Source of the DNA: Methylobacterium sp. Leaf123
GTDB lineage: Bacteria; Pseudomonadota; Alphaproteobacteria; Rhizobiales; Beijerinckiaceae
DNA length: 64,000 bases
Assembly (NCBI RefSeq): GCF_001423405.1
Contig: NZ_LMNS01000039.1
Coordinates: 1-64,000, forward strand
Direction of reading: 5' to 3'
Shown here: in pieces, positions 1 to 64,000 of the stretch
Numbering within the stretch: position 1 is the stretch's first letter
How the letters are laid out: each line of letters opens with the position of its first letter
Notes under the pieces: model-generated
Told to the model about the DNA's origin: nothing
Database searches by the model: none
The model's input: the letters and a program-made list of their open reading frames with translations, nothing else
Program-made: the position numbers and the translations under genes

Positions 1-171
1 GCACGGTTATGCTGCCGGCGAGTGGTCGGGGTCCACATGGCACGTCCAGATCAGGCTTCAGCACCCTTCTGGAATCACCGCCATCCCGGCCACTCAACCC
101 CGGCCAGACATTATCGGACGGGCTCTTAGCCCGGCCAGAGAACCAGCGGTAGAACTGCCGCTATCCGGCCC

Positions 172-212
172 CGCGCCTCGCGCCTCGCGCCTCGCGCCTC
201 GCGCCTCGCGCC
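172..212. repeat. Heptanucleotide tandem repeat (CGCGCCT)n
   Basis: Five exact head-to-tail copies of the 7-bp unit CGCGCCT run from 172 to 206, followed by a partial sixth copy. The repeat lies about 35 bp beyond the stop codon of the GntR-type regulator, in otherwise unremarkable DNA (positions 1-246 hold no gene I can support). A 7-bp unit cannot keep a reading frame, so it is most likely a slippage-prone noncoding microsatellite. Confidence 0.85.
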
Positions 213-246
213 GGGATTCAGGATCGGACGGCTTCGAAACAACCCG

Positions 247-918
247 TCACGCCGCGCTGTGATCCAGCGCCCGCAGGTTCGCCACCAACTCCGAAAACCC
301 GTCGCCCTGGATCAGCACGTGGCGGCGGAGCTGATCGGCCGCCGCGGCGCCGTCGCTGGCGAGGATCGCGGCGACGACCGCCTCGTGCTCGGCGAGCGAC
401 TGCGCCACCCGGTGGCGGGTGCGCAGTTGCAGCCGCCGGTAGGGCGAGAGGCGGCGGTGCAGCGCCAGCGACTGCCCGCACAGGAAGTCGTTGCGGCAAG
501 CGCGGTAGATCACCGTGTGGAAGACGTAGTTCTCGCCGTAATAGGCCTCCGGATCGCCCGCGGCGGCGGCCCGTGCGCAGGCGGCGAGCGCCCCCGTCAA
601 CTCCGCTTCGAGCTCCGGCGTGAGGCGGCGCGCGGCGAGCCGGCCGCAGGCGGCTTCCAGCTCAGCCATCGTCTCGAACATCTCAAGGAGATGGCCCGGC
701 TCGGGCGCGCTCACCACCATGCCGCGGCGCGGCTTGGTCTCGACGAGGCCGGTGGCGGCCAGTTGCAGCAGCGCCTCGCGGATCGGCGTGCGCGAGACGC
801 CGAAGCGCTCGGCGAGTTGCGTCTCGTCGAGGCGCGCGCCGAGGGCGAGGCGCCCCTCGACGATCTCGTCCTCGATCGTCTGCCGGAGGCGCTGGGTCTG
901 GTTCATCGGTCGAGTCAT
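247..918 (-). CDS. GntR family transcriptional regulator, FCD subfamily
   Basis: A 223-residue protein with a GntR winged helix-turn-helix at about residues 8-72 (recognition region around AERFGVSRTPIREAL, then the wing TKPRRGMVV), followed by an all-helical FCD ligand-binding domain at about 80-210. Length and layout fit the FadR/VanR group. The ATG at 918 is preceded by AGGA eight bases upstream, which favours it over the second Met at 906. The gene is divergent from the TRAP transporter operon, and two palindromes lie in the shared 163-bp gap, so it probably represses or induces the transporter in response to the transported organic acid and may control itself. The ligand is not evident from sequence. 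Confidence 0.9.
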   Translation of the reverse strand: MTRPMNQTQRLRQTIEDEIVEGRLALGARLDETQLAERFGVSRTPIREALLQLAATGLVETKPRRGMVVSAPEPGHLLEMFETMAELEAACGRLAARRLTPELEAELTGALAACARAAAAGDPEAYYGENYVFHTVIYRACRNDFLCGQSLALHRRLSPYRRLQLRTRHRVAQSLAEHEAVVAAILASDGAAAADQLRRHVLIQGDGFSELVANLRALDHSAA

Positions 919-961
919 CGGCGATTTCCTGCCGATCCATATTCACGGGCGTTGACAAAAT

Positions 962-985
962 ATGCAAGATGGCGCGATCTTGCAT
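962..985. promoter_or_regulatory. Candidate operator 1: 9-bp perfect inverted repeat
   Basis: ATGCAAGAT at 962-970 and ATCTTGCAT at 977-985 form a perfect 9-bp inverted repeat around a 6-bp spacer. It sits between the divergent gntR-type gene and the TRAP operon. Its right arm contains TTGCAT, a possible -35 hexamer 19 bp before TATATT (1005-1010), so binding here could block the transporter promoter. Operator function is inferred from position and symmetry. Confidence 0.55.
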
Positions 986-1008
986 TAAATGCTGCGCTGA
1001 AACGTATA

Positions 1009-1023
1009 TTGTGCGCTGCACAA
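1009..1023. promoter_or_regulatory. Candidate operator 2: TTGTGC-N3-GCACAA palindrome
   Basis: TTGTGC (1009-1014) and GCACAA (1018-1023) form a perfect palindrome that overlaps the end of the putative -10 element TATATT (1005-1010). FCD-type GntR proteins commonly bind short palindromes with TTGT/ACAA arms, so this is the better candidate for the site of the adjacent regulator. It is about 60 bp upstream of the first TRAP gene. Confidence 0.5.
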
Positions 1024-1081
1024 AAGTCCGCACGAACGGACGAGCAGAATTCCGCGAAAGCGGTATTGGGAAGGAAACGCC

Positions 1082-2104
1082 ATGACGCTGAACCGCCGCC
1101 ACCTTCTCGCGGCCGGGCTCGCTGCGCCCGCGCTGCTCAAGCTCGGAACCGGCCCGGCCCGGGCCGCCACGACCCTGAAGCTCTCGCATCAGTTCCCCGG
1201 CGGCTCGATCGACGAGGGCGACTTCCGCGATCGGATGTGCCGGAAGTTCGCGGCGGCCATCAAGGAGCGCTCGAAGGGCGGGATGGAGGTGCAGGTCTAT
1301 CCCGGCTCCTCACTGATGAAGACCAACGCTCAGTTCAGCGCCATGCGCAAAGGGGCGCTCGATCTCTCGCTCTACCCCTCGCCCTATGCGGGCGGCGAGG
1401 TGCCGGAGATGAATATCGGCCTGATGCCGGCCCTGGTCTCCTCCTATTCCCAGGCGCTCGCCTGGAAGGATGCGCCCGTCGGCCGCAAACTCACCGAGAT
1501 CCTGGATGCCAAGGGCATCGTGCTGGTGTCCTGGGTCTGGCAGGCCGGCGGCATCGCGAGCCGCGAGCGCCCGCTGCTGACGCCCGACGACGCCAAGGGC
1601 ATGAAGGTCCGCGGCGGCTCGCGCGAGATGGACCTGATGATGAAGCAGGCCGGCGCGGCCACGCTCTCGCTGCCGTCGAACGAATCCTACGCCGCGATGC
1701 AGACCGGCGCCTGCGACGCCGTGCTGACCTCCTCCACCAGCCTGATCTCGTTCCGCCTGGAAGAGATCTCGAAGGCCCTGACCTCGGGCCGCGAGCGCTC
1801 CTACTGGTTCATGCTGGAGCCGATCATGATGTCGAAGATCGTATTCTCCGGCCTGCCCAAGGACCAGCAGGATCTTATTATGGCCGTCGGCGCCGAGCTC
1901 GAGAGCTTCGGCCAAGAGGGCGCCAAGGCCGACGACACCCGCGTCGAGGAAGTGTTCGGCAAGGCCGGCGCCAAGGTGGTGCAGCTCGACGAGGTCAATC
2001 TCGGCAAGTGGCGCGACATCGCCCGCGACACCGCCTGGAAGGACTTCGCCAACAAGAACGCGAGCTGCGCCGAGTTGCTCAAGCTGGCGGAGAAGGTCGG
2101 ATGA
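1082..2104 (+). CDS. dctP: TRAP transporter solute-binding protein (DctP family)
   Basis: A 340-residue periplasmic binding protein of a tripartite ATP-independent (TRAP) transporter, which captures an organic acid and hands it to the DctQM membrane pair. Residues 1-28 form an export signal with a twin-arginine-like start (NRRHLL) and an Ala-rich core ending near ARA. The mature part has DctP features such as KLSHQFPGG near the N-terminus and the KGMKVRGGSREMD segment, where DctP proteins carry the ligand-contacting arginine. The start is backed by GGAAGGAA upstream. Its last bases overlap the next gene (ATGA). The symbol marks the family only; the substrate cannot be read from sequence. Expression is probably set by the divergent GntR-type regulator. 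Confidence 0.9.
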   Translation: MTLNRRHLLAAGLAAPALLKLGTGPARAATTLKLSHQFPGGSIDEGDFRDRMCRKFAAAIKERSKGGMEVQVYPGSSLMKTNAQFSAMRKGALDLSLYPSPYAGGEVPEMNIGLMPALVSSYSQALAWKDAPVGRKLTEILDAKGIVLVSWVWQAGGIASRERPLLTPDDAKGMKVRGGSREMDLMMKQAGAATLSLPSNESYAAMQTGACDAVLTSSTSLISFRLEEISKALTSGRERSYWFMLEPIMMSKIVFSGLPKDQQDLIMAVGAELESFGQEGAKADDTRVEEVFGKAGAKVVQLDEVNLGKWRDIARDTAWKDFANKNASCAELLKLAEKVG

Positions 2105-2826
2105 GCCACGCCTTCGACGCGGCCTCGGCCGCCTCCGAGACGAAACGCGCCGAGGAGCCGCGGATTCCGGGCCTGCTCGGCGTGATCGAGCGGACCACGC
2201 GCCGGCTCAACCACGTCATCCTGGTCTGCGGCGGGGTGGCGCTCGTCGCCGCCTGCCTCGTGCTCAGCTACTCCGTCCTGACCCGCTACGTCTTCCACGA
2301 GCCGACCGAGTGGCAGGACGAGACCGCCGTGTTCCTCATCGTCGGCGCGACCTTCCTGTCGGCGGCGGGCGTCCAGGCCAAGCGCGGCCATGTCGCCATT
2401 GAGGCGCTCACCGGCCTGCTGTCGCCGGGCGTGAACCGGGTGCGGCTGATCTTCGTCGACATCGTCAGCCTCGCCTTCGTGACCTTCTTCGCCTGGAAGA
2501 GCTGGAGCCTGTTCCATGAGGCCTGGGAAGACGGCCAGATCTCGCAATCGACCTGGGGGCCTCCGCTCTGGATTCCCTACCTGCTGATGGCTGCGGGCAT
2601 GAGCCTGCTCGCCGTCCAGTTCGTCCTGCAGATCACCGAGGCCGTCCTCTACGGCCCCCGCGCCGCCGGCTGGGCCAAGCCGAAGATCGGCATCGGGGCG
2701 GACGTCAACCGCGACATGCGCGACCGCCCGGATCTGACGCCCGAGGAGCCGGATCCCCTGGAGAGCACGATCACACCGACAGCGGCCCCGGTTCGGCCGA
2801 TCACGACGAGGGGAGGCAAGGCATGA
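2101..2826 (+). CDS. dctQ: TRAP transporter small permease (DctQ family)
   Basis: A 241-residue inner-membrane protein. A hydrophilic head of about 35 residues precedes four hydrophobic segments (roughly 38-60, 72-92, 115-135 and 158-180) and a polar Pro/Glu-rich tail of about 55 residues. FHEPTEWQDETAVFL between helices 1 and 2, and KRGHVAIEAL after helix 2, match the DctQ consensus in which Trp-Gln/Asn-Glu and Gly-His-Val-Ala are conserved. The reading frame is open far upstream, but the ATG at 2101 overlaps the dctP stop codon, giving translational coupling, and gives the family's usual length. The C-terminal tail is somewhat longer than typical. Confidence 0.9.
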   Translation: MSHAFDAASAASETKRAEEPRIPGLLGVIERTTRRLNHVILVCGGVALVAACLVLSYSVLTRYVFHEPTEWQDETAVFLIVGATFLSAAGVQAKRGHVAIEALTGLLSPGVNRVRLIFVDIVSLAFVTFFAWKSWSLFHEAWEDGQISQSTWGPPLWIPYLLMAAGMSLLAVQFVLQITEAVLYGPRAAGWAKPKIGIGADVNRDMRDRPDLTPEEPDPLESTITPTAAPVRPITTRGGKA

Positions 2827-4175
2827 GCACCGCCGCGATCGGCTTCCTCTATGCCGGGGCGACCCTGGGGGCGATGCTCTCGGGGATTCCCATCGCCTTC
2901 GCCCTCGGCTTCGTGGCCTTGGCCTTCATGTACGTGTTCATGCCCGCCGCCTCGCTCGATACGGTGGCGCAGAACGTCTACGAGGAGATGGCCTCGATCA
3001 CGCTGCTCTCGATCCCGCTCTTCATCCTGAAGGGCGCGGCGATCGGGCGGAGCAAGGCGGGCCAGGATCTCTACTCGGCGATGCATGCCTGGATGCACCG
3101 CATCCCCGGCGGCCTCGGCATCGCCAACGTGTTCGCCTGCGCCCTGTTCGCGGCGATGGCCGGCTCCTCGCCGGCCACCTGCTCGGCGATCGGCTCGGCG
3201 GGGATTCCGGAGATGCGCCGCCGTGGCTACTCGCCGGGCTTCGCCGCCGGGATCATCGCAGCGGGCGGCACGCTCGGCATCCTGCTGCCGCCCTCGATCA
3301 CCATGATCCTCTACGCGGTGGCCGCCGAGCAGTCGCTCGGGCGCCTGTTCCTGGCCGGCATCGGGCCGGGCTTCCTCCTCGTCGTGCTGTTCGCCAGCTG
3401 GTCGGTGTTCCGCTTCCGCTCCGAATTCGCGGCGGCCAAGCTCGCCTACGAGCGGACGGGCACGCAGCATCCGATCCTCAAGGAGGACAGCTACAGCATG
3501 CGCGAGCGCTTCTCGACGCTGCCGCGGGTGCTGCCCTTCGTGGTGCTGCTCACCGGCGTCATGGTCGCGCTCTACGGCGGCTACGCCACGCCCTCCGAGA
3601 CCGCCGGCCTCGGCGGCCTGCTGGCGCTGGCGCTGATCGCGGTGATCTACGGCGTGTGGCGCTTCCGCGATCTCGACCCGATCCTCACGGCGACGCTGCG
3701 GGAATCGACCATGCTGATGCTGATCATCGGCATGTCGCTCCTCTACGCCTACGTGATGAGCTACCTCCACATCAGCCAGGCGGCGGCCCAGGCCCTCGTC
3801 GCGATGCAGCTCTCGCCCTGGCTCCTGCTCGCGACCATCCTGGCGCTCGTCATCGCGCTCGGCTTCTTCCTGCCGCCGGTCTCGATCATCCTGATGACAG
3901 CGCCGATCATCCTGCCGCCGCTCAAGGATGCCGGGTTCGATCTCGTCTGGTTCGGCGTGGTGATGACGATCACCATGGAGATGGGGCTGATCCACCCGCC
4001 GGTGGGCCTGAACATCTTCGTCATCAAGAACATCGCCCCCGACATCCCGCTCAAGGACATCATCTGGGGCACCCTGCCCTTCGTGATCCTGATGGGTGTC
4101 GCGATCGTCCTGCTCTGCCTCGTGCCGGGCATCGCCCTCTGGCTGCCGGACCTGCTCCTGCCCACGACCCGGTAA
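2823..4175 (+). CDS. dctM: TRAP transporter large permease (DctM family)
   Basis: A 450-residue, very hydrophobic protein with about 12 membrane segments; this is the sodium-coupled transport subunit of the TRAP system. Diagnostic motifs are the AGSSPATCSAIGS stretch near residue 115, the following GTLGILLPPSI re-entrant segment, and the C-terminal-half counterpart with FLPPVSIILMTAPII and MGLIHPPVGLN. Length is typical (about 430 residues). It overlaps dctQ by ATGA and ends the operon, which is closed by a hairpin about 40 bp downstream. Confidence in the family is high; the substrate is unknown. Confidence 0.93.
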   Translation: MSTAAIGFLYAGATLGAMLSGIPIAFALGFVALAFMYVFMPAASLDTVAQNVYEEMASITLLSIPLFILKGAAIGRSKAGQDLYSAMHAWMHRIPGGLGIANVFACALFAAMAGSSPATCSAIGSAGIPEMRRRGYSPGFAAGIIAAGGTLGILLPPSITMILYAVAAEQSLGRLFLAGIGPGFLLVVLFASWSVFRFRSEFAAAKLAYERTGTQHPILKEDSYSMRERFSTLPRVLPFVVLLTGVMVALYGGYATPSETAGLGGLLALALIAVIYGVWRFRDLDPILTATLRESTMLMLIIGMSLLYAYVMSYLHISQAAAQALVAMQLSPWLLLATILALVIALGFFLPPVSIILMTAPIILPPLKDAGFDLVWFGVVMTITMEMGLIHPPVGLNIFVIKNIAPDIPLKDIIWGTLPFVILMGVAIVLLCLVPGIALWLPDLLLPTTR

Positions 4176-4216
4176 GACCCGCGCCCGCACGCGGAAAGAT
4201 GTTTTCGCGGAAGAAA

Positions 4217-4244
4217 AACCCTCCGTGCCCCGGCGCGGAGGGTT
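4217..4244. terminator. Rho-independent terminator after the TRAP operon
   Basis: AACCCTCCG (4217-4225) pairs perfectly with CGGAGGGTT (4236-4244), and GCC/GGC can extend the inner stem. The left side carries an A-rich run and the right side TTAATCGTTTCTT, so it could stop transcription in both directions. It follows the dctM stop codon by about 40 bp. Confidence 0.7.
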
Positions 4245-4342
4245 AATCGTTTCTTGGCGGCTTCAGTAAAACTCGCCTTAACTTTCCCGCGCGCAGGATC
4301 GCCGCCTCACAGCCGCTTCCGGCACCGGACGGGAGACGATCC

Positions 4343-4540
4343 GTGACGAAGCCCATCGCCGACACGAAGCCCGCTGAGGATGCCGCGGCTGCGCCGCCGC
4401 TGAGCCCGAGCGTGCGCCGCCATCTCGGCAAGAGCCTGCGCAACCACTACGCCGACAGCCTCACCGAGCCGGTCGGCGAGCGCCTCGAAGCGCTCATCGG
4501 CCGCCTGGACATGCCGCAGGATCGGGCGACGCGCGGCTGA
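4343..4540 (+). CDS. NepR-like anti-sigma factor (orphan)
   Basis: A 65-residue protein whose residues 22-58 (HLGKSLRNHYADSLTEPVGE followed by RLEALIGRLD) fit the NepR pattern of two short helices: a 'G..LR..Y' helix, the conserved 'EP(V/I)P/G..' turn and an 'L..L...L' helix. NepR proteins sequester EcfG-type sigma factors in the alphaproteobacterial general stress response and are released by phosphorylated PhyR. Normally nepR sits beside phyR and ecfG; here neither is nearby, so this would be an unlinked paralogue. The divergent N-terminal 20 residues are Ala/Pro-rich and probably disordered, as in known NepR proteins. A terminator lies on each side, so it is probably monocistronic. The family call rests on motif reading of a short protein. 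Confidence 0.65.
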   Translation: MTKPIADTKPAEDAAAAPPLSPSVRRHLGKSLRNHYADSLTEPVGERLEALIGRLDMPQDRATRG

Positions 4541-4570
4541 CGCCCCGAACACGGTCCCGCCAAGCCGAAA

Positions 4571-4599
4571 AACCCCGACCGCAACGGGCGACCGGGGTT
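4571..4599 (+). terminator. Terminator after the NepR-like gene
   Basis: AACCCCG (4571-4577) pairs with CGGGGTT (4593-4599) around a 15-base loop and is followed by CTTG. An AAAA run precedes it. It lies 31 bp beyond the stop codon at 4540. The short T-tract makes it a moderate candidate. Confidence 0.55.
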
Positions 4600-5232
4600 C
4601 TTGAACGCTGTGGTGCGGGTTTGCGCGGGAGCGCGGCGCTCAAAAGCGCCTCACGAAACGCCCGGTTGCCGACCGTGGGCCTTCGCTCAGGACGGCACGG
4701 CGGGTGTCGTCTCGGGAGGTCCTCAGTCGAGGGCGACGGCGACCAGGGAAAACAGGCCGGCCAGCAGCAGGTTGCAGGCGATGAGGGCGACGACCGTCAT
4801 GGATGGGGTTCGCGACTGAGAGAGAATGGGGCAGGCATCGAAGGCGGCGGAGGAAGCCGCCGCGCGAGAAACGTCTAGCGGGTGAAGCTTGACGGAGTGC
4901 TCATCCTGCCTGATTGCGGCGCCGAAGCGGCTCGGTTCGCCAAAACCGGTGCAGGAACATCACAGTTCTCGACCTGCGGCCAAATTGCACCGTCGCGGTT
5001 GAACCGGACCTGAACCGAAAGCACGTGGTGATCGCCGGAGCCGGCCTCCGATTCTCCCGGATCAATATCCCGAAAAGCGGGCGCTGCGCGGCCTGATCGG
5101 CTTCTGCCCTGCCCTCGACACCCCGGAGCGATGAAGGCCGACACGCTGTTTCGGGCACCGCTTCTCAATATTGCTAAGATTTCGTTAACCGATTAGGCTG
5201 GCGGCGTCCCGTTTTCGAGACAGGAGCCGGCC
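4600..5232. other. Gene-poor interval
   Basis: Apart from the tiny minus-strand frame at 4723-4800, I see no gene I can support here. Short open frames on both strands (for example 4914-5096 plus and 4875-5168 minus) lack ribosome-binding sites and have Arg/Pro-rich composition typical of chance frames in GC-rich DNA. A GGCGGC/GCCGCC hairpin lies near 4840-4862. The last 60 bp before 5233 are AT-rich for this window and probably hold the promoter of the next gene. Confidence 0.5.
4723..4800 (-). CDS. Possible 25-residue hydrophobic small protein
   Basis: Reading from ATG at 4800 to TGA at 4723, the frame encodes a 25-residue peptide beginning MTVVALIACNLLLAG and ending VAVALD. It is almost one continuous hydrophobic helix, as in single-span small membrane proteins, whereas most chance frames here are Arg/Pro-rich. 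There is no clear Shine-Dalgarno sequence, so the call is tentative. It lies alone in an otherwise empty interval. Confidence 0.35.
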   Translation of the reverse strand: MTVVALIACNLLLAGLFSLVAVALD

Positions 5233-5466
5233 ATGATCTCCCTGAACGAGACCTTCCTCACCGCGGCCGGCCTTTTCGGGCGCGGTGTATCTGCGGCATC
5301 GGCAGGCAACCCGGCAGACCCGCAGGACTTTCGGGATTTCGACGGGAGCGAGATCGCGCCGCATGGCGAGGACGGAACGCCGTCGCAGGACGACGCCGAG
5401 GCGGATGATCCCTTCTTTACCGCGGTTGCCGACGCCTTGCGCGAGGCGGGCTACCTGGATTCCTGA
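5233..5466 (+). CDS. Small acidic hypothetical protein
   Basis: A 77-residue protein of unknown function. The first 25 residues are mildly hydrophobic (MISLNETFLTAAGLFGRGVS), the middle is strongly acidic (Asp/Glu-rich, residues 30-60), and the end reads FFTAVADALREAGYLDS. The start is supported by ACAGGAG eight bases before the ATG and by an AT-rich upstream region with CGTTAACCGATTA. No family was recognised. It stands 66 bp before the cysteine synthase gene on the same strand. Confidence 0.6.
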   Translation: MISLNETFLTAAGLFGRGVSAASAGNPADPQDFRDFDGSEIAPHGEDGTPSQDDAEADDPFFTAVADALREAGYLDS

Positions 5467-5533
5467 AAATCGGTTGGTTAAGCCTGCCTGATCCGCCGCC
5501 CCGCGCGGGCGCTCAGGAAGGCCGCCGCACCGC

Positions 5534-6580
5534 ATGTCCGCATCCCCTGCCGTCTCGCCCGACGTGCTCGCCGCCATCGGCGGCACGCCCCTGATCCGGC
5601 TGCGCCGCGCCTCTGAGGAGACCGGCTGCACCATCCTCGGCAAGGCCGAATTCCTCAATCCCGGCCTCTCGGTGAAGGACCGGGCGGCGCTCTCGATCGT
5701 GCGGGATGCCGAGGCGCGCGGCCTGATCCGGCCCGGCGGCACCATCGTCGAGGGCACGGCGGGCAATACCGGGATCGGCTTGGCGCTGGTGGCCTCTGTC
5801 CGCGGCTACCGCACGGTGATCGTGATTCCGGAGACGCAATCGGCGGAGAAGAAGGAGACGCTGCGGCTCGCCGGCGCCCGGCTCGTCGAGGTGCCCGCCG
5901 TCCCCTTCGCCAACCCGAACAACTACGTCCACGCCGCCCGTCGCCTCGCCGAGCGGCTGGCGCAAACGGAAGAGGCCGGCGCCTTCTTTGCCGACCAGTT
6001 CGACAACACCGCCAACCGCCGCGCCCATATCGAGGCGACCGGCCCCGAGATTTTCGCGCAGACCGGCGGCGCGGTCGATGGCTTCGTCTGCGCGGCGGGC
6101 ACCGGCGGCACGCTCGCGGGCGTGGCCGAGGCGCTGCGGGCGGCCAAGCCCGGCGTCAAGATCGCCCTGTCCGATCCCGAGGGCTCGGCGCTGTACGCCT
6201 ATTACAGCACCGGCACGCTCAAGGCCGAAGGCTCCTCGATCACCGAGGGCATCGGCCAGGGCCGGGTGACGAAGAATCTCGAAGGCTTCACGCCCGATCA
6301 CGCGTTCCGGATTCCCGATGCGGAAGCGCTCGGCATCATCTTCGCCCTGATGCGCGAGGAGGGCCTGTCGCTGGGTGGGTCGTCGGGCATCAACGTGGCG
6401 GGCGCGATCCGACTCGCCCGCGAACTCGGGCCCGGCCACACCATCGTGACGATCCTCTGCGACGGGGCCGCGCGCTACGCCTCGAAACTGTTCAACCCCA
6501 CCTTCCTGAGCGAGCGCGGCCTGCCGATTCCCGCATGGCTTGCAGAGACCGGCGGCGCTTTACCGGATTGGCGGGCCTGA
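5534..6580 (+). CDS. cysK: Cysteine synthase A-like PLP enzyme
   Basis: A 348-residue fold-type II PLP enzyme, predicted to make cysteine from O-acetylserine and sulfide. Lys48 in NPGLSVKDR is the Schiff-base lysine. EGTAGNTGIGLALV matches the substrate-binding loop (TSGNTG in classic enzymes, here TAGNTG), and AAGTGGTLAG is the phosphate-binding loop. The C-terminal GLSLGGSSGINVAGA and DGAARYASKLFNP segments are typical of the cysteine synthase/cystathionine beta-synthase catalytic core. It is about 25 residues longer than E. coli CysK, mostly at the C-terminus. Substrate preference (O-acetylserine versus a related serine ester) cannot be settled by reading. Confidence 0.85.
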   Translation: MSASPAVSPDVLAAIGGTPLIRLRRASEETGCTILGKAEFLNPGLSVKDRAALSIVRDAEARGLIRPGGTIVEGTAGNTGIGLALVASVRGYRTVIVIPETQSAEKKETLRLAGARLVEVPAVPFANPNNYVHAARRLAERLAQTEEAGAFFADQFDNTANRRAHIEATGPEIFAQTGGAVDGFVCAAGTGGTLAGVAEALRAAKPGVKIALSDPEGSALYAYYSTGTLKAEGSSITEGIGQGRVTKNLEGFTPDHAFRIPDAEALGIIFALMREEGLSLGGSSGINVAGAIRLARELGPGHTIVTILCDGAARYASKLFNPTFLSERGLPIPAWLAETGGALPDWRA

Positions 6581-6692
6581 GGCCCGAGACCCTCCGGATA
6601 AGTCCCGAGCCGGCTGAACGAAATCGCCGGCAGAAGCGTTGCTGTTGGCGCTCAGGCAAAGGGGTCTGGGCGGACCAACGAGGCTTCCGCCG

Positions 6693-6848
6693 ATGACCAT
6701 CACCACCATTCTCCTGATCCTGCTGATCCTGTTGCTGTTCGGCGGCGGCAACTTCTACGGCGGCGGTCGTTTCCGCGGACCCGGATTCGGCCTCGGCGGC
6801 CTCCTGATCATCATCCTGATCGTGCTGCTGGTGACCCACCGGATCTAA
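6693..6848 (+). CDS. DUF3309-like small membrane protein
   Basis: A 51-residue protein with a hydrophobic helix at residues 3-17 (TITTILLILLILLLF), a Gly/Arg/Phe-rich loop (GGGNFYGGGRFRGPGFG), and a second hydrophobic helix to the end. This layout resembles the DUF3309 family of tiny two-helix proteins common in Rhizobiales. The frame is open for 18 codons upstream, but the ATG at 6693 starts exactly at the first helix. No function is known. It is convergent with the next gene. Confidence 0.7.
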   Translation: MTITTILLILLILLLFGGGNFYGGGRFRGPGFGLGGLLIIILIVLLVTHRI

Positions 6849-6864
6849 GGTCCGGCCCCACGCC

Positions 6865-8340
6865 TCATCGGGCGCAGGTGATCGCGACGACCGCGCCGAG
6901 AACGGGCGCGGCCGCCCCGCCCAGCGTGGTCGCAGCCCCCTTGCCGGCATCCGTCGACGCGTCCTTGCCCACTCCGGCGGGCAGGCCGCTTTCGCTCAGG
7001 AACGCCGCGACGGCCTTCCCCGGCACGACGGCGTAGCGCGTCGGCGGCATCACCCCGGCGATCAGGCGGGGCGCGGTGGGAAAGCGGGCGACGAGTCCGA
7101 CGACCCGGCCCGACCGGTCGAGCACCGGCGCCCCACCGGCGCCGGGCTGGAGCGGGGCGTAAACGCCTTCAGACGCGGCGCTGGCGGGCGCGACGCTCGG
7201 GCGCCCCTTAGCCTGCGCGCCGAGCACGAGCAGGGCCTCGCCCTCGCTCACCGGCTCGGCGCGGAGTTGCGGCGGCGCGCCGCCCGCGAGCCCCTCGGCG
7301 GACAGCAGCGCAAGGCTGCCCGCCGCGTCCCGCCGCTCGATCCGGGCCGCGGCACCGCCGATGCGCGGCGCGGCGCAGGATTCGAGGGCAGAGGCTGCCG
7401 TCAGCACCCGCCCACCGCCCAGCAGCAGGCCGGTCGCGGCCGGGCGCGCCTCGGCCTGCGCGGCGGGCAGCGGCATTGCTGCGGGCGCGGCCGCCAAGCC
7501 GGCAGCGGGCGCGCGAGGGGCCGGGGCGGTGGCCGCCGTCGGCGCGGTGGAAGCCGGCGCGTCCTCAGGGAACGGTGAAAAGTTGTTGGCCACCGCGATG
7601 ACGAGACGATCGACCATATCCGCCAGTGCCCTGTCATAGCCGAGGGTGAAGCCGCGGATGCCCTGGGGGCCTTCGGCGTAGCGGATATAGGAGCGCCCGC
7701 CCGCGGTCTCGGCGGTGATGACGATGAAATCCGGCTTCTTCAGCTTGTAGGTCACCTTGCGGCCGGGCATCGCGGCAATGGCGCGCTCGAACAGGGCGTC
7801 GAGGCTGGTCTCCCTTTGCGGGAACGACTTGGTGTCGAGGGTCACCCGCCCGTCGGCGCTCTGCCAGCGGGTACCGCCGGGGATCGCGCTCTTTCTCGGC
7901 AGCAGCGCTTCCGGCACGCCGACCACCACGCCGCTCGCCGGATCGGGCTGGACCCTGAAGCGCGCCGCCCGCCGGGCCTCCTCCGCCTCGCGCTTGAGCG
8001 CCGCGCGCTCCGGCGGCGTGAGCAGGCCGGTCGGAGCGCCGCTCGTGCGGGTCTGGTAGGTCTGAATCCCGTCGAAGCTACGCTTGCCGAAAGCCCCGGT
8101 CGTCACGCCGTTATAGTCGCCGGTCCAGACGAGCGAATCTTGCAGCCCCCGCCGCTCCGCCTCGGGCAAAGCCTCGAAGGCGGTGCGCGCCGCCTCGAAG
8201 GCAGGATCGGGCGCGGGTTGGGGGGCAGCGGGGGGCTTCGGCCGGGCCGGGGCGGCCGGTGGGAGGGGTCCTTGCGCGAGTGCGCCCGTCGCAAGTCCGG
8301 CGGCGAGCAGGGCCGGCAGGCCGGTGCGAAAAGCTTTCAT
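6865..8340 (-). CDS. Secreted trypsin-fold protein lacking catalytic residues
   Basis: A 491-residue exported protein with a signal peptide at residues 1-23 (MKAFRTGLPALLAAGLATGALA). The N-terminal half includes LTPPERAALKREAEEARRAA and an all-purpose alpha/beta region of no recognised family. After a Pro/Ala linker (about 255-310), the C-terminal 170 residues follow the S1 protease outline, but the motifs are changed. The TAAHC position reads TAASA, the usual Asp strand reads SLALL, and the GDSGGP position reads GAGGAP. All three catalytic residues therefore appear lost, which suggests a binding or scaffold role in the periplasm. Upstream ATG/GTG starts at 8352 and 8358 are possible; 8340 was chosen for the signal peptide. 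Confidence 0.7.
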   Translation of the reverse strand: MKAFRTGLPALLAAGLATGALAQGPLPPAAPARPKPPAAPQPAPDPAFEAARTAFEALPEAERRGLQDSLVWTGDYNGVTTGAFGKRSFDGIQTYQTRTSGAPTGLLTPPERAALKREAEEARRAARFRVQPDPASGVVVGVPEALLPRKSAIPGGTRWQSADGRVTLDTKSFPQRETSLDALFERAIAAMPGRKVTYKLKKPDFIVITAETAGGRSYIRYAEGPQGIRGFTLGYDRALADMVDRLVIAVANNFSPFPEDAPASTAPTAATAPAPRAPAAGLAAAPAAMPLPAAQAEARPAATGLLLGGGRVLTAASALESCAAPRIGGAAARIERRDAAGSLALLSAEGLAGGAPPQLRAEPVSEGEALLVLGAQAKGRPSVAPASAASEGVYAPLQPGAGGAPVLDRSGRVVGLVARFPTAPRLIAGVMPPTRYAVVPGKAVAAFLSESGLPAGVGKDASTDAGKGAATTLGGAAAPVLGAVVAITCAR

Positions 8341-8519
8341 CCGTCCCGTCATCACCACTGCCCGATTCGCCGTAGGGGCGATGATGCCAGCCGGAGCGGG
8401 CTCCCCACAAGCCGCGGCGCACCGCCGTCCTGCGGGATCGTGATCGCAGGCCGGTGGACGGACCGGCCGCGGGCCACAGCTTTGGCGCAGGAGTTCACGG
8501 CTTTCGGAAGGGCGCGGCT

Positions 8520-8966
8520 TTGCTGCAGATCGGATTGTACGGTGCGGCGGCGCTCGCGGGTGTCGCCTTCGTGGTTCAGCAGGCGGTCAATGCCGGGCTG
8601 AGGGGCGGACTCGGCTCCGGTCTCTGGGCCGGCTTCGTCAATTTCACCGTCGGCGGCCTCGCCGTGGGCCTCCTCGCGCTGACCTTGCGCGAACCCCTGC
8701 CCTCGCTCGACGCGGCCGCCCGCGCCCCCTGGTACGCCTGGACCGGTGGCCTCCTCGGCGCGGTCTACGTCGTCGGGGCGATCTTCCTGATTCCGCGCAT
8801 CGGCGCCGCCGCGGTCGTCGCCCTCCTCATCGTCGGGCAGATGCTGATGTCGCTCGCCCTCGACCATTTCGGGCTGCTCGGCGTGCCGGTCCATGAGGCG
8901 AACCTGCCGCGGCTCGGCGGCGCGCTGCTTATGCTGGCCGGCGTCGCCCTGATCTGCCTCTTCTGA
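8520..8966 (+). CDS. DMT family transporter, YdcZ/DUF606 type
   Basis: A 148-residue integral membrane protein with five hydrophobic segments, ending GGALLMLAGVALICLF. The repeat features of the DUF606 half-size DMT family are visible: NAGLRGGLGSGLWAGFVNFTVG near the start and GALLGAVYVVGAIFLIPRIG-like text in the middle (VYVVGAIFLIPRIGAAAV). I place the start at TTG 8520 because GGAAGGG lies at 8506-8512 with ideal spacing and this gives the family length; an ATG at 8454 would add a non-hydrophobic 22-residue extension. The transported compound is unknown, and such proteins often act as dimers. Confidence 0.75.
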   Translation: MLQIGLYGAAALAGVAFVVQQAVNAGLRGGLGSGLWAGFVNFTVGGLAVGLLALTLREPLPSLDAAARAPWYAWTGGLLGAVYVVGAIFLIPRIGAAAVVALLIVGQMLMSLALDHFGLLGVPVHEANLPRLGGALLMLAGVALICLF

Positions 8967-9078
8967 GGTCTGTCCTCGCCGATGGCTCGGAGTGAGCGTT
9001 GCGGCCGGCGCGGCAAGTGATAGCGTGCCGGCCGCGGGCGCCCCTGCTTCGGGCGCACCGGTCGGAGGAGACGCGCGC

Positions 9079-12000
9079 ATGTCCCAAGGCAACAGTCTCG
9101 GGCCCCTCGGTGCGACGTTGATCGGCGCGATGCTGCTCGGTGTCCCGGCCCTGGCCCAGTCTCCGCGTCCGGCCGCGCCCCCGAAATCGGCGACCGCACC
9201 GGTCGCGAAAACCTTCGTGCGCGAGGCGCTGGCGAGTGCGGGCGTCCGGTTGGAGACGGCGCTCAAGAGCGAGGCGCCCCCCGGCGCAAAGAACGCCGCG
9301 CAATGGCGGCGCGAGGCGGAGGTCGCCGCCCAGAGCGAGGGCGGGGAGCCCGACGCCGAACTCAACGCCCGCGCCGCCGCCGTCGCGGCCGACCCGAACG
9401 ATGTCCGCAACTGGCTCGACTACGCCAACGCGGCCATCGCCGCCGGCAACGACGAGGAGCGCGCCGACTATTCCGCCCGGTACAAGCTGAAGGGCCGGGC
9501 GAGTGCCGCCGCCTATCAAGGCTATCTCCGTGCCCGGAACCCGGCGGACGAGGCGCGGGCGCTGGCCCGGCTCGGCGAGATCCAGGCGGCCCAATCCGAG
9601 TGGCGATCCGCCTTGGAGGCCTACCGGGCGAGCCTCGCGATCCGGGACGAGGCGCAGACCCGCGCGGCTTACGAGAAGCTGCGCGAGGAGCACGGCTTCC
9701 GCATCCTCGACTACAAGGTCGATTCGGATGCCGCCGCGCCGCGGGTCTGCTTCACCTTCTCGGAAAGCCTCGTCCCGAAGACCGACTACGCGCCCTACAT
9801 CGCCGTCTCCGGCGCGACCAACGCCGCCGTCACGGCGGACGGCGCCCAGGTCTGCGTCGATGGGCTGAAGCATTCCGAGCGCTACGCCTTCGTGGTGCGC
9901 CAGGGCCTGCCCTCGTCGGTCGGCGAGAATCTGCTGAAATCGGCCGATTACGAGGTCTACGTTCGCGACCGCTCGCCCCAGGTGCGCTTCACCGGCCGCA
10001 ACTACGTCCTGCCGCGCACCGGACAGGCCGGCGTGCCGCTGGTCTCGGTCAACGCCGACAAGCTCGATGTCGAGGTGCTGCGCATCGGCGACCGCGGCCT
10101 GCTGCCCGCGCTCCGCTCGGAGGACTTCCTGAGCCAGCTCAGCGGCTCGACGGCCAAAACCATCGCCGACCAGAAGGGCCAGCGCGTCTGGAAGGGCACC
10201 CTCGACACGGCCAAGGCCGAGACCAACCGCGAGGCGGTGACCGCTTTCCCCGTGCTGCAGGCGGTCGTCAAGCTGGAGCCCGGCCTCTACCTGATGCTGG
10301 CCAAGCCCACCGGCACGACGGATTCGTCGGACGAGGAAAACGGCGGCTACGAGACCCAGGCGACGCAGTGGTTCGTCGTCTCCGATCTCGGGCTCACCGC
10401 CTTCAAGGGCCGCGACGGCGTGCACGTCTTCGCCCGCTCGCTCGCCAGCGCCAAGACCGTGTCCGGCGCCGAGATCCGGCTCGTTGCCCGCAACAACGAC
10501 GTGCTGGCGGTCGCCAAGACCGACGGCCAGGGCCACGCCGCCTTCCCCGCCGGCCTCGCCCGCGGCGAGGGCGGGCTCGCGCCCGGCCTCGTGGTGGCGC
10601 AGGTCGGCGACGATTACGGCTTCCTCGATCTGGCGCTCGGCGCCTTCGATCTCTCCGACCGCGGGGTGAAGGGCCGCCCGGCGCCCGGCGGGGCCGAGGC
10701 CTACGTCTTCCCCGAGCGCGGCGTCTACCGTTCGGGCGAGACGGTGCAGCTCACCGCCCTGTTGCGCGACCCGCAGGGGGCGGCGGTGGCCGGCCTGCCG
10801 CTGACGCTGGTGGTGAAGCGGCCCGACGGCGTCGAGTATCGCCGCGCGGCGGTCGCCGACGAGGGGCTCGGCGGGCGCTCGCTCGCCCTGCCGCTGATGG
10901 CCGGCGCGATGCATGGCACATGGCGGGTCTCGGCCTATACCGATCCGAAGGCGCCGCCGGTCGGCGAGGCGAGCTGGCTCGTCGAGGACTACGTCCCCGA
11001 GCGGCTGGAGGTGAGCCTCACGCCGAAGACGCCGACGCTGACCCGCGGCGAGCCGGCGACCATCGACGTCGCCGCGCGCTACCTCTACGGCGCGCCAGGC
11101 TCGGGGCTGGAGGTCTCGGGCTCGGTCGCGGTGCAGGCCGCGGCGAATCCCGGCATCAAGGGGCTCGACGGCTTCTCCATCGGCCTCGACGACGAGGCGG
11201 TGGAGGCAACGACCGCCGAGATCGATGCCAAGGCCACCACCGACGCGCAGGGCAAGACCAGCATCACCGTGCCGGTGCAGGAGGTGGCCGCCCCCCGCGC
11301 GCTGGAGGCGAAGATCACCCTCGCCGTCGGCGAGCCGGGTGGCCGGGCGCTGAGCCGCAGCGTGACGCTGCCGATCCTGCCGGCCCAGCCCGTGCTGGCG
11401 ATCCGCAAGAACTTCGGCGGCGATCTCGCCGAGAACGCGACCGCCACCTTCGACGTGGTCATGGCCGCGCCCGACGGTCGGCGTCTGCCCCAGGACGGCG
11501 TGACCTGGACGCTGTCGAAGGTGGATCGGACCTATCAATGGTACCGCGCCGACGGGCGCTGGAGCTTCGAGCCGGTGAAGTCGAGCCGGCGCATCGCCGA
11601 CGGGCGCGTGGCGATGGCCGCCGACGCCCCCGCGCGCATCGCCGTGCCGGTGGGCTTCGGCCATTACCGCCTGGAGGCGAGCGTGCCGGGCCAGCCGCAG
11701 GCGGCAGCCAGCGTGTCCTTCACCGTGGGCTGGGGCGGCGCCGAGAGCGCCGACGTGCCCGACCTGCTCGACCTCACCCTCGACAAGGGCGCCTACGCGG
11801 CCGGCGAGCGGCTGCGCGCCCGGCTCGCACCGAAATTCGCCGGCACGGCGACGCTCGCCATCGTCAGCGACCGGGTGCACGAGATCCGCGACGTGACGGT
11901 GGCGGAGGGCGGCACCACCGTCGATATCCCGGTCAAGGCGGAATGGGGCGCGGGCGCCTACCTCGTCGCCACCGCCTATCGACCGCTCGACCAGGCGGCG

Positions 12001-14385
12001 AAGCGCATGCCGGGCCGGGCGCTCGGGGTGGCGTGGTTCTCCGTCGACAAGGAAAAGCGCGGCCTCTCCGTCTCGATCGAGGCGCCGGAGAAGGTGCGCC
12101 CCCGCGGCACGCTCACCGTTCCGGTGAAGATCGCCGGCCTCAGCTCCGGCGAGGAGGCGCGGGTGACGCTGGCGGCGGTCGATGTCGGCATCCTCAACCT
12201 GACCCGCTACGAGGCGCCGAACCCGTTCGGCTACTTCTTCGGCCAGAAGGCGCTCGGGCCCGAGATCCGCGATCTCTGGGGCTACCTGATCGACGGCATG
12301 CAGGGCACGCTCGGCGCGATCCGCTCCGGCGGCGACGGCGGCGCGACCGAACTCGCCGACGCGCCCCCGACCCAGGCGCCGCTCGCGCTCTATTCAGGCG
12401 TGGTCACGGTGGGCGCCGACGGCACGGCCAAGATCCCGCTGGACCTGCCGGCCTTCAACGGCACCGCCCGGCTGATGGCGACCGCCTGGACCAAGGCCAG
12501 GGTGGGCCAAGCGCAGGCCGACGTGATCGTCCGCGATCCCGTGGTGCTCACCGGCACCCTCCCGCGCTTCCTCAATGTCGGCGACCGCTCGCGCTTTTTC
12601 GTCGCCCTCGACAATGTCGAGGGGGCGGCCGGCGACTACACCGTCGATCTCGACCTCACCGGCCCCGTCGTGGTGGCGGGCGAGGCGGTGCACGCGACGA
12701 TGCGGCTGGAGGCCGGCGCCAAGGGGCAGCTCGTGATCCCGATCACCGCCGCCGGCCCCGGCACGGCCCGGCTTGACCTGAGCCTGACCGGCCCCGGCAT
12801 TCAGGGCAGCGCCGGCCAGTCCTTCGCGCTTGGGATCAATCCCGGCACCGGCGCGCTCGTGCGCCGCACCCTTCGCCCGCTGGAGCCCGGCGCCGGCCTC
12901 GACCTGACGCCGGACCTGCTCGCCGACATCCTGCCCGGCACCGGGGCGGTCTCCGTCTCGGCCAACCGCCTCGGCGGCATCGATGTCGCCGCCCTGCTCC
13001 AATCGCTCGACCGCTACCCCTATGGCTGCTCGGAGCAGATCGTCAGCCGGGCGATGCCGCTGCTCTACGTCAACGCGCTCGCCGCGACAGAAAAGCTCGG
13101 CCTCGACGGGAAACTCGACGAGCGGGTGCGCGGCGCGATCGAGCGGGTGCTGGCGCGCCAGGATTCGAGCGGCGCCTTCGGTGCGTGGTCCACGGAAAAT
13201 GCCGGCGATACGTGGCTCGACGCCTACGTCACCGACTTCCTCACCCGCGCCCGCGAGCGGGGCTTTGCCGTGCCGCAGACGGCCTTCAACAGCGCCCTCG
13301 ACCGCCTGCGCAACACGGTGGCCAACACCAGCAACATCGAGAGCGGCGGGATGGACCTCGCCTATGCCGCCTACGTGCTCGCCCGCAACGGCCGGCCGGT
13401 GATGGGCGATCTGCGCTACCTCGCCGACACCAAGCTCACCGAGTTCACCACGCCGCTGGCCCGCGGCCAGCTCGCCGCCGCGCTGGCCCTGTTGGGTGAT
13501 CGCGGCCGGGCGCAAAAAGGCTTCGAGGCGGCGCTGCAATCGCTCCGGGCCGAGCGCGACAAGGGCACTTATCGCTCCGATTACGGCTCGCGCCTGCGCG
13601 ACGGCGCCGCCCTGCTGGCGCTCTCGGCCGAGACCGGGTTCTCGGGCGAGACGCTGCAACCGGTCGCCGCCGTGCTCGGCCAGGAGCGGGCGGAGGGCCG
13701 CGCCACCAGCACCCAGGAGAATGCCTGGATGGTGCTGGCCGCGCAAAGCCTCGCCAAGGAGTCGGACAGCCTTTCCCTGACCGTCGACGGCAAGACCGAG
13801 ACCGGACCGCTCTCGCGGCTGTATCGGGCGCCCGCCCTGGAGGCGCGGCCGGTGCGGATCGTCAATGCCGGCCGCGAGGCGGTGCCGGTCGCGATCGGCG
13901 TCCAGGGCAACCCGATCGCCCCGGAGCCAGCGGCCTCGCAGGGCTTCACCGTCGAGCGCAGCTTCTACCGGCTCGACGGCAGCCCCGTGGATCTCGGCAA
14001 GCCGCTGCGCCAGAACGACCGCCTCGTCGTGGTGCTGAAGGTGACCGAGGCCAAGGCCAGCGACGGGCGCCTGCTGCTGGTCGATCGCCTGCCCGCAGGG
14101 CTGGAGATCGACAACCCGAAGCTCCTCGATGCCGACGCGCTCGCGGGCCTCAGCTTCGCCAAGTCCGAAGTGGCGCCGGTCCATACCGAGTTCCGCGACG
14201 ACCGGTTCGTAGCCGCCTACGACCGTAGGTCGGAGCAATCCGCCTTCTTCTCGGCGGCCTACACCGTGCGCGTGGTCTCACCCGGCAGCTACGTCCATCC
14301 GGCCGCGAGCATCGAGGACATGTACCGCCCCGAACGGTTCGGACGCACCGCGTTCGGATCGATCGAGGTGACCTCGGCGAAGTGA
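9079..14385 (+). CDS. Bacterial alpha-2-macroglobulin family protein
   Basis: A 1768-residue periplasmic protease trap. Residues 1-29 form a Sec signal peptide ending ALA-Q with no lipobox cysteine, so unlike E. coli YfhM it should be soluble rather than lipid-anchored. Many beta-sandwich (MG) domains follow, then the thioester motif GCSEQ with Cys1317 and Gln1320, set in YPYGCSEQIVSRAMP. An alpha-helical thioester-carrying domain and a C-terminal receptor-like domain complete the outline. The start at 9079 has GGAGGAG eight bases upstream; the frame is open further upstream but without signal features. One base separates its stop from pbpC, the usual partner: the pair is thought to trap invading proteases and repair cell wall at breaches. 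Confidence 0.93.
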   Translation: MSQGNSLGPLGATLIGAMLLGVPALAQSPRPAAPPKSATAPVAKTFVREALASAGVRLETALKSEAPPGAKNAAQWRREAEVAAQSEGGEPDAELNARAAAVAADPNDVRNWLDYANAAIAAGNDEERADYSARYKLKGRASAAAYQGYLRARNPADEARALARLGEIQAAQSEWRSALEAYRASLAIRDEAQTRAAYEKLREEHGFRILDYKVDSDAAAPRVCFTFSESLVPKTDYAPYIAVSGATNAAVTADGAQVCVDGLKHSERYAFVVRQGLPSSVGENLLKSADYEVYVRDRSPQVRFTGRNYVLPRTGQAGVPLVSVNADKLDVEVLRIGDRGLLPALRSEDFLSQLSGSTAKTIADQKGQRVWKGTLDTAKAETNREAVTAFPVLQAVVKLEPGLYLMLAKPTGTTDSSDEENGGYETQATQWFVVSDLGLTAFKGRDGVHVFARSLASAKTVSGAEIRLVARNNDVLAVAKTDGQGHAAFPAGLARGEGGLAPGLVVAQVGDDYGFLDLALGAFDLSDRGVKGRPAPGGAEAYVFPERGVYRSGETVQLTALLRDPQGAAVAGLPLTLVVKRPDGVEYRRAAVADEGLGGRSLALPLMAGAMHGTWRVSAYTDPKAPPVGEASWLVEDYVPERLEVSLTPKTPTLTRGEPATIDVAARYLYGAPGSGLEVSGSVAVQAAANPGIKGLDGFSIGLDDEAVEATTAEIDAKATTDAQGKTSITVPVQEVAAPRALEAKITLAVGEPGGRALSRSVTLPILPAQPVLAIRKNFGGDLAENATATFDVVMAAPDGRRLPQDGVTWTLSKVDRTYQWYRADGRWSFEPVKSSRRIADGRVAMAADAPARIAVPVGFGHYRLEASVPGQPQAAASVSFTVGWGGAESADVPDLLDLTLDKGAYAAGERLRARLAPKFAGTATLAIVSDRVHEIRDVTVAEGGTTVDIPVKAEWGAGAYLVATAYRPLDQAAKRMPGRALGVAWFSVDKEKRGLSVSIEAPEKVRPRGTLTVPVKIAGLSSGEEARVTLAAVDVGILNLTRYEAPNPFGYFFGQKALGPEIRDLWGYLIDGMQGTLGAIRSGGDGGATELADAPPTQAPLALYSGVVTVGADGTAKIPLDLPAFNGTARLMATAWTKARVGQAQADVIVRDPVVLTGTLPRFLNVGDRSRFFVALDNVEGAAGDYTVDLDLTGPVVVAGEAVHATMRLEAGAKGQLVIPITAAGPGTARLDLSLTGPGIQGSAGQSFALGINPGTGALVRRTLRPLEPGAGLDLTPDLLADILPGTGAVSVSANRLGGIDVAALLQSLDRYPYGCSEQIVSRAMPLLYVNALAATEKLGLDGKLDERVRGAIERVLARQDSSGAFGAWSTENAGDTWLDAYVTDFLTRARERGFAVPQTAFNSALDRLRNTVANTSNIESGGMDLAYAAYVLARNGRPVMGDLRYLADTKLTEFTTPLARGQLAAALALLGDRGRAQKGFEAALQSLRAERDKGTYRSDYGSRLRDGAALLALSAETGFSGETLQPVAAVLGQERAEGRATSTQENAWMVLAAQSLAKESDSLSLTVDGKTETGPLSRLYRAPALEARPVRIVNAGREAVPVAIGVQGNPIAPEPAASQGFTVERSFYRLDGSPVDLGKPLRQNDRLVVVLKVTEAKASDGRLLLVDRLPAGLEIDNPKLLDADALAGLSFAKSEVAPVHTEFRDDRFVAAYDRRSEQSAFFSAAYTVRVVSPGSYVHPAASIEDMYRPERFGRTAFGSIEVTSAK

Positions 14386-14386
14386 G

Positions 14387-16606
14387 ATGAGCCGCCGGCA
14401 ACCGAACCCTCCCCCCTCTGCGGGGGAGGGTGCCTGCGGAGCGGGCGGGAGAGGGGCCGGCGCGACCTCTCCGGAAAGCGTGCTCCCCTCACCCGACCCC
14501 CTTCGGGGGCCACCCTCTCCCGCGGAGGGGAGAGGGAAGCGTGTCGGCGCTGTCTTTGCCGCCGTCTTCACCGTTGTGCTTCTGCTGGCGGGCGCCCTCT
14601 GGCGCTACGCCGCCACGCTCCCGCCCCTCGACCTGACCCAGGCCTCGCTCCGCTCCACCGTCATCCTCGACCGGAAGGGCCAGTTGCTGCGCCCCTTCGC
14701 CACCGCCGACGGGCGTTGGCGCCTGCCCGTCACCGCGGACGCGATCGATCCGCGTACCCTCGCCATGCTCAAGGCCTACGAGGACCGCCGCTTCGATCAC
14801 CATCCCGGCATCGATCCGGCGGCGACGGCCCGCGCCGCGTGGCAGTGGCTGGCGCACGGAAAAATCGTGTCGGGCGGCTCGACGCTGTCGATGCAGGTGG
14901 CCCGCCTCGTCGAGCCGCGCACGGAGCGCTCGCTTCTGGCCAAGCTCCGGCAGATGGTCCGCGCGGTCGAACTGGAGCGCAGCCTCGGCAAATCCGGCGT
15001 GCTCGACCTCTATCTTGCGCTCGCCCCCTATGGCGGCCCGGTCGAGGGGATGCGGGCGGCAAGTCTGGCCTATTTCGGCCGCGAGCCGGCCCGGCTGTCA
15101 TTTGCCGAGAGCGCACTCCTCGTCGCCCTGCCGCAGTCACCGGAGGCGCGCCGGCCCGACCGCTTCGCCGCCAACGCGCGGCGCGCCCGCGACCGGGTGC
15201 TCGACATCGCCGCGGAGCGCGGCGTGATGACCGACGCCGAAGCGCAGGCCGCCAAGGCCGAGCCGGTTCCGGCACTTCGAAAGCCGTTCCCGATGCTCGC
15301 GGCCCACGCCGCCGAGCAGGCTCACGCCGCCGACCCGGAAGCGCGGGTGCAGCAGCTGACACTCGACGCGCGCCTTCAGGCGAGCCTGGAAGCGTTGGCG
15401 ACGGAGCGCACGGCGGCCGCCGGCCCGGCGCTCTCCGCCGCGATCCTTGCCATCGACAACCGCACCGGCGCGGTGCTCGCCCATATCGGCAGCGCCGGCT
15501 ATCTCGACGCCGCCCGCGCCGGCGCGGTCGATGCCACCCAGGCGGTGCGCTCGCCGGGCTCTGCGCTCAAGCCCTTCATCTACGCGCTCGCCTTCGAGAA
15601 CGGGCTCGCCCACCCCGAAACCCTCCTCGATGACCGCCCGGCGCGCTTTGCCGCGAACTACGCCCCGGAAAACTTCGACATGGGGTATCGCGGCACGGTG
15701 ACGGCGCGGGTCGCGCTCCAGCAATCGCTGAACCTGCCGGCGGTCGAACTCCTGGACGCGGTCGGCGCCGCCCGCTTCGTCGCGCGGCTGCGCGGGGCCG
15801 GCGCGACGATCCTGCTGCCGCGCGACACGGCGCCGGGCCTGCCCGTGGCGCTCGGCGGGCTCGGCATCACGCTCACCGATCTCGCCCGGCTCTATGCGGG
15901 GCTCGCCCGCGCCGGCACCGTGCCGGTGCTGACCCATCGCCTCGACGGTCCGCCGGCCGCGCCCGAGCCGGAGCGGCGGGTCGCCGACCCGGTCGCGGCT
16001 TGGTACGTCGCCGACACCCTGCGCGGCGCCCCGCCCCCGGAGAACGCCCTGCCCGGCCGGATCAGCTTCAAGACCGGCACCTCCTACGGCTACCGCGACG
16101 CCTGGGCGGTGGGGTTCGATGCCCGCGTGACCATTGCCGTCTGGATCGGCCGCCCGGACGGCGCCTCTGTGCCGGGCCTCGTCGGGCGCAGCCACGCCGC
16201 GCCGATCCTGTTCGACGCCTTCGCCCGGTTCGGCGGTGAGCCGGAGGCCCTGCTCCGCCCCCGCGACGCGCTGGTCGTCTCCACAGCCGCCCTGCCCCCG
16301 CCGCTGCGCCACATCCGCCGCGACGCCCCGAAAACCTTCGCGGCGACCCTCGGCGTGCCCCTCAAGATCGCCTACCCGCCGGACGGGGCACGGGTCGATC
16401 TCGGCCTCACCGAAGGCGCGCAGGCGCGCCTCGCCCTCAAGGCTTTGGGCGGCCAGCCGCCGCTGACCTGGATGGTCGATGGCCTGCCGGTGGCGGAGGC
16501 GATGCGCCGGCAATCGGAATGGAGCCCGGACGGCGCGGGCTTTGCCCGGATTTCGGTGATGGACGCGGCGGGCGCCAGCGACAGCGTGGTGGTGCGGCTG
16601 GAATAG
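14387..16606 (+). CDS. pbpC: Penicillin-binding protein 1C
   Basis: A 739-residue bifunctional peptidoglycan synthase. A transmembrane helix at about 52-72 follows a cytosolic tail. The GT51 glycosyltransferase domain spans about 85-260, with catalytic Glu132 in AYEDRRF and the GGSTLSMQVAR motif. The transpeptidase domain has S392-A-L-K395, S447-L-N449 and K562-T-G-T565. The last 85 residues form a BiPBP_C domain, which is specific to PBP1C. It is coupled to the alpha-2-macroglobulin gene one base upstream. Residues 8-50 are encoded by a palindromic repeat element (14408-14536), so the N-terminal tail is foreign in composition (Pro/Gly/Ala-rich); it precedes the membrane helix and is probably tolerated. 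Confidence 0.93.
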   Translation: MSRRQPNPPPSAGEGACGAGGRGAGATSPESVLPSPDPLRGPPSPAEGRGKRVGAVFAAVFTVVLLLAGALWRYAATLPPLDLTQASLRSTVILDRKGQLLRPFATADGRWRLPVTADAIDPRTLAMLKAYEDRRFDHHPGIDPAATARAAWQWLAHGKIVSGGSTLSMQVARLVEPRTERSLLAKLRQMVRAVELERSLGKSGVLDLYLALAPYGGPVEGMRAASLAYFGREPARLSFAESALLVALPQSPEARRPDRFAANARRARDRVLDIAAERGVMTDAEAQAAKAEPVPALRKPFPMLAAHAAEQAHAADPEARVQQLTLDARLQASLEALATERTAAAGPALSAAILAIDNRTGAVLAHIGSAGYLDAARAGAVDATQAVRSPGSALKPFIYALAFENGLAHPETLLDDRPARFAANYAPENFDMGYRGTVTARVALQQSLNLPAVELLDAVGAARFVARLRGAGATILLPRDTAPGLPVALGGLGITLTDLARLYAGLARAGTVPVLTHRLDGPPAAPEPERRVADPVAAWYVADTLRGAPPPENALPGRISFKTGTSYGYRDAWAVGFDARVTIAVWIGRPDGASVPGLVGRSHAAPILFDAFARFGGEPEALLRPRDALVVSTAALPPPLRHIRRDAPKTFAATLGVPLKIAYPPDGARVDLGLTEGAQARLALKALGGQPPLTWMVDGLPVAEAMRRQSEWSPDGAGFARISVMDAAGASDSVVVRLE
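14408..14536 (+). repeat. Palindromic repeat element, copy 1 (inside pbpC)
   Basis: A 129-bp element made of three back-to-back hairpins: CCTCCCCC/GGGGGAGG at the left end, CCCCC-TTC-GGGGG in the right half, and CCCTCTCC/GGAGAGGG at the right end. The reverse complement of 56951-57080 matches it almost base for base outside a variable centre of about 30 bp. It lies wholly within the pbpC reading frame and adds residues 8-50. Its translation, beginning PPPSAGEGACGAGGRG, is shared with the cobN copy. Confidence 0.9.
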
Positions 16607-16675
16607 CGCCCGGCGATGTTTTCGCGCGGCCCCGCACGTGACTCTTCGATCCTCCGCTTTAGGTGACCCGCCTGC

Positions 16676-16723
16676 GAGGCAACGTCCTCCCCCATCCAGG
16701 GGCCGAAGTCCGGGACGGCCCGG
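16676..16723 (+). promoter_or_regulatory. Guanidine-II (mini-ykkC)-like riboswitch, tentative
   Basis: CCGGG (16710-16714), ACGG (16715-16718) and CCCGG (16719-16723) form a 5-bp stem with an ACGG tetraloop, which is the ACGR-loop hairpin of guanidine-II riboswitches. It ends 23 bp before the GTG start of a Gdx/SugE-type exporter, and the putative ribosome-binding site TGAGG follows it. A first hairpin, GAGG/CCTC (16676-16679 and 16686-16689), has loop CAACGT, which contains ACGT rather than ACGR. The two-hairpin architecture is therefore only half canonical. Confidence 0.45.
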
Positions 16724-16746
16724 CTCATGCGCCCCATGAGGTTGCC

Positions 16747-17067
16747 GTGGCCTGGATCGTTCTCGTCGTCGCCGGTTTGCTGGAGGTCGTCTGGGCCTTC
16801 GCGATGAAGCAGTCGGAGGGCTTCTCCCGCTTCTGGCCCAGCGTCGTCACCCTCGTCGCGATGCTGCTGAGCGTCGTCTGCCTCGCATGGTCGATGCGCA
16901 GCCTGCCGCTCGGCACCGCCTACACGATCTGGACCGGCATCGGCGCCGTCGGTGCCTTCATCGTCGGCATCGCCTTCCTCGGCGAGGCGATGAGCGCCAC
17001 CCGCATCCTGGCGGCACTGCTGATCGTCAGCGGGCTCGTGCTGATGAAGCTGTCGAGCACGGCCTGA
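16747..17067 (+). CDS. sugE: SMR family exporter, Gdx/SugE type
   Basis: A 106-residue, four-helix small multidrug resistance protein. Starting at GTG 16747 (TGAGG five bases upstream), the protein begins VAWIVLVVAGLLEVVWAFAMK, placing the essential proton/substrate glutamate at residue 13, exactly as in SugE/Gdx. An open frame to 16663 would add 28 non-hydrophobic residues and is rejected. The WSMRSLPLGTAYTIWTGIGAVG segment and the closing LLIVSGLVLMKLSS fit the family. Gdx proteins export guanidinium, consistent with the ACGG-loop hairpin just upstream; a quaternary-ammonium exporter is the alternative. Confidence 0.88.
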   Translation: MAWIVLVVAGLLEVVWAFAMKQSEGFSRFWPSVVTLVAMLLSVVCLAWSMRSLPLGTAYTIWTGIGAVGAFIVGIAFLGEAMSATRILAALLIVSGLVLMKLSSTA

Positions 17068-17076
17068 GGCCGAGTC

Positions 17077-17868
17077 TCAGCCTTCGCAACCGGGAAACAC
17101 CGCGAACACATCCTCGCGCACCCGGTCGAGGATGCGCCGATAGGCCGGCTCGCAGGCCATGTCGGCGGTGATGCGGCCATACTGCGCGCCCTCGGCCAGC
17201 GCCCCGCGCTCCGGCACCAGAGCGAGCGGGGTCGCGGCCGGAGTGAGCTGCGTGCCGCGGCCGGAAAACAGGGTCGTCAGGATGCCGAACATCTCCCCCT
17301 GGATCGTCGGACGCCCGAGCACGGCGAGGCGGTACTGCCCCTGGAAGTTCGTGACGAGGTAGATCTGGCCCGATTGGTTCGGCACCGAGACGGTGCCGGA
17401 TTGGGCGAATGGCGCGTCGAGCCGCTCGGCCTCGCGGAAGACGAGCCGGGCGCTGTCGGTATCCCAGGCGATCTCGGTGCGGTAGGCGAAGATCGCCCCC
17501 GCCTGCCCGAAGGAGGGGCGGAGCGTCAGGTAGCGCCCGGTCAGGAAGGCCACCGCCTCACGGGTATAGGAGCCGAACTCTTCCGGCGCGTGCCGGGCCT
17601 TCTCCGGGGAAGCGACCGGCGGTGCGGGGGCTTGCACCCGCAGGGGAAGGCCGAGCGCCTCTTCCAGGCGCAGGGTGGTGGCCAGCGTGAAGGGCCGGCG
17701 GCCCGACAGCGCCTTTTCGAGGGTCGAGATGCTGATGCGGGCCGCGTCCGCCAGCGCTTGGCGCGACATCCGGCGGCGGGCGAGCGCCTCACGCACAGCG
17801 TCCGCGATGGCGCGGCTCTGCCCGGCGGGCAGTTCGGTCTCGGGGTGATCGGCCTCGATCAGCGACAT
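17077..17868 (-). CDS. XRE-type helix-turn-helix regulator with unknown C-terminal domain
   Basis: A 263-residue protein. Residues about 20-75 form an XRE-like HTH (AIADAVREALARRRMSRQAL, then SISTLEKALSGRRP); the remainder (about 95-263) is an alpha/beta domain with no family I recognise, perhaps a sensory module (QSGQIYLVTNFQGQYRLAVL). The ATG at 17868 is chosen over an upstream GTG at 17895 because a perfect inverted repeat (17871-17906) fills the intervening DNA. It sits between the convergent SMR gene and the sortase gene. Neither its target nor its ligand is evident. Confidence 0.7.
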   Translation of the reverse strand: MSLIEADHPETELPAGQSRAIADAVREALARRRMSRQALADAARISISTLEKALSGRRPFTLATTLRLEEALGLPLRVQAPAPPVASPEKARHAPEEFGSYTREAVAFLTGRYLTLRPSFGQAGAIFAYRTEIAWDTDSARLVFREAERLDAPFAQSGTVSVPNQSGQIYLVTNFQGQYRLAVLGRPTIQGEMFGILTTLFSGRGTQLTPAATPLALVPERGALAEGAQYGRITADMACEPAYRRILDRVREDVFAVFPGCEG

Positions 17869-17870
17869 CG

Positions 17871-17906
17871 CGTGCGGTTCCGGACGGATCCGCACAGAAC
17901 CGCACG
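17871..17906. promoter_or_regulatory. 10-bp perfect inverted repeat upstream of the XRE gene
   Basis: CGTGCGGTTC (17871-17880) and GAACCGCACG (17897-17906) are perfect inverted copies separated by 16 bp, starting 3 bp before the XRE-type regulator's ATG. The centre-to-centre distance of 26 bp spans about two and a half helical turns. Autoregulation by the adjacent protein is the simplest reading, and an mRNA hairpin over the start is the alternative. Confidence 0.5.
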
Positions 17907-17919
17907 GGTGAGGGAGGCG

Positions 17920-18543
17920 TCAAGGCTCGGCGGTCTCGTCGAGCACCGCCTCCACTAGCAACCGTTCCGGTCCCGGCGTCACCGCGTCGAGCGGCCAGCA
18001 GGTGGCGAGCACGAGGCGGTGGCCCGGCGCATCCGGATCGAGGCCGGAGGCGTCCCAGCGCACGACGCGTTTCCCCGTAACCCGGAAGCGGGCGGTAACC
18101 CCATCGCGGCGCGCCACTTCGATGGGATCACCGACGGCGAGCCGGCCGAGGCTGCGGAACTGGGTGTCGCGATGGGCAGCGTAGACCGCCGTTCCCGGCT
18201 CGCCCGCCTCCGGCGTGCCCTCGACATGGCCGGGCCCGAAGGCCAGCGCCTGCCCGCTCGATCCGGCCAGCACCACGTAATGCTCGCCGAGCCGCGGGAA
18301 GCCGATGCGGGCAACCGGCACCGTGTCGGCCCAGGGCCAGGGGCGGGCCGGCACGCCCTCGGCCAGGGTGCGGGCGAAGGCCCGCTCCAGCAGCACCTGC
18401 GCCAGAGCCGCCTTGGCCGGAATCCAGGCGGCCTGCACCAGGAGAACCAAGCCGGCCGCGACGAACAGGAGGGCCGGAAGGGCGGCAAAGCCCCTCCGAC
18501 CCGAGCGCCGCGATGCGGCGCCCTGTCGTGCGATCCCGTTCAC
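17920..18543 (-). CDS. Class GN sortase
   Basis: A 207-residue membrane-anchored transpeptidase of the proteobacterial class GN. A transmembrane anchor lies at about 19-40 and the sortase beta-barrel at about 65-203. The catalytic residues are visible: His124 (YAAHRD), Cys182 (LATCWP) and Arg194 (GPER). The GTG at 18543 overlaps the stop of the upstream gene as GTGA; a longer frame to 18603 would lie inside that gene and has no start signal. Class GN sortases normally act on one dedicated substrate encoded next door, here the VIT/vWA protein carrying LPQTA. Confidence 0.88.
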   Translation of the reverse strand: MNGIARQGAASRRSGRRGFAALPALLFVAAGLVLLVQAAWIPAKAALAQVLLERAFARTLAEGVPARPWPWADTVPVARIGFPRLGEHYVVLAGSSGQALAFGPGHVEGTPEAGEPGTAVYAAHRDTQFRSLGRLAVGDPIEVARRDGVTARFRVTGKRVVRWDASGLDPDAPGHRLVLATCWPLDAVTPGPERLLVEAVLDETAEP

Positions 18544-20756
18544 GCTGCGACCCGGCGGCGGGAGAGGACGAGACCGAGCGCCAGCAGCAGCGCCCCGAGC
18601 CATGCGCGGATCTCGAAATCCGTCGCAGTCTGCGGCAGCGCCACCGCGTGCGCGGCGGCCATCTGCGTGGCCGGGGCCGCGGCGCGGCGCTGGCGCGGCG
18701 GCGGGGGAAGCTGCGGAGCCTCATCCTGCGTGCCGAACACCGTCTCGAAATCCCAGCCGGCCGGCAGGTTGAGCGGCAGTTCGGTGCTGGCGAGGCGCAT
18801 CCCGGCCGGCCGGCGCGGGGTGGCGTCCACCGCCACCAGCGAGGTCAGGCGCGTCGTCAGCCCATGGTCGAGGGCCAGCCGCAGGATCGCCGCGTCGGCC
18901 GCCTCCGCGTTAAGCCCGCCGGTCAGACGCGCGGTCTCGGCCTCGGCGATCTTCGCCCGCGCCCAGAGCTTGCCGATGCCGGTCCCCTCCTGCGCCGCAT
19001 CGAGGTGCAGGCGCGTCTGCCAGGGCTGGCCGCCGATCCGGCCGGTGAGGGTCAGGGTGCCGCGAGCCTGCCCCATCCGGGCCGAGAGGGTGAGCGGCTC
19101 GCCGCGGTACAGGTCGGGCAAGCGGGCCGGCGTCACGTCGATGCCGGGCTCGGAGAAGGTCGCGGTCAGGTCGGTGACGGCGGGGCTTTCCAGCTTCACC
19201 AACAGGGCGCGCATCCGCTCGGTCACCTGATCGGGCGTGTCGATCTGGGTGAAGCTGCCCTGCCCGAGTTCGGCGGCGTGGCGCATCAGGTAGCCGTTCG
19301 GGGCCGAGCCGATGCCGACCATGAACAGCCGCGAGCGCCCGCGCTCCGTCGCGATGGCGGAGAAGATCTGCGCCTCGTTGCCGATGGCGCCGTCGGTGAG
19401 GAACACGACCTGGCGCAGGCGCCCCGTCTCCTCCGGCGTCGCGTCCCGCAGGGCGGCCTGGAGCGGCGCCAGCATCTCCGTGCCGCCGCTCGCCTGGAGC
19501 CCCGCCACGAAGCTCTTGGCGCGGGCCAGATGATGCGCGTCGGCGGGCACCAGATCCGGGAACAGCGTGTCGAAGCTGTGATCGAAGCGGATCACGTTGA
19601 AGCGGTCGCCTGCGCCCAGCCGGTCGAGACCGATGAGCAGGCTCGCCTTGGCTTGGCGCATCGAGGCGCCGCCCATGGAGCCGGAATTGTCGATGACGAA
19701 CACCACGTCGCGGGGCACGGGCGCGGTCGGGCTCGCGGTCTCGGGCGGGGTCACCACGGCGAGAACCGCCTCACCGCCGGCCACCCGCTCGCGGAACAGG
19801 CCGATCGAGGGTGCCTCGTCGGGGGCCGCATTCCAGGTCAGCTCGAAATCGCGGTCGGCGGCCGTGGCGCCGTCAGCGAGCGTGATGCGGCGCTCGCTCG
19901 CGGACAGTTCCTCGACGCGGACCGCGTGGGTGGCGCTGCGGACTTGGCCCAGCGGAAAGCCGGCCTTGAGATCGATGGTGAGCGTCAGCGGGTTGATCGG
20001 CGCGTGGCGGGCTGGGTCGAGCACCGGGGCCGCGATCACTTCACGGTCCGGGACGGGATCGGCGGCGGAGCCCCGCTCGACGACGGAGGTCACCGCCGGG
20101 GGAGCGGGGCTGTAGCGCGGGGCGGCGACGGTCGGCAGACGCAGGGCGTAGGTGCCGGCCGAGGACCGCACCGGCTGCTGGTATTCGATCTGCACCAGCA
20201 CCGTCTCGCCAGGGCCGATATTGGCGATTGCGTTGGTGAACAGGTTGGGCCGCTGCTGCTCGGTGAGCGCGGCCGCCTTGCCCTCGGCCTTCGCCGCCTC
20301 GTAGACGCGCCGCGCCGCCGCGCGCTCGCGGATGTCGGCGACGATGACCCGGTCGCCGACCACGAGCTTCATCGTATCGACCGCCGCATCCTCCGGCAGC
20401 GGGAACAGATAGGTGCCCTCGACCCATTCGGTGGTCGTGTTGCGGAAGGCCTGGGTGATCGTCGCCCGCGCGGTCGGGCCGCTGACGGTGATCGCGGCGT
20501 CCGCCTTCAGGCGGGGCGCCTCGACGGGCGCACCGCCCTCGAAGCGCAGCAGCAGCGTGCCGCTACCCTCTTGGGCCCTCGAATCCTGTGCCCTCACATC
20601 CTGTGCCCTTGCCGGCGCGATGCCGGCGATGAGGGCGAGTAGGAGGGCGATCAGCGGCCCGAGCAGCAGGTTGCGCGTCAGGCCCAGCGCCGGGGGCGCG
20701 AGCGCCGAGCGAGGTTGCGGAGGGTGTGGGAGCGGGAAGAGGGGAAGCGAGAGCAT
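18540..20756 (-). CDS. VIT and vWA domain sortase substrate (marine proteobacterial sortase target type)
   Basis: A 738-residue exported protein. Residues 1-55 hold a long signal sequence ending ARAQ. A VIT domain follows (about 65-215, with the typical EGTYLFPLPEDAAVD and KAAALTEQQRPNLF text). A von Willebrand A domain with the MIDAS motif DNSGSMGG is near residue 350. The C-terminus has the sorting signal LPQTA (707-711), a hydrophobic helix and the tail SRRRVAA. The start at 20756 has GGAGG five bases upstream; an in-frame ATG at 20768 would remove that site. Its stop overlaps the sortase gene, which makes a two-gene substrate/enzyme operon. It is presumably attached to a periplasmic or membrane partner rather than Gram-positive wall. 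Confidence 0.9.
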   Translation of the reverse strand: MLSLPLFPLPHPPQPRSALAPPALGLTRNLLLGPLIALLLALIAGIAPARAQDVRAQDSRAQEGSGTLLLRFEGGAPVEAPRLKADAAITVSGPTARATITQAFRNTTTEWVEGTYLFPLPEDAAVDTMKLVVGDRVIVADIRERAAARRVYEAAKAEGKAAALTEQQRPNLFTNAIANIGPGETVLVQIEYQQPVRSSAGTYALRLPTVAAPRYSPAPPAVTSVVERGSAADPVPDREVIAAPVLDPARHAPINPLTLTIDLKAGFPLGQVRSATHAVRVEELSASERRITLADGATAADRDFELTWNAAPDEAPSIGLFRERVAGGEAVLAVVTPPETASPTAPVPRDVVFVIDNSGSMGGASMRQAKASLLIGLDRLGAGDRFNVIRFDHSFDTLFPDLVPADAHHLARAKSFVAGLQASGGTEMLAPLQAALRDATPEETGRLRQVVFLTDGAIGNEAQIFSAIATERGRSRLFMVGIGSAPNGYLMRHAAELGQGSFTQIDTPDQVTERMRALLVKLESPAVTDLTATFSEPGIDVTPARLPDLYRGEPLTLSARMGQARGTLTLTGRIGGQPWQTRLHLDAAQEGTGIGKLWARAKIAEAETARLTGGLNAEAADAAILRLALDHGLTTRLTSLVAVDATPRRPAGMRLASTELPLNLPAGWDFETVFGTQDEAPQLPPPPRQRRAAAPATQMAAAHAVALPQTATDFEIRAWLGALLLALGLVLSRRRVAA

Positions 20757-21000
20757 GGGAGCCTCCATCGGCGGATGCCGGCCCGGTGGCCGGTTCCTGC
20801 CAAGGCTCCTCCAGCGGGCGCTCCGCCGCCACGGGACGCTTCGCCCACCTTCGGCCCCGCTCCGCACCCGAGCGGCCCGCGATGTCCGGAAAGCGGCGCC
20901 ATTGCCCGCTTATGGTGACGCTTCGTCCGGATCGGTGCGGAGATCGGGCGCGGCGTCACGGCCCGCTTCCCGCGGCGCGCGAACCGCCTACATCGGGGCG

Positions 21001-21612
21001 ATGTCTCGCTCGACCCTGCCGTCCACCACCCGCATCGTCTGCATCCGCCACGGCGAATCGACGTTCAACGCGCATCACGAGGCGACGGGGCGCGACCCCG
21101 GCCATATCGATGCCCGCCTGTCCGAGCGCGGCCACGCCCAGGTCGCCGCGGCCCGCAAGGCGCTGCGCGCGATTCCCTTCGAACTCGTCGTCACCTCGCC
21201 GCTGACCCGGGCACTCCAGACCACCGCCGGGATCTTCTCCGACCATCCGGCGCGGCCCGACGTGCTGGTGGAGGTGCTCCACCGCGAGTGCCAGGAGAGC
21301 AGTTGCGATATCGGCCGGGCGGCCTCGGTGCTGGCGCAGGAATTTCCGGCCTTCCAAGTCGGCCATCTGCCCGAGACGTGGTGGTACGCGGACGGCGAGG
21401 CCGGGCCGGAGGGCTGGCATGTCGAGCCGCGGACCCTGTTCGACCAGCGCGTCTCGGGGTTTCGCGATTGGCTGCGGGCGCGGCCGGAGCGGACCATCGG
21501 GGTCGTCGGCCACTGCACCTTCTTCTACCACCTGACCGGGCGCTGGCTCGCCAACTGCGAGGCGCTCGACGTCGACCTCACGGCGGAGCCGCGCCCGCGC
21601 GCCTATGGCTGA
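21001..21612 (+). CDS. Histidine phosphatase family protein
   Basis: A 203-residue protein of the phosphoglycerate mutase-like branch. The phosphohistidine motif is IRHGESTFN (His17), with ARLSERGHAQ downstream, the SPLTRALQT arginine motif, and the second catalytic histidine in VVGHCTFFYHLTG. The start at 21001 gives the family start point just before the first strand. It may dephosphorylate a small metabolite or protein; the physiological substrate cannot be read. Its 3' end overlaps the convergent next gene by 10 bp. Confidence 0.85.
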   Translation: MSRSTLPSTTRIVCIRHGESTFNAHHEATGRDPGHIDARLSERGHAQVAAARKALRAIPFELVVTSPLTRALQTTAGIFSDHPARPDVLVEVLHRECQESSCDIGRAASVLAQEFPAFQVGHLPETWWYADGEAGPEGWHVEPRTLFDQRVSGFRDWLRARPERTIGVVGHCTFFYHLTGRWLANCEALDVDLTAEPRPRAYG

Positions 21613-22334
21613 ACTTTTGCCCGCGCCGCTTCCAGGCGTTCGCGGGCGGAGGGCAGGTCGATCTCCGGGGCCTGCCGGCCGATTCTAAGCGCCGTGTCGA
21701 GGAGGCCGAGCGCGATCCGCCACGTTCCATCTGCGAAGGGGGCCGCCCCCTCGGCCACCTCGGCGGCGCTGCGCGGGTCGTCGAAGGCGCGCAAAGCCGC
21801 TGTGGCGGTGCGCGACACGGCGGAGGCGCGGGCGCCCGCGATCCAGGCGTGGCGGCTGGCAGCGGCGTGGGACAGCGCGCCGCCCTGCATCTCGGCGGCA
21901 CGGAGCGCAACCATGACCGCTTGCGGGTCGGAGGCCGTCTCGCAGCGTGCGGCGAGCGCCGGCAATCCCGCCGCGTCGAGCAGCGGCGGAAGGATGCGGC
22001 GGGCGCTCTCGAGCGCGAGGAAGGCGGTGCGGGCGGCCTCGACCGCGGGCGCATCCGCCGAGCCGGAGAGCCGCAGCACGAACGCCATCAACCCCTGCCG
22101 CTCGGCCTCCGGCATGGCGTCGTTGAGGCCGAGCGCGTAGGCCGCGAGCGGACGCGAGAAGCAGGGCGGACAGTCCCCGCTCGCGGTGATCGCCCGGTAG
22201 GGCAGCCCCGCCGCGACCATCGCCGCCTCGTTGATGCAGGTGCCCCCGTCCGGTCCGGGGAAGGCGTGCGAGCCCTTCAGGAGCCGCCAGTTGAGGAGGG
22301 GCGCGAAGGCGTCGAGGGCGTGGTGTTCGCTCAA
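21603..22334 (-). CDS. Conserved hypothetical protein with CINEAA and CPPCF motifs
   Basis: A 243-residue soluble, mostly helical, Ala-rich protein of unknown function. Near the N-terminus it has GPDGGTCINEAAMVAAGLPY, and soon after the CxxC motif SGDCPPCFSRPLAAYALGLND. The rest looks like helical repeats. From memory, similar GGTCINEAA...CPPCF proteins occur in several bacterial phyla without assigned function. The start is TTG 22334: GGGAGGAG lies six bases upstream, and the residues before it in the frame look noncoding. Three cysteines in the N-terminal 80 residues could bind a metal or be redox-active. Confidence 0.7.
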   Translation of the reverse strand: MSEHHALDAFAPLLNWRLLKGSHAFPGPDGGTCINEAAMVAAGLPYRAITASGDCPPCFSRPLAAYALGLNDAMPEAERQGLMAFVLRLSGSADAPAVEAARTAFLALESARRILPPLLDAAGLPALAARCETASDPQAVMVALRAAEMQGGALSHAAASRHAWIAGARASAVSRTATAALRAFDDPRSAAEVAEGAAPFADGTWRIALGLLDTALRIGRQAPEIDLPSARERLEAARAKVQP

Positions 22335-22396
22335 GCAGGGCTCCTCCCGATCCGAGAGAAGCTTGCACAGCTTCGATGGCCTTGGCGAGAGGGCGT

Positions 22397-23410
22397 TTAG
22401 CCACCCAAGCCAGAGGCCAATCCCGACAGCATGGCGAGCCCGAGCACCAGCACGAAGGCGCCGGCCAGCAATTCGAGCCCGCCGACTGCCAGCGCGCCGG
22501 CCTGCCCGCGCCCGCCCGCGAGCCGCAGCGCCAGGGCCTTGGCGAACACCGCGAGGCTTGCGAGCGCGCCGGTGGTGAGCGCGGTGCCGAGCGCCATGGC
22601 GAAGGTCGTGGCGATGCCGGCGGCGAGCAGGCCTTGTGCGGCGCAGAACACGAGGATCAGCACCGCCCCGGCGCAGGGGCGCGAGCCTGCGGCGAGCACC
22701 ACGCCCGCCCGCTCGCGCCAGCCGCCGAGCCGGTCGAGGGCGGCGGCATCGGTCAGGTGGGTATGGCCGCAACCGGGGCCGCAGGCCTCGGCCGGCGCAT
22801 CGGTGGCGAGGCCGGCGAGCCGCCCGGCCTTGCGCCACGTCACCGCGGCGCCGAGCGCCGCCACGAGGGCGAAGCTCACGGTCTCGATCAGGGTGCCGGC
22901 CCGCGTCATCCCGGCAGCGGTCGTGCTGAGGACGAGGACGCCGACCAGCACGATGGCGATGGCCACAAGCGCCTGAAGCAGGGCGGCGGCGGCGCTCAGG
23001 GCGAAGCCGCGCCGCAGCGTCCGCTCACCGGCCACGATGTAGCCGGCGATCACCGCCTTACCGTGGCCGGGACCGGCGGCGTGGAACACGCCGTAGGCAA
23101 AGCCCATCACGATGAGCGGCATCCAGGGGCCGCCGGCCTTCAGCGCCGTCACGGCCGCGCGGAGATGGCTGGAGAAATTGGACTGGACCGCGAGCAGCCA
23201 GCCGCCGAGCCCGGTCGTTGCGGGCGCGGCTTCGCGAAAACCGATGCCGAAGGGCGAGCGCGGCGGCGGCGCGGCGGGGGGGCCGAGCGCCCAGGCGATC
23301 CCGCCGAGGATGCCGGCGGCCGTCAGCACCGCCCCGGCGGCGAGCGCCAGCCGCAGCGGCCACCGGCTGCCGGCCAGACCTGCGGGGCGCAGGGCGGCGG
23401 TCAGGGACAT
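22397..23410 (-). CDS. NicO family nickel/cobalt exporter (RcnA-like)
   Basis: A 337-residue membrane protein with about seven helices. The signature GFAYGVFHAAGPGHGKAVIA near residue 115 is the HX4-6 helix motif of the NicO/RcnA family, and GSRPCAGAVLILVFCAAQGL is the second conserved segment. A cysteine/histidine loop (CGPGCGHTHL) between them probably binds metal. Transport direction is likely export, as in RcnA. It overlaps the DUF1007 gene, a frequent neighbour of this family. The Ni versus Co preference is open. Confidence 0.85.
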   Translation of the reverse strand: MSLTAALRPAGLAGSRWPLRLALAAGAVLTAAGILGGIAWALGPPAAPPPRSPFGIGFREAAPATTGLGGWLLAVQSNFSSHLRAAVTALKAGGPWMPLIVMGFAYGVFHAAGPGHGKAVIAGYIVAGERTLRRGFALSAAAALLQALVAIAIVLVGVLVLSTTAAGMTRAGTLIETVSFALVAALGAAVTWRKAGRLAGLATDAPAEACGPGCGHTHLTDAAALDRLGGWRERAGVVLAAGSRPCAGAVLILVFCAAQGLLAAGIATTFAMALGTALTTGALASLAVFAKALALRLAGGRGQAGALAVGGLELLAGAFVLVLGLAMLSGLASGLGG

Positions 23411-24078
23411 GCGACGATGGCCCGGTTGGCGAATTGCTCGCCGTAATTCGACGCGGCGGTGAGCGCTTCGAACATCGCCTCGGTCATCGACTGGCCGGCG
23501 GCGGCCACCGTGGGTTCGGTGTTCTTCGCCCGCGTCACCGTCATGCTGCAGCCGGGGGCAGCGCCGGCGAGGCGCAGCGCGTCGGCGCCCTCGGCGAGGC
23601 TGAAGGCGATGAAGTAGGTCGGATCGTAGACCTCGACCGCCGCAACGCCCTTACCCTGGGCGGCGGGGGTCTTGAGCGGCAGCAGGAAGCTCAAGGTGAG
23701 CTTGCCGCCCTCCATGGCCATCCGCGCCTCCTGCGGCTCGGCGAAGGCCTGCTCCTTGCCGGCCACCTTGAGCTTCGTGAAGTAGGCGAACTCGGCGAGG
23801 TTGCCGGCATGCTCCTTGGCCGAGCCCTGAAGCTCCTCGGGCGAGACCTTGCCGTCGCCGTTGGCGTCGAGACCCTGCGTCAGGAAGGCGGTGTATTCGG
23901 GGTCGAAGGTCCAGGCATGGCGGATGCCGGTGACGCGGCCCGCCTCGTAGGCGAGTTCGGCCTTGGCGGTGATCCAGACATGGGGGTGGGCCCAGGCCGG
24001 GCGCACGGTCGCAAGACCGGCGGCAAGGCCGAGCGCGGCGGCAAGGGCGCGATATCGGAGAGAGGCGGCGATCGGCAT
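23401..24078 (-). CDS. DUF1007 family periplasmic protein
   Basis: A 225-residue protein with a signal peptide ending ARPAWA-HPHVW; the mature protein begins with the HPHVWI signature of DUF1007, in which the histidines may bind metal. An EF-hand-like loop, DANGDGKVSPEE, lies near residue 75. It is encoded just upstream of, and overlaps, the NicO exporter gene by 10 bp, so it is probably its periplasmic partner in nickel/cobalt handling. The start at 24078 is set by the signal peptide; the frame runs further upstream with noncoding-like composition. Confidence 0.82.
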   Translation of the reverse strand: MPIAASLRYRALAAALGLAAGLATVRPAWAHPHVWITAKAELAYEAGRVTGIRHAWTFDPEYTAFLTQGLDANGDGKVSPEELQGSAKEHAGNLAEFAYFTKLKVAGKEQAFAEPQEARMAMEGGKLTLSFLLPLKTPAAQGKGVAAVEVYDPTYFIAFSLAEGADALRLAGAAPGCSMTVTRAKNTEPTVAAAGQSMTEAMFEALTAASNYGEQFANRAIVACP

Positions 24079-24190
24079 GGCGCTCGGGGGAGGCTCGCGG
24101 CAGGTCGGGCGGTGACGACGATGGGCCGGATCCTGCCCGTCCGATCGGGCGAAAGCAGGGCGCCGGGGCGCCTCCGCCGATCCCCTCGCG

Positions 24191-24649
24191 CTAGGGCCGC
24201 TTGAGCAGCGCCTCGACCTCGGCCTTCTCCGCATGGGAGAGGTCGTCGGCCTTCGGCGGGCGGCGGCGCGACAGGCGCCAGATGCCGAAGGCGCCGAAGC
24301 CCACCGCGAGCAGCGGGCTCAGCCAGAGCAGCAGGGTGTGCCAGCCGAAGACGGGGCGCAGCAGCACGAATTCGCCGTAGCGGGCCACGACGTAATCGAT
24401 GACCTGGCCGTTGCTGTCGCCCTCTTTGAGCCGCTCGCGCACCAGCACGCGCAGATCCTTGGCGAGCGGCGCGTCGGAATCGTCGATCGACTGGTTCTGG
24501 CAGACGAGGCAGCGCAGGCCTTCCGAGATGTGCCGCGCCCGCGCCTCCATGGCGGGGTCCTTCAGCACCTCGTTGGGCTGCACCGCGAGCGCAGGGAGCG
24601 CAGTGAGGCTTAAGCAGAGCGCGAGGATCGTGGAGCGAAAGCGGGTCAT
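24191..24649 (-). CDS. ccmH: Cytochrome c maturation protein CcmH (CycL)
   Basis: A 152-residue membrane thiol protein that keeps the apocytochrome c haem-binding cysteines reduced. It has a signal peptide (to about residue 22), the redox motif LRCLVCQNQ with Cys47 and Cys50, and one transmembrane helix at about 103-124. Its ATG overlaps the ccmF stop (ATGA). It ends the four-gene ccmI-ccmE-ccmF-ccmH operon, the fixed alphaproteobacterial order. Confidence 0.95.
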   Translation of the reverse strand: MTRFRSTILALCLSLTALPALAVQPNEVLKDPAMEARARHISEGLRCLVCQNQSIDDSDAPLAKDLRVLVRERLKEGDSNGQVIDYVVARYGEFVLLRPVFGWHTLLLWLSPLLAVGFGAFGIWRLSRRRPPKADDLSHAEKAEVEALLKRP

Positions 24650-26646
24650 TCGGCGGGCACCGCGGAGGGCGGCAGCTTGGCGCGCGCCTTGACGGGGGCG
24701 CCGACACGCATGCGGCGATCGGTGAGCGAGAGACCGCCGCCCGCCGCCATGATGAGCGAGCCGATCCAGATCAGCAGAACCAGCGGCTTGTAGTAGAGCC
24801 GCATGCCGATCGAGCCGTCGGGCATCACCTCGCCGAGGCTGGCGTAGATCTGGCTGACGCCGATCGTCTTCAGGCCGGACTCCGTCACCGTCATCCGACG
24901 CGAGGGATAGAAGCGCTTGCCGGTCTCGGCGGTGCCCACATAGTCGCCCGCGCGGTTGCGCAGGGTCAGGAAGGCGGTGGTCTCTTCGAAATTCTCGCCC
25001 TTGGTCGGGCCGACGCGGTCGAGGGTGGCGACGTAGGGGCCCGAGGCGACCTGACCGCCCGGCCGGATCGTCGCGAGCCCTTCCGTCGCCCAGCCCTGCC
25101 CGGCAATGCCGAGCACGACGACGCCGACGCCGGCATGGGCCAGAGCCGTGCCCCAGGCCGAGCGCGGCAGGCCGATCGCCCGGCGCCACGTCGTGCCGAA
25201 ATCGCGCGTCCGGTTGTGGCCGTAGCCGCGGGCACGCGCCCAGATCTCGAGCACGGAGCCGATGATGAGGTAGGCGCCGAAGCCGAGGCCGACCGGCGCC
25301 ATGACCGGACCGCCCCAGGTCCAGGCCGCCGCACCGAGGGCGACGACGAGGGCGACCGCAAAGGCGGCGAGCAGGCGCTGTGCCGCCGCCGCGGCATCGC
25401 CCCGCTTCCACGCGAGCGCCTGCCCGAACGGCACGATCACAAGGAGCGGCAGCGCCAGGGGGATGAAGGTCCAGTTGAAGAAGGGCGGGCCGACCGAGAT
25501 CTTTTCGCCCGTCAGCATCTCTAGCAGCAGCGGATAGAGCGTGCCGACGAACACCGTGGCGCAGGCCGCGACCAGGAACAGGTTGTTCATCACCAGCGCG
25601 CCTTCGCGGGAGATCGGCGCGAACAGGCCGCCCTGGCGCAAGCTCGGCGCCCGCCACGCGAACAGGCTCAGCGCGCCACCGATGAACAGCGCGAGGATCG
25701 CGAGGATGAACACGCCGCGGCTCGGGTCGGAGGCGAAGCTGTGCACCGAGGTGAGCAGGCCGGAGCGGACGATGAAGGTGCCGACCAGCGAGAGCGAGAA
25801 GGTGAGGATGGCGAGCAGGACCGTCCAGACCTTGAGCGCGTCGCGCTTCTCCATGACGACGATGGAGTGCAGCAAGGCCGTGCCGGCGATCCAGGGCATC
25901 AGCGAGGCGTTCTCGACCGGGTCCCAGAACCACCAGCCGCCCCAGCCGAGTTCGTAATAGGCCCAGTATGAGCCCATCGCGATGCCGAGCGTCAGGAAGC
26001 TCCAGGCGATCAGGGCCCAGGGCCGCACCGCCCGCGCCCAGACCGCGTCGATGCGCCCCTCGATCAGCGCGGCAACGGCGAAGGCGAAGGTGACCGAGAA
26101 GCCGACATAGCCGAGATAAAGCAGCGGCGGATGGATCGCGAGGCCGAAATCCTGCAGTAGCGGGTTGAGGTCGTTGCCCTCCAGCGGCGCCGGCGCGACG
26201 CGGGCGAAGGGGTTCGAGGTCGTGATGATGAACAGCACGAACACGAAGGTGACGCTCGCCTGCACCATCAGCGTGTTGGTGCGCAGCACCGGCGGCACGG
26301 AGGTCTTGGCGGTGGCGACCCAGGCGCCGAACAAAGCGAGGATCAGCACCCAGAGGAGCATCGAGCCCTCATGGTTCCCCCACACGCCGGAGATCTTGTA
26401 GATCAAGGGCTTGGCGGTGTGCGAGTTCTCGACGACGTTCTGGACCGAGAAGTCCGACGTCACATGCGCGTAGGTCAGCGCGCAGAAGGCGAACAGGATG
26501 CAGGCGAAGGTGCCGAGCGCGGCGGGCCCCGCCACCTCGCGCAGGGCCGCATCGCCCGAGCGGGCGGCCCAGGCGGGCATCACCGCCTGCACCAGAGAGA
26601 GCGCCAGCGCGAGCGCCAGAGCGTAATGGCCAATCTCGACGATCAC
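24646..26646 (-). CDS. ccmF: Cytochrome c haem lyase CcmF (CycK)
   Basis: A 666-residue membrane protein with about 15 helices that transfers haem from CcmE to apocytochrome c. The WWD haem-handling domain is clear (GWGGWWFWDPVENASLMPW), as are the flanking conserved histidine segments AIHPPLLYLGY and SVHSFASDPSRG. The GTG at 26646 starts VIVEIGHYALALALAL, the family's standard N-terminus, with GAGGGAA upstream; the longer open frame to 26748 runs into ccmE and is rejected. Confidence 0.95.
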   Translation of the reverse strand: MIVEIGHYALALALALSLVQAVMPAWAARSGDAALREVAGPAALGTFACILFAFCALTYAHVTSDFSVQNVVENSHTAKPLIYKISGVWGNHEGSMLLWVLILALFGAWVATAKTSVPPVLRTNTLMVQASVTFVFVLFIITTSNPFARVAPAPLEGNDLNPLLQDFGLAIHPPLLYLGYVGFSVTFAFAVAALIEGRIDAVWARAVRPWALIAWSFLTLGIAMGSYWAYYELGWGGWWFWDPVENASLMPWIAGTALLHSIVVMEKRDALKVWTVLLAILTFSLSLVGTFIVRSGLLTSVHSFASDPSRGVFILAILALFIGGALSLFAWRAPSLRQGGLFAPISREGALVMNNLFLVAACATVFVGTLYPLLLEMLTGEKISVGPPFFNWTFIPLALPLLVIVPFGQALAWKRGDAAAAAQRLLAAFAVALVVALGAAAWTWGGPVMAPVGLGFGAYLIIGSVLEIWARARGYGHNRTRDFGTTWRRAIGLPRSAWGTALAHAGVGVVVLGIAGQGWATEGLATIRPGGQVASGPYVATLDRVGPTKGENFEETTAFLTLRNRAGDYVGTAETGKRFYPSRRMTVTESGLKTIGVSQIYASLGEVMPDGSIGMRLYYKPLVLLIWIGSLIMAAGGGLSLTDRRMRVGAPVKARAKLPPSAVPAE

Positions 26647-26692
26647 CGGCAGTTCCCTCGCGCGGTTTCGGTCCGGACGGTCATGGAATCTT

Positions 26693-27214
26693 TCACCGCT
26701 CGCTGCGCTGGCCCAGGGTGGCGTCGGCCGTCTCGGGCTTCGCTGCATCCTTCGGGGCTACCTTAGGCGCGTCCTTGCCCCCGCCTTCCTGCCAGCGTCC
26801 CTGCGCCTTCAGGGCGTCGGCAACCTCGCGGGGCATGTAGTTCTCGTCGTGCTTGGCCAGCACCGTGTCGGCCCGGAACACGCCGCCGACATCGAGCGTG
26901 CCCTCGGCGACGATGCCCTGGCCCTCGCGGAACAGGTCGGGCAGCAGGCCGCGATACTGCACCGGCACCGTGGCGTTGGTGTCGGTCACCGCGAATTCGA
27001 CGTTCTGGTCGGGCCCGCGCTTCACCGAGCCGTCCTTGACGAGACCGCCGAGGCGAAAGCGGGTGCCCGGCGCGACGCCCTGCGAGGCCACATCGGCGGG
27101 GGAGCGGAAGAATACGATCGACCCGCTCATCGCCGACAGGATCAGCCCGAGCGCCAGCGCCAGCACGGCGCCGCAGGCGGCGATGAGGATCAGGCGGCGG
27201 CTCTTGCGGGTCAC
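26693..27214 (-). CDS. ccmE: Haem chaperone CcmE (CycJ)
   Basis: A 173-residue periplasmic haem chaperone anchored by one N-terminal helix (8-29). His122 and Tyr126 in AKHDENYMP form the conserved HxxxY pair; the histidine binds haem covalently. The OB-fold core spans about 45-130. The C-terminal 40 residues are Lys/Ala/Pro-rich and disordered, as usual. It lies between ccmI (162 bp upstream) and ccmF (46 bp downstream). Confidence 0.95.
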
Positions 27215-27376
27215 GACGGTTCCGTCCCGGTTCGTCGGCTTCTTCTCGTTCCTTCAGGCCGGCGAAGGCCTGTCGGCGGTCCGACGTCTGCTGAGGATCA
27301 AGAGACCGGTTTCGGCCCGCCCGCCTGCGGGGTCAAGGTTGAACGGGCGGGACCGATTGTCAGGGGCCGCCTTCCG

Positions 27377-28939
27377 CTACGGTTGAGCCGGCGTCAGACC
27401 GAGCTCCTTGCCGAGCGCGTCGAGGCGTTCGACCGCGTTCGGGTTGGCGGCGAGCGCCATCTTGGCCCGGTCGAGCGCCTGGCTGGCCGCGGCCCGGTCG
27501 CCGATCACGCCGTAGGAGCGCACGAGCCGCATCCACTCGTCGGCGCTGCCACCCTTGGCCGCGAGCCGACGGTCGAGGCTGGCGACCATGCCGCGGATCG
27601 CCGCCTCGCGCTCGGCCGGCGGCATCGCCCGGATCGCGTTGGCGGCAGTGTCGGGCTCGGCCGCATTCTTCTCGCCGGGCTTGTCGCCGTTCTCCGCCTT
27701 GGGCGGGGGTGCCCCGGCCGCGGCGAGGCCGAGTTCATGGGCCTGCGCATCGAACCGCGCCTGCGCCTCCTTATCGTCGGGAAACGCCTTGCGCCCGCGT
27801 TCCAGCGCGTCGAGCGCCTTGTCGCGCTCGCCGAGCACCGCGTGCGAGCGCACGAGGCGCAGCCACTCGTCGGCGCTGCCGCCCTGCTTGGCCAAGCGCC
27901 GTTCCAGCCCCTCGACCATGCCGCGGATCGCGTCGATCCGCTCGGAGGGCGGCAGAGCCTGGATGTTGCTGCCCGGCCCGGCTACCGGCGCCTCGGACAT
28001 CGCCCCCTCCCTGGCGCCGTCCTTGGCACTATCCCCGGCGCCCTCCCCTTCGGCCTTCGGCGCGGCCATGGTCTCGCCCTTCAGCCGGGCCAGGTTGTCA
28101 CGCACCGCCGGCAGCCAGGGTGCGTCCGCGGGAGCGGAGGCCGCCATCGCTTCCAGCCGCCGCACCGCGCCGGCCACGTCGCCGGACTGCTCGTCGCCGC
28201 GGGCGAGATAGAATTGCGGCTTGGCCGCCTTCGGATCGGCGGCGAGCGCCCGGCCCAGCACCTTGCGCGCCTCCGGCGAGACCGTGCCGTCGGCCGCCGC
28301 GACCAAGGCCTCGCCCCAATCGGACAGGGCCTGCGCGTCCTCGCCCTTGAGGCGGACGAGCGCCGCGTAGGCGCGGGCCGCGTCGTCGAACCGCCCGAGC
28401 CGCATATAGACCGGCCCGAGCACGCTCCAGCCGCGGACGTCGTCCGGGTGGTTGGCGAGCCGCGCCTCGATCTGGCCGATGGCGGTCATCAAATCCTGTG
28501 CGCCGGCCCGCGTCGCCTTGCGGTCGGCGTCGGTCTGCGACGGGAGATTCGGAGAGCCGTAGAGGCCGTAGACGACGAGCGCGACGAGGGGGATCGTGGA
28601 GAGCGCGAAGGCGGAGGCCGCCCGGCGCTGGCGCAGATGCGGCTCGGCGATCGGCGCGGCGCCCGACCCGTCCGCCCGCTCCTCGCGGCTCGCCCGCAGC
28701 AGCCGGCGCGCAGCCTCGGCGCGCGCGGCCTCGGCCTCCGCCGGGGCGATGAGGCCGCGGCCGAGATCGCGCTCGATCTCGGCGAGTTGGTCCTCGTAGA
28801 AGCCGGTCTCGGTGGCGAGCCCGTCGCCACCCTCCGCCTCCGGACCGACCCCTTGCCGGCGGCGGCGCGACATCGGCCAAAGCAGCGCGAACACGGCTGC
28901 GCCGGTCATGGCCGCCAGGATGAACCAGATCGCCGTCAT
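27377..28939 (-). CDS. ccmI: Cytochrome c maturation protein CcmI (CycH)
   Basis: A 520-residue apocytochrome c chaperone. Two N-terminal membrane helices (about 3-23 and 95-115) flank a cytosolic loop with GFYEDQLAEIERDLGRGLI, a CcmI hallmark. The periplasmic C-terminal part is TPR-like. The last 240 residues contain an imperfect duplication: two units that begin PPSERIDAIRGMVEGLERRL and PPAEREAAIRGMVASLDRRL, each followed by GGSADEW and a helix pair. The start at ATG 28939 avoids a TTG nine bases upstream. Confidence 0.92.
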   Translation of the reverse strand: MTAIWFILAAMTGAAVFALLWPMSRRRRQGVGPEAEGGDGLATETGFYEDQLAEIERDLGRGLIAPAEAEAARAEAARRLLRASREERADGSGAAPIAEPHLRQRRAASAFALSTIPLVALVVYGLYGSPNLPSQTDADRKATRAGAQDLMTAIGQIEARLANHPDDVRGWSVLGPVYMRLGRFDDAARAYAALVRLKGEDAQALSDWGEALVAAADGTVSPEARKVLGRALAADPKAAKPQFYLARGDEQSGDVAGAVRRLEAMAASAPADAPWLPAVRDNLARLKGETMAAPKAEGEGAGDSAKDGAREGAMSEAPVAGPGSNIQALPPSERIDAIRGMVEGLERRLAKQGGSADEWLRLVRSHAVLGERDKALDALERGRKAFPDDKEAQARFDAQAHELGLAAAGAPPPKAENGDKPGEKNAAEPDTAANAIRAMPPAEREAAIRGMVASLDRRLAAKGGSADEWMRLVRSYGVIGDRAAASQALDRAKMALAANPNAVERLDALGKELGLTPAQP

Positions 28940-29086
28940 CAGACCCAAAGTTTTAAGCTCGGCCCCGTGTAGAGCCCGAGCGGGGCCCGCACGACATCGC
29001 TTCCGGGTGACACGTCGTCACGCGCAAGCGAAGCATGGCCATAACACAGGCGTGCCGGTGCGTAACCTTGGCGAGGCCGCCGCCAC

Positions 29087-30502
29087 TCAGCGTTGTCCGC
29101 CCCCCGCGGGCGCATCGCCCGGCACCTCGATCACCGCACGCAGGCCCCCGAGCGCGGCGGCCTCCAGGCGGAAGCGGCCGCGATAGAGCGCGGCCAGATC
29201 CGCGACGATCGACAGGCCGAGCCCGGAGCCGGGCTTGGTCTCGTCGAGACGCTGGCCGCGCTTGAGCACCGCCGCGCGGTCCTCTTCGGGCAGACCCGGC
29301 CCGTCATCCTCTACCGCCACGAGGAGATGGGGATAATCATGTTCGGCCGTCGGCGCGGCGGAGATCGAGACCCGGCCCGTCGCCCATTTCGAGGCGTTGT
29401 CAACGAGGTTGCCGATCATCTCCTCGAAATCCTGCTTCTCGCCGCGGAAGCGCAGACCCGGCGGGACGTGGACCTCGTAGGCGATGTCCTTGTCGCGGTA
29501 GATCTTGCCGAAGGTGCGGACCAAGCCGGCAAGGGCCGGCTCGACCTCCGTCGAGGTGCCGAGGGTGCCCGCGAGCGCGGCGGCGCGGGCGCGGTCGAGA
29601 TGGTAATTCACCTGATCACGCATCACCGCCGCCTGCTCGCGAATCTTCTCCGACAATTCCGGCGGGGCGTCGCTGCCGCCGGCCTCGTTGACGATGATCG
29701 AGAGCGGGGTCTTCAACGCGTGGGCGAGGTTGCCGACCTGGGTGCGGGCGCGCTCCAGGATCTCGCGATTGGTCTCGATGAGCAGATTGATCTCGCCCGC
29801 GAGGGGGGCGATGTCGCGCGGATACTCGCCGTCGATCCGGTCGGCCTCGCCGCGGCGGATCGAACCGAGCGCCGTGCGCAGCTTGCGCAAGGGCGCAAGG
29901 CCGAAGCGGATCTGCAGCAGCGCGGTCGCCGCGAGCGAGAAGCCGAGCAGGCCGAAGGTCATGAACAGCGAGAAGCGGAAGCGCTCGACGTCGTTGACGA
30001 TCTCGTCCGCCGGTCCGGCCACCCGAACGGTGTAGCGCCCGTCGACCCCGACATCGACGTCGCGCTCGACGATGCGCAGGCTGCGGTCGTCCTGGCCCCG
30101 GCCGTAGCCCTGGCGGATCTGGCCGACGGTCGCCGTGCCGGCCTGATCGGGCCCTTTCAGCGGCACGCCGACGAGCGAGCGCGAGGTGCGCAGGTCCCGC
30201 GGCTTCGCATCGGGCCGCCCGACCTGCCAGTACCAGCCCGACAGCGGGAGGTCGAAGCGCGGATCGCCGAGCGAGAAGGAGCGCGTCTCGGGGTCGCTCG
30301 GCGAGACGAGATCGGTGGCGAGGTTGTTGGCGAAGACGAGCAGGCGGCTGTCGAAGGCGCGCTCGGTGTTCTCGCGGTAGAGCGTGGTGAGGATGAAGGC
30401 CGCGATGACGAGGATCGCGGTGCTCGACAGGAACGAGGAGACCGCGAGCCGCACCGCGATGGAGCGGCGGCGCAAGGGGAGCCAAGCGAGGCGGTCGGTC
30501 AT
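29087..30502 (-). CDS. Membrane sensor histidine kinase (FeuQ/PhoQ-like)
   Basis: A 471-residue kinase with transmembrane helices at about 19-42 and 178-198 enclosing a periplasmic sensor of about 135 residues. A HAMP-like region is at about 200-250. His261 lies in the phosphoacceptor box LAHALKTPLS. The ATPase domain has GNLVDNASKWA (N box), DDGPGLPEEDR (G1) and GSGLGLSIVADL (G2). It is very probably the partner of the OmpR-type regulator at 31246-31923 on the same strand, although a VapBC module on the opposite strand now separates them. The PepSY protein upstream also fits a FeuPQ-like set. Confidence 0.87.
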   Translation of the reverse strand: MTDRLAWLPLRRRSIAVRLAVSSFLSSTAILVIAAFILTTLYRENTERAFDSRLLVFANNLATDLVSPSDPETRSFSLGDPRFDLPLSGWYWQVGRPDAKPRDLRTSRSLVGVPLKGPDQAGTATVGQIRQGYGRGQDDRSLRIVERDVDVGVDGRYTVRVAGPADEIVNDVERFRFSLFMTFGLLGFSLAATALLQIRFGLAPLRKLRTALGSIRRGEADRIDGEYPRDIAPLAGEINLLIETNREILERARTQVGNLAHALKTPLSIIVNEAGGSDAPPELSEKIREQAAVMRDQVNYHLDRARAAALAGTLGTSTEVEPALAGLVRTFGKIYRDKDIAYEVHVPPGLRFRGEKQDFEEMIGNLVDNASKWATGRVSISAAPTAEHDYPHLLVAVEDDGPGLPEEDRAAVLKRGQRLDETKPGSGLGLSIVADLAALYRGRFRLEAAALGGLRAVIEVPGDAPAGGGQR

Positions 30503-30606
30503 GCGTCCTGGCTCGAATTTCGGCTCACATCCCGCCTCGCAAGCGGCGGCCCGGGCATGTACATCATGCAGACCGACTTTCTACACCGTTCCTCGACGAG
30601 ACGCCC

Positions 30607-30843
30607 ATGGCCCTGCACATCCGCGATGCAGAGACGGACCGCCTCGTTCGTCTCCTGGCCGAGCGAAAGGGCGTTCCGCTCACCGAGGCCATCAAGGTCG
30701 CCGTGCGCAACGAGTTGGAGCGGGAGGCACAGCGGCCGGGCCTGTGGGAGCGACTGAGACCGCTGCACGAGCGGGTGGCCGCGCGGCCTTCCACCAACCT
30801 TGAGGCCGACAAGGCATTTTTCGATGAGTTGAACGACGAGTGA
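30607..30843 (+). CDS. vapB: VapB-type antitoxin
   Basis: A 78-residue antitoxin. Residues 1-45 carry the pattern of the short MALHIRD-type VapB antitoxins (ALHIRDAETDRLVRLLAERK then TEAIKVAVRNELER), a ribbon-helix-helix-like DNA-binding fold. The C-terminal part (RPSTNLEADKAFFDELNDE) is the toxin-binding tail. Its stop codon overlaps the start of the toxin gene, which is the standard arrangement. The module is inserted between a response regulator gene and its kinase gene, on the opposite strand. Confidence 0.88.
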   Translation: MALHIRDAETDRLVRLLAERKGVPLTEAIKVAVRNELEREAQRPGLWERLRPLHERVAARPSTNLEADKAFFDELNDE

Positions 30844-31241
30844 TGTTCGTCGACGCCTCCGCCCTCATCGCCATTATCACGGAGGAGCCGGAGGGACGCG
30901 CCCTCGCCGCCCGTCTCGAAAGGGTGGAAGCCGCCATCACCTCGCCGATTGCCGTCTACGAGGCTGTCCTCGGCATCGCTCGCAAGAAGCAGGGCGGCCT
31001 CAAGGCGGCCCGAGCGGATATCGAGATGCTGCTCGGCCTCGCACAGATCGGTCTCGTGCCGATCACCACGGAGGATACGGACCGGGCCCTCGAAGCCTTC
31101 GAGCGCTATGGAAAGGGAACGGGACATCCGGCCCGCCTCAACATGGGCGACTGCTTCGCTTACGCGGTCGCGCAGAGTCACGGCGTGCCGCTTCTCTACA
31201 AGGGCGAGGATTTCGCCCTCACCGATCTTGGCAGTCAATGA
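30840..31241 (+). CDS. vapC: VapC-type PIN domain ribonuclease toxin
   Basis: A 133-residue PIN domain toxin. The acidic metal-binding residues are in place: Asp5 (FVDASA), Glu41 (VYEAVLG), Asp104 (MNMGDCFAYA region, NMGDCF) and Asp124 (KGEDFALTD). Such toxins cleave tRNA or rRNA. The start may be GTG 30840, overlapping the vapB stop, or ATG 30843, one codon later. It ends 4 bp from the convergent response regulator gene. Confidence 0.9.
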   Translation: MMFVDASALIAIITEEPEGRALAARLERVEAAITSPIAVYEAVLGIARKKQGGLKAARADIEMLLGLAQIGLVPITTEDTDRALEAFERYGKGTGHPARLNMGDCFAYAVAQSHGVPLLYKGEDFALTDLGSQ

Positions 31242-31245
31242 GGCT

Positions 31246-31923
31246 TCACCCTCGCCCCGGCGGCTGGTTCGGATCGATCAGGTAACCGAGCCCCCGCACC
31301 GTCTGGATCAGGTCCACGGCGAGCTTCTTGCGCAGGCGCCCGACGAACACCTCGATGGTGTTGGAGTCGCGGTCGAAATCCTGGTCGTAGAGGTGCTCGG
31401 TCAGCTCGGCGCGGGAGACGACGCGGCCGGTGTGGTGCATCAGGTAGGAGAGCAGCCGGTATTCGTGGCTCGTCAGCTTGATCGGGGCGCCGTCCACGAA
31501 GACCCTGCCCGAGCGCGTGTCGAGGGTGACGGGACCGCAGGCGATTTGACTGCTGGCATGACCGGCCGCGCGTCGAAGAATCGCGCGCACGCGGGCCATC
31601 AGCTCCTCCATGTGGAAGGGCTTGGTGACGTAGTCGTCGGCGCCCGCGTCGAAGCCGTCCACCTTGTCGGACCAGCGGTCGCGGGCGGTGAGGATGATGA
31701 CGGGGGTCTTCACCCCGGCCCGGCGCCAGTTTTGGAGCACGGTGACGCCATCGGCCTTGGGCAGGCCCATATCGAGAATGATGGCGTCGTAGGGCTCGTT
31801 CTCGCCGAGATAGCCGCCCTCCTCGCCATCGAAAGCCTTGTCGGCGACGTAGCCGGCCTCTTCCAGCGCGGCGACGACCTGCCGGTTGATGTCACGGTCA
31901 TCCTCGACCACGAGCAGACGCAC
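31246..31923 (-). CDS. OmpR family response regulator (FeuP/PhoP-like)
   Basis: A 225-residue regulator. The receiver domain has acidic residues Asp8-Asp9, phosphoacceptor Asp51 (ILDMGLP), and Lys101 (TKPF). A winged-helix DNA-binding domain occupies about 128-220 (SHEYRLLSYLMHHTGRVVSR, then VFVGRLRKKL). PhoP/FeuP-type features and the PepSY gene just upstream suggest control of the envelope or cation response. Its kinase gene lies beyond a VapBC pair in the same orientation, so transcription from this operon would have to pass antisense through vapBC. Confidence 0.9.
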   Translation of the reverse strand: MRLLVVEDDRDINRQVVAALEEAGYVADKAFDGEEGGYLGENEPYDAIILDMGLPKADGVTVLQNWRRAGVKTPVIILTARDRWSDKVDGFDAGADDYVTKPFHMEELMARVRAILRRAAGHASSQIACGPVTLDTRSGRVFVDGAPIKLTSHEYRLLSYLMHHTGRVVSRAELTEHLYDQDFDRDSNTIEVFVGRLRKKLAVDLIQTVRGLGYLIDPNQPPGRG

Positions 31924-31961
31924 GGTCGGTTACTCCTCATCCCGGCGGCGCACCGCCACGG

Positions 31962-32333
31962 TTACCAATGCCCGCTCACCTGTCCCGATTGGGCATCGAC
32001 CATGACGTGCATGAAATGCCCGTCGCGACGCAAGGCCGTCAGCAGGTAGACGAGGCCCGCCTCGTGCCGGCACAGGCTGGCGCGCTGGATCTCGGCCCGC
32101 GGAATGATCTGGCGCGCCGCGCGGATCGCGGCGATGGGCGGCACGACGCGCTTTTCGGCCACCGCCTCGCGCAGGTCGGCCGGCGACAGGCAATCGTCGC
32201 CGCGATTCAGCGGCTGCCGCTGCGCCGGGACGGGCGCGAGGGCACCGGTTTCCTCGGCGAGCGGGCCGACCGCCCCCGCCGCGAGGACCGCGGCGGTCGA
32301 GACGACGATCAACAGGGCGAAAGCTTGGCGCAT
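31962..32333 (-). CDS. PepSY-like exported protein
   Basis: A 123-residue protein with a signal peptide at residues 1-28 (MRQAFALLIVVSTAAVLAAG) and a PepSY-like domain at about 60-120: paired 'I..A' helices (PPIAAIRAARQIIP) followed by VYLLTALRRDGHFMHVMVDA. Two cysteines (DDCLSPADL and SLCRHE) could form a disulfide. It is 38 bp upstream of the response regulator gene on the same strand, and PepSY proteins often accompany PhoPQ-type systems. A longer open frame exists, but the start is set at the signal peptide. Confidence 0.72.
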   Translation of the reverse strand: MRQAFALLIVVSTAAVLAAGAVGPLAEETGALAPVPAQRQPLNRGDDCLSPADLREAVAEKRVVPPIAAIRAARQIIPRAEIQRASLCRHEAGLVYLLTALRRDGHFMHVMVDAQSGQVSGHW

Positions 32334-32523
32334 CGAGGGTGACTGTCGCGCCAGCGCACTGAATGCGCCCTGAATGTTTGCGAGCGCGGGCGCATTCGGT
32401 GAGGAAGCGGCCGTCGAAGATGTCTTGCGGTCGAGGGCCATGTCCGGGGTCGGCGATGTTGCCGGGGACAAGGCGGGATCGCCGCCGTGGTTCCCGGGGC
32501 ATGACTGCGCAGGGCCACCTGCC

Positions 32524-32763
32524 TCAGGCCGCCCCTTCGGCACCGGCGTGAAGGCGGCGGTCACCGCAGACCCGCAGGGTCAGGCTCGCCAGATCGCCGC
32601 TGTCGATGGCGTCGAGGGCGGCCCGGCGCAGGGTGATCAGCGAGAACTCGAAGCCCCGGCGCGCCGCCTCCAGGCGGCCGGCGGCGGCACGGGACCGGCT
32701 TCGGCGCGAGGCCTGCGACCTCGCTCCATCCGGGCCGGTGGCGGAAGAAGTAGGGGCAGGCAT
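32524..32763 (-). CDS. Small hypothetical protein at the distal end of the GTA cluster
   Basis: A 79-residue, Arg/Ala-rich protein with no recognised domain; the middle reads AAARRGFEFSLITLRRAALD. The ATG at 32763 is preceded by AGGGAG at good spacing; a TTG at 32787 overlapping the upstream stop is the alternative. It is the last minus-strand gene of the phage-like cluster and may be a passenger or small regulator. Function is unknown. Confidence 0.45.
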   Translation of the reverse strand: MPAPTSSATGPDGARSQASRRSRSRAAAGRLEAARRGFEFSLITLRRAALDAIDSGDLASLTLRVCGDRRLHAGAEGAA

Positions 32764-32783
32764 CGAAGACTCCCTGTGATCCG

Positions 32784-33137
32784 TCAAAGATTCGGCCGGT
32801 TCTGCAACTCGCCGATGCGCCGCAGGAGATCCTCGAACCGCTCCCGAGCCCGCTCGTCGCTGCGCGCGACCGCCCGAGCGGTTTCGCCCGTGAGCCGGAC
32901 CAGATCCTCCAGCACGCGGGTGCGGCTCTCCAGGGCGGCGGCCACCGCCGCGTTGGTCTGCGAGGCGCGCTCCAGCGCCGCAGCGGTGGCACCGGTCTCG
33001 GCGATGCGCGCTTCCAGCACGCGTAGGCCGTCCCGGTAGAGGTGGAGGCAGGCCAGCCCCAACAGCACCGCGACGATCCAGCCGGCGCCCCCGTCGGCGA
33101 AGAGGAGGCGCGCGGCTTCCGCTGCGATCTTGTCCAT
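32784..33137 (-). CDS. Membrane-anchored coiled-coil protein (possible lysis accessory)
   Basis: A 117-residue protein with one membrane helix at about 17-36 (GAGWIVAVLLGLACLHLY) and then a long amphipathic, Ala/Glu/Arg-rich coiled coil to the end. GGAGG lies eight bases before the ATG. Its place in a string of small genes after the endolysin suggests a spanin- or holin-accessory role, but this is position-based inference. Confidence 0.6.
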   Translation of the reverse strand: MDKIAAEAARLLFADGGAGWIVAVLLGLACLHLYRDGLRVLEARIAETGATAAALERASQTNAAVAAALESRTRVLEDLVRLTGETARAVARSDERARERFEDLLRRIGELQNRPNL

Positions 33138-33185
33138 TGCACCGCCTCCCGGATGGTCGGCTCCGGTCTTCGCGATACCGGACGA

Positions 33186-33785
33186 TCAGACGCCCTTGCG
33201 GGCCCCTCGCGCGGGCCCTTGCCCCAGGGTGCGTTCCAGAGCGGGTTCGAGGGTGTTGCCGGTGGTCGCCGCCGCCTCCAGGGGCAGGGACCGGAACACC
33301 TTCTCCGCGACCCCCTCGCCGCCGCCCGCTGCCTGGATCAGCCAGGCTGGTGCCTGATCGAGCGCCCGCTGCACGGCCCGCGCGATCACCGCCGAGCCGA
33401 CGGAGACGGTCAGCCTGCGCCCGCGGACGGCGCCCGCAACCGCGTTCAGAGCGTAGTCGGTGGCGTTGCGCACGAGGCGCTCGACCAGCGCCTCGGTGAC
33501 GAGGAGGCGCAGAGGCCCGCCGAACCGCGCGAGCACCGCCGCGAACGCGGCGACGAGCACCGGCGTCAGCAGCGCGGACAATCCCTGGACGAGCGCCACG
33601 ACGGCGTCGCCCCAGGGCAGGACCAGGGCGGCGTCAACGACGGGCAGCGCCGCCGCGTGCGCTGGCGCGCAGCAGCCGAGCAGGAGGAGCAGCGGCAGAA
33701 CGGGCCTGATGAGGAAGACCCTGGCCATGGTTCGGGCCAGGCTTCGAGCGAAGTCGTTGTTGAGCGGCACCTTGGTCGGAATCAT
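33186..33785 (-). CDS. Hypothetical holin-like membrane protein
   Basis: A 199-residue protein with an N-terminal hydrophobic signal or anchor (about 23-45, LIRPVLPLLLLLGCCAPAHAA; the cysteines might form a lipobox-like site) and a second hydrophobic stretch (about 60-85, VVALVQGLSALLTPVLVAAF). The rest is Ala-rich and helical. It lies next to the endolysin gene, where phages place holins. I do not recognise the family. The start at 33785 has AGGA upstream; a second Met at residue 20 is possible. Confidence 0.55.
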   Translation of the reverse strand: MIPTKVPLNNDFARSLARTMARVFLIRPVLPLLLLLGCCAPAHAAALPVVDAALVLPWGDAVVALVQGLSALLTPVLVAAFAAVLARFGGPLRLLVTEALVERLVRNATDYALNAVAGAVRGRRLTVSVGSAVIARAVQRALDQAPAWLIQAAGGGEGVAEKVFRSLPLEAAATTGNTLEPALERTLGQGPARGARKGV

Positions 33786-33818
33786 GGGAGCGATCCTTTT
33801 GGGGGCGAGGGAAAGCGT

Positions 33819-34382
33819 TCAGCGGCCGGCGCGCAGCCAATCCCGCAGGCGTGCGCGCCAACCGCGCCGGGCCACGGGCGGCGAGGACGGGCGTTCGACC
33901 GAGACGGAGACGGGCTGCGCGTCACCGCGCCGGGCGCGCGGCAGGGCGGTTTCGTAGGGCATACGGAACTGGTCGAATTCGCCCTGTCGGCGGGGGATGA
34001 TCGCGGCCGGGCGGTTCCACATCAGGATCGCTTCGCCCGCGCCCGCCCGGTCGCCGGCCCGCAGGCGCCGCAGCACAGTGGAGCGCCGGAACGCCGCCGG
34101 GCCGATGTTGAAGCAGAGCGAGACCAGCGCGTCGAAGGCGTGCTGCGGCAGCGGCTCGGGGATCGCCTCGGCAACGGTGCGGACGAAGGCCGCCACGTCG
34201 CGGGTGAAGATCGCGTCCGCCTCCCCGGCATCGATGCGCAGGCCCGCCCGTGGCACCGGCGGCCCGGCGGCGGCGGTGTGGCCGATGCCGATGGTCCAGA
34301 CCCCCACGCTGTCGCGGTAGGCTTCCAGCCGCCGCCCCTCCCGGGCGATCAGCACGGCGCGGCCGACGGCACTGAGGTCCAT
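33819..34382 (-). CDS. GH24 lysozyme (T4-type endolysin)
   Basis: A 187-residue peptidoglycan hydrolase. The T4 lysozyme catalytic arrangement is visible: Glu15 (AREG), Asp24 (AYRDS) and Thr30 (WTIGIGHT). The fold continues to about residue 145 with ALVSLCFNIGPAAF and the R..EA..W motif (GEAILMWNR). The C-terminal 40 residues are basic and disordered. The ATG at 34382 has CGGAG upstream; the TTG six bases earlier would hide that site. It presumably opens the cell wall for release of GTA particles, together with the small membrane proteins encoded next to it. Confidence 0.88.
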   Translation of the reverse strand: MDLSAVGRAVLIAREGRRLEAYRDSVGVWTIGIGHTAAAGPPVPRAGLRIDAGEADAIFTRDVAAFVRTVAEAIPEPLPQHAFDALVSLCFNIGPAAFRRSTVLRRLRAGDRAGAGEAILMWNRPAAIIPRRQGEFDQFRMPYETALPRARRGDAQPVSVSVERPSSPPVARRGWRARLRDWLRAGR

Positions 34383-34462
34383 CGTCAATCTCCGGGGTCG
34401 AGGGGATGGGTCGAGAGGGCGGGGCCATCGCGCGATGCCGCATGAGCGGCGGCGCGGGTTCC

Positions 34463-34496
34463 GGCTTTGGCCGAGGCGCCAAGCGGAGCGAAAGCC
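34463..34496 (+). repeat. Intergenic repeat, GTA gap copy A
   Basis: A 34-bp stretch (GGCTTTGGCCGAGGCGCCAA followed by GCGGAGCGAAAGCC) is nearly repeated at 41631-41663. It is one of two copies that fall in the two widest minus-strand gaps of the GTA operon that have no gene, here between the DUF2793 and endolysin genes. Confidence 0.5.
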
Positions 34497-34520
34497 CTGT
34501 CGAAAGGCAGGCGCGGCGGC

Positions 34521-35603
34521 CTAATCCAGGCCCTCGAACAGCAGCGAGAACAGGATGTTGGTCGTGGGCTGCGCCCCGCTGCTCGCCACGATCTTGAGGC
34601 ACCAGCGGTCCGCCGCCTCGAAGACCGCGCTGTTGACGAGGTCCGCCGCTTGGTTGGAGCCGGCCCCGGCGATCGTGCAGGTCAGGGCCGTGCCGGTGAA
34701 CAGGTTCTGGAGCGTGACGGTCCAGCTCTGGCCGGCGCCCGGCGCGCCCTGCGTTGCCACCCGCAGATCCCGGAACCGCCCCCGCCGGCCGACGGCGGCG
34801 TAGACCTCGCTCTGGTGGCCGCCGACGAGGGCGTTGGTGAAGTACCGCGTCGCCCCGGCCGTCACGGTCCCCGGCCCGCTATTGCCGGCGATCACCTGCG
34901 CCGTCAGCACCGGCACGTCCGCGACGGTGATCCGGCCGGGAAAGGCGACCCGCCCCGTCGCGCGCGCGATCCGCAGCGCCTCGAACCAGTCGCCGCCATT
35001 CGGGGAGACTTTCACACGGAGGTCGTCGTCACCGGTCAGGCCGATCTCGGCGCGGGCGGAGAACCCGGTCTGCATCAGTAGGGAGAGGGTGTTGCCGGCC
35101 GCCTGCTTGTTGAGGGTGTAGCGCAGATCGCCGCTGCCGCCCTCGGCGACCGTCAGCGCGGTCCAGAGCGCCTTGTTGAGCTTGGCCGCGAAGGGATTGT
35201 CCGCATCCGCCCCGGTGCCGAGGCCGAGGCGGGTGAGGTTGTGCAGGGCGCTGATCGTCGCGCGGAACGGCATCCAGGCCGAACCGGTGAAGGTGTAGAG
35301 TTCGGCCTCGTCGGCGACGTAGGCCGTCCAGCCCGCAAGTGGCTTGAGGGACAGCCACGCTCCGTCCTGGAAGCGGGCGATGCGGCCGGCCCAGCCGGTC
35401 CAGGCACCGCTCGGGTTGCCCGAGGCGATGAGGTAGCGGTCGCCCTCGGCGGGGCTCGCGGGCGGAGCGGCTCGGTCCTTGTCGAGGACGGCGAGCTGCA
35501 CCAGCGCGTCGAGCAGCGCCAGGGCCTCGTTGTGGGTGACGTGCTTCTGCGCCTGCCCGCCCGCGATCAGCGGCAGGGTAAGGCTCGGGGTCGTGTCGGC
35601 CAT
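34521..35603 (-). CDS. DUF2793 tail-fibre-like protein of the GTA cluster
   Basis: A 360-residue protein. The N-terminal 110 residues match DUF2793: SLTLPLIAGGQAQKHVTHNE, then LDALVQLAVLDKD, then the WLSLKPLAGWTAYV repeat-like text. The rest is beta-rich and ends in a fold resembling carbohydrate-binding tail spikes (no catalytic residues seen). DUF2793 proteins follow the megatron gene in many alphaproteobacterial GTA clusters and prophages and probably form surface fibres that recognise recipient cells. Confidence 0.82.
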   Translation of the reverse strand: MADTTPSLTLPLIAGGQAQKHVTHNEALALLDALVQLAVLDKDRAAPPASPAEGDRYLIASGNPSGAWTGWAGRIARFQDGAWLSLKPLAGWTAYVADEAELYTFTGSAWMPFRATISALHNLTRLGLGTGADADNPFAAKLNKALWTALTVAEGGSGDLRYTLNKQAAGNTLSLLMQTGFSARAEIGLTGDDDLRVKVSPNGGDWFEALRIARATGRVAFPGRITVADVPVLTAQVIAGNSGPGTVTAGATRYFTNALVGGHQSEVYAAVGRRGRFRDLRVATQGAPGAGQSWTVTLQNLFTGTALTCTIAGAGSNQAADLVNSAVFEAADRWCLKIVASSGAQPTTNILFSLLFEGLD

Positions 35604-35627
35604 GGGCCACTCCGTCAGTATCGGATG

Positions 35628-38600
35628 TCAGACGGTCCGCAGGCTCACCCGCGCCCGGCGGGCGGGGCCGGGGCCGGCCAGCGGGCCGATCGGCACCAGG
35701 GCGGCGTCGATCTCGGTGCGGCGCGTGCCGAAATCGGCGATCTCGTCGGCGCTCGCGTAGAGCGCGCTCGTCGTGTCGGTGCTCAGGCTGCGCAGAATCC
35801 GCCCATCCTCGGCGAGGATGTCGAGGCGGTAGGCTTCGGCCCCCTCGCCCAAAGGCACGTCGGCCGGCTCCCAGGCATCGGCATCGCGCCGCGCGCGCCG
35901 CGTCCAGTGGAAGCGGATGCCGCCGGCCTCGCGCCGGGCGCGTAGGTGAACCGGACTCAAGGGAAGGAAGGCGGTCAGGTCCGCTGTCGCCGCGAAGCCG
36001 ACGAAGGCGGGATCGGCCGGATCGCGCTCCGCCGGGCCGACCCGGTAGAGGAAGCGGCGGCCGGCCTCATCGAGCCGGTCGACGAGGGGCCGGACGGCGC
36101 CGTCATCGAGGCGCACGATCAGGCTGCCCGCGCCCGCCGGCCGGCCCGCGGCGGCCTCGCTGCCGGCCAATCCCCGCAGCAGCCCTGAGAGCCGCCACGT
36201 CTCCGCCTCGACCAGCTCGGCTTTCGCCGCGGACAGGATCTCGACCGCCCCGTCCGCGCCGATCACCGCGAACAGGTTGCCCCCGCCCAGCGCGGCGGCC
36301 TCGCCGATGCTGCTCAAGCCTTCCGCGTGGCGCAGGGTGACATTGAGGCGGGCATTGCGGTCGAAGCGCCAGAGCGGGCCCGGCGGCAGCGAGGTCAGCG
36401 TGCGGCCGAGGCAGGCCGGATGGTCGATTGTGCGATGGAGCGCGAACGGCGCCCCTTCGTCTGCCGAGCGCCAGACTGCGACGGCGCCGGGCCAGGGATC
36501 GGCCGAGACCGCGAGATAGGAGAGCGGCACCGGATCGCCGTGCTCCACCGGCAGGACCAGCGGCAGGGCGAAGACTGGCCCCGGCACGGCCGGCGGCCTC
36601 CGACCTGTTCTCAGAGCCAGCGTGGCGGGTGCAGGATCGGGTCGGGGCAACGGCGCCGCCCGTGTCTCGATCCGCCGGCCCGTGGGTGCGTCGTCGATCC
36701 GCACGATCCGGTGAAGCGTCCTACGGTTCTCGTCCGGAAGCGCCACCACGTCGCCGGGCTCCAGATCGATCCGGCGCGGGCTCACCCCGAAGGCCGCCGT
36801 GTCGCGACCCGCGAGCGCGGCATCGAGGACGGCCTCCGCCAAGGCCTGCACCGCGTCGCGCCGGGTGACGATGGCCGCCTCAACGCGCACCTCCTGCCGC
36901 CGCGCGCCGGCCGCGCGCGCGGCGGAGGCGGTGGCGCGGCGGTAATCCGGACTCTCGCCATCGGAAAAGCCGATCGCTACGGAGCGCGGCAACTCGCTCT
37001 CCTGCGCCCGCACCCGGCGCAAGGGCGCCGCCTCGCCCTCGCCGAGAACGAAGTCGCCCGCGTCCAGCACGGCGGGCGCGCTCTTGCGCCCATCGCGAAT
37101 CCGCAGGGCCCCGGCGGAGACCGAGACATCGAGGTTGAACAGCCGGGCGAGCGGCTCCAGCGCCTCGCGGGCGGAGAGCGGCCGGTCGAGCACGGCGCCG
37201 TCGAGGAAGCCGGCGGCGTCGATGTCGAGGGCCGCGTCGATGCCGAGATCGCTCAGGATCGCCGCGATCAACCGGTCGAGTTCCAGCCCCTCGATCCGGC
37301 CGGTGATCCAGTGGCCGAGCGCCCAATTGGCGGCGTCCGACCACACGGTGGTGAAGTCGGGGAAGGCCGGAAAGGGTCGCGCATCCCAGGCCCAGACGTA
37401 GGTGTCTTCGGCCGGGATCATCCGGCCGCCATAGAGGGGCGAAACCGGATTGTGAGCCGGCTCAAAACCGTCCGATTCAGGATCAAAGCGCGCGAGGATC
37501 GCGTCGAGACCGCGGGCCTGGATCAGGTCGTCGCGGCCACCGCGGGAGAAGGGCGGGACTGCGTTCTCCGAGGATTTCGGATCGGGGAAGACGTTCGGCC
37601 CGTTGGTGCCGCGATCGACCGCCGGAACGCCGATCTCGGTGAGCCAGATCGGCTTGGCGCCCGGCACCCAGGCCGTCGGCCCGATCTCGACGCCGCCCGC
37701 CCGCTCGACATGCGGGTTCGACCACCATGCGACGAGATCCTTGGCCCGGAAGATCCACGGCTTATTGTAGGCGCCGTCGGTGATCGGCGTACGGCGTTGC
37801 GCGGCGCGATCCTCGGGGCTGGCATAGTACCAGTCGAACGCCTCGCCCGCGCCGAGCCGGTTCTTGAGATAGGCGCGGTCGTAGACGCTCGCGGCCTCCG
37901 CCGCGTCGCGGTGGTCCGGTCCGTCGCGCCAATCCGAGATCGGCGGGTAGTAGTCGATGCCGACGGCATCGATGGCGGGATCGGCCCAGAGCGGATCGAG
38001 GGGGAAGCGCACGAAGGCGCCGCCCTCGCGGACATGGGCGCCGTACTCGGTCCAGTCGGCGGCGTAGACGAGGCTCACAGCGCCGCCGAGGCGGGCGCGG
38101 ACCTCGGTGGCGAGGCGCCGAAGCTGCGCGACCGCCGGATAGGCGCCGTCCGGTCCGCGCACCCGCGTAAGGCCGACGAACTCGCTGCCGAGGACGAAGC
38201 CGGCGAGCGGCGTCCCCGCCGCCGCCCAGCCGGCGGCGAGGTCGGCATAGTGCAGGATCATCGCCCGGTAGCCCTGAGGCCCCTCGAAGAAGGCTGCGAC
38301 CTGATCGGCCGCGCCGCCGGTGCCGTCCGGACTGCCGGGCCGGTCGGGGGCGGGATCGCAGGTGATGCGTCCGCGCCAAGGATAGGCCGGCTGCGTTTCG
38401 CCGGGCCGGTACGGGTCCGGCAGGGTGTTGCCCGCCGGCACGTCCATCATCACGAAGGGATAGAGCACCACCGCGAGACCACGGCGGTTCAGCTCCGCCA
38501 CCAGCCGTCCGAGCCCGGCATCGGACGGCGTACCACCATAGGCGGCGGTGTCACCGGCGCGGGAAACTGGCTGCGCGGCGGCGCGGCTCAGCCCGGCGAC

Positions 38601-39536
38601 GGCCCAGGGCTCGCCCGTCGTCGCCTTCGCCGTCGCATCGACCCGCGGCGTCACGGTGCATTGCCCGGCGCGCAGATCGTTGCCGAACCAGCTCGTTACC
38701 ACCGAGACGCGCTTCAACCGCGGGCACAAAGCCTGGAGCGCGTCGAGGGAGGCGACGATGTCGCTAGCGCCCTGAAACTGGAAGCGATTAGCCGGCTTCG
38801 TAGCGCCGAAACCTGCATCCTCGCTAACGGCGAGCGGATCGAGGCCGAACTCGGTGGAGCCCGGAATCAGGCACACCGCGCGGATCTTGCCGGCCAGCCC
38901 GGCGACGGGGCGGATCACCTCGAAGGCGAATTGCGGGATGCGGTTGCCGAAGGCGGCCAGCGGCAGCCGCTCGAACACGATGTAGGCGAGCCCGCGATAG
39001 GCCGGTGCGTCGTCCGCGCCCTCCTTGGCGACGATGAGCGGATCGGGTGCCTGCGTCGCGGAGCCGGTATGAACGCGCCAATTGAGCGTCGTCAGATCGA
39101 GTTCGCTGCCATCGGCCCAGATCCGACGCACCAGGGCGATCTCGCCCGCACAGAGCCCGACGGCGAGATCGATGAAGTAGCTGTAGGCGGTGCGCACGGT
39201 TTTCGGACCGCCCGCTCCGCCCTTCGAGCCGGAGGACGAGCGTTCCACGGTGGTGTTGGCGACCTCGAGCGGGCGTGTCGCCCAGATCAGGGTGCCGCCG
39301 ATGCGCGCCCGGCCGTAGACACGAGGCACCGGCGCGCCCTCGGTGGAGGCGAGGCCGCCGAGTTCGGTCAGCCGCGGCCCGTCCACGAAGCGCGGGCTCG
39401 TGCCGGTGCCGAACAGCGCGTCGTCGAGCGCCGCGCCCCCGGCCGCGCCGGCCACGCGCCCGATCATCCCGCCGATGGGGCCGCCGAGCGCATTGCCGAC
39501 CGCCTCGCCGGCGGTTTGCAGGACGAGCGTTGTCAT
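35628..39536 (-). CDS. GTA baseplate 'megatron' protein (RcGTA gp15-type)
   Basis: A 1302-residue central tail-tip protein. The N-terminal 120 residues include the Gly/Ala-rich GGPIGGMIGRVAGAAGGAAL and the phage tail module with PVPRVYGRARIGGTLIWAT. The middle holds the GTA TIM-barrel-like domain (about 430-740, with IDAVGIDYYPPISDW, GEAFDWYYASPEDRAAQ and KPIWLTEIGVPAVDRGT). A tail-tip attachment/fibronectin-like C-terminal region follows. The start at 39536 has GGAGG eight bases upstream. This is the largest GTA gene and fits gp15, which forms the baseplate and tail spike that crosses the recipient envelope. Confidence 0.92.
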   Translation of the reverse strand: MTTLVLQTAGEAVGNALGGPIGGMIGRVAGAAGGAALDDALFGTGTSPRFVDGPRLTELGGLASTEGAPVPRVYGRARIGGTLIWATRPLEVANTTVERSSSGSKGGAGGPKTVRTAYSYFIDLAVGLCAGEIALVRRIWADGSELDLTTLNWRVHTGSATQAPDPLIVAKEGADDAPAYRGLAYIVFERLPLAAFGNRIPQFAFEVIRPVAGLAGKIRAVCLIPGSTEFGLDPLAVSEDAGFGATKPANRFQFQGASDIVASLDALQALCPRLKRVSVVTSWFGNDLRAGQCTVTPRVDATAKATTGEPWAVAGLSRAAAQPVSRAGDTAAYGGTPSDAGLGRLVAELNRRGLAVVLYPFVMMDVPAGNTLPDPYRPGETQPAYPWRGRITCDPAPDRPGSPDGTGGAADQVAAFFEGPQGYRAMILHYADLAAGWAAAGTPLAGFVLGSEFVGLTRVRGPDGAYPAVAQLRRLATEVRARLGGAVSLVYAADWTEYGAHVREGGAFVRFPLDPLWADPAIDAVGIDYYPPISDWRDGPDHRDAAEAASVYDRAYLKNRLGAGEAFDWYYASPEDRAAQRRTPITDGAYNKPWIFRAKDLVAWWSNPHVERAGGVEIGPTAWVPGAKPIWLTEIGVPAVDRGTNGPNVFPDPKSSENAVPPFSRGGRDDLIQARGLDAILARFDPESDGFEPAHNPVSPLYGGRMIPAEDTYVWAWDARPFPAFPDFTTVWSDAANWALGHWITGRIEGLELDRLIAAILSDLGIDAALDIDAAGFLDGAVLDRPLSAREALEPLARLFNLDVSVSAGALRIRDGRKSAPAVLDAGDFVLGEGEAAPLRRVRAQESELPRSVAIGFSDGESPDYRRATASAARAAGARRQEVRVEAAIVTRRDAVQALAEAVLDAALAGRDTAAFGVSPRRIDLEPGDVVALPDENRRTLHRIVRIDDAPTGRRIETRAAPLPRPDPAPATLALRTGRRPPAVPGPVFALPLVLPVEHGDPVPLSYLAVSADPWPGAVAVWRSADEGAPFALHRTIDHPACLGRTLTSLPPGPLWRFDRNARLNVTLRHAEGLSSIGEAAALGGGNLFAVIGADGAVEILSAAKAELVEAETWRLSGLLRGLAGSEAAAGRPAGAGSLIVRLDDGAVRPLVDRLDEAGRRFLYRVGPAERDPADPAFVGFAATADLTAFLPLSPVHLRARREAGGIRFHWTRRARRDADAWEPADVPLGEGAEAYRLDILAEDGRILRSLSTDTTSALYASADEIADFGTRRTEIDAALVPIGPLAGPGPARRARVSLRTV

Positions 39537-39562
39537 GGCGGAGCCTCCGGCGAGCGGGTGTT

Positions 39563-40027
39563 TCAGGGCGGATCGGGAAAGCGGAAGACGTGGGCGAGGT
39601 GGCGCCGCCACCACGGTGTGAGCGTGACCTCGGTCACCGCCGCACCGTCATGGGCATGGATCATCGCCGCCGGCCCGGTGGCGATAGCGTAATGCTTTGC
39701 CGGCAAATGTGCGCGAAACGCGAAGAGAAGGACGTCGCCCGCACGGGGCTGATAGGCGCTCAGCGGCTCGGCAATCGGCACGAGGTGCCGCCGCGCGGCG
39801 GCGAGGAGCGGGTCGGCCCCGTCGAGGGCCGATTCGGCCCAGGTGGCGGCATAGGGCGGCGGCTCCTCCGGCTCGGGACCGAGCACCGCGCGCCAGACCC
39901 CGCGCAGCAGGCCGAGACAATCGCAGCCGACGCCCTTCAGCGAGGCTTGATGCCGGTAGGGCGTTCCGGCCCAGGCGCGGGCCTCCGCCACGATCCGCTC
40001 AGCGAGCGGCGATGCATCCTCATCCAT
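39563..40027 (-). CDS. NlpC/P60 peptidase (RcGTA gp14-type)
   Basis: A 154-residue cell-wall peptidase. The catalytic cysteine is Cys37 in GVGCDCLGLLRGVW. The catalytic histidine region is AKHYAIATG, and MIHAHDG follows. The fold spans nearly the whole protein. In RcGTA the equivalent protein sits at the tail tip and degrades peptidoglycan during DNA delivery. It lies between the hub (8 bp) and the megatron gene. Confidence 0.9.
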   Translation of the reverse strand: MDEDASPLAERIVAEARAWAGTPYRHQASLKGVGCDCLGLLRGVWRAVLGPEPEEPPPYAATWAESALDGADPLLAAARRHLVPIAEPLSAYQPRAGDVLLFAFRAHLPAKHYAIATGPAAMIHAHDGAAVTEVTLTPWWRRHLAHVFRFPDPP

Positions 40028-40034
40028 GACGGCC

Positions 40035-40928
40035 TCATCGGAACAGGCTGGAGCCGTCGAGGCGGGCTCCGGCCTCAGGCCCGGAGCGCAGCACGAAGTC
40101 GTTGCCCGGCATGTGCGGAAACCCCTGGAAGTTGAGGGTGTTGGCGAACTTGTCGCGGCATGCGGCGAGGCTCTTGTCGCAGCCGGCGACGAGGATGAAG
40201 GCGTCACCGGCTGCGACCGGACGCGGCGGCGGGTCCCATAGGTCGAGGAGCGTCGCCGCGCCGTCGCGGCGATGGCCGCGTAGGTTTGCGGCGTGGCCCG
40301 CATTGGCGCCCGTATCCCAGGTCAGGCGCCCGCCGGAGAACCAGCCCGGCGTGAACGCCCCCGTCAGCACAACGGTGAGCCGGCCGGGATCGGACGCGGC
40401 CTGCACGGTGCCGGTCGCGCGAAAGCGCGAGTCGGCGAGATCGACGCGGCAACGAGCATCGCCGAGTTCCGCATCGCAGGCCGCGCGAAAGCTGCATCCG
40501 GCCGTGACGTCGAGGCGGTGCATCAGCCCACGTAACTCGGCGACGAAGGCGCCCCCCTCACGGCGGATCTCGCCCAGGGTCGCCACGTCGAGGAGCAGGC
40601 GCGCCTCGGGCTCGGCCCAATCGACCAGCCAGGTCTCGACCCCGGCCCCGTCATAGAGCCCCGCCGCGACGTCGGCCTCCGTGATCCCGGCCGAGGTCAG
40701 CGCGCCCGCCACCTCGCCACCGCCGACGGCAAAGCCCAGCTCCGCGCTCGCCTCGGCTGCCTCGAGCCCGCTGCGGGCGGCGTAGATCACGCCACTGAGG
40801 ACGAGATCGCGGTCGTGGTCGGTGAAACCGAGGACGAGGCCGTCGCGGCGGCGCAGGGCCCAGCAGCGGCAGAGCGTGGTCGCGCCGCCCTTGAGGCGAG
40901 CGGCGAGACGGGGCGGAACGGCGCGCAT
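40035..40928 (-). CDS. DUF2163 tail hub protein (RcGTA gp13-type)
   Basis: A 297-residue protein matching the DUF2163/phage BR0599 family. The start MRAVPPRLAARLKGGATTLC and the later LGFTDHDRDLVL are family hallmarks. Several cysteines fall in conserved places: LCRCW near residue 20, GCSFRAACDAELGDARC in the middle, and AGCDKSLAACRDKF near the end with GFPHMPGNDF. The RcGTA hub binds an iron-sulfur cluster through such cysteines, so this one probably does too. GAGGGG precedes the start. Confidence 0.9.
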   Translation of the reverse strand: MRAVPPRLAARLKGGATTLCRCWALRRRDGLVLGFTDHDRDLVLSGVIYAARSGLEAAEASAELGFAVGGGEVAGALTSAGITEADVAAGLYDGAGVETWLVDWAEPEARLLLDVATLGEIRREGGAFVAELRGLMHRLDVTAGCSFRAACDAELGDARCRVDLADSRFRATGTVQAASDPGRLTVVLTGAFTPGWFSGGRLTWDTGANAGHAANLRGHRRDGAATLLDLWDPPPRPVAAGDAFILVAGCDKSLAACRDKFANTLNFQGFPHMPGNDFVLRSGPEAGARLDGSSLFR

Positions 40929-40938
40929 CGGCTTCCCC

Positions 40939-41580
40939 TCAGGGCAGGATCTCGATCAGCGGGATTCGCGGCACCTCGCCGGCGGTGAAGGCGGCGAGAT
41001 CGATGGTGAGTTCGTCGGTGTCGAAGCGGACCGGCACGTCGAACTCGAAGCCGGCGGTCACGGCGGCACCCGGCGGCGGCACCGCGTCGGCGGCGAAGGT
41101 GACTTGACCCGTCGCGGAATCGACGGAGAGCTTTGCGGCCGCCACCTCGGCACCGCTCACCGCCACGCGCACGCTGCCGGCCACCGGCTTGGCGATGGCC
41201 CGGCGGTAGGCGTCCGGCCCGCTTCCGTAGGTTTTGGCGAGGGCAAAGATGCGGGTCGTGCCGTCGCCGGTGCCGATCCGCTGATCGGTCGGCGCGGGCG
41301 GCCGCGAGGGCGGGCCGGAGCGGTGATCGACCCGGTCGCGGTAGCGGAAGCCGTAGAGTCGCCCGCGCCGCTCCTCGAAGAAGCCGAGCACGGCGTGCAG
41401 GGCATCGAGGGTGCGGATGCCGAGCCCGGCATCGTAGCGGCGGCGCGAATCCGCCCAACGGCTGTTGCGGTGCTCGCGGCCCGAGGCCAGCGTGACGATC
41501 TCGGTGCGCCGCACCGGGCCGCCGCTGCCGCGCAAGGCGACATCGAGGGGAAAGCGGATTTCGTGGAAGTCGGACGGCAT
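40939..41580 (-). CDS. DUF2460 distal tail protein (RcGTA gp12-type)
   Basis: A 213-residue protein of the TIGR02217/DUF2460 family. Recognised by FHEIRFPLDVALRGSGGP near the start, the NSRWADSRRRYDAGLGIRTL motif, and FFEERRGRLYGFRYRDRVDH. It forms the ring joining tail tube and baseplate. It ends 10 bp before the hub gene. The following gap upstream to the tape-measure gene (41581-41715) holds one copy of an intergenic repeat. Confidence 0.9.
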   Translation of the reverse strand: MPSDFHEIRFPLDVALRGSGGPVRRTEIVTLASGREHRNSRWADSRRRYDAGLGIRTLDALHAVLGFFEERRGRLYGFRYRDRVDHRSGPPSRPPAPTDQRIGTGDGTTRIFALAKTYGSGPDAYRRAIAKPVAGSVRVAVSGAEVAAAKLSVDSATGQVTFAADAVPPPGAAVTAGFEFDVPVRFDTDELTIDLAAFTAGEVPRIPLIEILP

Positions 41581-41630
41581 GGCAAAAACTCCGAAGTCCG
41601 GGCGCGAAGAGCGCCCCGCGGAGCGGCCTC

Positions 41631-41663
41631 GGCTGTGCCGAGGCGTCGAGCGAAGCGAAAGCC
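41631..41663 (+). repeat. Intergenic repeat, GTA gap copy B
   Basis: A 33-bp stretch similar to 34463-34496 (about 28 of 33 aligned bases identical by eye), with the shared end GCGAAAGCC. It lies in the 135-bp gap between the tape-measure and distal tail genes and is followed by the GC-rich inverted segment GGCCGCGGAGGCGGCC. Confidence 0.5.
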
Positions 41664-41715
41664 AAGGCCGCGGAGGCGGCCGCCGGCGCTTGAGGCAGGA
41701 CAGGAAACGTTGTGA

Positions 41716-42342
41716 TCACAACGCCCTGCGCCCGCGCGCCACGGCGCGGGCGAGACGGGCGGCGACCTGGGCCTCGGAGCGGCGGAAACCTTCGATGTCC
41801 GGGGTGGCGATGTTGACGGTGACTGCGACCGGCCGCTCGGCTCCGCCCGCCGCGACGCCGAGGCGACCGTCGCTGCCGCGCCGGAGCGGCAGGATCGCCT
41901 CCGGCCCGGCCTCGCCCATCAGGCCGGTGTCGCCCCCTGGGCCGGCGAGGGGAAAGTAGGTCGGCGCCGCCACGACCCCGCCGGCCGCGAAGGGGCGCAC
42001 CCGTCCTCCACCAAGAACCCCGCCGAGCCGGAACGGCACGATCCGCCCGTCCGAGACGAGGCCGCCCTTGGCGAGCGCCGTCGTGCTGCCGCCCCCTGAG
42101 GCCGCGCTCAGCAGGCTGTTGACGAGGCTCGTCACCCCCGTCTTGACGGGAGCCAGCGCCGCCTTGACCGCGACGTTGGAAAGCTTGCTCGCCAGCGAGG
42201 CCAGCACGCCGTCGAGTTGGCGCCCGGCATTGAGGTTGCGGTCGAAGGCCGAGGAGAGGCTCTGGCCGAAGCGCTGGGCCAGTCGGTCGAGGGTCTCGAG
42301 CTGCCGGGCGCGCTCGGCCGTGCTGCGGTCGCTGTCGGTCAT
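41716..42342 (-). CDS. Short tail tape-measure protein (RcGTA gp11-type)
   Basis: A 208-residue protein similar in length to RcGTA gp11, which is far shorter than phage tape measures because the GTA tail is short. It starts with a helical segment (ARQLETLDRLAQRFGQSLSS), has a central membrane-like stretch (NVAVKAALAPVKTGVTSLVN), then Gly-rich text (GGVLGGGRVRPFAAGGVVAAP) and LMGEAGPEAILPLRRG, the classic C-terminal tape-measure motif. Its start overlaps the preceding stop (ATGA). Confidence 0.87.
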   Translation of the reverse strand: MTDSDRSTAERARQLETLDRLAQRFGQSLSSAFDRNLNAGRQLDGVLASLASKLSNVAVKAALAPVKTGVTSLVNSLLSAASGGGSTTALAKGGLVSDGRIVPFRLGGVLGGGRVRPFAAGGVVAAPTYFPLAGPGGDTGLMGEAGPEAILPLRRGSDGRLGVAAGGAERPVAVTVNIATPDIEGFRRSEAQVAARLARAVARGRRAL

Positions 42343-42572
42343 CAGAAAATCCCCGCATCGGGATATGCGGCGAGCAGCCGGTCGAAATCGGCCCGGCTCG
42401 GCGCGTCGGGCACCGGGCGGGTCAGGCCCACGGCGGCGGCAAGTTCACGGGGCGTGGCGGCCCAGAGGTCGCGCGGGCGCCAGCGCAGGGTCGCAAGACC
42501 GAGCGTCAGCACCGCATCCCACGGGAAGGCGGAGACGGGCGTCTCCGGCGCGTGACTTCCCGTAGGGCTCAA
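42342..42572 (-). CDS. Tail assembly chaperone-like small protein (rcc01693 family)
   Basis: A 76-residue protein with FPWDAVLTLGLATLRWRPRD then LWAATPRELAAAVG, the pattern of the small rcc01693/TIGR02216 GTA proteins that sit between gp10 and the tape measure. The start is TTG 42572, overlapping the upstream stop. The first 16 residues are not family-like, so translation might begin slightly later. The place before the tape-measure gene is where phages encode tail chaperones. Confidence 0.8.
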   Translation of the reverse strand: MSPTGSHAPETPVSAFPWDAVLTLGLATLRWRPRDLWAATPRELAAAVGLTRPVPDAPSRADFDRLLAAYPDAGIF

Positions 42573-42901
42573 GGGTCCGCGGGCGGAGCCTCGCCGAAGG
42601 CCGCGACGAGCGCCTCGCCGAGCGCTGCGGTGATCGCAGCGAGGCCGCCATCGAGCGGCAGGCGGGCCACCGCTTCGTCGTCGAGGGCGTGACCGCCGCC
42701 GCGCAAAGCCGCGCCGAGCAGCGCGATCACGTCGCGGGCAGCGAGCCGCCCACCGGCAAAGCGCTCGGCGAGGCCGGCGAGATCGCCCGCGCCGAGGGCG
42801 TCTTCCAGTTCGGCGAGAGCGCCGAGGGTGAGGCAGAGCGTGTAGCGCTCGTGTCCAAGGGTCAGCGGCACCTCGCCGCGTCGGCGGTTGGCCATCGTCA
42901 T
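42569..42901 (-). CDS. GTA gp10-type protein (tail chaperone candidate)
   Basis: A 110-residue protein of the gene transfer agent gp10 family (DUF3356-like). Recognised by RRGEVPLTLGHERYTLCLTL then GALAELEDALGAGDLAGLAERF; the rest is helical and Ala-rich. ATGA overlap with the tail tube gene upstream and TTGA overlap with the next gene show tight translational coupling. A role in tail assembly is inferred from position. Confidence 0.85.
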   Translation of the reverse strand: MTMANRRRGEVPLTLGHERYTLCLTLGALAELEDALGAGDLAGLAERFAGGRLAARDVIALLGAALRGGGHALDDEAVARLPLDGGLAAITAALGEALVAAFGEAPPADP

Positions 42902-43308
42902 GCCCCCGCGAAGCTCAACGGGCCGGCGGAATCGAGGGCTATGTCGAAGGTCACCTCGCCCGCATGCTCGCCGCGATATTCGAGGCTCGTGATCTGGAAG
43001 AGACCCTCGATCGTGCCGAAATCCGGCACCACGATCTGAAACAGGCCGATCACGCCGTCGAAGAACATCTGCCGCAGGCGCGCATCGGAGGCCTCGTCGC
43101 GGAACACGCCCGAGCCCGCGACCGCGGCACGGCGCACGCCTGCGCCCGCCAGCAGCTCGCGCCAGCGCCCGGCGGAATCGGCGTTGGTGACGTCCACCGT
43201 CTCGGCGTTGAAGGCGAGTTGCCGGGCGCGCAGGCCCGCCACCGCGACGAAGCCGCCGGCCCCATTACTGACTCGGACCAGGAGTTCCCTGCCCTTCTGT
43301 GCGCTCAT
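42898..43308 (-). CDS. Major tail tube protein, TP901-1 family (RcGTA gp9-type)
   Basis: A 136-residue beta-rich protein that polymerises into the tail tube. It begins with QKGRELLVRVSNGAGGFVAV and has FNAETVDVTNADSAGRWREL, the family signature, followed by RQMFFDGVIGLFQIVVPDFG and EGLFQITSLEYRGEH. GGAG lies nine bases before the ATG. It ends overlapping gp10. Confidence 0.92.
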   Translation of the reverse strand: MSAQKGRELLVRVSNGAGGFVAVAGLRARQLAFNAETVDVTNADSAGRWRELLAGAGVRRAAVAGSGVFRDEASDARLRQMFFDGVIGLFQIVVPDFGTIEGLFQITSLEYRGEHAGEVTFDIALDSAGPLSFAGA

Positions 43309-43338
43309 GCTCGCGGCTCCGGCGTTCTCGGGGAAAAG

Positions 43339-43758
43339 TCAGGCGGCGACTTCGGTCACCGCCTCGAAGGAGAGGGTCGCGCGCGCCTCGCCGGAGCGCT
43401 CGTCGCGCAGCCCGGCGAGGCTCTTGAGGCGCAGGAGGACGAGGGCGTGGCCGCTCAAGGTGAGGTCGGCCTCGTCGAGGCGGGCGGCGATGCGCTCGGC
43501 CACCTCCAGGGCCGAGCGGGCCGAACCCGGCTTGGCGAAGACCGTAAGCGCGAAGGCGTGTCGGTGGCGCCGCGCGCCATCGACGGAATCGTCGCTGATT
43601 TCGCTCGGTCCGAACAGCGCATAGACTGGGGCGGCGCCCCGCGGCGGCTCGTCGTAGAGCTGCAGGCGGCCGCCCATCAGCGCAGCGAGCGGCGGATCCG
43701 CGGCAAGGTGCGCGAGAAGGCCGGCGCGCAGGGCCAGCAGGGGGCTCGATCGCGTCAC
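43339..43758 (-). CDS. DUF3168 tail terminator protein (RcGTA gp8-type)
   Basis: A 139-residue protein of the DUF3168 family that caps the tail at the head junction. Features: SPLLALRAGLLAHLAADPPL, LMGGRLQLYDEPPRGAAPVY, and HAFALTVFAKPGSARSALEV. The start is GTG 43758, with GAGGAGG seven bases upstream and a GTGA overlap with the upstream stop; a longer frame to 43983 lies inside the neighbour and is rejected. Confidence 0.9.
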   Translation of the reverse strand: MTRSSPLLALRAGLLAHLAADPPLAALMGGRLQLYDEPPRGAAPVYALFGPSEISDDSVDGARRHRHAFALTVFAKPGSARSALEVAERIAARLDEADLTLSGHALVLLRLKSLAGLRDERSGEARATLSFEAVTEVAA

Positions 43759-44096
43759 GGGGAAGCCTCCTCGATCACCTCTTCCACCTCGCAGACGAGG
43801 TTGCGGCGGCGCCCGTCGGGGTCGTCGGCTGCGCGGATCGCGAAGCGGCGGGGTCCGTCGGCGAAGCGCATGGCCGGGGTGACGCCGGGCCGGTAGCGCA
43901 GGCCGACGCGGTAGAGGCCGGGCCGGTCGGTGCGACCGCCGCGGGCGGCGGCGGCGCTGCCGAGCGATTCCAGCGAGCCCCACAGCACGGGTCCGGCGAC
44001 GTAGCGGCGGAGCCGGCCGCCGAACCCGTCGGGCTCGTCCACCGGCACTTCGAGCACGAGGCGCCGCCGCCGCGCGCCGAGCGACCTATGGGTCAT
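43755..44096 (-). CDS. Head-tail closure protein (RcGTA gp7-type)
   Basis: A 113-residue beta-rich protein of the phage head-tail adaptor/closure family. It begins LGARRRRLVLEVPVDEPDGF, then LRRYVAGPVLWGSLESLG and LYRVGLRYRPGVTPAMRF. It is encoded between the connector and tail terminator genes, as in RcGTA, and overlaps the latter. Confidence 0.87.
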   Translation of the reverse strand: MTHRSLGARRRRLVLEVPVDEPDGFGGRLRRYVAGPVLWGSLESLGSAAAARGGRTDRPGLYRVGLRYRPGVTPAMRFADGPRRFAIRAADDPDGRRRNLVCEVEEVIEEASP

Positions 44097-44117
44097 GGTC
44101 GATCTCCGTGAGTGAGG

Positions 44118-44693
44118 TCAGAGCCGCATCCGGCGGCAGGCGGCGGCGAGCCCCGCCGCCTCGGGCGGCAGCGGCCGGGGCGCGCCCTCGCGGCCCGCAT
44201 CGCCGCGGTTCTCGAACCAGTCCGCGATCGTCAGACGCAGAGCCTGAACCAGCGGCTCGGGAGCCGGCGGTCCCTCGCCGCCACAGCCAGCAGCGACCTC
44301 GACCAAAGCCGAGGCCGTACCGAGTGGCGGCAGATCCGGCCCGAACAGGAGGCAGGGCGCCTCCCATGGATCGGGGCCGACACGGATCGGCCCCGGCTCG
44401 ATCTCCGTGAGGGTGCCGTGCGCATCGACGAGCCCGGCGCGGAGCACGGTGACGAGCGGGCTCAGCGGCAGCGGCACCAGCCCGAGCCGGGGCCAGGCCG
44501 CCAGCACCACCCGGAAGCGCGCGGGCCGCAGCAGCCGGCGGGAGGCGGCCTCGACCGCGGCCCGCGCCGCCGGGATCAGGCGGGCGAGCAAGGCGTCCTC
44601 CGCGGTCTCGTCGGAGTCGAGCCGGAGATAGCCGCGCATTTCGGCCACGCTCACCGGCTCGACGCCGGTCTCCTCGACGCGTATCGGAGTCAT
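44118..44693 (-). CDS. Head-tail connector protein (RcGTA gp6-type)
   Basis: A 191-residue protein with the start PIRVEETGVEPVSVAEMRGY LRLD-type helix (residues 2-25 in sequence), then ARAAVEAASRRLLRPARF, typical of the gp6-like adaptor that docks under the portal. AGGAGAGG precedes ATG 44693. The gene should directly follow the capsid gene in a GTA cluster; instead 1.8 kb holding two plus-strand protease genes lies between. It therefore needs either read-through antisense to them or its own promoter, for which only 32 bp exist before the divergent protease start. Confidence 0.87.
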   Translation of the reverse strand: MTPIRVEETGVEPVSVAEMRGYLRLDSDETAEDALLARLIPAARAAVEAASRRLLRPARFRVVLAAWPRLGLVPLPLSPLVTVLRAGLVDAHGTLTEIEPGPIRVGPDPWEAPCLLFGPDLPPLGTASALVEVAAGCGGEGPPAPEPLVQALRLTIADWFENRGDAGREGAPRPLPPEAAGLAAACRRMRL

Positions 44694-44725
44694 GTCAGCC
44701 TCTCCTGAAAGCGTTTTCGCAACCG

Positions 44726-45505
44726 ATGCGCGCGCCGAACCCATCTCTTCCGCGCGCGACGCGCGTATCTCTTTCGCGCACGGCCCGCCTTGCCCTCGGA
44801 GCGGCGGCCCTCGCGCTCGGGCTCGCAGCGACACCAGCGACCGCCATCGTCGGCGGACGGGAAGGCGCGGCGGTGCCGGGTGCGGCCTCGGCGGTGATGG
44901 TGCTGACCTCCGGTGGCGGGGTCTGTTCAGGGATCGTCGTCGCCCCGGACGCGGTGCTCACCGCCGGCCATTGCGTGGCGGGCGTCGGCGAGAACCGTGT
45001 CCACTACCGTGACGAAACAGGCCGCCCGGTGCTGGCCGAGACCGCCGCCCGCCTCCTGCATCCGGCCTATGACGGCGACGCCATCCGCGGGCGCACCCGC
45101 TCCATCGACCTTGCATTGCTGCGCACCCGCGAACCTCTCCCGGCCCGGTTCGTGCCGGCCACGTTGAGCGCCGCGATGCCGCGGGCGGGCCAGGGCCTGA
45201 CACTGGCCGGCTACGGCGCCGCGCGGGGCGGCGACCGGCGCTCCATCGGCCGCTATCGTGGCGCAACGCTCGCCGTGGTTGAGCCCTACGGCCCGAGCCG
45301 CATCCTGGTTTGGATGCAGGCACCGGGCGCGGGCGGCTGCCAGGGTGATTCCGGCGGGCCGATCCTTGAGGGCGGAGCGGTGGTGGCGGTCGCCGCCTGG
45401 GTGAAAGATGCCTGCGGCGGCCTGACCCAAGGCATCCTGCTCGGGCCGCAACGGGACTGGATCGACCGGACGCTCGCCGGCTGGGGCGCCTCCGCGCGCT
45501 GGTGA
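44726..45505 (+). CDS. Secreted trypsin-like serine protease 1, inside the GTA cluster
   Basis: A 259-residue S1 protease with an intact triad: His82 (LTAGHC), Asp128 (SIDLALL) and Ser209 (GDSGGP). Residues 1-40 are a signal peptide, and IVGG at 41-44 is the canonical new N-terminus of an activated chymotrypsin-fold enzyme, so there is essentially no propeptide. It is divergent from the GTA connector gene and tandem with a second protease. No ribosome-binding site is obvious before the ATG; a GTG at 44762 is an alternative. It could serve the GTA (processing or release) or be an unrelated insertion. Confidence 0.9.
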   Translation: MRAPNPSLPRATRVSLSRTARLALGAAALALGLAATPATAIVGGREGAAVPGAASAVMVLTSGGGVCSGIVVAPDAVLTAGHCVAGVGENRVHYRDETGRPVLAETAARLLHPAYDGDAIRGRTRSIDLALLRTREPLPARFVPATLSAAMPRAGQGLTLAGYGAARGGDRRSIGRYRGATLAVVEPYGPSRILVWMQAPGAGGCQGDSGGPILEGGAVVAVAAWVKDACGGLTQGILLGPQRDWIDRTLAGWGASARW

Positions 45506-45652
45506 CGTCCGTCACCGATCGTGATCCGGCCGCCATGGCCCAGGAGGAACCGGACCTTGGCCGCCGAATTGCCTTCGGATACGCTTCAACCGGCCTGGGA
45601 TTCGTTCATGGAATCCGGCGCTCCGCGCCTGGGCCTAAGGAGAACAAAAAAG

Positions 45653-46501
45653 ATGGTTGCGAGCCCTCTTCGCGCGTGCGTGCTCGGTGCCTTGCTGGGT
45701 CTCGTTCCCCTCTCGGCGCAGGCCGTGGTCGAGGGTCGCACCTCCCGCGATCCCGGCGGGCTTCGCGCCTCGGTGGTGCGCATCGAGAGCACGCAGGGTG
45801 AGATCTGCTCCGGCACCCTGATCGCCCAGGACATCGTGCTGACGGCGGCCCACTGCGTGATGCACAAGGCCGGCTACAACGTGGTCGTGGTCGATCCGAA
45901 TTTCCGCCAGCGCCGCCTGCGGGCGGTCGCGGTCTCGATGCATCCCGAATTCGTGCCCGGCACGACGCCGGAGGAGCAACCCGGTATCGACCTCGCCCTG
46001 ATCAAGCTGGAGCAGCCGGTGGGCGCCGGCTTCCGCCCGCTCGATCCCCGCGGCGGTTCGATCACCACGGGCGACAACGTGGATATCGCCGGCTTCGGCG
46101 TGCTCGCCGAGAACCGCCGCAACACCGCGCGGACGCTGCGCACGGCGCATCTCGTGTCGATCGGCTCGTTGCAGGTCGCCAACCGCGTGACGGTCGTGAC
46201 CGACTCGCGGCGCATGGCCGAAACCGCCGGCGCCGGCGCCTGCCTGGGTGATTCCGGCGGCCCGATCCTGCGGGGCGGCCAGATGGTCGGCGTGGTGAGC
46301 TGGTCGAGCGGCGCCATGCGCCAGGACCGGCGTGCCCGCACCGCCTGCGGCGGCTTCACCGCCGTCACCCCCACCGGCGAGCACGCGAGCTGGATCTCCT
46401 CGCGCACTGCCGAGATGGAAGCGATGACCGCCGACATGGCCGCGGCGCAGGCCGGGCGCACCGAATGGATGGCCCGGCCCGCCCGGCGTCGGGCGTACTG
46501 A
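45653..46501 (+). CDS. Secreted trypsin-like serine protease 2, inside the GTA cluster
   Basis: A 282-residue S1 protease with His67 (LTAAHC), Asp113 (GIDLALIKLE) and Ser201 (LGDSGGP). The signal peptide spans 1-24 (LGLVPLSAQA), and the mature form starts VVEGRT. The C-terminal 40 residues are a helical, Met/Ala/Arg-rich tail (EMEAMTADMAAAQAGRTEWM). ATG 45653 has TAAGGAG upstream; the frame is open to 45521 without a signal sequence. It is about 36% shorter in loops than digestive enzymes and only distantly similar to protease 1. It ends 6 bp from the end of the capsid gene, tail to tail. Confidence 0.9.
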   Translation: MVASPLRACVLGALLGLVPLSAQAVVEGRTSRDPGGLRASVVRIESTQGEICSGTLIAQDIVLTAAHCVMHKAGYNVVVVDPNFRQRRLRAVAVSMHPEFVPGTTPEEQPGIDLALIKLEQPVGAGFRPLDPRGGSITTGDNVDIAGFGVLAENRRNTARTLRTAHLVSIGSLQVANRVTVVTDSRRMAETAGAGACLGDSGGPILRGGQMVGVVSWSSGAMRQDRRARTACGGFTAVTPTGEHASWISSRTAEMEAMTADMAAAQAGRTEWMARPARRRAY

Positions 46502-46507
46502 GACCGA

Positions 46508-47773
46508 TCAGGCGAACCGAAGCAGCTTGATCGCGCCGAAATCCTGCACCCCGCCGCCGACGCGCTTGGTGGTGTAGAACAGCACGTAGGGCTTGGCGGA
46601 ATACGGATCGCGCAGGGTCCGCAGGCCCACGCAGTCCACGACGAGGTAGCCGCGCTTGAAGTCGCCGAAGGCAATCGAGTGGTTGCCGGCGGCGATGTCG
46701 GGCATCGCCTCGGCTTCAACCAGGGAGAAGCCCATCAGCGTCGCGGCCCGATCAGCGGCGAGTGGCGGCTGCCAGAGGTAGTTGCCGTCCGCATCCTTGA
46801 ACTTGCGGATCGCGCTCTGCACCCGCCGGTTCATCACGAAGCTTGCGCCCTGGCGATAGCCGGCGCGCAAGGCGTAGATCAGATCGAACAACACGTCGCT
46901 CGGGTTGCTCGCGGGGAAGGCGCCGGCCGCCCCCGTTGCGATGAAGCCGAGCTTGCCCGAAGTCCAGTTCGCGTTGGCTACAGTGTCGTAGCTGAGAAAG
47001 CCCTTCGGCCGACCGACGCCGTTGCCGGTGACGAAGGCGACGCTCTCCTGCTCGGCGAAGGCCGTTTCGACCTCCTCCGCGAGCCACGCATCGATGTCGA
47101 GCACCGCGTCGTCGAGCAGCGTCTGGGTTGCCGCCGGCATGGCGTAGAGTTCCATCGCCGGAAAGCTTAGCTCGGACAGGTTCGGCGCGTCGGTCTGCGG
47201 CCGGGGCGCGGTCTCGGCGACCCAGCCCGCGGCAGGACCGTTGACCGAGACGGCGCGCTTGTACTGCCCGCCGGAGACGGCCCGCACCGTGGCGATGGCG
47301 CGGATCGGCGAGATCTCGGCGAGCCGACGCAGCACCTCGCGTTCGATCGTCGGCGGCACGAGGTAGCCACCATCCGGCCCGGAGCCGGCGGAGAGGGCCT
47401 TCTCTTCCAGCCGCTTGAGGCCGGCGCTCTCACCGGCGCGAACATAGAGGTCGAAGGCCGCCTTGTGCTCGGTGGCGGAGGCATCGCGCGCCGGTTCCGC
47501 CCCGCCGAGCGGCGGCCGGGCGCGGTCGAGGCTGATCCGGTCGAGGCGGCTCTTCGCCTGATCGAGGGCGGCGTCGATGCGGATGAGCTTTTCCTCCGTT
47601 ACCACATCCGCGGTCAGCCGGGTCTCGATCTCGGAGAGGCGGACGTCGTTGGCCTCCTTGAACGCCTCGAAGGCGCGGGCGAATTCATCGAGCACCGCCT
47701 CGGTGCCGAAGGTCGCCGCCTTGTTCTCGGGCAGGCCCGTGGGGGCCTTGGTCTCAAAACGCATCTCGGTCAT
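46508..47773 (-). CDS. HK97-fold major capsid protein (RcGTA gp5-type)
   Basis: A 421-residue capsid protein. Residues 20-110 form the coiled-coil delta (scaffold) domain, to be removed by the prohead protease. The HK97 core follows, with SAGSGPDGGYLVPPTIEREV marking its start, then the PIRAIATVRAVSGGQYK N-arm region, ELYAMPAATQTLLDDA and FVTGNGVGRPKGFLSYD. GAGGAT precedes ATG 47773. It is convergent with a serine protease gene 6 bp away instead of being followed by the connector gene. Confidence 0.94.
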   Translation of the reverse strand: MTEMRFETKAPTGLPENKAATFGTEAVLDEFARAFEAFKEANDVRLSEIETRLTADVVTEEKLIRIDAALDQAKSRLDRISLDRARPPLGGAEPARDASATEHKAAFDLYVRAGESAGLKRLEEKALSAGSGPDGGYLVPPTIEREVLRRLAEISPIRAIATVRAVSGGQYKRAVSVNGPAAGWVAETAPRPQTDAPNLSELSFPAMELYAMPAATQTLLDDAVLDIDAWLAEEVETAFAEQESVAFVTGNGVGRPKGFLSYDTVANANWTSGKLGFIATGAAGAFPASNPSDVLFDLIYALRAGYRQGASFVMNRRVQSAIRKFKDADGNYLWQPPLAADRAATLMGFSLVEAEAMPDIAAGNHSIAFGDFKRGYLVVDCVGLRTLRDPYSAKPYVLFYTTKRVGGGVQDFGAIKLLRFA

Positions 47774-47804
47774 GGCATCCTCATTGGTGAAGGAAGGCGG
47801 AAAC

Positions 47805-48275
47805 TCAGGCGCGCGCCGCGTGCGGCGGGGCCGCAAGGCGCAGGCGCGGCGGGATGAAGGGGCGCGGCGCTGCGGCGCGGATCACCCGCGCGTCGGGCTG
47901 CAGCGGGAAGGTCACCAGCGAGACCTCCCAGAGATCGACGGCGAGCAGCCGACGCCCGCCGCGCTCGGGCGACGCCCGCACGACGCGAAAGCCGATGGAG
48001 AGCCCATCGAGTGCCCCCTCGCGCATCAGCGCGTCGATCTCACGGGCGCGCTGGACCGCGAGGTTGAGCCGGCCGGCAACGCGCAGGCCCCGGCCATCCT
48101 CCTTGAGGGAGAGCCAGGATCCGATCGGCTCGGCCGGATCGTGCTGCCACAGCATCCGCACCCCACGCGCGCCCCGCCGGGCGAGGCTCGCGGCAAACGC
48201 CCCCGGCGCGACGGTGTCGCGGCCGAGATCGGGCACGCCGAACAGGCTGGCGTAGCCGGTGAAATGGCCATCCAT
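47805..48275 (-). CDS. HK97 family prohead protease (RcGTA gp4-type)
   Basis: A 156-residue U35-type maturation protease. The start HFTGYASLFGVPDLGRDTV and the catalytic-histidine segment MLWQHDPAEPIGSW (His45) are family hallmarks, and GALDGLSIGF contains the expected catalytic serine. It cleaves the capsid delta domain. It lies between portal (58 bp) and capsid (31 bp); the small gp3.5 gene of RcGTA has no counterpart here. Confidence 0.92.
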   Translation of the reverse strand: MDGHFTGYASLFGVPDLGRDTVAPGAFAASLARRGARGVRMLWQHDPAEPIGSWLSLKEDGRGLRVAGRLNLAVQRAREIDALMREGALDGLSIGFRVVRASPERGGRRLLAVDLWEVSLVTFPLQPDARVIRAAAPRPFIPPRLRLAAPPHAARA

Positions 48276-48333
48276 GACAAGACCTCGATCAGAGGAAGTG
48301 AAGAGTGGGCTCTGCCCGAATCTCGCTGGGGCC

Positions 48334-49506
48334 TCAGGCCGAAGAGCGGGGGCCTTGCCCCGATTCCTGGCGGGCGTAGCCGACGGCTTCGCGCTTCTCG
48401 TCCACCGACAGGAAGTCCGCGCCCTGAACCCGGCGCCAGAGAGACTCGCGCTCGGTCGCCAGGGCTTCGACCGCGTCGAGATCCGGCTCCAGCCGAGCGG
48501 GGCCGAAGGCGGGCTCGAGCCAACGGGCCAGGGAATCGGCCGTGCGGCGCACCAGCGGGATCACCGTCTGGCGGTAGAAGGCGCGGTTGGCCTCGGCGTC
48601 GTTCGCGTGGGTGTTGTCACCGGGCAGGCCGAGCAACAGCGGCGGCACACCGAAGGCGAGCGCAATCTCGCGGGCGGCTGCCGCCTTCGCCTCGACGAAG
48701 TCCATCTCCTTCGGCGACAGCGAGAGCGGGCGCCAATCCAATCCACCGTCGAGGAGGAGCGGACGGCCGGCATTGGCGCTGCCCTGGTAGCTCGTCTCCA
48801 ACTCGGCCTTGAGCCGCGTGAACTGCGTGTCGCTCAAGGCCGCGCCGGTCGAGGGCGCGAAGACCAAGGCACCGGAAGGGCGGGCCGCGTTATCGAGCAG
48901 TGCCTTGTTCCAGGCGCCGGCCGCGTTGTGGATGTCGAGCGGCACGGCCGCCGCCTCCATCGGCGAGAGGCCGTAATGGTCGTCGAGCGGATTGAACAGC
49001 GTCAGGTGTAGAATCGGCGGCACGGCGCCGGCCTGCTGGTAGCGAAGGCGCTGGCCCCCGACAGTGTACTCGTAAGCCGCAGGCCAGCCATCGGCCCCGG
49101 CCACAACCTGCATCCGGTCCGGGCGCAGGGAGAAGAGTTCTCGAGGGTGGCCGTCGATCTCGACCGCTTCGATGTAAGCGTTGCCGGACACCAAGAGATG
49201 TCCGTAAATCCCATCGAGAAAGCGCATCCCGCCTTCGCGGGGATTCGGTCGGGCGAGCAAATCCAGCAACGGATGCGCGTCCTCGGCGCCGGCCAGCGTC
49301 AGCGGCAGAGAGGCCGCGGCCTCGGCCACCAGCCGGACCGAGCGGTGGACGACGGCGTTGCGCTGGAAACCTTCGCGAGCCAGGGCCGCGTAATCGCGCG
49401 CGGTCCAGACCGCTCGGCCTTCGCCATAGAGGGCAAACGCCGCGCTCGCCTTCGTGTCGGGGACGAACCCGGCCGCCTTGGCAAGCCGCGCGATGAATCC
49501 AGGCAT
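48334..49506 (-). CDS. Phage portal protein (RcGTA gp3-type)
   Basis: A 390-residue HK97-family portal, which forms the DNA entry ring. Landmarks are EGFQRNAVVHRSVRLVAEAA, the DLLARPNPREGGMRFLDGIY motif, NPLDDHYGLSPMEAAAVPLD, and GVPPLLLGLPGDNTHANDAE near the end. The start at 49506 is the first ATG after a 47-bp intergenic gap that contains a parS-like palindrome. Confidence 0.93.
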   Translation of the reverse strand: MPGFIARLAKAAGFVPDTKASAAFALYGEGRAVWTARDYAALAREGFQRNAVVHRSVRLVAEAAASLPLTLAGAEDAHPLLDLLARPNPREGGMRFLDGIYGHLLVSGNAYIEAVEIDGHPRELFSLRPDRMQVVAGADGWPAAYEYTVGGQRLRYQQAGAVPPILHLTLFNPLDDHYGLSPMEAAAVPLDIHNAAGAWNKALLDNAARPSGALVFAPSTGAALSDTQFTRLKAELETSYQGSANAGRPLLLDGGLDWRPLSLSPKEMDFVEAKAAAAREIALAFGVPPLLLGLPGDNTHANDAEANRAFYRQTVIPLVRRTADSLARWLEPAFGPARLEPDLDAVEALATERESLWRRVQGADFLSVDEKREAVGYARQESGQGPRSSA

Positions 49507-49526
49507 GGCACGCCTCCCACTTGCAA

Positions 49527-49542
49527 TGTTTCACGTGAAATT
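49527..49542. promoter_or_regulatory. parS-like ParB-binding site
   Basis: TGTTTCACGTGAAATT matches the chromosomal parS consensus TGTTTCACGTGAAACA at 14 of 16 positions, with the central 12-bp palindrome TTTCACGTGAAA intact. It lies in the 47-bp gap between the terminase and portal genes of the GTA cluster. ParB binding is inferred from the match alone; no parA/parB gene is in the window. Confidence 0.5.
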
Positions 49543-49553
49543 AACCCGGGCCG

Positions 49554-50831
49554 TCAGAGCCGGCGGATGCGCGGCTCAACGGACGGCGCGAGCATCAGGT
49601 GGGTGAGCGCCCAGACCAGCGCATCGAGCCGATCCGGCGAGCCGCCGCCGGGCAGACCGCCGGGACCGAAGGCGCACATCTCGTCTTCCAGTGCTGGCAA
49701 CGGGCCGACATGGCGGACGCGCCCCTGAGCGTAGAGCAGAGAGACCGGCTCAGCCCGCAGCAGCTTGCCGCGCGTCGCCCGCACCGTCGCCACGGGAACG
49801 TTCGGGTCGGCCTCGGCCAACACCGCGACGACCATCTCGCCACCCTGGTTGATCTCCGCCACCAGCGCGTCGGCCGCCAAACGGTGATACAGAGCCAGCG
49901 CCGCCCGCGCCCAGATTGCGGGTGCGGCCTGTTCCAGGGTGGCATCGGCCAGCACGTAGGCGGTTCCGTCGGCCGCGAGCCCGGCCGCAATGATGCCGCA
50001 GGCATCGGCCCCGACACGGGACGAAGCCGGCGGATCGACCGCGACAGCGATGCGGTGCATGGGCGGCGCCTCGGAGACGCGCGCCCGCTCGATGGAATCG
50101 CGGGTCCAGAGCGCATCCGGCCGATCCTCGATCAACTCGCCGTCGAGTTCCTGTCGTCCGAGCCGGGTACCGGCATAGCGACCGACCACCTCCTCCAAGA
50201 AACTCGGCGCGAGGTTCTGGGCATTGTCGGCGGTGCGTGAGCGCGTCACCACCGTGCGCGGATCGGCGAGGAGCCGGCGGATCAGTGGCACCGGACGCGG
50301 CGTGGTGGTGACGAGACCGCGCGGACGCGTCCCGAGCCGCAGCCCGAACTGAATCATGTCGTAGGTCGCCCCGGCCTCGCGCCACTTGGCGACTTCGTCG
50401 GACCACACGGCGCCGAATTGCGGGCCCCGCAGGGAATCCGGCTCTTCGGCCGAGAAGGCGAGCGCCACCGCGCCGTTGCCGAACACCACCCGCCGCCGCG
50501 ACGGTTGCCAGACCGGCGGGGGCCCGCCGAGACGCGGAAGCGCGAGAAGTCCGGACGGCCCCTCGATCATCACGTCGCGCACATCGGCGAAGGTCTCGCC
50601 GACAAGCGCAATCCGTTCGACCGGCTCGGGCGTGAACACCGGATCGCCCAGGGCGAGGCCGCGCACCCATTCGGCGCCGGTCCGGGTTTTTCCGGAGCCG
50701 CGCCCACCGATCACCGCCCAAGTCGTCCAGTGTCCCGGCGGCGGAAGCTGGTCGTGCCGCGCGAGATGAAGCCAATCGGCCTCAAGCAGGCGCAGATGGT
50801 CCGGCGAGAGACGGGTCAAGAACGCCGTCAT
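49554..50831 (-). CDS. Terminase large subunit (RcGTA gp2-type)
   Basis: A 425-residue DNA-packaging motor. The ATPase Walker A is GGRGSGKT (42-49), with the SLRGPQFGAVWSDEVAKWRE Walker B region and the TTTPRP coupling motif. The nuclease domain includes AVDPPASS and the EINQGG motif, where acidic residues bind metal. The ATG at 50831 has GGAG upstream but lies about 50 bp inside the preceding gene; later starts would cut into the conserved N-terminus. Headful packaging of host DNA is the defining GTA activity. Confidence 0.93.
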   Translation of the reverse strand: MTAFLTRLSPDHLRLLEADWLHLARHDQLPPPGHWTTWAVIGGRGSGKTRTGAEWVRGLALGDPVFTPEPVERIALVGETFADVRDVMIEGPSGLLALPRLGGPPPVWQPSRRRVVFGNGAVALAFSAEEPDSLRGPQFGAVWSDEVAKWREAGATYDMIQFGLRLGTRPRGLVTTTPRPVPLIRRLLADPRTVVTRSRTADNAQNLAPSFLEEVVGRYAGTRLGRQELDGELIEDRPDALWTRDSIERARVSEAPPMHRIAVAVDPPASSRVGADACGIIAAGLAADGTAYVLADATLEQAAPAIWARAALALYHRLAADALVAEINQGGEMVVAVLAEADPNVPVATVRATRGKLLRAEPVSLLYAQGRVRHVGPLPALEDEMCAFGPGGLPGGGSPDRLDALVWALTHLMLAPSVEPRIRRL

Positions 50832-51210
50832 CCGGCTCCGCCGCCGCGAATGCAGCATAGCGGAGCGCGATATCCGTGCGCATCGCCACGAGGTCGGCGG
50901 TGGGCAGGGGTGGTCGGCTGGCTTCACCATCCGTCCGTCCCTCCCGCGCGGCCCGATCGGCCGCCTTGATGTCGTCGAGCATGTTCTTCAGACCGCCGAG
51001 ATCGCGCAGGACTTTTGCGGAATCCAACCCGGCTGGCGACGTCTCGGCATCGAGCGCGGCATCGAAGCGTGCGATCTGCCGCTCGATATGCGCGCGCAAC
51101 TGCACCCGCAGCCGCCGGGTATCCGGCACGCGTTTGCGGGTTTTCTTGGGGTTTGGCCTCGAAGGGGTGCCCGTCGCGGGCGCGCCGCGTGGCTCGGAGG
51201 GTTCCGGCAT
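50782..51210 (-). CDS. Small terminase-like protein at the head of the GTA cluster (gp1 position)
   Basis: A 142-residue protein. The first 35 residues are basic and disordered (PNPKKTRKRVPDTRRLRVQL), a long helix follows (RAHIERQIARFDAALDAETS), and then LRDLGGLKNMLDDIKAADRA. By place (first gene, overlapping the large terminase) and its helical make-up it fits the GTA gp1/small terminase. The start at 51210 has GGAG upstream; GTG 51228 is possible. Confidence in the frame is good, in the function moderate. Confidence 0.72.
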   Translation of the reverse strand: MPEPSEPRGAPATGTPSRPNPKKTRKRVPDTRRLRVQLRAHIERQIARFDAALDAETSPAGLDSAKVLRDLGGLKNMLDDIKAADRAAREGRTDGEASRPPLPTADLVAMRTDIALRYAAFAAAEPDDGVLDPSLAGPSAPA

Positions 51211-51247
51211 CGCGGTGTCTCCATCCACACTTCTTGAGCGTGCCCTT

Positions 51248-51276
51248 TACCTACACGAGGAGCGTCGCGGTGTCAA
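51248..51276 (-). promoter_or_regulatory. Candidate promoter of the GTA cluster
   Basis: On the minus strand TTGACA (complement of 51271-51276) is followed after 17 bp by TAGGTA (complement of 51248-51253), about 38 bp before the first GTA start. The region upstream (51277-51320) is unusually AT-rich for this window. The -10 match is weak, so this is a candidate only. Confidence 0.4.
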
Positions 51277-51467
51277 TCTATAAATTCCTATCTAGGCCGA
51301 TTAAGAGGAATTTGGTCCGAAGGGATGAGCCCGCGGCGGGCGATTGCCGCCGTTCCAAACCCGTCCGCCTATGAATTTTTCCATAGAACAGGAACGCTAA
51401 CGGAGCCTCATTAGTAGATAAGCCAAGGAGTGCGCGTCACCGCCTCCATCACACGGGAGACAGCACG

Positions 51468-51548
51468 ATGCTGAAAGGTGGTCTTCTCTGGTTGATCGGC
51501 ATTCCGCTGCCGATCATTCTTCTGCTGTGGTTCTTCAACGTGTTCTAA
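51468..51548 (+). CDS. 26-residue small membrane protein
   Basis: ATG 51468 to TAA 51548 encodes a 26-residue peptide: MLKGGLLWLIGIPLPIILLL then WFFNVF. It is a single hydrophobic helix after a short basic start. GGGAG lies at the right spacing before the ATG, and from memory near-identical tiny proteins are widespread in Rhizobiales. Function is unknown. It stands alone between the GTA promoter region and the convergent end of the cobalamin operon. Confidence 0.75.
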   Translation: MLKGGLLWLIGIPLPIILLLWFFNVF

Positions 51549-51633
51549 AGCTTGGGACGCGCCGGCTTCGGGGGCTTAAACCTCGGAGCGGCACATCCCT
51601 CGATTGAAGGAGCACGCAGCGGAAGTATCCGCG

Positions 51634-52395
51634 TCAGAGCGTGACGCTCCGCGGCGTGTAGACGAAAGGCAGGCGCCCTTCCCGCTCGATCAGCCGTGTC
51701 GTGGCCGCGCCGATGATGACCATGGTCGCCATGTCGGCCGGCGCGGTGCGGGCGTCATCGAGGGTCAGCACCCGCAACGTTTCGTCCAGCCGGGTCACGG
51801 CGCGGGCGAAGATGACCGGCGTCGAGAGCGGAAGAATCTCGGCGGCGAGCGCCAGCGCCCGGCCGAGTTGCCATGGCCGCGCCGACGAAATCGGATTGTA
51901 GAGGGCAACGCAGAGCCCCGCCCGCAGCACCGCCTCCAACCGGGCGGTCACGACGTCCCAGGGCTTGAGGTTGTCGGAGAGCGAAATCGCGCAGAAATCG
52001 CCGCCGAGCGGTGCGCCGAGACGAGCGGCGGCGGCGAGCATCGCGGTGATGCCGGGCTCGACCCCAATATCGAGATCGCGCCAAGGCGCCGGGCCGTGCT
52101 CGACCGCCTCGAACACGGCGGCCGCCATGGCGAACACGCCGGGATCGCCGCCTGAGACCACCGCGACATGCCGGCCGGCCACGGCGAGTTCCAGGGCGTG
52201 GCGGGCGCGGTCCACCTCGACCCGGTTGTCGCTGGCGTGACGGGTCAGGCCCTCACGCTCGGGCACGCGGGCGACATAGGGGATGTAACCGATCAGGTCC
52301 TGCGCCCGGTCGAGGGCGGCGCGGGCGGATTCGGTGAGCAGGCGCGGATCACCCGGCCCGAGGCCGATGATCGTCACGCTCCCGGAGGCGCTCAC
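51634..52395 (-). CDS. cobJ: Precorrin-3B C17-methyltransferase
   Basis: A 253-residue SAM-dependent tetrapyrrole methylase that methylates C17 with ring contraction in the aerobic B12 pathway. TIIGLGPGDPRLLTESAR opens the fold, VVSGGDPGVFAMA is the conserved GGDPG loop, and DFCAISLSDNLKPW is specific to CobJ/CbiH. GTG 52395 overlaps the cobI stop (GTGA); the longer open frame belongs to noncoding sequence across cobI. It is the last gene of the riboswitch-controlled operon. Confidence 0.93.
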   Translation of the reverse strand: MSASGSVTIIGLGPGDPRLLTESARAALDRAQDLIGYIPYVARVPEREGLTRHASDNRVEVDRARHALELAVAGRHVAVVSGGDPGVFAMAAAVFEAVEHGPAPWRDLDIGVEPGITAMLAAAARLGAPLGGDFCAISLSDNLKPWDVVTARLEAVLRAGLCVALYNPISSARPWQLGRALALAAEILPLSTPVIFARAVTRLDETLRVLTLDDARTAPADMATMVIIGAATTRLIEREGRLPFVYTPRSVTL

Positions 52396-53192
52396 GGGCG
52401 CCGGCCCTCGCCGGGCACCAGCACCATGGAGAAGTAGGGCGCGACGTCGTCCTCCTTCTCGGCCAGCGGCACCACCCGCTCGCCAGCCATGGTGCCGCGC
52501 TCGACATAGACCGCGCGGGCGAGAAAGCCGGTCTCGGCCAGCACGCCGCGCACCTTCGGCAGGTGGCGCCCGAGCTTCATGATCACGGCGGCATCCGTGC
52601 CCTTCAGCCGCTCCACCAGCGCCTCGCGCGGCAGCGTCGCGGGTAGGATGGTGAGCACGTCGTCGCCCCAGGTGATCGGCGTGCCGGCCCGCGTCCAGCA
52701 GCCGGACATGCCGGTGACGCCGGGGATCACCTCGACGGGGAAGCGGTCCTTCAGACGCCGCCACAGATGCATGAACGAGCCGTAGAAGAAGGGATCGCCC
52801 TCCGACAGGATCGCCACATCGCGTCCGGCGCCGAGATGGTCGGCCAGTCGTCCCGCCGCCTCGTCGTAGAAGCCGGCCAAGGCCGCGACGTATTCCGGGT
52901 GATCGGGGTGAAGCTCGGTGGTGTAGGGATAGGCCAGCGGAAACTCGCGGGTCGGGTCGCACATCACCGCATCGGCGATGGTGCGGGCGTTGCCGCGCTT
53001 GCCCCGCTTGCAGAAGTGGACGAGCACGGGGGCGTGCTCCAGCACCCGCATCGCCTTCACGGTGAGGAAATCCGGATCGCCCGGCCCCATGCCGACGCCG
53101 TAGAGCGTCCCGGTTTTGGCCGTGGCGGGGGTCTCGCCCGCGCCGTCCGTGGTCTCGGCCGGCGCGTCGATGCGCACGCTCCCCTCCATCAC
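52392..53192 (-). CDS. cobI: Precorrin-2 C20-methyltransferase
   Basis: A 266-residue SAM-dependent methylase acting at C20 of precorrin-2. LYGVGMGPGDPDFLTVKAMR is the family's N-terminal loop (after a 30-residue Ala/Thr/Glu-rich lead), AILSEGDPFFYGSFMHLW the GDPFFY motif, and VIPGVTGMSGCW the third conserved site. The start may be GTG 53192 (GTGA overlap with cobH) or ATG 53189, one codon later. Confidence 0.92.
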   Translation of the reverse strand: MMEGSVRIDAPAETTDGAGETPATAKTGTLYGVGMGPGDPDFLTVKAMRVLEHAPVLVHFCKRGKRGNARTIADAVMCDPTREFPLAYPYTTELHPDHPEYVAALAGFYDEAAGRLADHLGAGRDVAILSEGDPFFYGSFMHLWRRLKDRFPVEVIPGVTGMSGCWTRAGTPITWGDDVLTILPATLPREALVERLKGTDAAVIMKLGRHLPKVRGVLAETGFLARAVYVERGTMAGERVVPLAEKEDDVAPYFSMVLVPGEGRRP

Positions 53193-53821
53193 TCGATCTC
53201 GTTCGCGAGTGCGTTGACGGCAGCGGCCGTCATCGCGCTGCCGCCGCGGCGGCCATGGACCACGACGAAGGGCACGCGCCCGTCCCGCGCCAGTGCCTCT
53301 TTGGATTCCGCCGCGCCGACGAAGCCGACGGGGATGCCGATCACCGCCGCCGGGGGCGCCACACCCTCATCCAGCAATTCGAGCAGGCGGAACAGGGCGG
53401 TCGGCGCATTGCCGACGGCGACGATGCTGCCGGGCAGCTTTTCGCGCCACAGCTCCATCGCGGCCGCCGAGCGGGTGGTGCCCAGTTCCGCCGCCAGCCC
53501 CGGCACGCGCGGATCGCCGAGCGTGCAGATCACGTCGTTCTTCACCGGCAGCCGGGTCCGGGTCACGCCGTCGGCGACCATGCGCACATCGCACAGGATC
53601 GGCGCGCCGGCCTTCAACGCCGCCTCGCCGGCCGCGGCGAAATCGTCGGACATCTCCACGTCGCGCGGCAGGTCGGTCATGCCGCAGGCATGGATCATCC
53701 GCACCACCACGCGCTCGGCCGCACCGGACCAGCGGGCGAGGTCGGATTCGGCGCGGATCATCGCGAAGGAACGCGCGTAGATCGCGCCGCCGTCGCGGAT
53801 GTAGTCGTGGCGGGCACTCAT
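53189..53821 (-). CDS. cobH: Precorrin-8X methylmutase
   Basis: A 210-residue enzyme that moves a methyl group from C11 to C12, making hydrogenobyrinate. It begins DYIRDGGAIYARSFAMIRAE. The conserved IHACGMTDL carries the catalytic histidine, and GNAPTALFRLLEL and GIPVGFVGAAESKEAL complete the active site. ATG 53821 overlaps the cobG stop (ATGA). Confidence 0.94.
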   Translation of the reverse strand: MSARHDYIRDGGAIYARSFAMIRAESDLARWSGAAERVVVRMIHACGMTDLPRDVEMSDDFAAAGEAALKAGAPILCDVRMVADGVTRTRLPVKNDVICTLGDPRVPGLAAELGTTRSAAAMELWREKLPGSIVAVGNAPTALFRLLELLDEGVAPPAAVIGIPVGFVGAAESKEALARDGRVPFVVVHGRRGGSAMTAAAVNALANEIE

Positions 53822-55101
53822 CTCACGTCGTCCTGAAACACGGGGTCCAGCGCCGGAAGTCCGGCGGCTGCGGCCTTCCTTATCCGGTCCAGCGCCGCCT
53901 CGAAAGCGAGACGCGTTGCCGGCTTGGCAGAGGGGGGCCCGGCGAGCACCACGTCGTAGGCGCCGTCGCGGCCCACCAAGGTGAGATCGGCGGGGCCCGG
54001 ATGGGCGCAGCCCTTGGCGCAACCCGAGACATGAGCGGTGAGCCCGGCCAGCGGGGCCAGCGCCTGCGCCAGCCGCGCGGCGTGGTCGGGCACCGGCGTC
54101 GTGCCGGAGCGGCAGGCCGGCGCGCCGGGGCAGGCGGCGACCCTGCGGCGCGGATCGTCCGGCGTCACGATGAAGCCGGCCTGCGCCAACTCGGCTTGAA
54201 GGGTGGCGGCGCGGCTCGCGGGAACGAGGAGAGCGAGGCCGCGCTCCGCGCTCAACCGCACGTCCGCGGCACCCGCGAGCGCCGCGACCCGCTCCAGCCG
54301 GTCGGCGGTGCAGCGGCCGAACGGCGCCTGGACGAGGAGCGCCCCCCTGTCCGCGGTCAGGGCGGCGAGCCCCGGCGCGGCGGGCGCCGGCGCGGCTGCG
54401 AGCGGCGTCGGCACGAACGGGAAGAAACCGGCCACCGCCGCGATCACGGCCCGTCCGTGGGCATCGAGATCGCGCACCCGCCGTCCGCCGATCTCGGCGA
54501 AAGCGACGAGCGCAAGGCCGATGGCGCTCGCTGCTTGCCGCTCGGGCAGCACGCCGCAGCGCAGGGGGCCGCCGTCAGACGCGAGGCCGAAGGCCACCTG
54601 CTCCGGCCCTTCGGCGAACAGAAAAAAGTCGGCCTCGACCGCGCCGAGGCCGTGGGCGCCGCCGCCATCGATCGCCACTAGCGTCTTGGCCGGCAGGCCC
54701 GGCACCGCGAGCCCCGCTGCCTCCACCGCGCGGGCGAGCGCCGGCACATCGATCCGTTCCGTGGGATCGAGTCCGGCGAGCGGCGCCGTCAGCGTCAGGC
54801 GCTGCGGGCCGCCATCGTCGCGGGTGTCGCCGAGGCCGGCTTCGGCCAGGGCGCAGGCGAGCGGCGCGGCGCTCGCCTCGCTGACACCGCGGATCTGGAG
54901 GTTGCCGCGGGCGGTCACGTCGATATGGCCGTTGCCGTGGGTCCGCGCCCCATCCGCCACCGCACGCAACTGCGCCGACGTCAGGCGCCCGAGTGGGGGG
55001 TGGATGCGGGCGAGCAGCCCGTCGCCGGTCGGCATCGGCCGGGCGAGCGAGGGGCACCAGCCGCGGCGGGCGCCCTCGGGCAGGGTGCGGCGGGCGCTCA
55101 T
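53818..55101 (-). CDS. cobG: Precorrin-3B synthase
   Basis: A 427-residue iron-sulfur monooxygenase related to sulfite reductase; it uses oxygen to make precorrin-3B and marks the aerobic B12 pathway. Two ferredoxin-like half domains (including NGHIDVTARGNLQIRG) precede the cluster-binding cysteines Cys324, Cys330, Cys361 and Cys365 (CPGAPAC and GCAKGCAHPG; C-x5-C-x30-C-x3-C). It overlaps cobN and cobH by four bases each. Confidence 0.93.
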   Translation of the reverse strand: MSARRTLPEGARRGWCPSLARPMPTGDGLLARIHPPLGRLTSAQLRAVADGARTHGNGHIDVTARGNLQIRGVSEASAAPLACALAEAGLGDTRDDGGPQRLTLTAPLAGLDPTERIDVPALARAVEAAGLAVPGLPAKTLVAIDGGGAHGLGAVEADFFLFAEGPEQVAFGLASDGGPLRCGVLPERQAASAIGLALVAFAEIGGRRVRDLDAHGRAVIAAVAGFFPFVPTPLAAAPAPAAPGLAALTADRGALLVQAPFGRCTADRLERVAALAGAADVRLSAERGLALLVPASRAATLQAELAQAGFIVTPDDPRRRVAACPGAPACRSGTTPVPDHAARLAQALAPLAGLTAHVSGCAKGCAHPGPADLTLVGRDGAYDVVLAGPPSAKPATRLAFEAALDRIRKAAAAGLPALDPVFQDDVR

Positions 55102-58100
55102 TCGGCGGCCAGCAGAGCGTCGGCCGGGGCGGCGTTGCGCCGGCTCTGCCATAGGCCGCGGGCGCGCAATTCGTCGAAGCGCTCGAGGATGGCGCGGGTC
55201 GCCTCCGGGTTGGCCGCCTTCAAGGCGTCGAAGGTCTCCGGGTCGGCGATCCAGGCGCCGTAGAGCCGGTCGAGATCGGCGCTCGACACGGCATCGGTCG
55301 CGGCGGCGAGCACGAACACCGCGTCGATGCCCTGCGCGAACTCCTGCGCGCCGCGGTAGCCGTGGCGGAGCTGCGCCGCGATCCAGCGCGGATGGCCGAG
55401 CCGGCCGCGGATCAGCCGGGCGACATCCTCGCGGGCGGTGCGGGTGCGCGGTGCCTCCGGGTTCGAGACGTCGAGGCTGTAGAGCGCGGGTGCCCTCCCC
55501 TCGGACGAGGCCGCGGCGAAGAACCCACCCATGGCGTCGGCGGCGGCATCGCCGTCCATCAGGTCGCGCTCGGCGACATCGAAGGCGTGGACATAAGCAT
55601 CCGCCGCCGTGACGCGGGCGGCGAAATTCGCGTCCGCGCCTTCCGTGTCGCCGTAGGCATGGGTGGTGGCCGCGAGATAGGCGGTGCCGAGGTCGGTCCG
55701 GCCCTCCCACGCGCCGTCGAGGGCGGTTTCGGCTGCGCCCGCACCGTAGCGGCCGGGGGCCGCGCCGTAGATGCGGGCAGCGGATTCGCCCCGGCGCCGG
55801 GCGGCGGCGAGCGGGTTCTCCTCGTCCTCCTCCTCGCGGGCGGCGACGGCGCGGGCCGCGCGGTCGAGCAGCGCCAGGGTCTCGGGAAAGGTGTCGCGGA
55901 ACGCACCGGAGACGCGGCAGGTCACGTCGATGCGCGGCCGGTCGAGAAGCGCCAACGGCAGCACCTCGAAGCCGGTGACGCGGGTCGAGGCGTGGTCCCA
56001 GACCGGGCGCACGCCCATCAGGGCCAGGGCATGCGCCACGTCCTCACCGCCCGTGCGGAGTGTCGGCGAGGCCCACAGATCCATGACGATGCGGGCCGGG
56101 TACTCACCCTCGTCCTGAAGGTAGCGCAACACCACCGCGTCCGCCGCCTTGGCGCCGAGCATGGTCGCGGCGCGGGTCGGCAGGGCGCGGGGGTCGAGCG
56201 TCGTCAGGTTGCGGCCGGTCGGCATCACATCCTGGCGCCCGCGCGAGGGCGAGCCGGCGGGGCCCGGCGCGACGAAGCGGCCGTCCAGCGCCGTGACCAA
56301 AGCGGCGCGCTCGGCCTCCGCGCTCGCCCGCACCGCCTCGGAGGCGTCGGCGGGGGCGCGGCCGAACACGTGCAGGCCATCGCGGAACGGGGTCTCGCCG
56401 AGGTCGCACAGATGCGCGTCGAGCGCTGTCAGCGCGTCCGCCATCGGCGTGTCGCCATCGACGCCCGCGCCTTCGAGCAGGCCGGCAGAGGCCGCCTCGT
56501 CGAGGATCGCCGTGGCGATCAGCCCGGCCCGGCGCGGATCGAGCACGCTCGCGGCGGAATACTCTTCCACCAGTTCGCGGAGCGCCGCGGCCTCGGGGGT
56601 GAGCCCGGCGGCGTCGATCGTGGGGGTGAGGTGCCCGAGGGCGATCCCACCGAGCCGGCGTTTCAGCGGCGCGGCCTCGCCGGGGTCATCGACGATGAAG
56701 GGATAGACCACCGGCAGCGCCCCGACGGCCAGCGCCGGCCAGCATTTGCCTGAGAGCGCCACCGCCTTGCCCGGCAGCCACTCGGTGGTGCCGTGGGTGC
56801 CGAGATGGATCAGCGCGTCGAAGGCGCTCCGAACGCCCAGGTAGAAGGCGAGGTAGGCATGGGTCGGCGGCTCGTCGGGGTCGTGGTAGCCGGCCTTGCG
56901 GTCGGCGGCGCGGCCGCGGTCGGGCTGAAGGAAGAGGGTGAGACTCTCATCCCTCTCCCCTCCGCGGGAGAGGGTGGCCCCCGAATGGGGGCGGGTGAGG
57001 GGAGCGCCTTTTCTAGAAAGACCTGAGCTGGCCCCTCTCCCGCCTGCTCCGCAGGCACCCTCCCCCGCAGAGGGGGGAGGATTTTGCGCCGCGCAGACCA
57101 TCCGGAACCGAAATGCCCCGTCGCAGCAGAGCGGGTCGGCCTTCGGCGCGCCCCAGCGCTCGGTCAGCTCTGTGCGGCGCTCTTCCGGCAGCTCCTCGAA
57201 CCACGCCGCGTAATCGGCCAGCGATACCGAAAAGCTCGGCTCGCCCTCCGTCAGCGCCTCCATCAGCGCGCCTGCCTCCGGCAGGTCGCCCGCGGCAAAT
57301 CCCGCTGCGGCGAGGTCGGCGGCGATGGCGCGGGCGCTTTCCGGCGTGTCGAGACCGACCGCGTAGCCCGCGCGACCGCCGCGGGCGGGGTAATCGGAGA
57401 GCACCATTGCCAGCCGGCGCTGGTCGCGCGGCGTGCGACGAAGGCGGATCCAGGCAGCAGCGCGGTCGGCGAGTGCGGCGATGCCGGCGGGATCGGGCAC
57501 CGCGCGGCGCTCCGAAAAGCCCTCGACCGCCGCGGCCTCCTCCTTGAACGAGATCGGGAAGCCCGAGAGCCGGCCGTCGAATTCCGGCAGCGCCACCTGC
57601 ATCGCGAGGTCGGACGCGTTCATGCCGCGGCCCGACGCGCTCCAGGCCGCGTGCGGGGCGCCGATCGTGTAGGCCTGGAGCACGGGGCAATCGGCGGCGT
57701 CGAGCACGAAACCGGCATCGTCGCGGGCCGAGAAGGCAGTGGCCGCGAGCACGATGTCGGGGCGGCGCTGGCCAAGCGCCGCGCGTAAGGTCGCGACCGC
57801 CTCCGGGTCCTTCAGGCTCGACACCGCGAGCGTGACGCTGCCGATGCCGCGTTCCGTCAGCGCGGCTGCGAGCTGCACGGCCGGCCCCGTCTCGCCGGAC
57901 AGCACCGCAGAGCGGTAGACCAGCAGCAGCGCCAGCGGCCCCGGCCCGGCGGCCTGCATCGCGGTCTCGAGGGAGAGCGGTCCGCAGCCGGGGCACCACG
58001 CAAAGCCGCGCGGCAAAGCCTTCGGCGGCGCGGCCTCGAAGGCGGCGCCGGCCTCCGCCGCGAGGCTGCGCAGCAGGTTCTTCAGGTTCTCCGGCCCGCC

Positions 58101-58529
58101 CGCGCGAAAATAGGCGTCGAGGCGGATGCAGGTCTCGGGCGGCAGGGTCGAGAAGGCGTCGAGGCGCGAATCCGGCCGGTCGTCGCCGGGCAAAACCGCG
58201 AGTTTGACACCCTGCGCCCGTGCCGCCGCCGCGGCGCGCTCGATGCCGTAGCGCCAATAATCGAGCCCGCCGAGGCAGCGGATCACGCAGACCTTGGCGC
58301 GGGCGATCACCGCATCGACATAGAGATCGACCGACATCGGGTGGCGCAGTTGCGCCAGCTTGGCCAGCCGCAGCGAGGGCAGGCCGGGCTCGTCCGCATG
58401 GGCGCGCGCCACCGCCGCGAGGTCCGTGTCGGTGAACGACAGGAACACGATGTCGCCGGGGCTCTGGCCGAGATCGACCGCCGCCTCGCCCTCGTCGAGG
58501 GAGACCGTATCGAGGCGGATCAGGTGCAT
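55098..58529 (-). CDS. cobN: Cobaltochelatase subunit CobN, carrying a repeat insertion
   Basis: A 1143-residue subunit of the ATP-dependent aerobic cobalt chelatase that inserts cobalt into hydrogenobyrinate a,c-diamide. MHLIRLDTVSLDEGEAAVDL gives the usual start, with CLGGLDYWRYG nearby; the LTLFLQPDRG...YHDPDEPPTHAYLAFY block and LIHLGTHGTTEWLPGK are core motifs, and near the end RLIRGRLGHPRWIAAQLRHG. Residues 484-526 are encoded by a palindromic repeat (56951-57080) inserted in frame just before LTLFLQPDRG; the flanking protein is intact, so function is probably kept. The protein is slightly shorter than most CobN despite the insert. Confidence 0.92.
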   Translation of the reverse strand: MHLIRLDTVSLDEGEAAVDLGQSPGDIVFLSFTDTDLAAVARAHADEPGLPSLRLAKLAQLRHPMSVDLYVDAVIARAKVCVIRCLGGLDYWRYGIERAAAAARAQGVKLAVLPGDDRPDSRLDAFSTLPPETCIRLDAYFRAGGPENLKNLLRSLAAEAGAAFEAAPPKALPRGFAWCPGCGPLSLETAMQAAGPGPLALLLVYRSAVLSGETGPAVQLAAALTERGIGSVTLAVSSLKDPEAVATLRAALGQRRPDIVLAATAFSARDDAGFVLDAADCPVLQAYTIGAPHAAWSASGRGMNASDLAMQVALPEFDGRLSGFPISFKEEAAAVEGFSERRAVPDPAGIAALADRAAAWIRLRRTPRDQRRLAMVLSDYPARGGRAGYAVGLDTPESARAIAADLAAAGFAAGDLPEAGALMEALTEGEPSFSVSLADYAAWFEELPEERRTELTERWGAPKADPLCCDGAFRFRMVCAAQNPPPSAGEGACGAGGRGASSGLSRKGAPLTRPHSGATLSRGGERDESLTLFLQPDRGRAADRKAGYHDPDEPPTHAYLAFYLGVRSAFDALIHLGTHGTTEWLPGKAVALSGKCWPALAVGALPVVYPFIVDDPGEAAPLKRRLGGIALGHLTPTIDAAGLTPEAAALRELVEEYSAASVLDPRRAGLIATAILDEAASAGLLEGAGVDGDTPMADALTALDAHLCDLGETPFRDGLHVFGRAPADASEAVRASAEAERAALVTALDGRFVAPGPAGSPSRGRQDVMPTGRNLTTLDPRALPTRAATMLGAKAADAVVLRYLQDEGEYPARIVMDLWASPTLRTGGEDVAHALALMGVRPVWDHASTRVTGFEVLPLALLDRPRIDVTCRVSGAFRDTFPETLALLDRAARAVAAREEEDEENPLAAARRRGESAARIYGAAPGRYGAGAAETALDGAWEGRTDLGTAYLAATTHAYGDTEGADANFAARVTAADAYVHAFDVAERDLMDGDAAADAMGGFFAAASSEGRAPALYSLDVSNPEAPRTRTAREDVARLIRGRLGHPRWIAAQLRHGYRGAQEFAQGIDAVFVLAAATDAVSSADLDRLYGAWIADPETFDALKAANPEATRAILERFDELRARGLWQSRRNAAPADALLAAE
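56951..57080 (-). repeat. Palindromic repeat element, copy 2 (inside cobN)
   Basis: A 130-bp element whose reverse complement matches 14408-14536 nearly base for base at both ends; the central 30 bp differ. It is read sense in cobN. The first half translates in the same frame as in pbpC (PPPSAGEGACGAGGRGA), the second half in another frame (LTRPHSGATLSRGGERD) because of the one-base length difference. Both copies leave the host frame open. Confidence 0.9.
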
Positions 58530-58542
58530 GGCGCGGGCGCCC

Positions 58543-59439
58543 TCACGGCTCCAACGGGACGCGCGCCGGATCGGCCCGCTTGCGCCGGATGCGCCAGACC
58601 AGCCGGAGGAGCAAGGCGGCAAAAAGGGCAATCGGCAGCCAGGGCAGACTCGCGACGGTGAAGCGGAGGGCGGAGGCCGCGCTCTCGCCGAGGATCGGGC
58701 CGCTGCGGGCCCAGACCTCCTGCACCGGGGCGAAGGCGCCGGCCCGCGCCCGGCTGGTGCGGAAGTCCACCGTGACGACCTCGGTGTCCACGCGCTCATC
58801 GAGCCCGCGGCGCGTCCCTTCCGATTCCTCGATCTGGCTCTGGACCTGGGCCAACTCGCCCGCGATCTTGATGAGATCCTCGGCCCGGTTGTCCGGCTTC
58901 TCGGCAAGCGTGGTCAGGCGGGTGCGGTAATCGTTGAGCTGGGCGAGGCGCCGGCCGGTATCGGCGATGGAGGCGGTGAGATCCTCGGCGCGGGTCGCCT
59001 GCTCGACCAGTACGACGTCGCCCGCCGCCTCGCCCGGCAGCGGGCCGGTGACGAAGGCGACGTAGGCGGCGACCGCGGCATGCGGCAGCCGCACCTCGAT
59101 CTGCGCCTGCGGCGGGCTCGCGCCGTTGCCGTCGCGGACCGACGAATTCAGCAGCGTGCAGGTCGCGGCCTCGTTGAGGCAGCGGTCGCGGGCGGCGGCG
59201 AAATGCGGCGCCACCCGGTCCGGCCCGAGGCCGACGGTGAGGTCGTGGCGATAGGCGAGCTTGGCCGCGCTCCCCTCACGCGCGGCGGAGACGAAGGGCG
59301 CGGGCGCAGGGGCCTGGGCCATCCGCATCTCCCCATCCGCCTCGCGCCGGCTGTCGGCACAGCCGGCGAGAAGGGCGAGGAGGGGAGCCGCGACCCAAAG
59401 CCCGCGCGGCAGCCGGCCTGCGGCCTCGCCCCGGCTCAT
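58543..59439 (-). CDS. DUF4349 lipoprotein within the cobalamin operon
   Basis: A 298-residue membrane-linked protein. A lipobox (LLAGC, Cys27) ends the signal peptide. The middle contains IEVRLPHAAVAAYVAFVTGP and a coiled coil (IKIAGELAQVQSQIEESEGT), which mark DUF4349. One transmembrane helix (about 257-282) ends in an RRKR-type basic tail. Its ATG overlaps the cobW stop and it ends 13 bp before cobN, so it is fully embedded in the operon. DUF4349 proteins have no known role in B12 synthesis. Confidence 0.85.
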   Translation of the reverse strand: MSRGEAAGRLPRGLWVAAPLLALLAGCADSRREADGEMRMAQAPAPAPFVSAAREGSAAKLAYRHDLTVGLGPDRVAPHFAAARDRCLNEAATCTLLNSSVRDGNGASPPQAQIEVRLPHAAVAAYVAFVTGPLPGEAAGDVVLVEQATRAEDLTASIADTGRRLAQLNDYRTRLTTLAEKPDNRAEDLIKIAGELAQVQSQIEESEGTRRGLDERVDTEVVTVDFRTSRARAGAFAPVQEVWARSGPILGESAASALRFTVASLPWLPIALFAALLLRLVWRIRRKRADPARVPLEP

Positions 59440-60470
59440 CCGCGCAGGGCGGCGGCGACCGCGTCCTGGTCGAAGCCTTTGAGGCCGATGACGACGAGGC
59501 GTCCGTCGCGGGGCTCCGACCCCTTCCACGGGCGGTCGTAATGGGAGGCGACGCGCCGGCCGACGCCCTGCACCACGAGGCGCATCGGCTTGCCCTTCAC
59601 TTCGGCAAAGCCCTTGATCCGCAGCACGCCCTCGGTCTCGGCGGCCTTCTCGACGCGGGCGGACAGGTCTTCCGGGCTGCCGGCGATGCCGACGGGGATC
59701 GCGACCGATTCGAAATCGTCGTGGTCGTGATCCTCGCCCTCGCCGTGATGCGAGGGGCGGGCATCGAGGTCGTCCTCGGCGGCGGCCGCGATGCCGAGCA
59801 GCACCCGCGGGTCGAGCCGGCCATGCTCGGTCTCGACGATCTCGACGGCGCGCGGCAGGTGCGCCTCGATCTCGGCCCGGACCTTCTGCCGGCCGGCTTC
59901 GTCCAGCAGGTCGGCCTTGTTGAGCACCACGAGGTCGGCGCAGAGGATCTGGTCCTCGAACACCTCCTCTAGCGGGTTGTCGTGATCGACCGATTGGTCT
60001 GCCGCGCGCTGGTTCGCAAGCGCGTCGGGGTCCTCGGCGAACATCCCCGCGGCGACCGCCGGGCCGTCCACCACCGCGACCACGCCGTCCACGGTGACCC
60101 GCGAGCGGATCGCCGGCCACTGGAAGGCCTGGACCAGGGGCTTGGGCAGGGCGAGGCCGGAGGTCTCGATCAGGATGTGCTCCGGCGGCTCGGGCCGGTC
60201 GAGAAGCTTGGTCAGCGCCGGCACGAAGTCGTCGGCCACGGTGCAGCAGATGCAGCCATTGGGCAGCTCCACCACCGAATCCTCGTTGCAGCCCTCGATG
60301 CCGCAGGCGGCGAGGAACGAGCCGTCGAAGCCGAGATCGCCGAACTCGTTGACGATGATGGCGAGCCGGCGCCCGCGGGCGTTCTCGACGGTGTGGCGCA
60401 CGAGCGTCGTCTTGCCGGCTCCGAGGAAGCCGGTGACGATGGTGCAGGGAATCTTGTCGACGAGGCTCAT
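59436..60470 (-). CDS. cobW: CobW family GTPase metallochaperone
   Basis: A 344-residue G3E GTPase that probably delivers cobalt to the CobNST chelatase. Walker A GFLGAGKT is at 14-21, and the metal site NGCICCTV holds Cys73, Cys75 and Cys76. LNKADLLDE is the guanine-binding motif. A histidine/aspartate-rich loop (HHGEGEDHDHDD, near 240) is a likely metal store. The C-terminal domain has RIKGFAEVKGKPMRLVVQGV. ATG 60470 overlaps the DUF1636 stop. Confidence 0.93.
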   Translation of the reverse strand: MSLVDKIPCTIVTGFLGAGKTTLVRHTVENARGRRLAIIVNEFGDLGFDGSFLAACGIEGCNEDSVVELPNGCICCTVADDFVPALTKLLDRPEPPEHILIETSGLALPKPLVQAFQWPAIRSRVTVDGVVAVVDGPAVAAGMFAEDPDALANQRAADQSVDHDNPLEEVFEDQILCADLVVLNKADLLDEAGRQKVRAEIEAHLPRAVEIVETEHGRLDPRVLLGIAAAAEDDLDARPSHHGEGEDHDHDDFESVAIPVGIAGSPEDLSARVEKAAETEGVLRIKGFAEVKGKPMRLVVQGVGRRVASHYDRPWKGSEPRDGRLVVIGLKGFDQDAVAAALRG

Positions 60471-60874
60471 GATGAGGTCTCCCCTCGGGCCGCCTTGAGC
60501 GGCGGGATGCGGGCGACGACGCCCTTGCGAAACGCCTCCGGCCGCTCGCGCCAGGGCACGACGCCGTCGGGGGTTTCGAGGTAGCGACGCAGACCCGCCA
60601 GGATGGTGCGGGCGGCGGTGTCGGGGTCTTCGAGCGCGTCGAAGTCGCCGTAGACGTAGGTCCAGCGGGCGGGCGAGATGACCGCGACGGTGCAGGGCCG
60701 CTTGCAGACCGAGAGGCACTCGGCGCCCTCGATCGTCAGGCCCGGCACGGGCGCGCGCCCGGCTTCCGCCCGCAGCGCGGCCAGGAGCTTGGCCCCGGCG
60801 CGCGGCTCGGAGACATCGCCCGCCGCGCGGCAGGTGGTGCAGACCGACAGGGTCGCGGTGTCGGGATCAGGCAT
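60467..60874 (-). CDS. DUF1636 family metal-binding protein
   Basis: A 135-residue protein with four conserved cysteines in a thioredoxin-like ferredoxin arrangement: SVCTTCRAAG near the start and GAECLSVCKRPCTVAVIS in the middle. Such DUF1636 proteins are commonly encoded beside cobW in cobalamin operons and may be iron-sulfur or cobalt-binding. The start at 60874 overlaps the end of cbtA by 8 bp; the frame upstream of it lies within cbtA. Confidence 0.87.
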   Translation of the reverse strand: MPDPDTATLSVCTTCRAAGDVSEPRAGAKLLAALRAEAGRAPVPGLTIEGAECLSVCKRPCTVAVISPARWTYVYGDFDALEDPDTAARTILAGLRRYLETPDGVVPWRERPEAFRKGVVARIPPLKAARGETSS

Positions 60875-61631
60875 TCGCACGGGCACCCGCCTCGCGGCCG
60901 AACAGGCCCCAGGCCCAGCCATAGGCGAGCCCGATCACCGCCCAGAACACGAAGCCGATGGCGAGCGAGCGCGCGGCGAACTGCGCGGCCGTGGCCGGCG
61001 GCACCTGCGAGGAGACCGTGTCGATCGATTGCGGCGCGCCCGCGAGATGCGGCGCGACGATGAGGACGAGGCCACCGAGGATCGTCAGCGGCACCCGCCG
61101 CACGGCGATCAGGTAGAGGCCGAGCCCGGTCGCCACCACCGTCATCAGCCACCACGACTGGCGCAACACGAGCGGCGCGGCGCCCATGCCGGGCAGTTCC
61201 GGCGGCAGGCCGATGGCGGGGGCGAGCGCCACCGCGAGGAAGCCGGCGATGCCGACGACGAGTCCGCCCTGCGGGGTCGGCTCGCGGCGCAGCGCCAGCA
61301 TCACCGCCGCGAGCAGCAGTGCGTAGCCGACGCCGCCGACCAGCGTCGCGAGCCCGGTGAAGGCCATGCGCTGCAAGCCCGGCGCGGGCTGCCATTCGTC
61401 CTTGCCGTGATCGTGTCCGCCCTCGCCATGCGCATGGGCGTGGGCCGGGACGATCAGGGCGGCGAAGGAGGCGTCATTGAGGGAAGGCGCGAGGGCGGCA
61501 TGCGCGCCCTCGCCCTCATAGGTCTCCGCCTGAAGGATCAGCGGGGAGGTCAGCGCGAGCTGCAGGCCCGTCGCGACGACGGACGCGAGGAAGCCGGCGA
61601 CAAGCGCCGCCGACAGCAACCGGATGATCAT
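60867..61631 (-). CDS. cbtA: Cobalt transporter subunit CbtA
   Basis: A 254-residue membrane protein with about six helices. It starts IIRLLSAALVAGFLASVVAT; a histidine-rich loop (HAHAHGEGGHDHGKDEW, about 63-80) probably collects cobalt; YEGEGAHAAL and GFVFWAVIGLAYGWAWGLFG are CbtA features. It pairs with CbtB, 29 bp upstream. Because both follow the B12 riboswitch, cobalt uptake should shut off when adenosylcobalamin is plentiful. Confidence 0.93.
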   Translation of the reverse strand: MIIRLLSAALVAGFLASVVATGLQLALTSPLILQAETYEGEGAHAALAPSLNDASFAALIVPAHAHAHGEGGHDHGKDEWQPAPGLQRMAFTGLATLVGGVGYALLLAAVMLALRREPTPQGGLVVGIAGFLAVALAPAIGLPPELPGMGAAPLVLRQSWWLMTVVATGLGLYLIAVRRVPLTILGGLVLIVAPHLAGAPQSIDTVSSQVPPATAAQFAARSLAIGFVFWAVIGLAYGWAWGLFGREAGARANA

Positions 61632-61660
61632 GGAACGGTTTGAAGCCGCTGGAACGCGGA

Positions 61661-61843
61661 TCAGTGGCAGGGGAAGTTCTGCGCGTGGCGGAAATCATGC
61701 GCCGCGTTGTGCAGGACGCTCGCCGGAGCGAAGCCCGCCACGAAGACGAGACCGAGGCCGAGGAAGGCGGCGACGAGGAGCGCACGGGCGCCTTCGGCCG
61801 AACGGGTGGTGGTGGCCTGGGTCTGAAGGGTCGCAGTCGTCAT
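61661..61843 (-). CDS. cbtB: Cobalt transporter subunit CbtB
   Basis: A 60-residue protein with one membrane helix (about 20-42) and the typical end VLHNAAHDFRHAQNFPCH, in which histidines and the terminal Cys-His can bind cobalt. It is the first gene after the cobalamin riboswitch, starting about 50 bp beyond the B12 box. An open frame reaching back to 62050 runs through the riboswitch and is rejected. Confidence 0.92.
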   Translation of the reverse strand: MTTATLQTQATTTRSAEGARALLVAAFLGLGLVFVAGFAPASVLHNAAHDFRHAQNFPCH

Positions 61844-61894
61844 CGGGTCACGGGCTCCGGCCGCCCCACCGGCGGCGTTCGAGAACAAAACTTC

Positions 61895-62055
61895 GCCGGA
61901 CGGCAGGTCTCCTGGCTCGCGGCTGGTATCGTGCCTGCCGCCTTCCCGGATCACCCGGTGGCTCATGGCAGGAACTCGCCGCTTACAGTTGCGGGGGCAG
62001 CCGCGGAATCGAGGTTTTTGGAGAAACCTCTCACCGCATTCCCTTTTCACCCCGT
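61895..62055 (-). promoter_or_regulatory. Adenosylcobalamin riboswitch
   Basis: Read on the minus strand, the leader contains GGGAATGCGGTGAGAGG, then GGCTGCCCCCGCAACTGTAA, then GAGCCACCGGGTGATCCGGG AAGGC-type core, and the B12 box GCCAGGAGACCTGCC (complement of about 61902-61917). These are the conserved parts of the cobalamin aptamer in the right order. It precedes cbtB by about 50 bp and controls the ten-gene operon down to cobJ. Ends are approximate. Confidence 0.96.
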
Positions 62056-62151
62056 TGCCGGGGCACCGTCACGAGCCGCTTGTAACGCGGAGCGGCGAGC
62101 CTTGCAAAGCGCCATTGCGTGAACGGAGGCACCCGGTGCAAACGAACCGGC

Positions 62152-62685
62152 ATGACGGAGGCTGCACCCGACCGGATGACCCTGGTGCTCGGCGGCGCGC
62201 GCTCGGGCAAGAGCGCCTATGCCGAGCGGCTGATCGAGGCCTGTCCCGCGCCTTGGCTCTACATCGCCACGGCGCAGGCCTGGGACGAGGAGATGCGGGT
62301 CCGCATCCACGAGCACCGGGCGCGGCGCTCCGGCTCGTGGCAGACTCTCGACGTGCCGATGGCGCTGCCGGAGGCGGTGGCCACGGCGACCGGGCCGGTG
62401 CTGGTCGATTGCCTGACGCTGTGGCTCACCAACCTGCTGCTGGCCGAGGCCGATCTCGACGCGGCCAGCGAGGCCCTGGCACGGGCCTGCGCCGCGGCGC
62501 CGGGTCCGCTGGTGCTGGTGGCCAGCGAAGTCGGCCTCGGCATCGTGCCGGACAATGCGCTCGCCCGCCGCTTCCGCGATGCGGCCGGACGCCTGCATCA
62601 GCGGCTGGCGCGCGAGGCCGACCGGGTCGTGCTCACCGTTGCCGGGCTGCCGCTGACGGTCAAACCCTCACGCGAGAATCCTTGA
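62152..62685 (+). CDS. cobP: Bifunctional adenosylcobinamide kinase/guanylyltransferase
   Basis: A 177-residue enzyme that phosphorylates adenosylcobinamide and transfers GMP to it in nucleotide-loop assembly. The P-loop is LGGARSGKS (13-21), with YIATAQAWDEEMRVRIHEHR (the GMP-accepting histidine region), LVDCLTLWLTNLL and ASEVGLGIVPDN all in place. ATG 62152 lacks a clear ribosome-binding site; ATG 62176 is possible. It is divergent from the riboswitch-controlled operon and coupled to cobO (TGATG). Confidence 0.93.
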   Translation: MTEAAPDRMTLVLGGARSGKSAYAERLIEACPAPWLYIATAQAWDEEMRVRIHEHRARRSGSWQTLDVPMALPEAVATATGPVLVDCLTLWLTNLLLAEADLDAASEALARACAAAPGPLVLVASEVGLGIVPDNALARRFRDAAGRLHQRLAREADRVVLTVAGLPLTVKPSRENP

Positions 62686-63287
62686 TGACCGAAGACGATA
62701 CGCGCCACCGCGATAAGATGGCCAAGCGCAAGGCGGTGCAGGACGCCGAGGTCGCCTCGAAGACGATCGAGAAGGGCCTGCTCATCGTCCATACCGGCCC
62801 CGGCAAGGGCAAGACCACGGCCGCGCTCGGCCTCGTGCTGCGGATGCTCGGGCGCGGGCACCGGGTCGGCGTGGTGCAGTTCATCAAGGGCGCCTGGGAC
62901 ACCGGCGAGGCCCGCGCGCTCAAAAGCTTCGGCGACCAGATCGTGTGGCAGGCGCTCGGCGAGGGCTTCACCTGGGAGACGCAGGACAAGGCCCGCGACA
63001 TCGCCGCCTGCGGCAACGCCTGGGACACGGCCAAGACGCTGATGGCGGATGCCAGCATCCGCCTGCTCGTCCTCGACGAGCTGAACATCGCCCTGCGCTA
63101 CGACTACCTCGACCTTGAGGCCGTGCTCGCCGACCTCGCCGCACGGCGCCCCGACCTCCACGTCGTCGTCACCGGCCGCAACGCCAAGCCGGCGCTGATC
63201 GAGGCCGCCGACCTCGTCACCGAGATGGGCAGCGTGAAGCACCATTTTTCCGCGGGGGTGAAGGCGCAGGAGGGGATCGAGTTCTGA
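62685..63287 (+). CDS. cobO: Cob(I)yrinic acid a,c-diamide adenosyltransferase
   Basis: A 200-residue CobA/CobO-type ATP:corrinoid adenosyltransferase. The P-loop HTGPGKGKTT lies at 36-45, followed by MLGRGHRVGVVQFIKGAWDT, LVLDELNIALRYDYLD and VVTGRNAKPALIEAADLVTE. It adds the upper adenosyl ligand. Its ATG overlaps the cobP stop. Neither gene lies downstream of the riboswitch, so the pair may be expressed constitutively or controlled separately. Confidence 0.95.
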   Translation: MTEDDTRHRDKMAKRKAVQDAEVASKTIEKGLLIVHTGPGKGKTTAALGLVLRMLGRGHRVGVVQFIKGAWDTGEARALKSFGDQIVWQALGEGFTWETQDKARDIAACGNAWDTAKTLMADASIRLLVLDELNIALRYDYLDLEAVLADLAARRPDLHVVVTGRNAKPALIEAADLVTEMGSVKHHFSAGVKAQEGIEF

Positions 63288-63333
63288 CGCCCTGCCCAAG
63301 GGCCAGGGACCGGGACGCCGCTTCCGGTCGCCG

Positions 63334-63358
63334 GCGCCCTCCCTCGGACTGAGGGCGT
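63334..63358 (+). terminator. Hairpin downstream of cobO
   Basis: GCGCCCTC (63334-63341) pairs with GAGGGCGT (63351-63358) over eight positions (one G-T pair) around a 9-base loop, 46 bp after the cobO stop. There is no T-run behind it, so it is either an atypical terminator or an mRNA-stabilising hairpin. Confidence 0.4.
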
Positions 63359-63390
63359 CCGAAGTTCGGGCACGACGCGCGTCGATGTCC

Positions 63391-63420
63391 GCCAAGTCCG
63401 ATATGGCCAAGTCCGATATG
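63391..63420. repeat. 15-bp tandem duplication
   Basis: GCCAAGTCCGATATG occurs twice head to tail (63391-63405 and 63406-63420), identical in all 15 bases. It lies in noncoding sequence. It may be a recent slippage product or paired binding sites. Confidence 0.8.
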
Positions 63421-63852
63421 GGCCCGCGTCACGAAATGCCGGATCCCTGACCGTTTCGGCACCGGGCTCGAGGGTGCAGCGGACGTATCCTGAGAAACAC
63501 GCCCATCGGCACGATCGATGCAGACGCGGCGATATTGAATTATATCAGCACAAGATCGACCCTAAGCCTGGAAAATCAGCACTCATCTGCCGTGAACCGC
63601 CAAGGCATCGCGCGAGAGTCCTACAAGACAGGCCAAGTGTCAGGCCTATCCCCTTATAACAATTGATCGCCTGACTTGCGCCGCGCATGGAGCCCCGGTC
63701 GTCGCTCGGCCGGGCTCGTCCCGCCGTGAGCGATGGATCCTTGATCGCGTGCGCCTCGCTGGAGGATCGCGTGCGGGCCGCGGCCGGACGGGGCCGTGAT
63801 CGCCTGTCCTCCCCAGCATGTCGATCTCAAGAGCAAGAAAGGGCACGGCTCC

Positions 63853-64000
63853 ATGGAGCGCAGGGACATCCTCAAGACCGGACTGCTCACGTCGATCGGC
63901 TTGGCGGCCGGTGCGGCCATCCCGAAGGTGGCGGCTGCGGAGACCGGCAAAGCCGGGGTGCAGCTCGCCGGGACTCCTGCGACGGACGGCGGCGAGTGCT
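63853..64000 (+). CDS. N-terminus of a Tat-exported protein (cut by the window edge)
   Basis: Forty-nine codons are visible. MERRDILKTGLLTSIGLAAG is a twin-arginine signal (RRxxLK type), followed by AAIPKVAAAE, a likely cleavage area, and the start of a mature protein rich in Gly/Thr. AAGGG lies 11 bases before the ATG. Tat signals often belong to cofactor-containing periplasmic enzymes, but the rest of the gene is needed to say more. Confidence 0.6.
   Translation, partial: MERRDILKTGLLTSIGLAAGAAIPKVAAAETGKAGVQLAGTPATDGGEC

Follow-up and report, generated by a model that had tools for sequence, protein, structure and literature searches.

The stretch of DNA analyzed here, 64,000 nucleotides in length (the window), includes pbpC and cobN, and each of these genes was found to hold a copy of a palindromic element of the same family (family A), at the positions given in a preliminary description of this DNA (Table 1). 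The element is built as a REP-like palindrome, with two unlike arms of about 50 nt in inverted orientation separated by a spacer of about 28 nt. The copies are 129 nt (pbpC) and 130 nt (cobN) in length and are 95% identical over 57 nt at one end and 86% identical over 79 nt at the other, in keeping with the near-identical ends noted earlier; with the pbpC copy as query, the cobN copy was matched at an E-value of 1.9e-42, far beyond chance. The hairpin structure ascribed to the element was recovered as well, with the element strand predicted to fold end to end (RNA, −109.4 kcal/mol, z −8.3; DNA, z −4.3) and inner hairpins also present within the arms. Among 19 aligned copies, changes on both sides were detected in at least one copy for 7 of the 43 predicted pairs, and the compensating changes were mostly in the small hairpins within the arms and in the spacer. 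The frame is unbroken in pbpC and in cobN, as had been described, and because the lengths differ by one base the second halves of the two copies are read in different frames.

Table 1. Coordinates of the features in and around the two genes of the window that carry family A.
Feature	Position	Strand	Basis
pbpC, penicillin-binding protein 1C (TIGR02073)	14387..16606	+	
Family A palindromic element, in frame as PPPSAGEG...PSPAEGRG, N-terminus of PbpC	14408..14536	+	
Arm A of the pbpC element (CCCTCCCC...GAGAGGGG), 50 nt	14407..14456	+	sequence; 19-copy alignment
Spacer of the pbpC element, 28 nt	14457..14484	+	sequence; 19-copy alignment
Arm B of the pbpC element, inverted orientation (CCCCTCACCC...GAGAGGG), 52 nt	14485..14536	+	sequence; 19-copy alignment
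cobN, cobaltochelatase subunit CobN, from the Met at the start of the family model	55098..58529	-	
Family A palindromic element within cobN, low-confidence loop of the modelled protein	56951..57080	-	
Extension of the cobN open reading frame	58530..58907	-	
Cobalamin riboswitch (RF00174)	61885..62085	-	

The pbpC insert is located after the start codon and before a membrane helix, consistent with the placement ahead of the helix proposed earlier. The in-frame ATG, GTG, and TTG codons of the window's pbpC are the ATG at 14387, a GTG within the element, and a GTG within the membrane helix, the last being the only start codon after the element. That the pbpC copy might lie upstream of the true start, an objection raised in the preliminary description, was checked in five relatives with family A in pbpC (L112, L120, L121, L125, and L131), and in all five the sole in-frame ATG/GTG/TTG precedes the insert. 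The CobN insert is flanked by FRFRMV and LFLQPDRGR. An AlphaFold2 model of CobN (mean pLDDT 77.6) placed most of the insert (residues 483-519 and 521-525) at a pLDDT below 50, between strands at 477-479 and 530-534 which are joined by a tight turn in relatives. When aligned with the solved CobN structure 9uk9, the alignment was found to break at chain residue 487 and to resume at 506, around this same place (hereafter the slot). Furthermore, a 40-row CobN alignment displayed at least 15 extra residues at the slot in 16 rows, compared with at most three rows at any other position. Inserts at other CobN loops were also detected in L057, L085, L087, L102, L104, and L108 (Methylobacterium, Chelatococcus, Microvirga, and Bosea); judging by their peptides, those of Chelatococcus, Microvirga, Bosea, and L057 look partly repeat-derived. 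The cobN open reading frame begins with a TTG located 126 codons upstream of the Met that starts the PRK12321 model, and this extension may be non-coding. A cobalamin riboswitch (118 bits) lies a few kb from cobN and was the sole Rfam match at the gathering threshold in the window and two loci.

The window's genome was searched with the element, and at least 47 matches were identified at the DNA level (best 40 of 80 candidates scored). A covariance model identified at least 53 matches (best 150 of 5968 candidates scored), which reduce to 29 places when collapsed by hand, since palindromes match on both strands. Two of these places (C23:418859 and C10:39280) belong to family B, leaving 27 family A places for the analysis, of which one is partial. 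Four of the 27 copies were scored as in-gene by a simple codon score for coding potential, by which genes can be missed: (i) three mid-gene copies, in cobN, in a cisplatin damage response ATP-dependent DNA ligase (TIGR04120; L002, C38:82450), and in a ligase-associated DNA damage response DEXH helicase (TIGR04121; L021, C8:2858), the latter two also in frame; and (ii) the N-terminal copy in pbpC. Seven copies, including that of pbpC, are open into a downstream gene start, and the other six were not scored as in-gene. For the other families, mid-gene copies were detected at 1 of 10 places (family B) and 0 of 25 places (family C) among the matches listed. In all, 40 stretches were examined; excluded from the counts were L254 and L255 (no match of 70 nt), L256 and L257 (repeats of other places), and L024, L026, and L027 (opposite-strand copies of counted loci). 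As the coding density of M. extorquens is about 84% according to PMC2680597, in-gene copies (4 of 27) are strongly depleted, in line with what REPs would lead one to expect. The observation made in the preliminary description is confirmed, and its interpretation is partly supported: family A is a dispersed palindromic repeat (27 places) read in frame in unrelated genes (four), and in that respect resembles the Rickettsia palindromic elements (RPEs) to which it had been likened, but insertion into genes is not its habit, as 23 of the 27 copies were not flagged in-gene. A class-wide search of 289 genomes, with the best 3 candidates scored in each, found a match in at least 36 genomes; full or nearly full-length family A matches came from the two genomes of this genus, and in the other 34 genomes the matches were partial, covering about 24-66 nt and lying mostly in the arm B half.

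Several further observations were made on the host genes. Both partners of the same damage response, the ligase and the DEXH helicase, carry the element in one genome. Another copy (L014) reads in frame into the start of a UdgX/TIGR03915 repair gene. In the window's genome, a short family B remnant was found in frame in a glycosyltransferase-like gene (L252, C34:40815) whose family match is weak and below cutoff. Three helicase loci (L181, L182, and L190) have one or two in-frame stops outside the slot region, for which damage or misassembly is possible. The structure model of the ligase had a mean pLDDT of 38.5, and no reading rests on it.

The slots were examined in related genomes. Both anchors of the cobN loop were present in 79 of 80 loci (the best 80 of 141; L096 lacked an anchor), all 79 were in frame, and the loop from FRFR to LFLQPDRGR varied in size, being a tight turn at its shortest and exceeding 200 nt at its longest. 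The preliminary description had expected the insert to be missing in relatives and had named orthologues that all carry the same residues as counterevidence; the cobN loci follow the former. The nearest relative (L032; 96% over 420 residues) is without the element and has a 45-nt linker, while a tight turn was found in all 20 measured loci of 21 in the outgroup (Microvirga, Bosea, Phreatobacter, Chelatococcus, and other Rhizobiales) and in an early-branching group of 11 Methylobacterium. Slots of at least 30 nt numbered 42, the window included, and 26 of these could be assigned to six families (A, 8; F, 5; B, 4; C, 4; E, 4; D, 1), with 11 of the 26 being the reference sequences themselves; many of the other 16 are short. 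The other three genes likewise hold different families in one slot. When the best 30 of 59 genomes per search were examined, the ligase slots were assigned to A (13), B (4), F (3), G (2), and E (1), with none assigned in 7; the helicase slots to A (14), E (2), F (2), and D (1), with none in 11; and the pbpC slots to A (10), B (4), E (2), and F (1), with none in 13. Two of the families, E and F, are relatives of each other (77% over 116 nt), and some others are connected by short matches, so not every family change need mean that unrelated DNA was inserted. Occupancy in the examined set overstates that of the genus, because best-scoring genomes favor query-like inserts: among the 29 genomes outside the ligase set, 24 matched in two halves with a gap of at most 27 nt, three had 114-228 nt, and two were unjudged. 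When folded, 17 of the 32 cobN inserts of at least 60 nt had a z below −4. Some shortened inserts (L034, L041, and L053) folded no better than shuffles. Remnants were also found, including part of an A element in the cobN of L053 and a shortened B in the ligase of L151. In the congener G003, for which loci were obtained at 23 of about 32 places, in-gene family A copies were detected in pbpC, the ligase, the helicase, urea carboxylase, and BchB; the copies in the latter two (L264 and L272) are also in frame and represent further slots.

The families found in the slots were next compared with the five genomes of the window, L068, L038, L110, and L088. Matches on both strands numbered at least 80 for family D in the genome of L068, at least 80 for C in that of L038, at least 76 for B in that of L110, and at least 72 for E in that of L088. 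Elsewhere, family D had none among the matches listed in the genomes of the window, L038, and L088, and at least 32 weak partial matches in that of L110; family E had none among the matches listed in the genomes of the window and L068, at least 20 in that of L038, and at least 1 in that of L110. Family C was found at least 79 times in the window's genome, at least 80 in that of L110, at least 31 in that of L068, and at least once in that of L088; family B at least 35 times in the window's genome, at least 47 in that of L038, and at least 8 in that of L068, with none among the matches listed for L088. By these counts, B, C, D, and E are host-specific families. On quick gene trees with many weak forks, the fewest family changes were 18 for cobN (81 rows, with L096 scored as an empty slot) and 10, 10, and 6 for pbpC, the ligase, and the helicase (30 rows each), with rows of no assigned family left out.

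Taken together, we regard as probable that insertion was repeated and that in-frame survivors were selected in tolerant loops refilled by resident palindrome families. Family A would be a non-autonomous REP-like palindrome that spread through Methylobacterium and Methylorubrum genomes, with its insertions within genes mostly purged by selection. The survivors would be those with a total length that is a multiple of three and an open frame, and that landed in one of a few tolerant loops or linkers, the slots. These slots may then lose their insert, have it shortened in frame, and be filled anew by the palindromic families resident in each genome, which would account for the different repeats at the same place across species. 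The translated product would be a Pro/Gly/Ser/Arg-rich, probably disordered loop with a presumably neutral effect on an otherwise conserved protein.

An alternative is that the slots are preferred targets, in which the insertion machinery recognizes a short AT-rich stretch and insertion is directed rather than filtered. Consistent with this, the A+T content of the 4 bases before and after 21 copies of the window's genome was found to be 76-95% and 62-67%, respectively, compared with 28% for the window, and to fall at the fifth base. However, the A-rich 4 nt at the border may be part of the family A element itself; no direct repeats of 3-9 nt, which would point to the target-site duplication of a MITE, were found to flank the 21 copies, a search made at occupied sites; and different families in common slots would require shared machinery. 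We therefore consider directed insertion unlikely. Mobilization by RAYT was also considered and rejected, as the Y1 transposase (PF01797) had no match in the window's genome (G000) or in 12 congeners; the same search gave a positive signal for 5 of the 14 control genomes and for 3 of the 21 genomes searched, these three belonging to other genera. Since neither a transposase nor a target duplication was found, mobility is inferred from dispersion only.

The inserts might instead be kept for a function, with a stable mRNA hairpin that slows the ribosome or a loop that tunes the enzyme, and a function has been speculated for intragenic REPs in repair genes in the main text of PMC3733652. Recurrence in the same four proteins would fit such a role, as would the ligase and the ligase-associated helicase of the DNA damage response being two of the four hosts, and folding strength per base is about the same for the four in-gene copies and the others. 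A single reading phase also dominates. The PPPSAGEG phase is used by 34 of the 35 slot A copies with a recognizable arm motif (of 45 slot A copies, 10 are without the motif), the exception being the helicase copy of G003. This bias spans the four genes and is displayed by the urea carboxylase and BchB copies of G003 as well. It also counts against the reading of filtered in-frame survivors, as filtering for open frames does not explain it, the other frames being about as open. The 24 copies of the window's genome have on average 4.375 of 6 frames open, compared with 4.305 for dinucleotide shuffles; thus, the freedom from stop codons in several frames that had been claimed for the element holds, but as a product of base composition rather than as a special feature. 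A disorder advantage of the used phase was rejected, as the TOP-IDP means of the six frames all fell at 0.24-0.35 (21 copies), and shared descent accounts for part of the bias. Counter to a function, in many species the slot of these genes is short or empty, the shortened inserts of L034, L041, and L053 show no folding beyond that of shuffles, and the peptides of different families have no visible common motif. Retention for function is accordingly judged quite unlikely.

A further possibility is that each slot received one ancient insert that was inherited and diverged into the present sequences. Some neighbors clearly share an inherited insert: the G003 ligase copy is 96.1% identical to its nearest copy in its own genome and 97.7% to that in the orthologous slot of another species (L156), and the cobN inserts of L038 and L061 are 94% identical; the relatedness of families E and F is also in line with descent. 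Opposed to this, the window's four in-gene copies are closer to another copy of their own genome (90.6-93.2%) than to the best orthologous-slot copy examined (74-86%). The helicase copy of G003 looks like an independent insertion on such identities (97.6% own genome versus 90.7% orthologue), while its pbpC copy is 94.4% identical to its own genome and 93.5% to an orthologue. Moreover, each of families B, C, D, and E is dispersed in the genome where it occupies the cobN slot, neither D nor E has any among the matches listed in the window's genome, and the cobN turn is tight in both the 11 early-branching Methylobacterium and the 20 measured outgroup loci. From these comparisons, a single ancestral insert per slot appears very improbable and is strongly disfavored. 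Least credible is that the inserts are absent from the proteins, with a downstream start for pbpC and with skipping, at the RNA or ribosome level, of the inserts in cobN, the ligase, and the helicase: N-terminal REPs are often annotation errors according to the main text of PMC3733652, but the mid-gene inserts or linkers have lengths that are multiples of three in 102 of 102 cases (42 of 42 in cobN at 30 nt or more, 30 of 30 in the ligase, and 30 of 30 in the helicase, including eight short or empty ligase or helicase slots) with no stop codon in the slot translations examined, which skipping would not require, and the five pbpC relatives are without an in-frame start after the insert.

Repeated insertion into tolerant slots provides dozens of natural replicates within one genus, with the same loop, different inserts, empty relatives, and remnants. 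Such a system allows one to measure how often repeat DNA turns into protein, which loops accept it, and at what cost or benefit to the enzyme. It also urges caution, as repeat DNA can underlie annotated low-complexity linkers such as PPPSAGEG. The idea that new protein sequence may arise from palindromic repeats within genes has been put forward before, and its best-known examples are from intracellular bacteria. More tentatively, and with considerable doubt on our part, the slots may be genus-wide landing-pad loops that hold a fast-turning, host-specific spacer of selfish origin, possibly favored as a co-translational pause or a modulator of repair enzymes, with the family A phase preferred.

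When compared with known systems, family A shares features with several. REPINs and RAYT-mobilized REPs are inverted REP pairs that are dispersed in genomes and thought to be non-autonomous. Family A is like REPINs in its dispersion and in the inverted pair of REP-like units with a spacer by which REPINs and BIMEs are recognized; it is unlike RAYT-mobilized REPs in the lack of PF01797 matches in the genome and congeners searched. RPEs have a size of roughly 100-150 bp. They are described in the main text of PMC3733652 as palindromes read in frame inside unrelated proteins, and the likeness of family A to them is one of behavior, namely a palindrome in frame in unrelated protein genes; unlike RPEs, most family A copies were not flagged in-gene and the host is the GC-rich Methylobacterium group. 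The main text of Di Nocera et al. 2013 (PMC3733652) describes the intragenic REPs of the GTAG and CGTC superfamilies as short palindromic units, often inverted heterodimers, that are mostly intergenic with some in open reading frames, and in this family A is alike; it also stresses repair genes as hosts and reports different REPs at about the same site in recB of two Xanthomonas species. GTAG was found within 8 nt of either dimer end in 0 of 27 family A copies, and CGTC within 8 nt of either end in 0 of 27, with an internal CGTC in 15 of 27. Family A differs from these superfamilies both in the lack of end tags in all 27 copies and in its arms of about 50 nt, which are much longer than the end tag, 8-9 bp stem, and 4-5 nt loop of a CGTC unit; by eye, family D of L068 resembles a CGTC dimer. 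The words "Methylo" and "M. extorquens" are absent from the main text of PMC3733652. Likewise, a literature search judged by titles and abstract openings, with few subscription papers covered, found neither an earlier report in Methylobacterium nor genus-wide slot refilling. Compared with the intragenic REPs in the main text of PMC3733652, one slot here holds different families across a genus, and this in four proteins. Overall, intragenic REPs and RPEs are known, and what is new is the genus-wide refilling of fixed protein slots.
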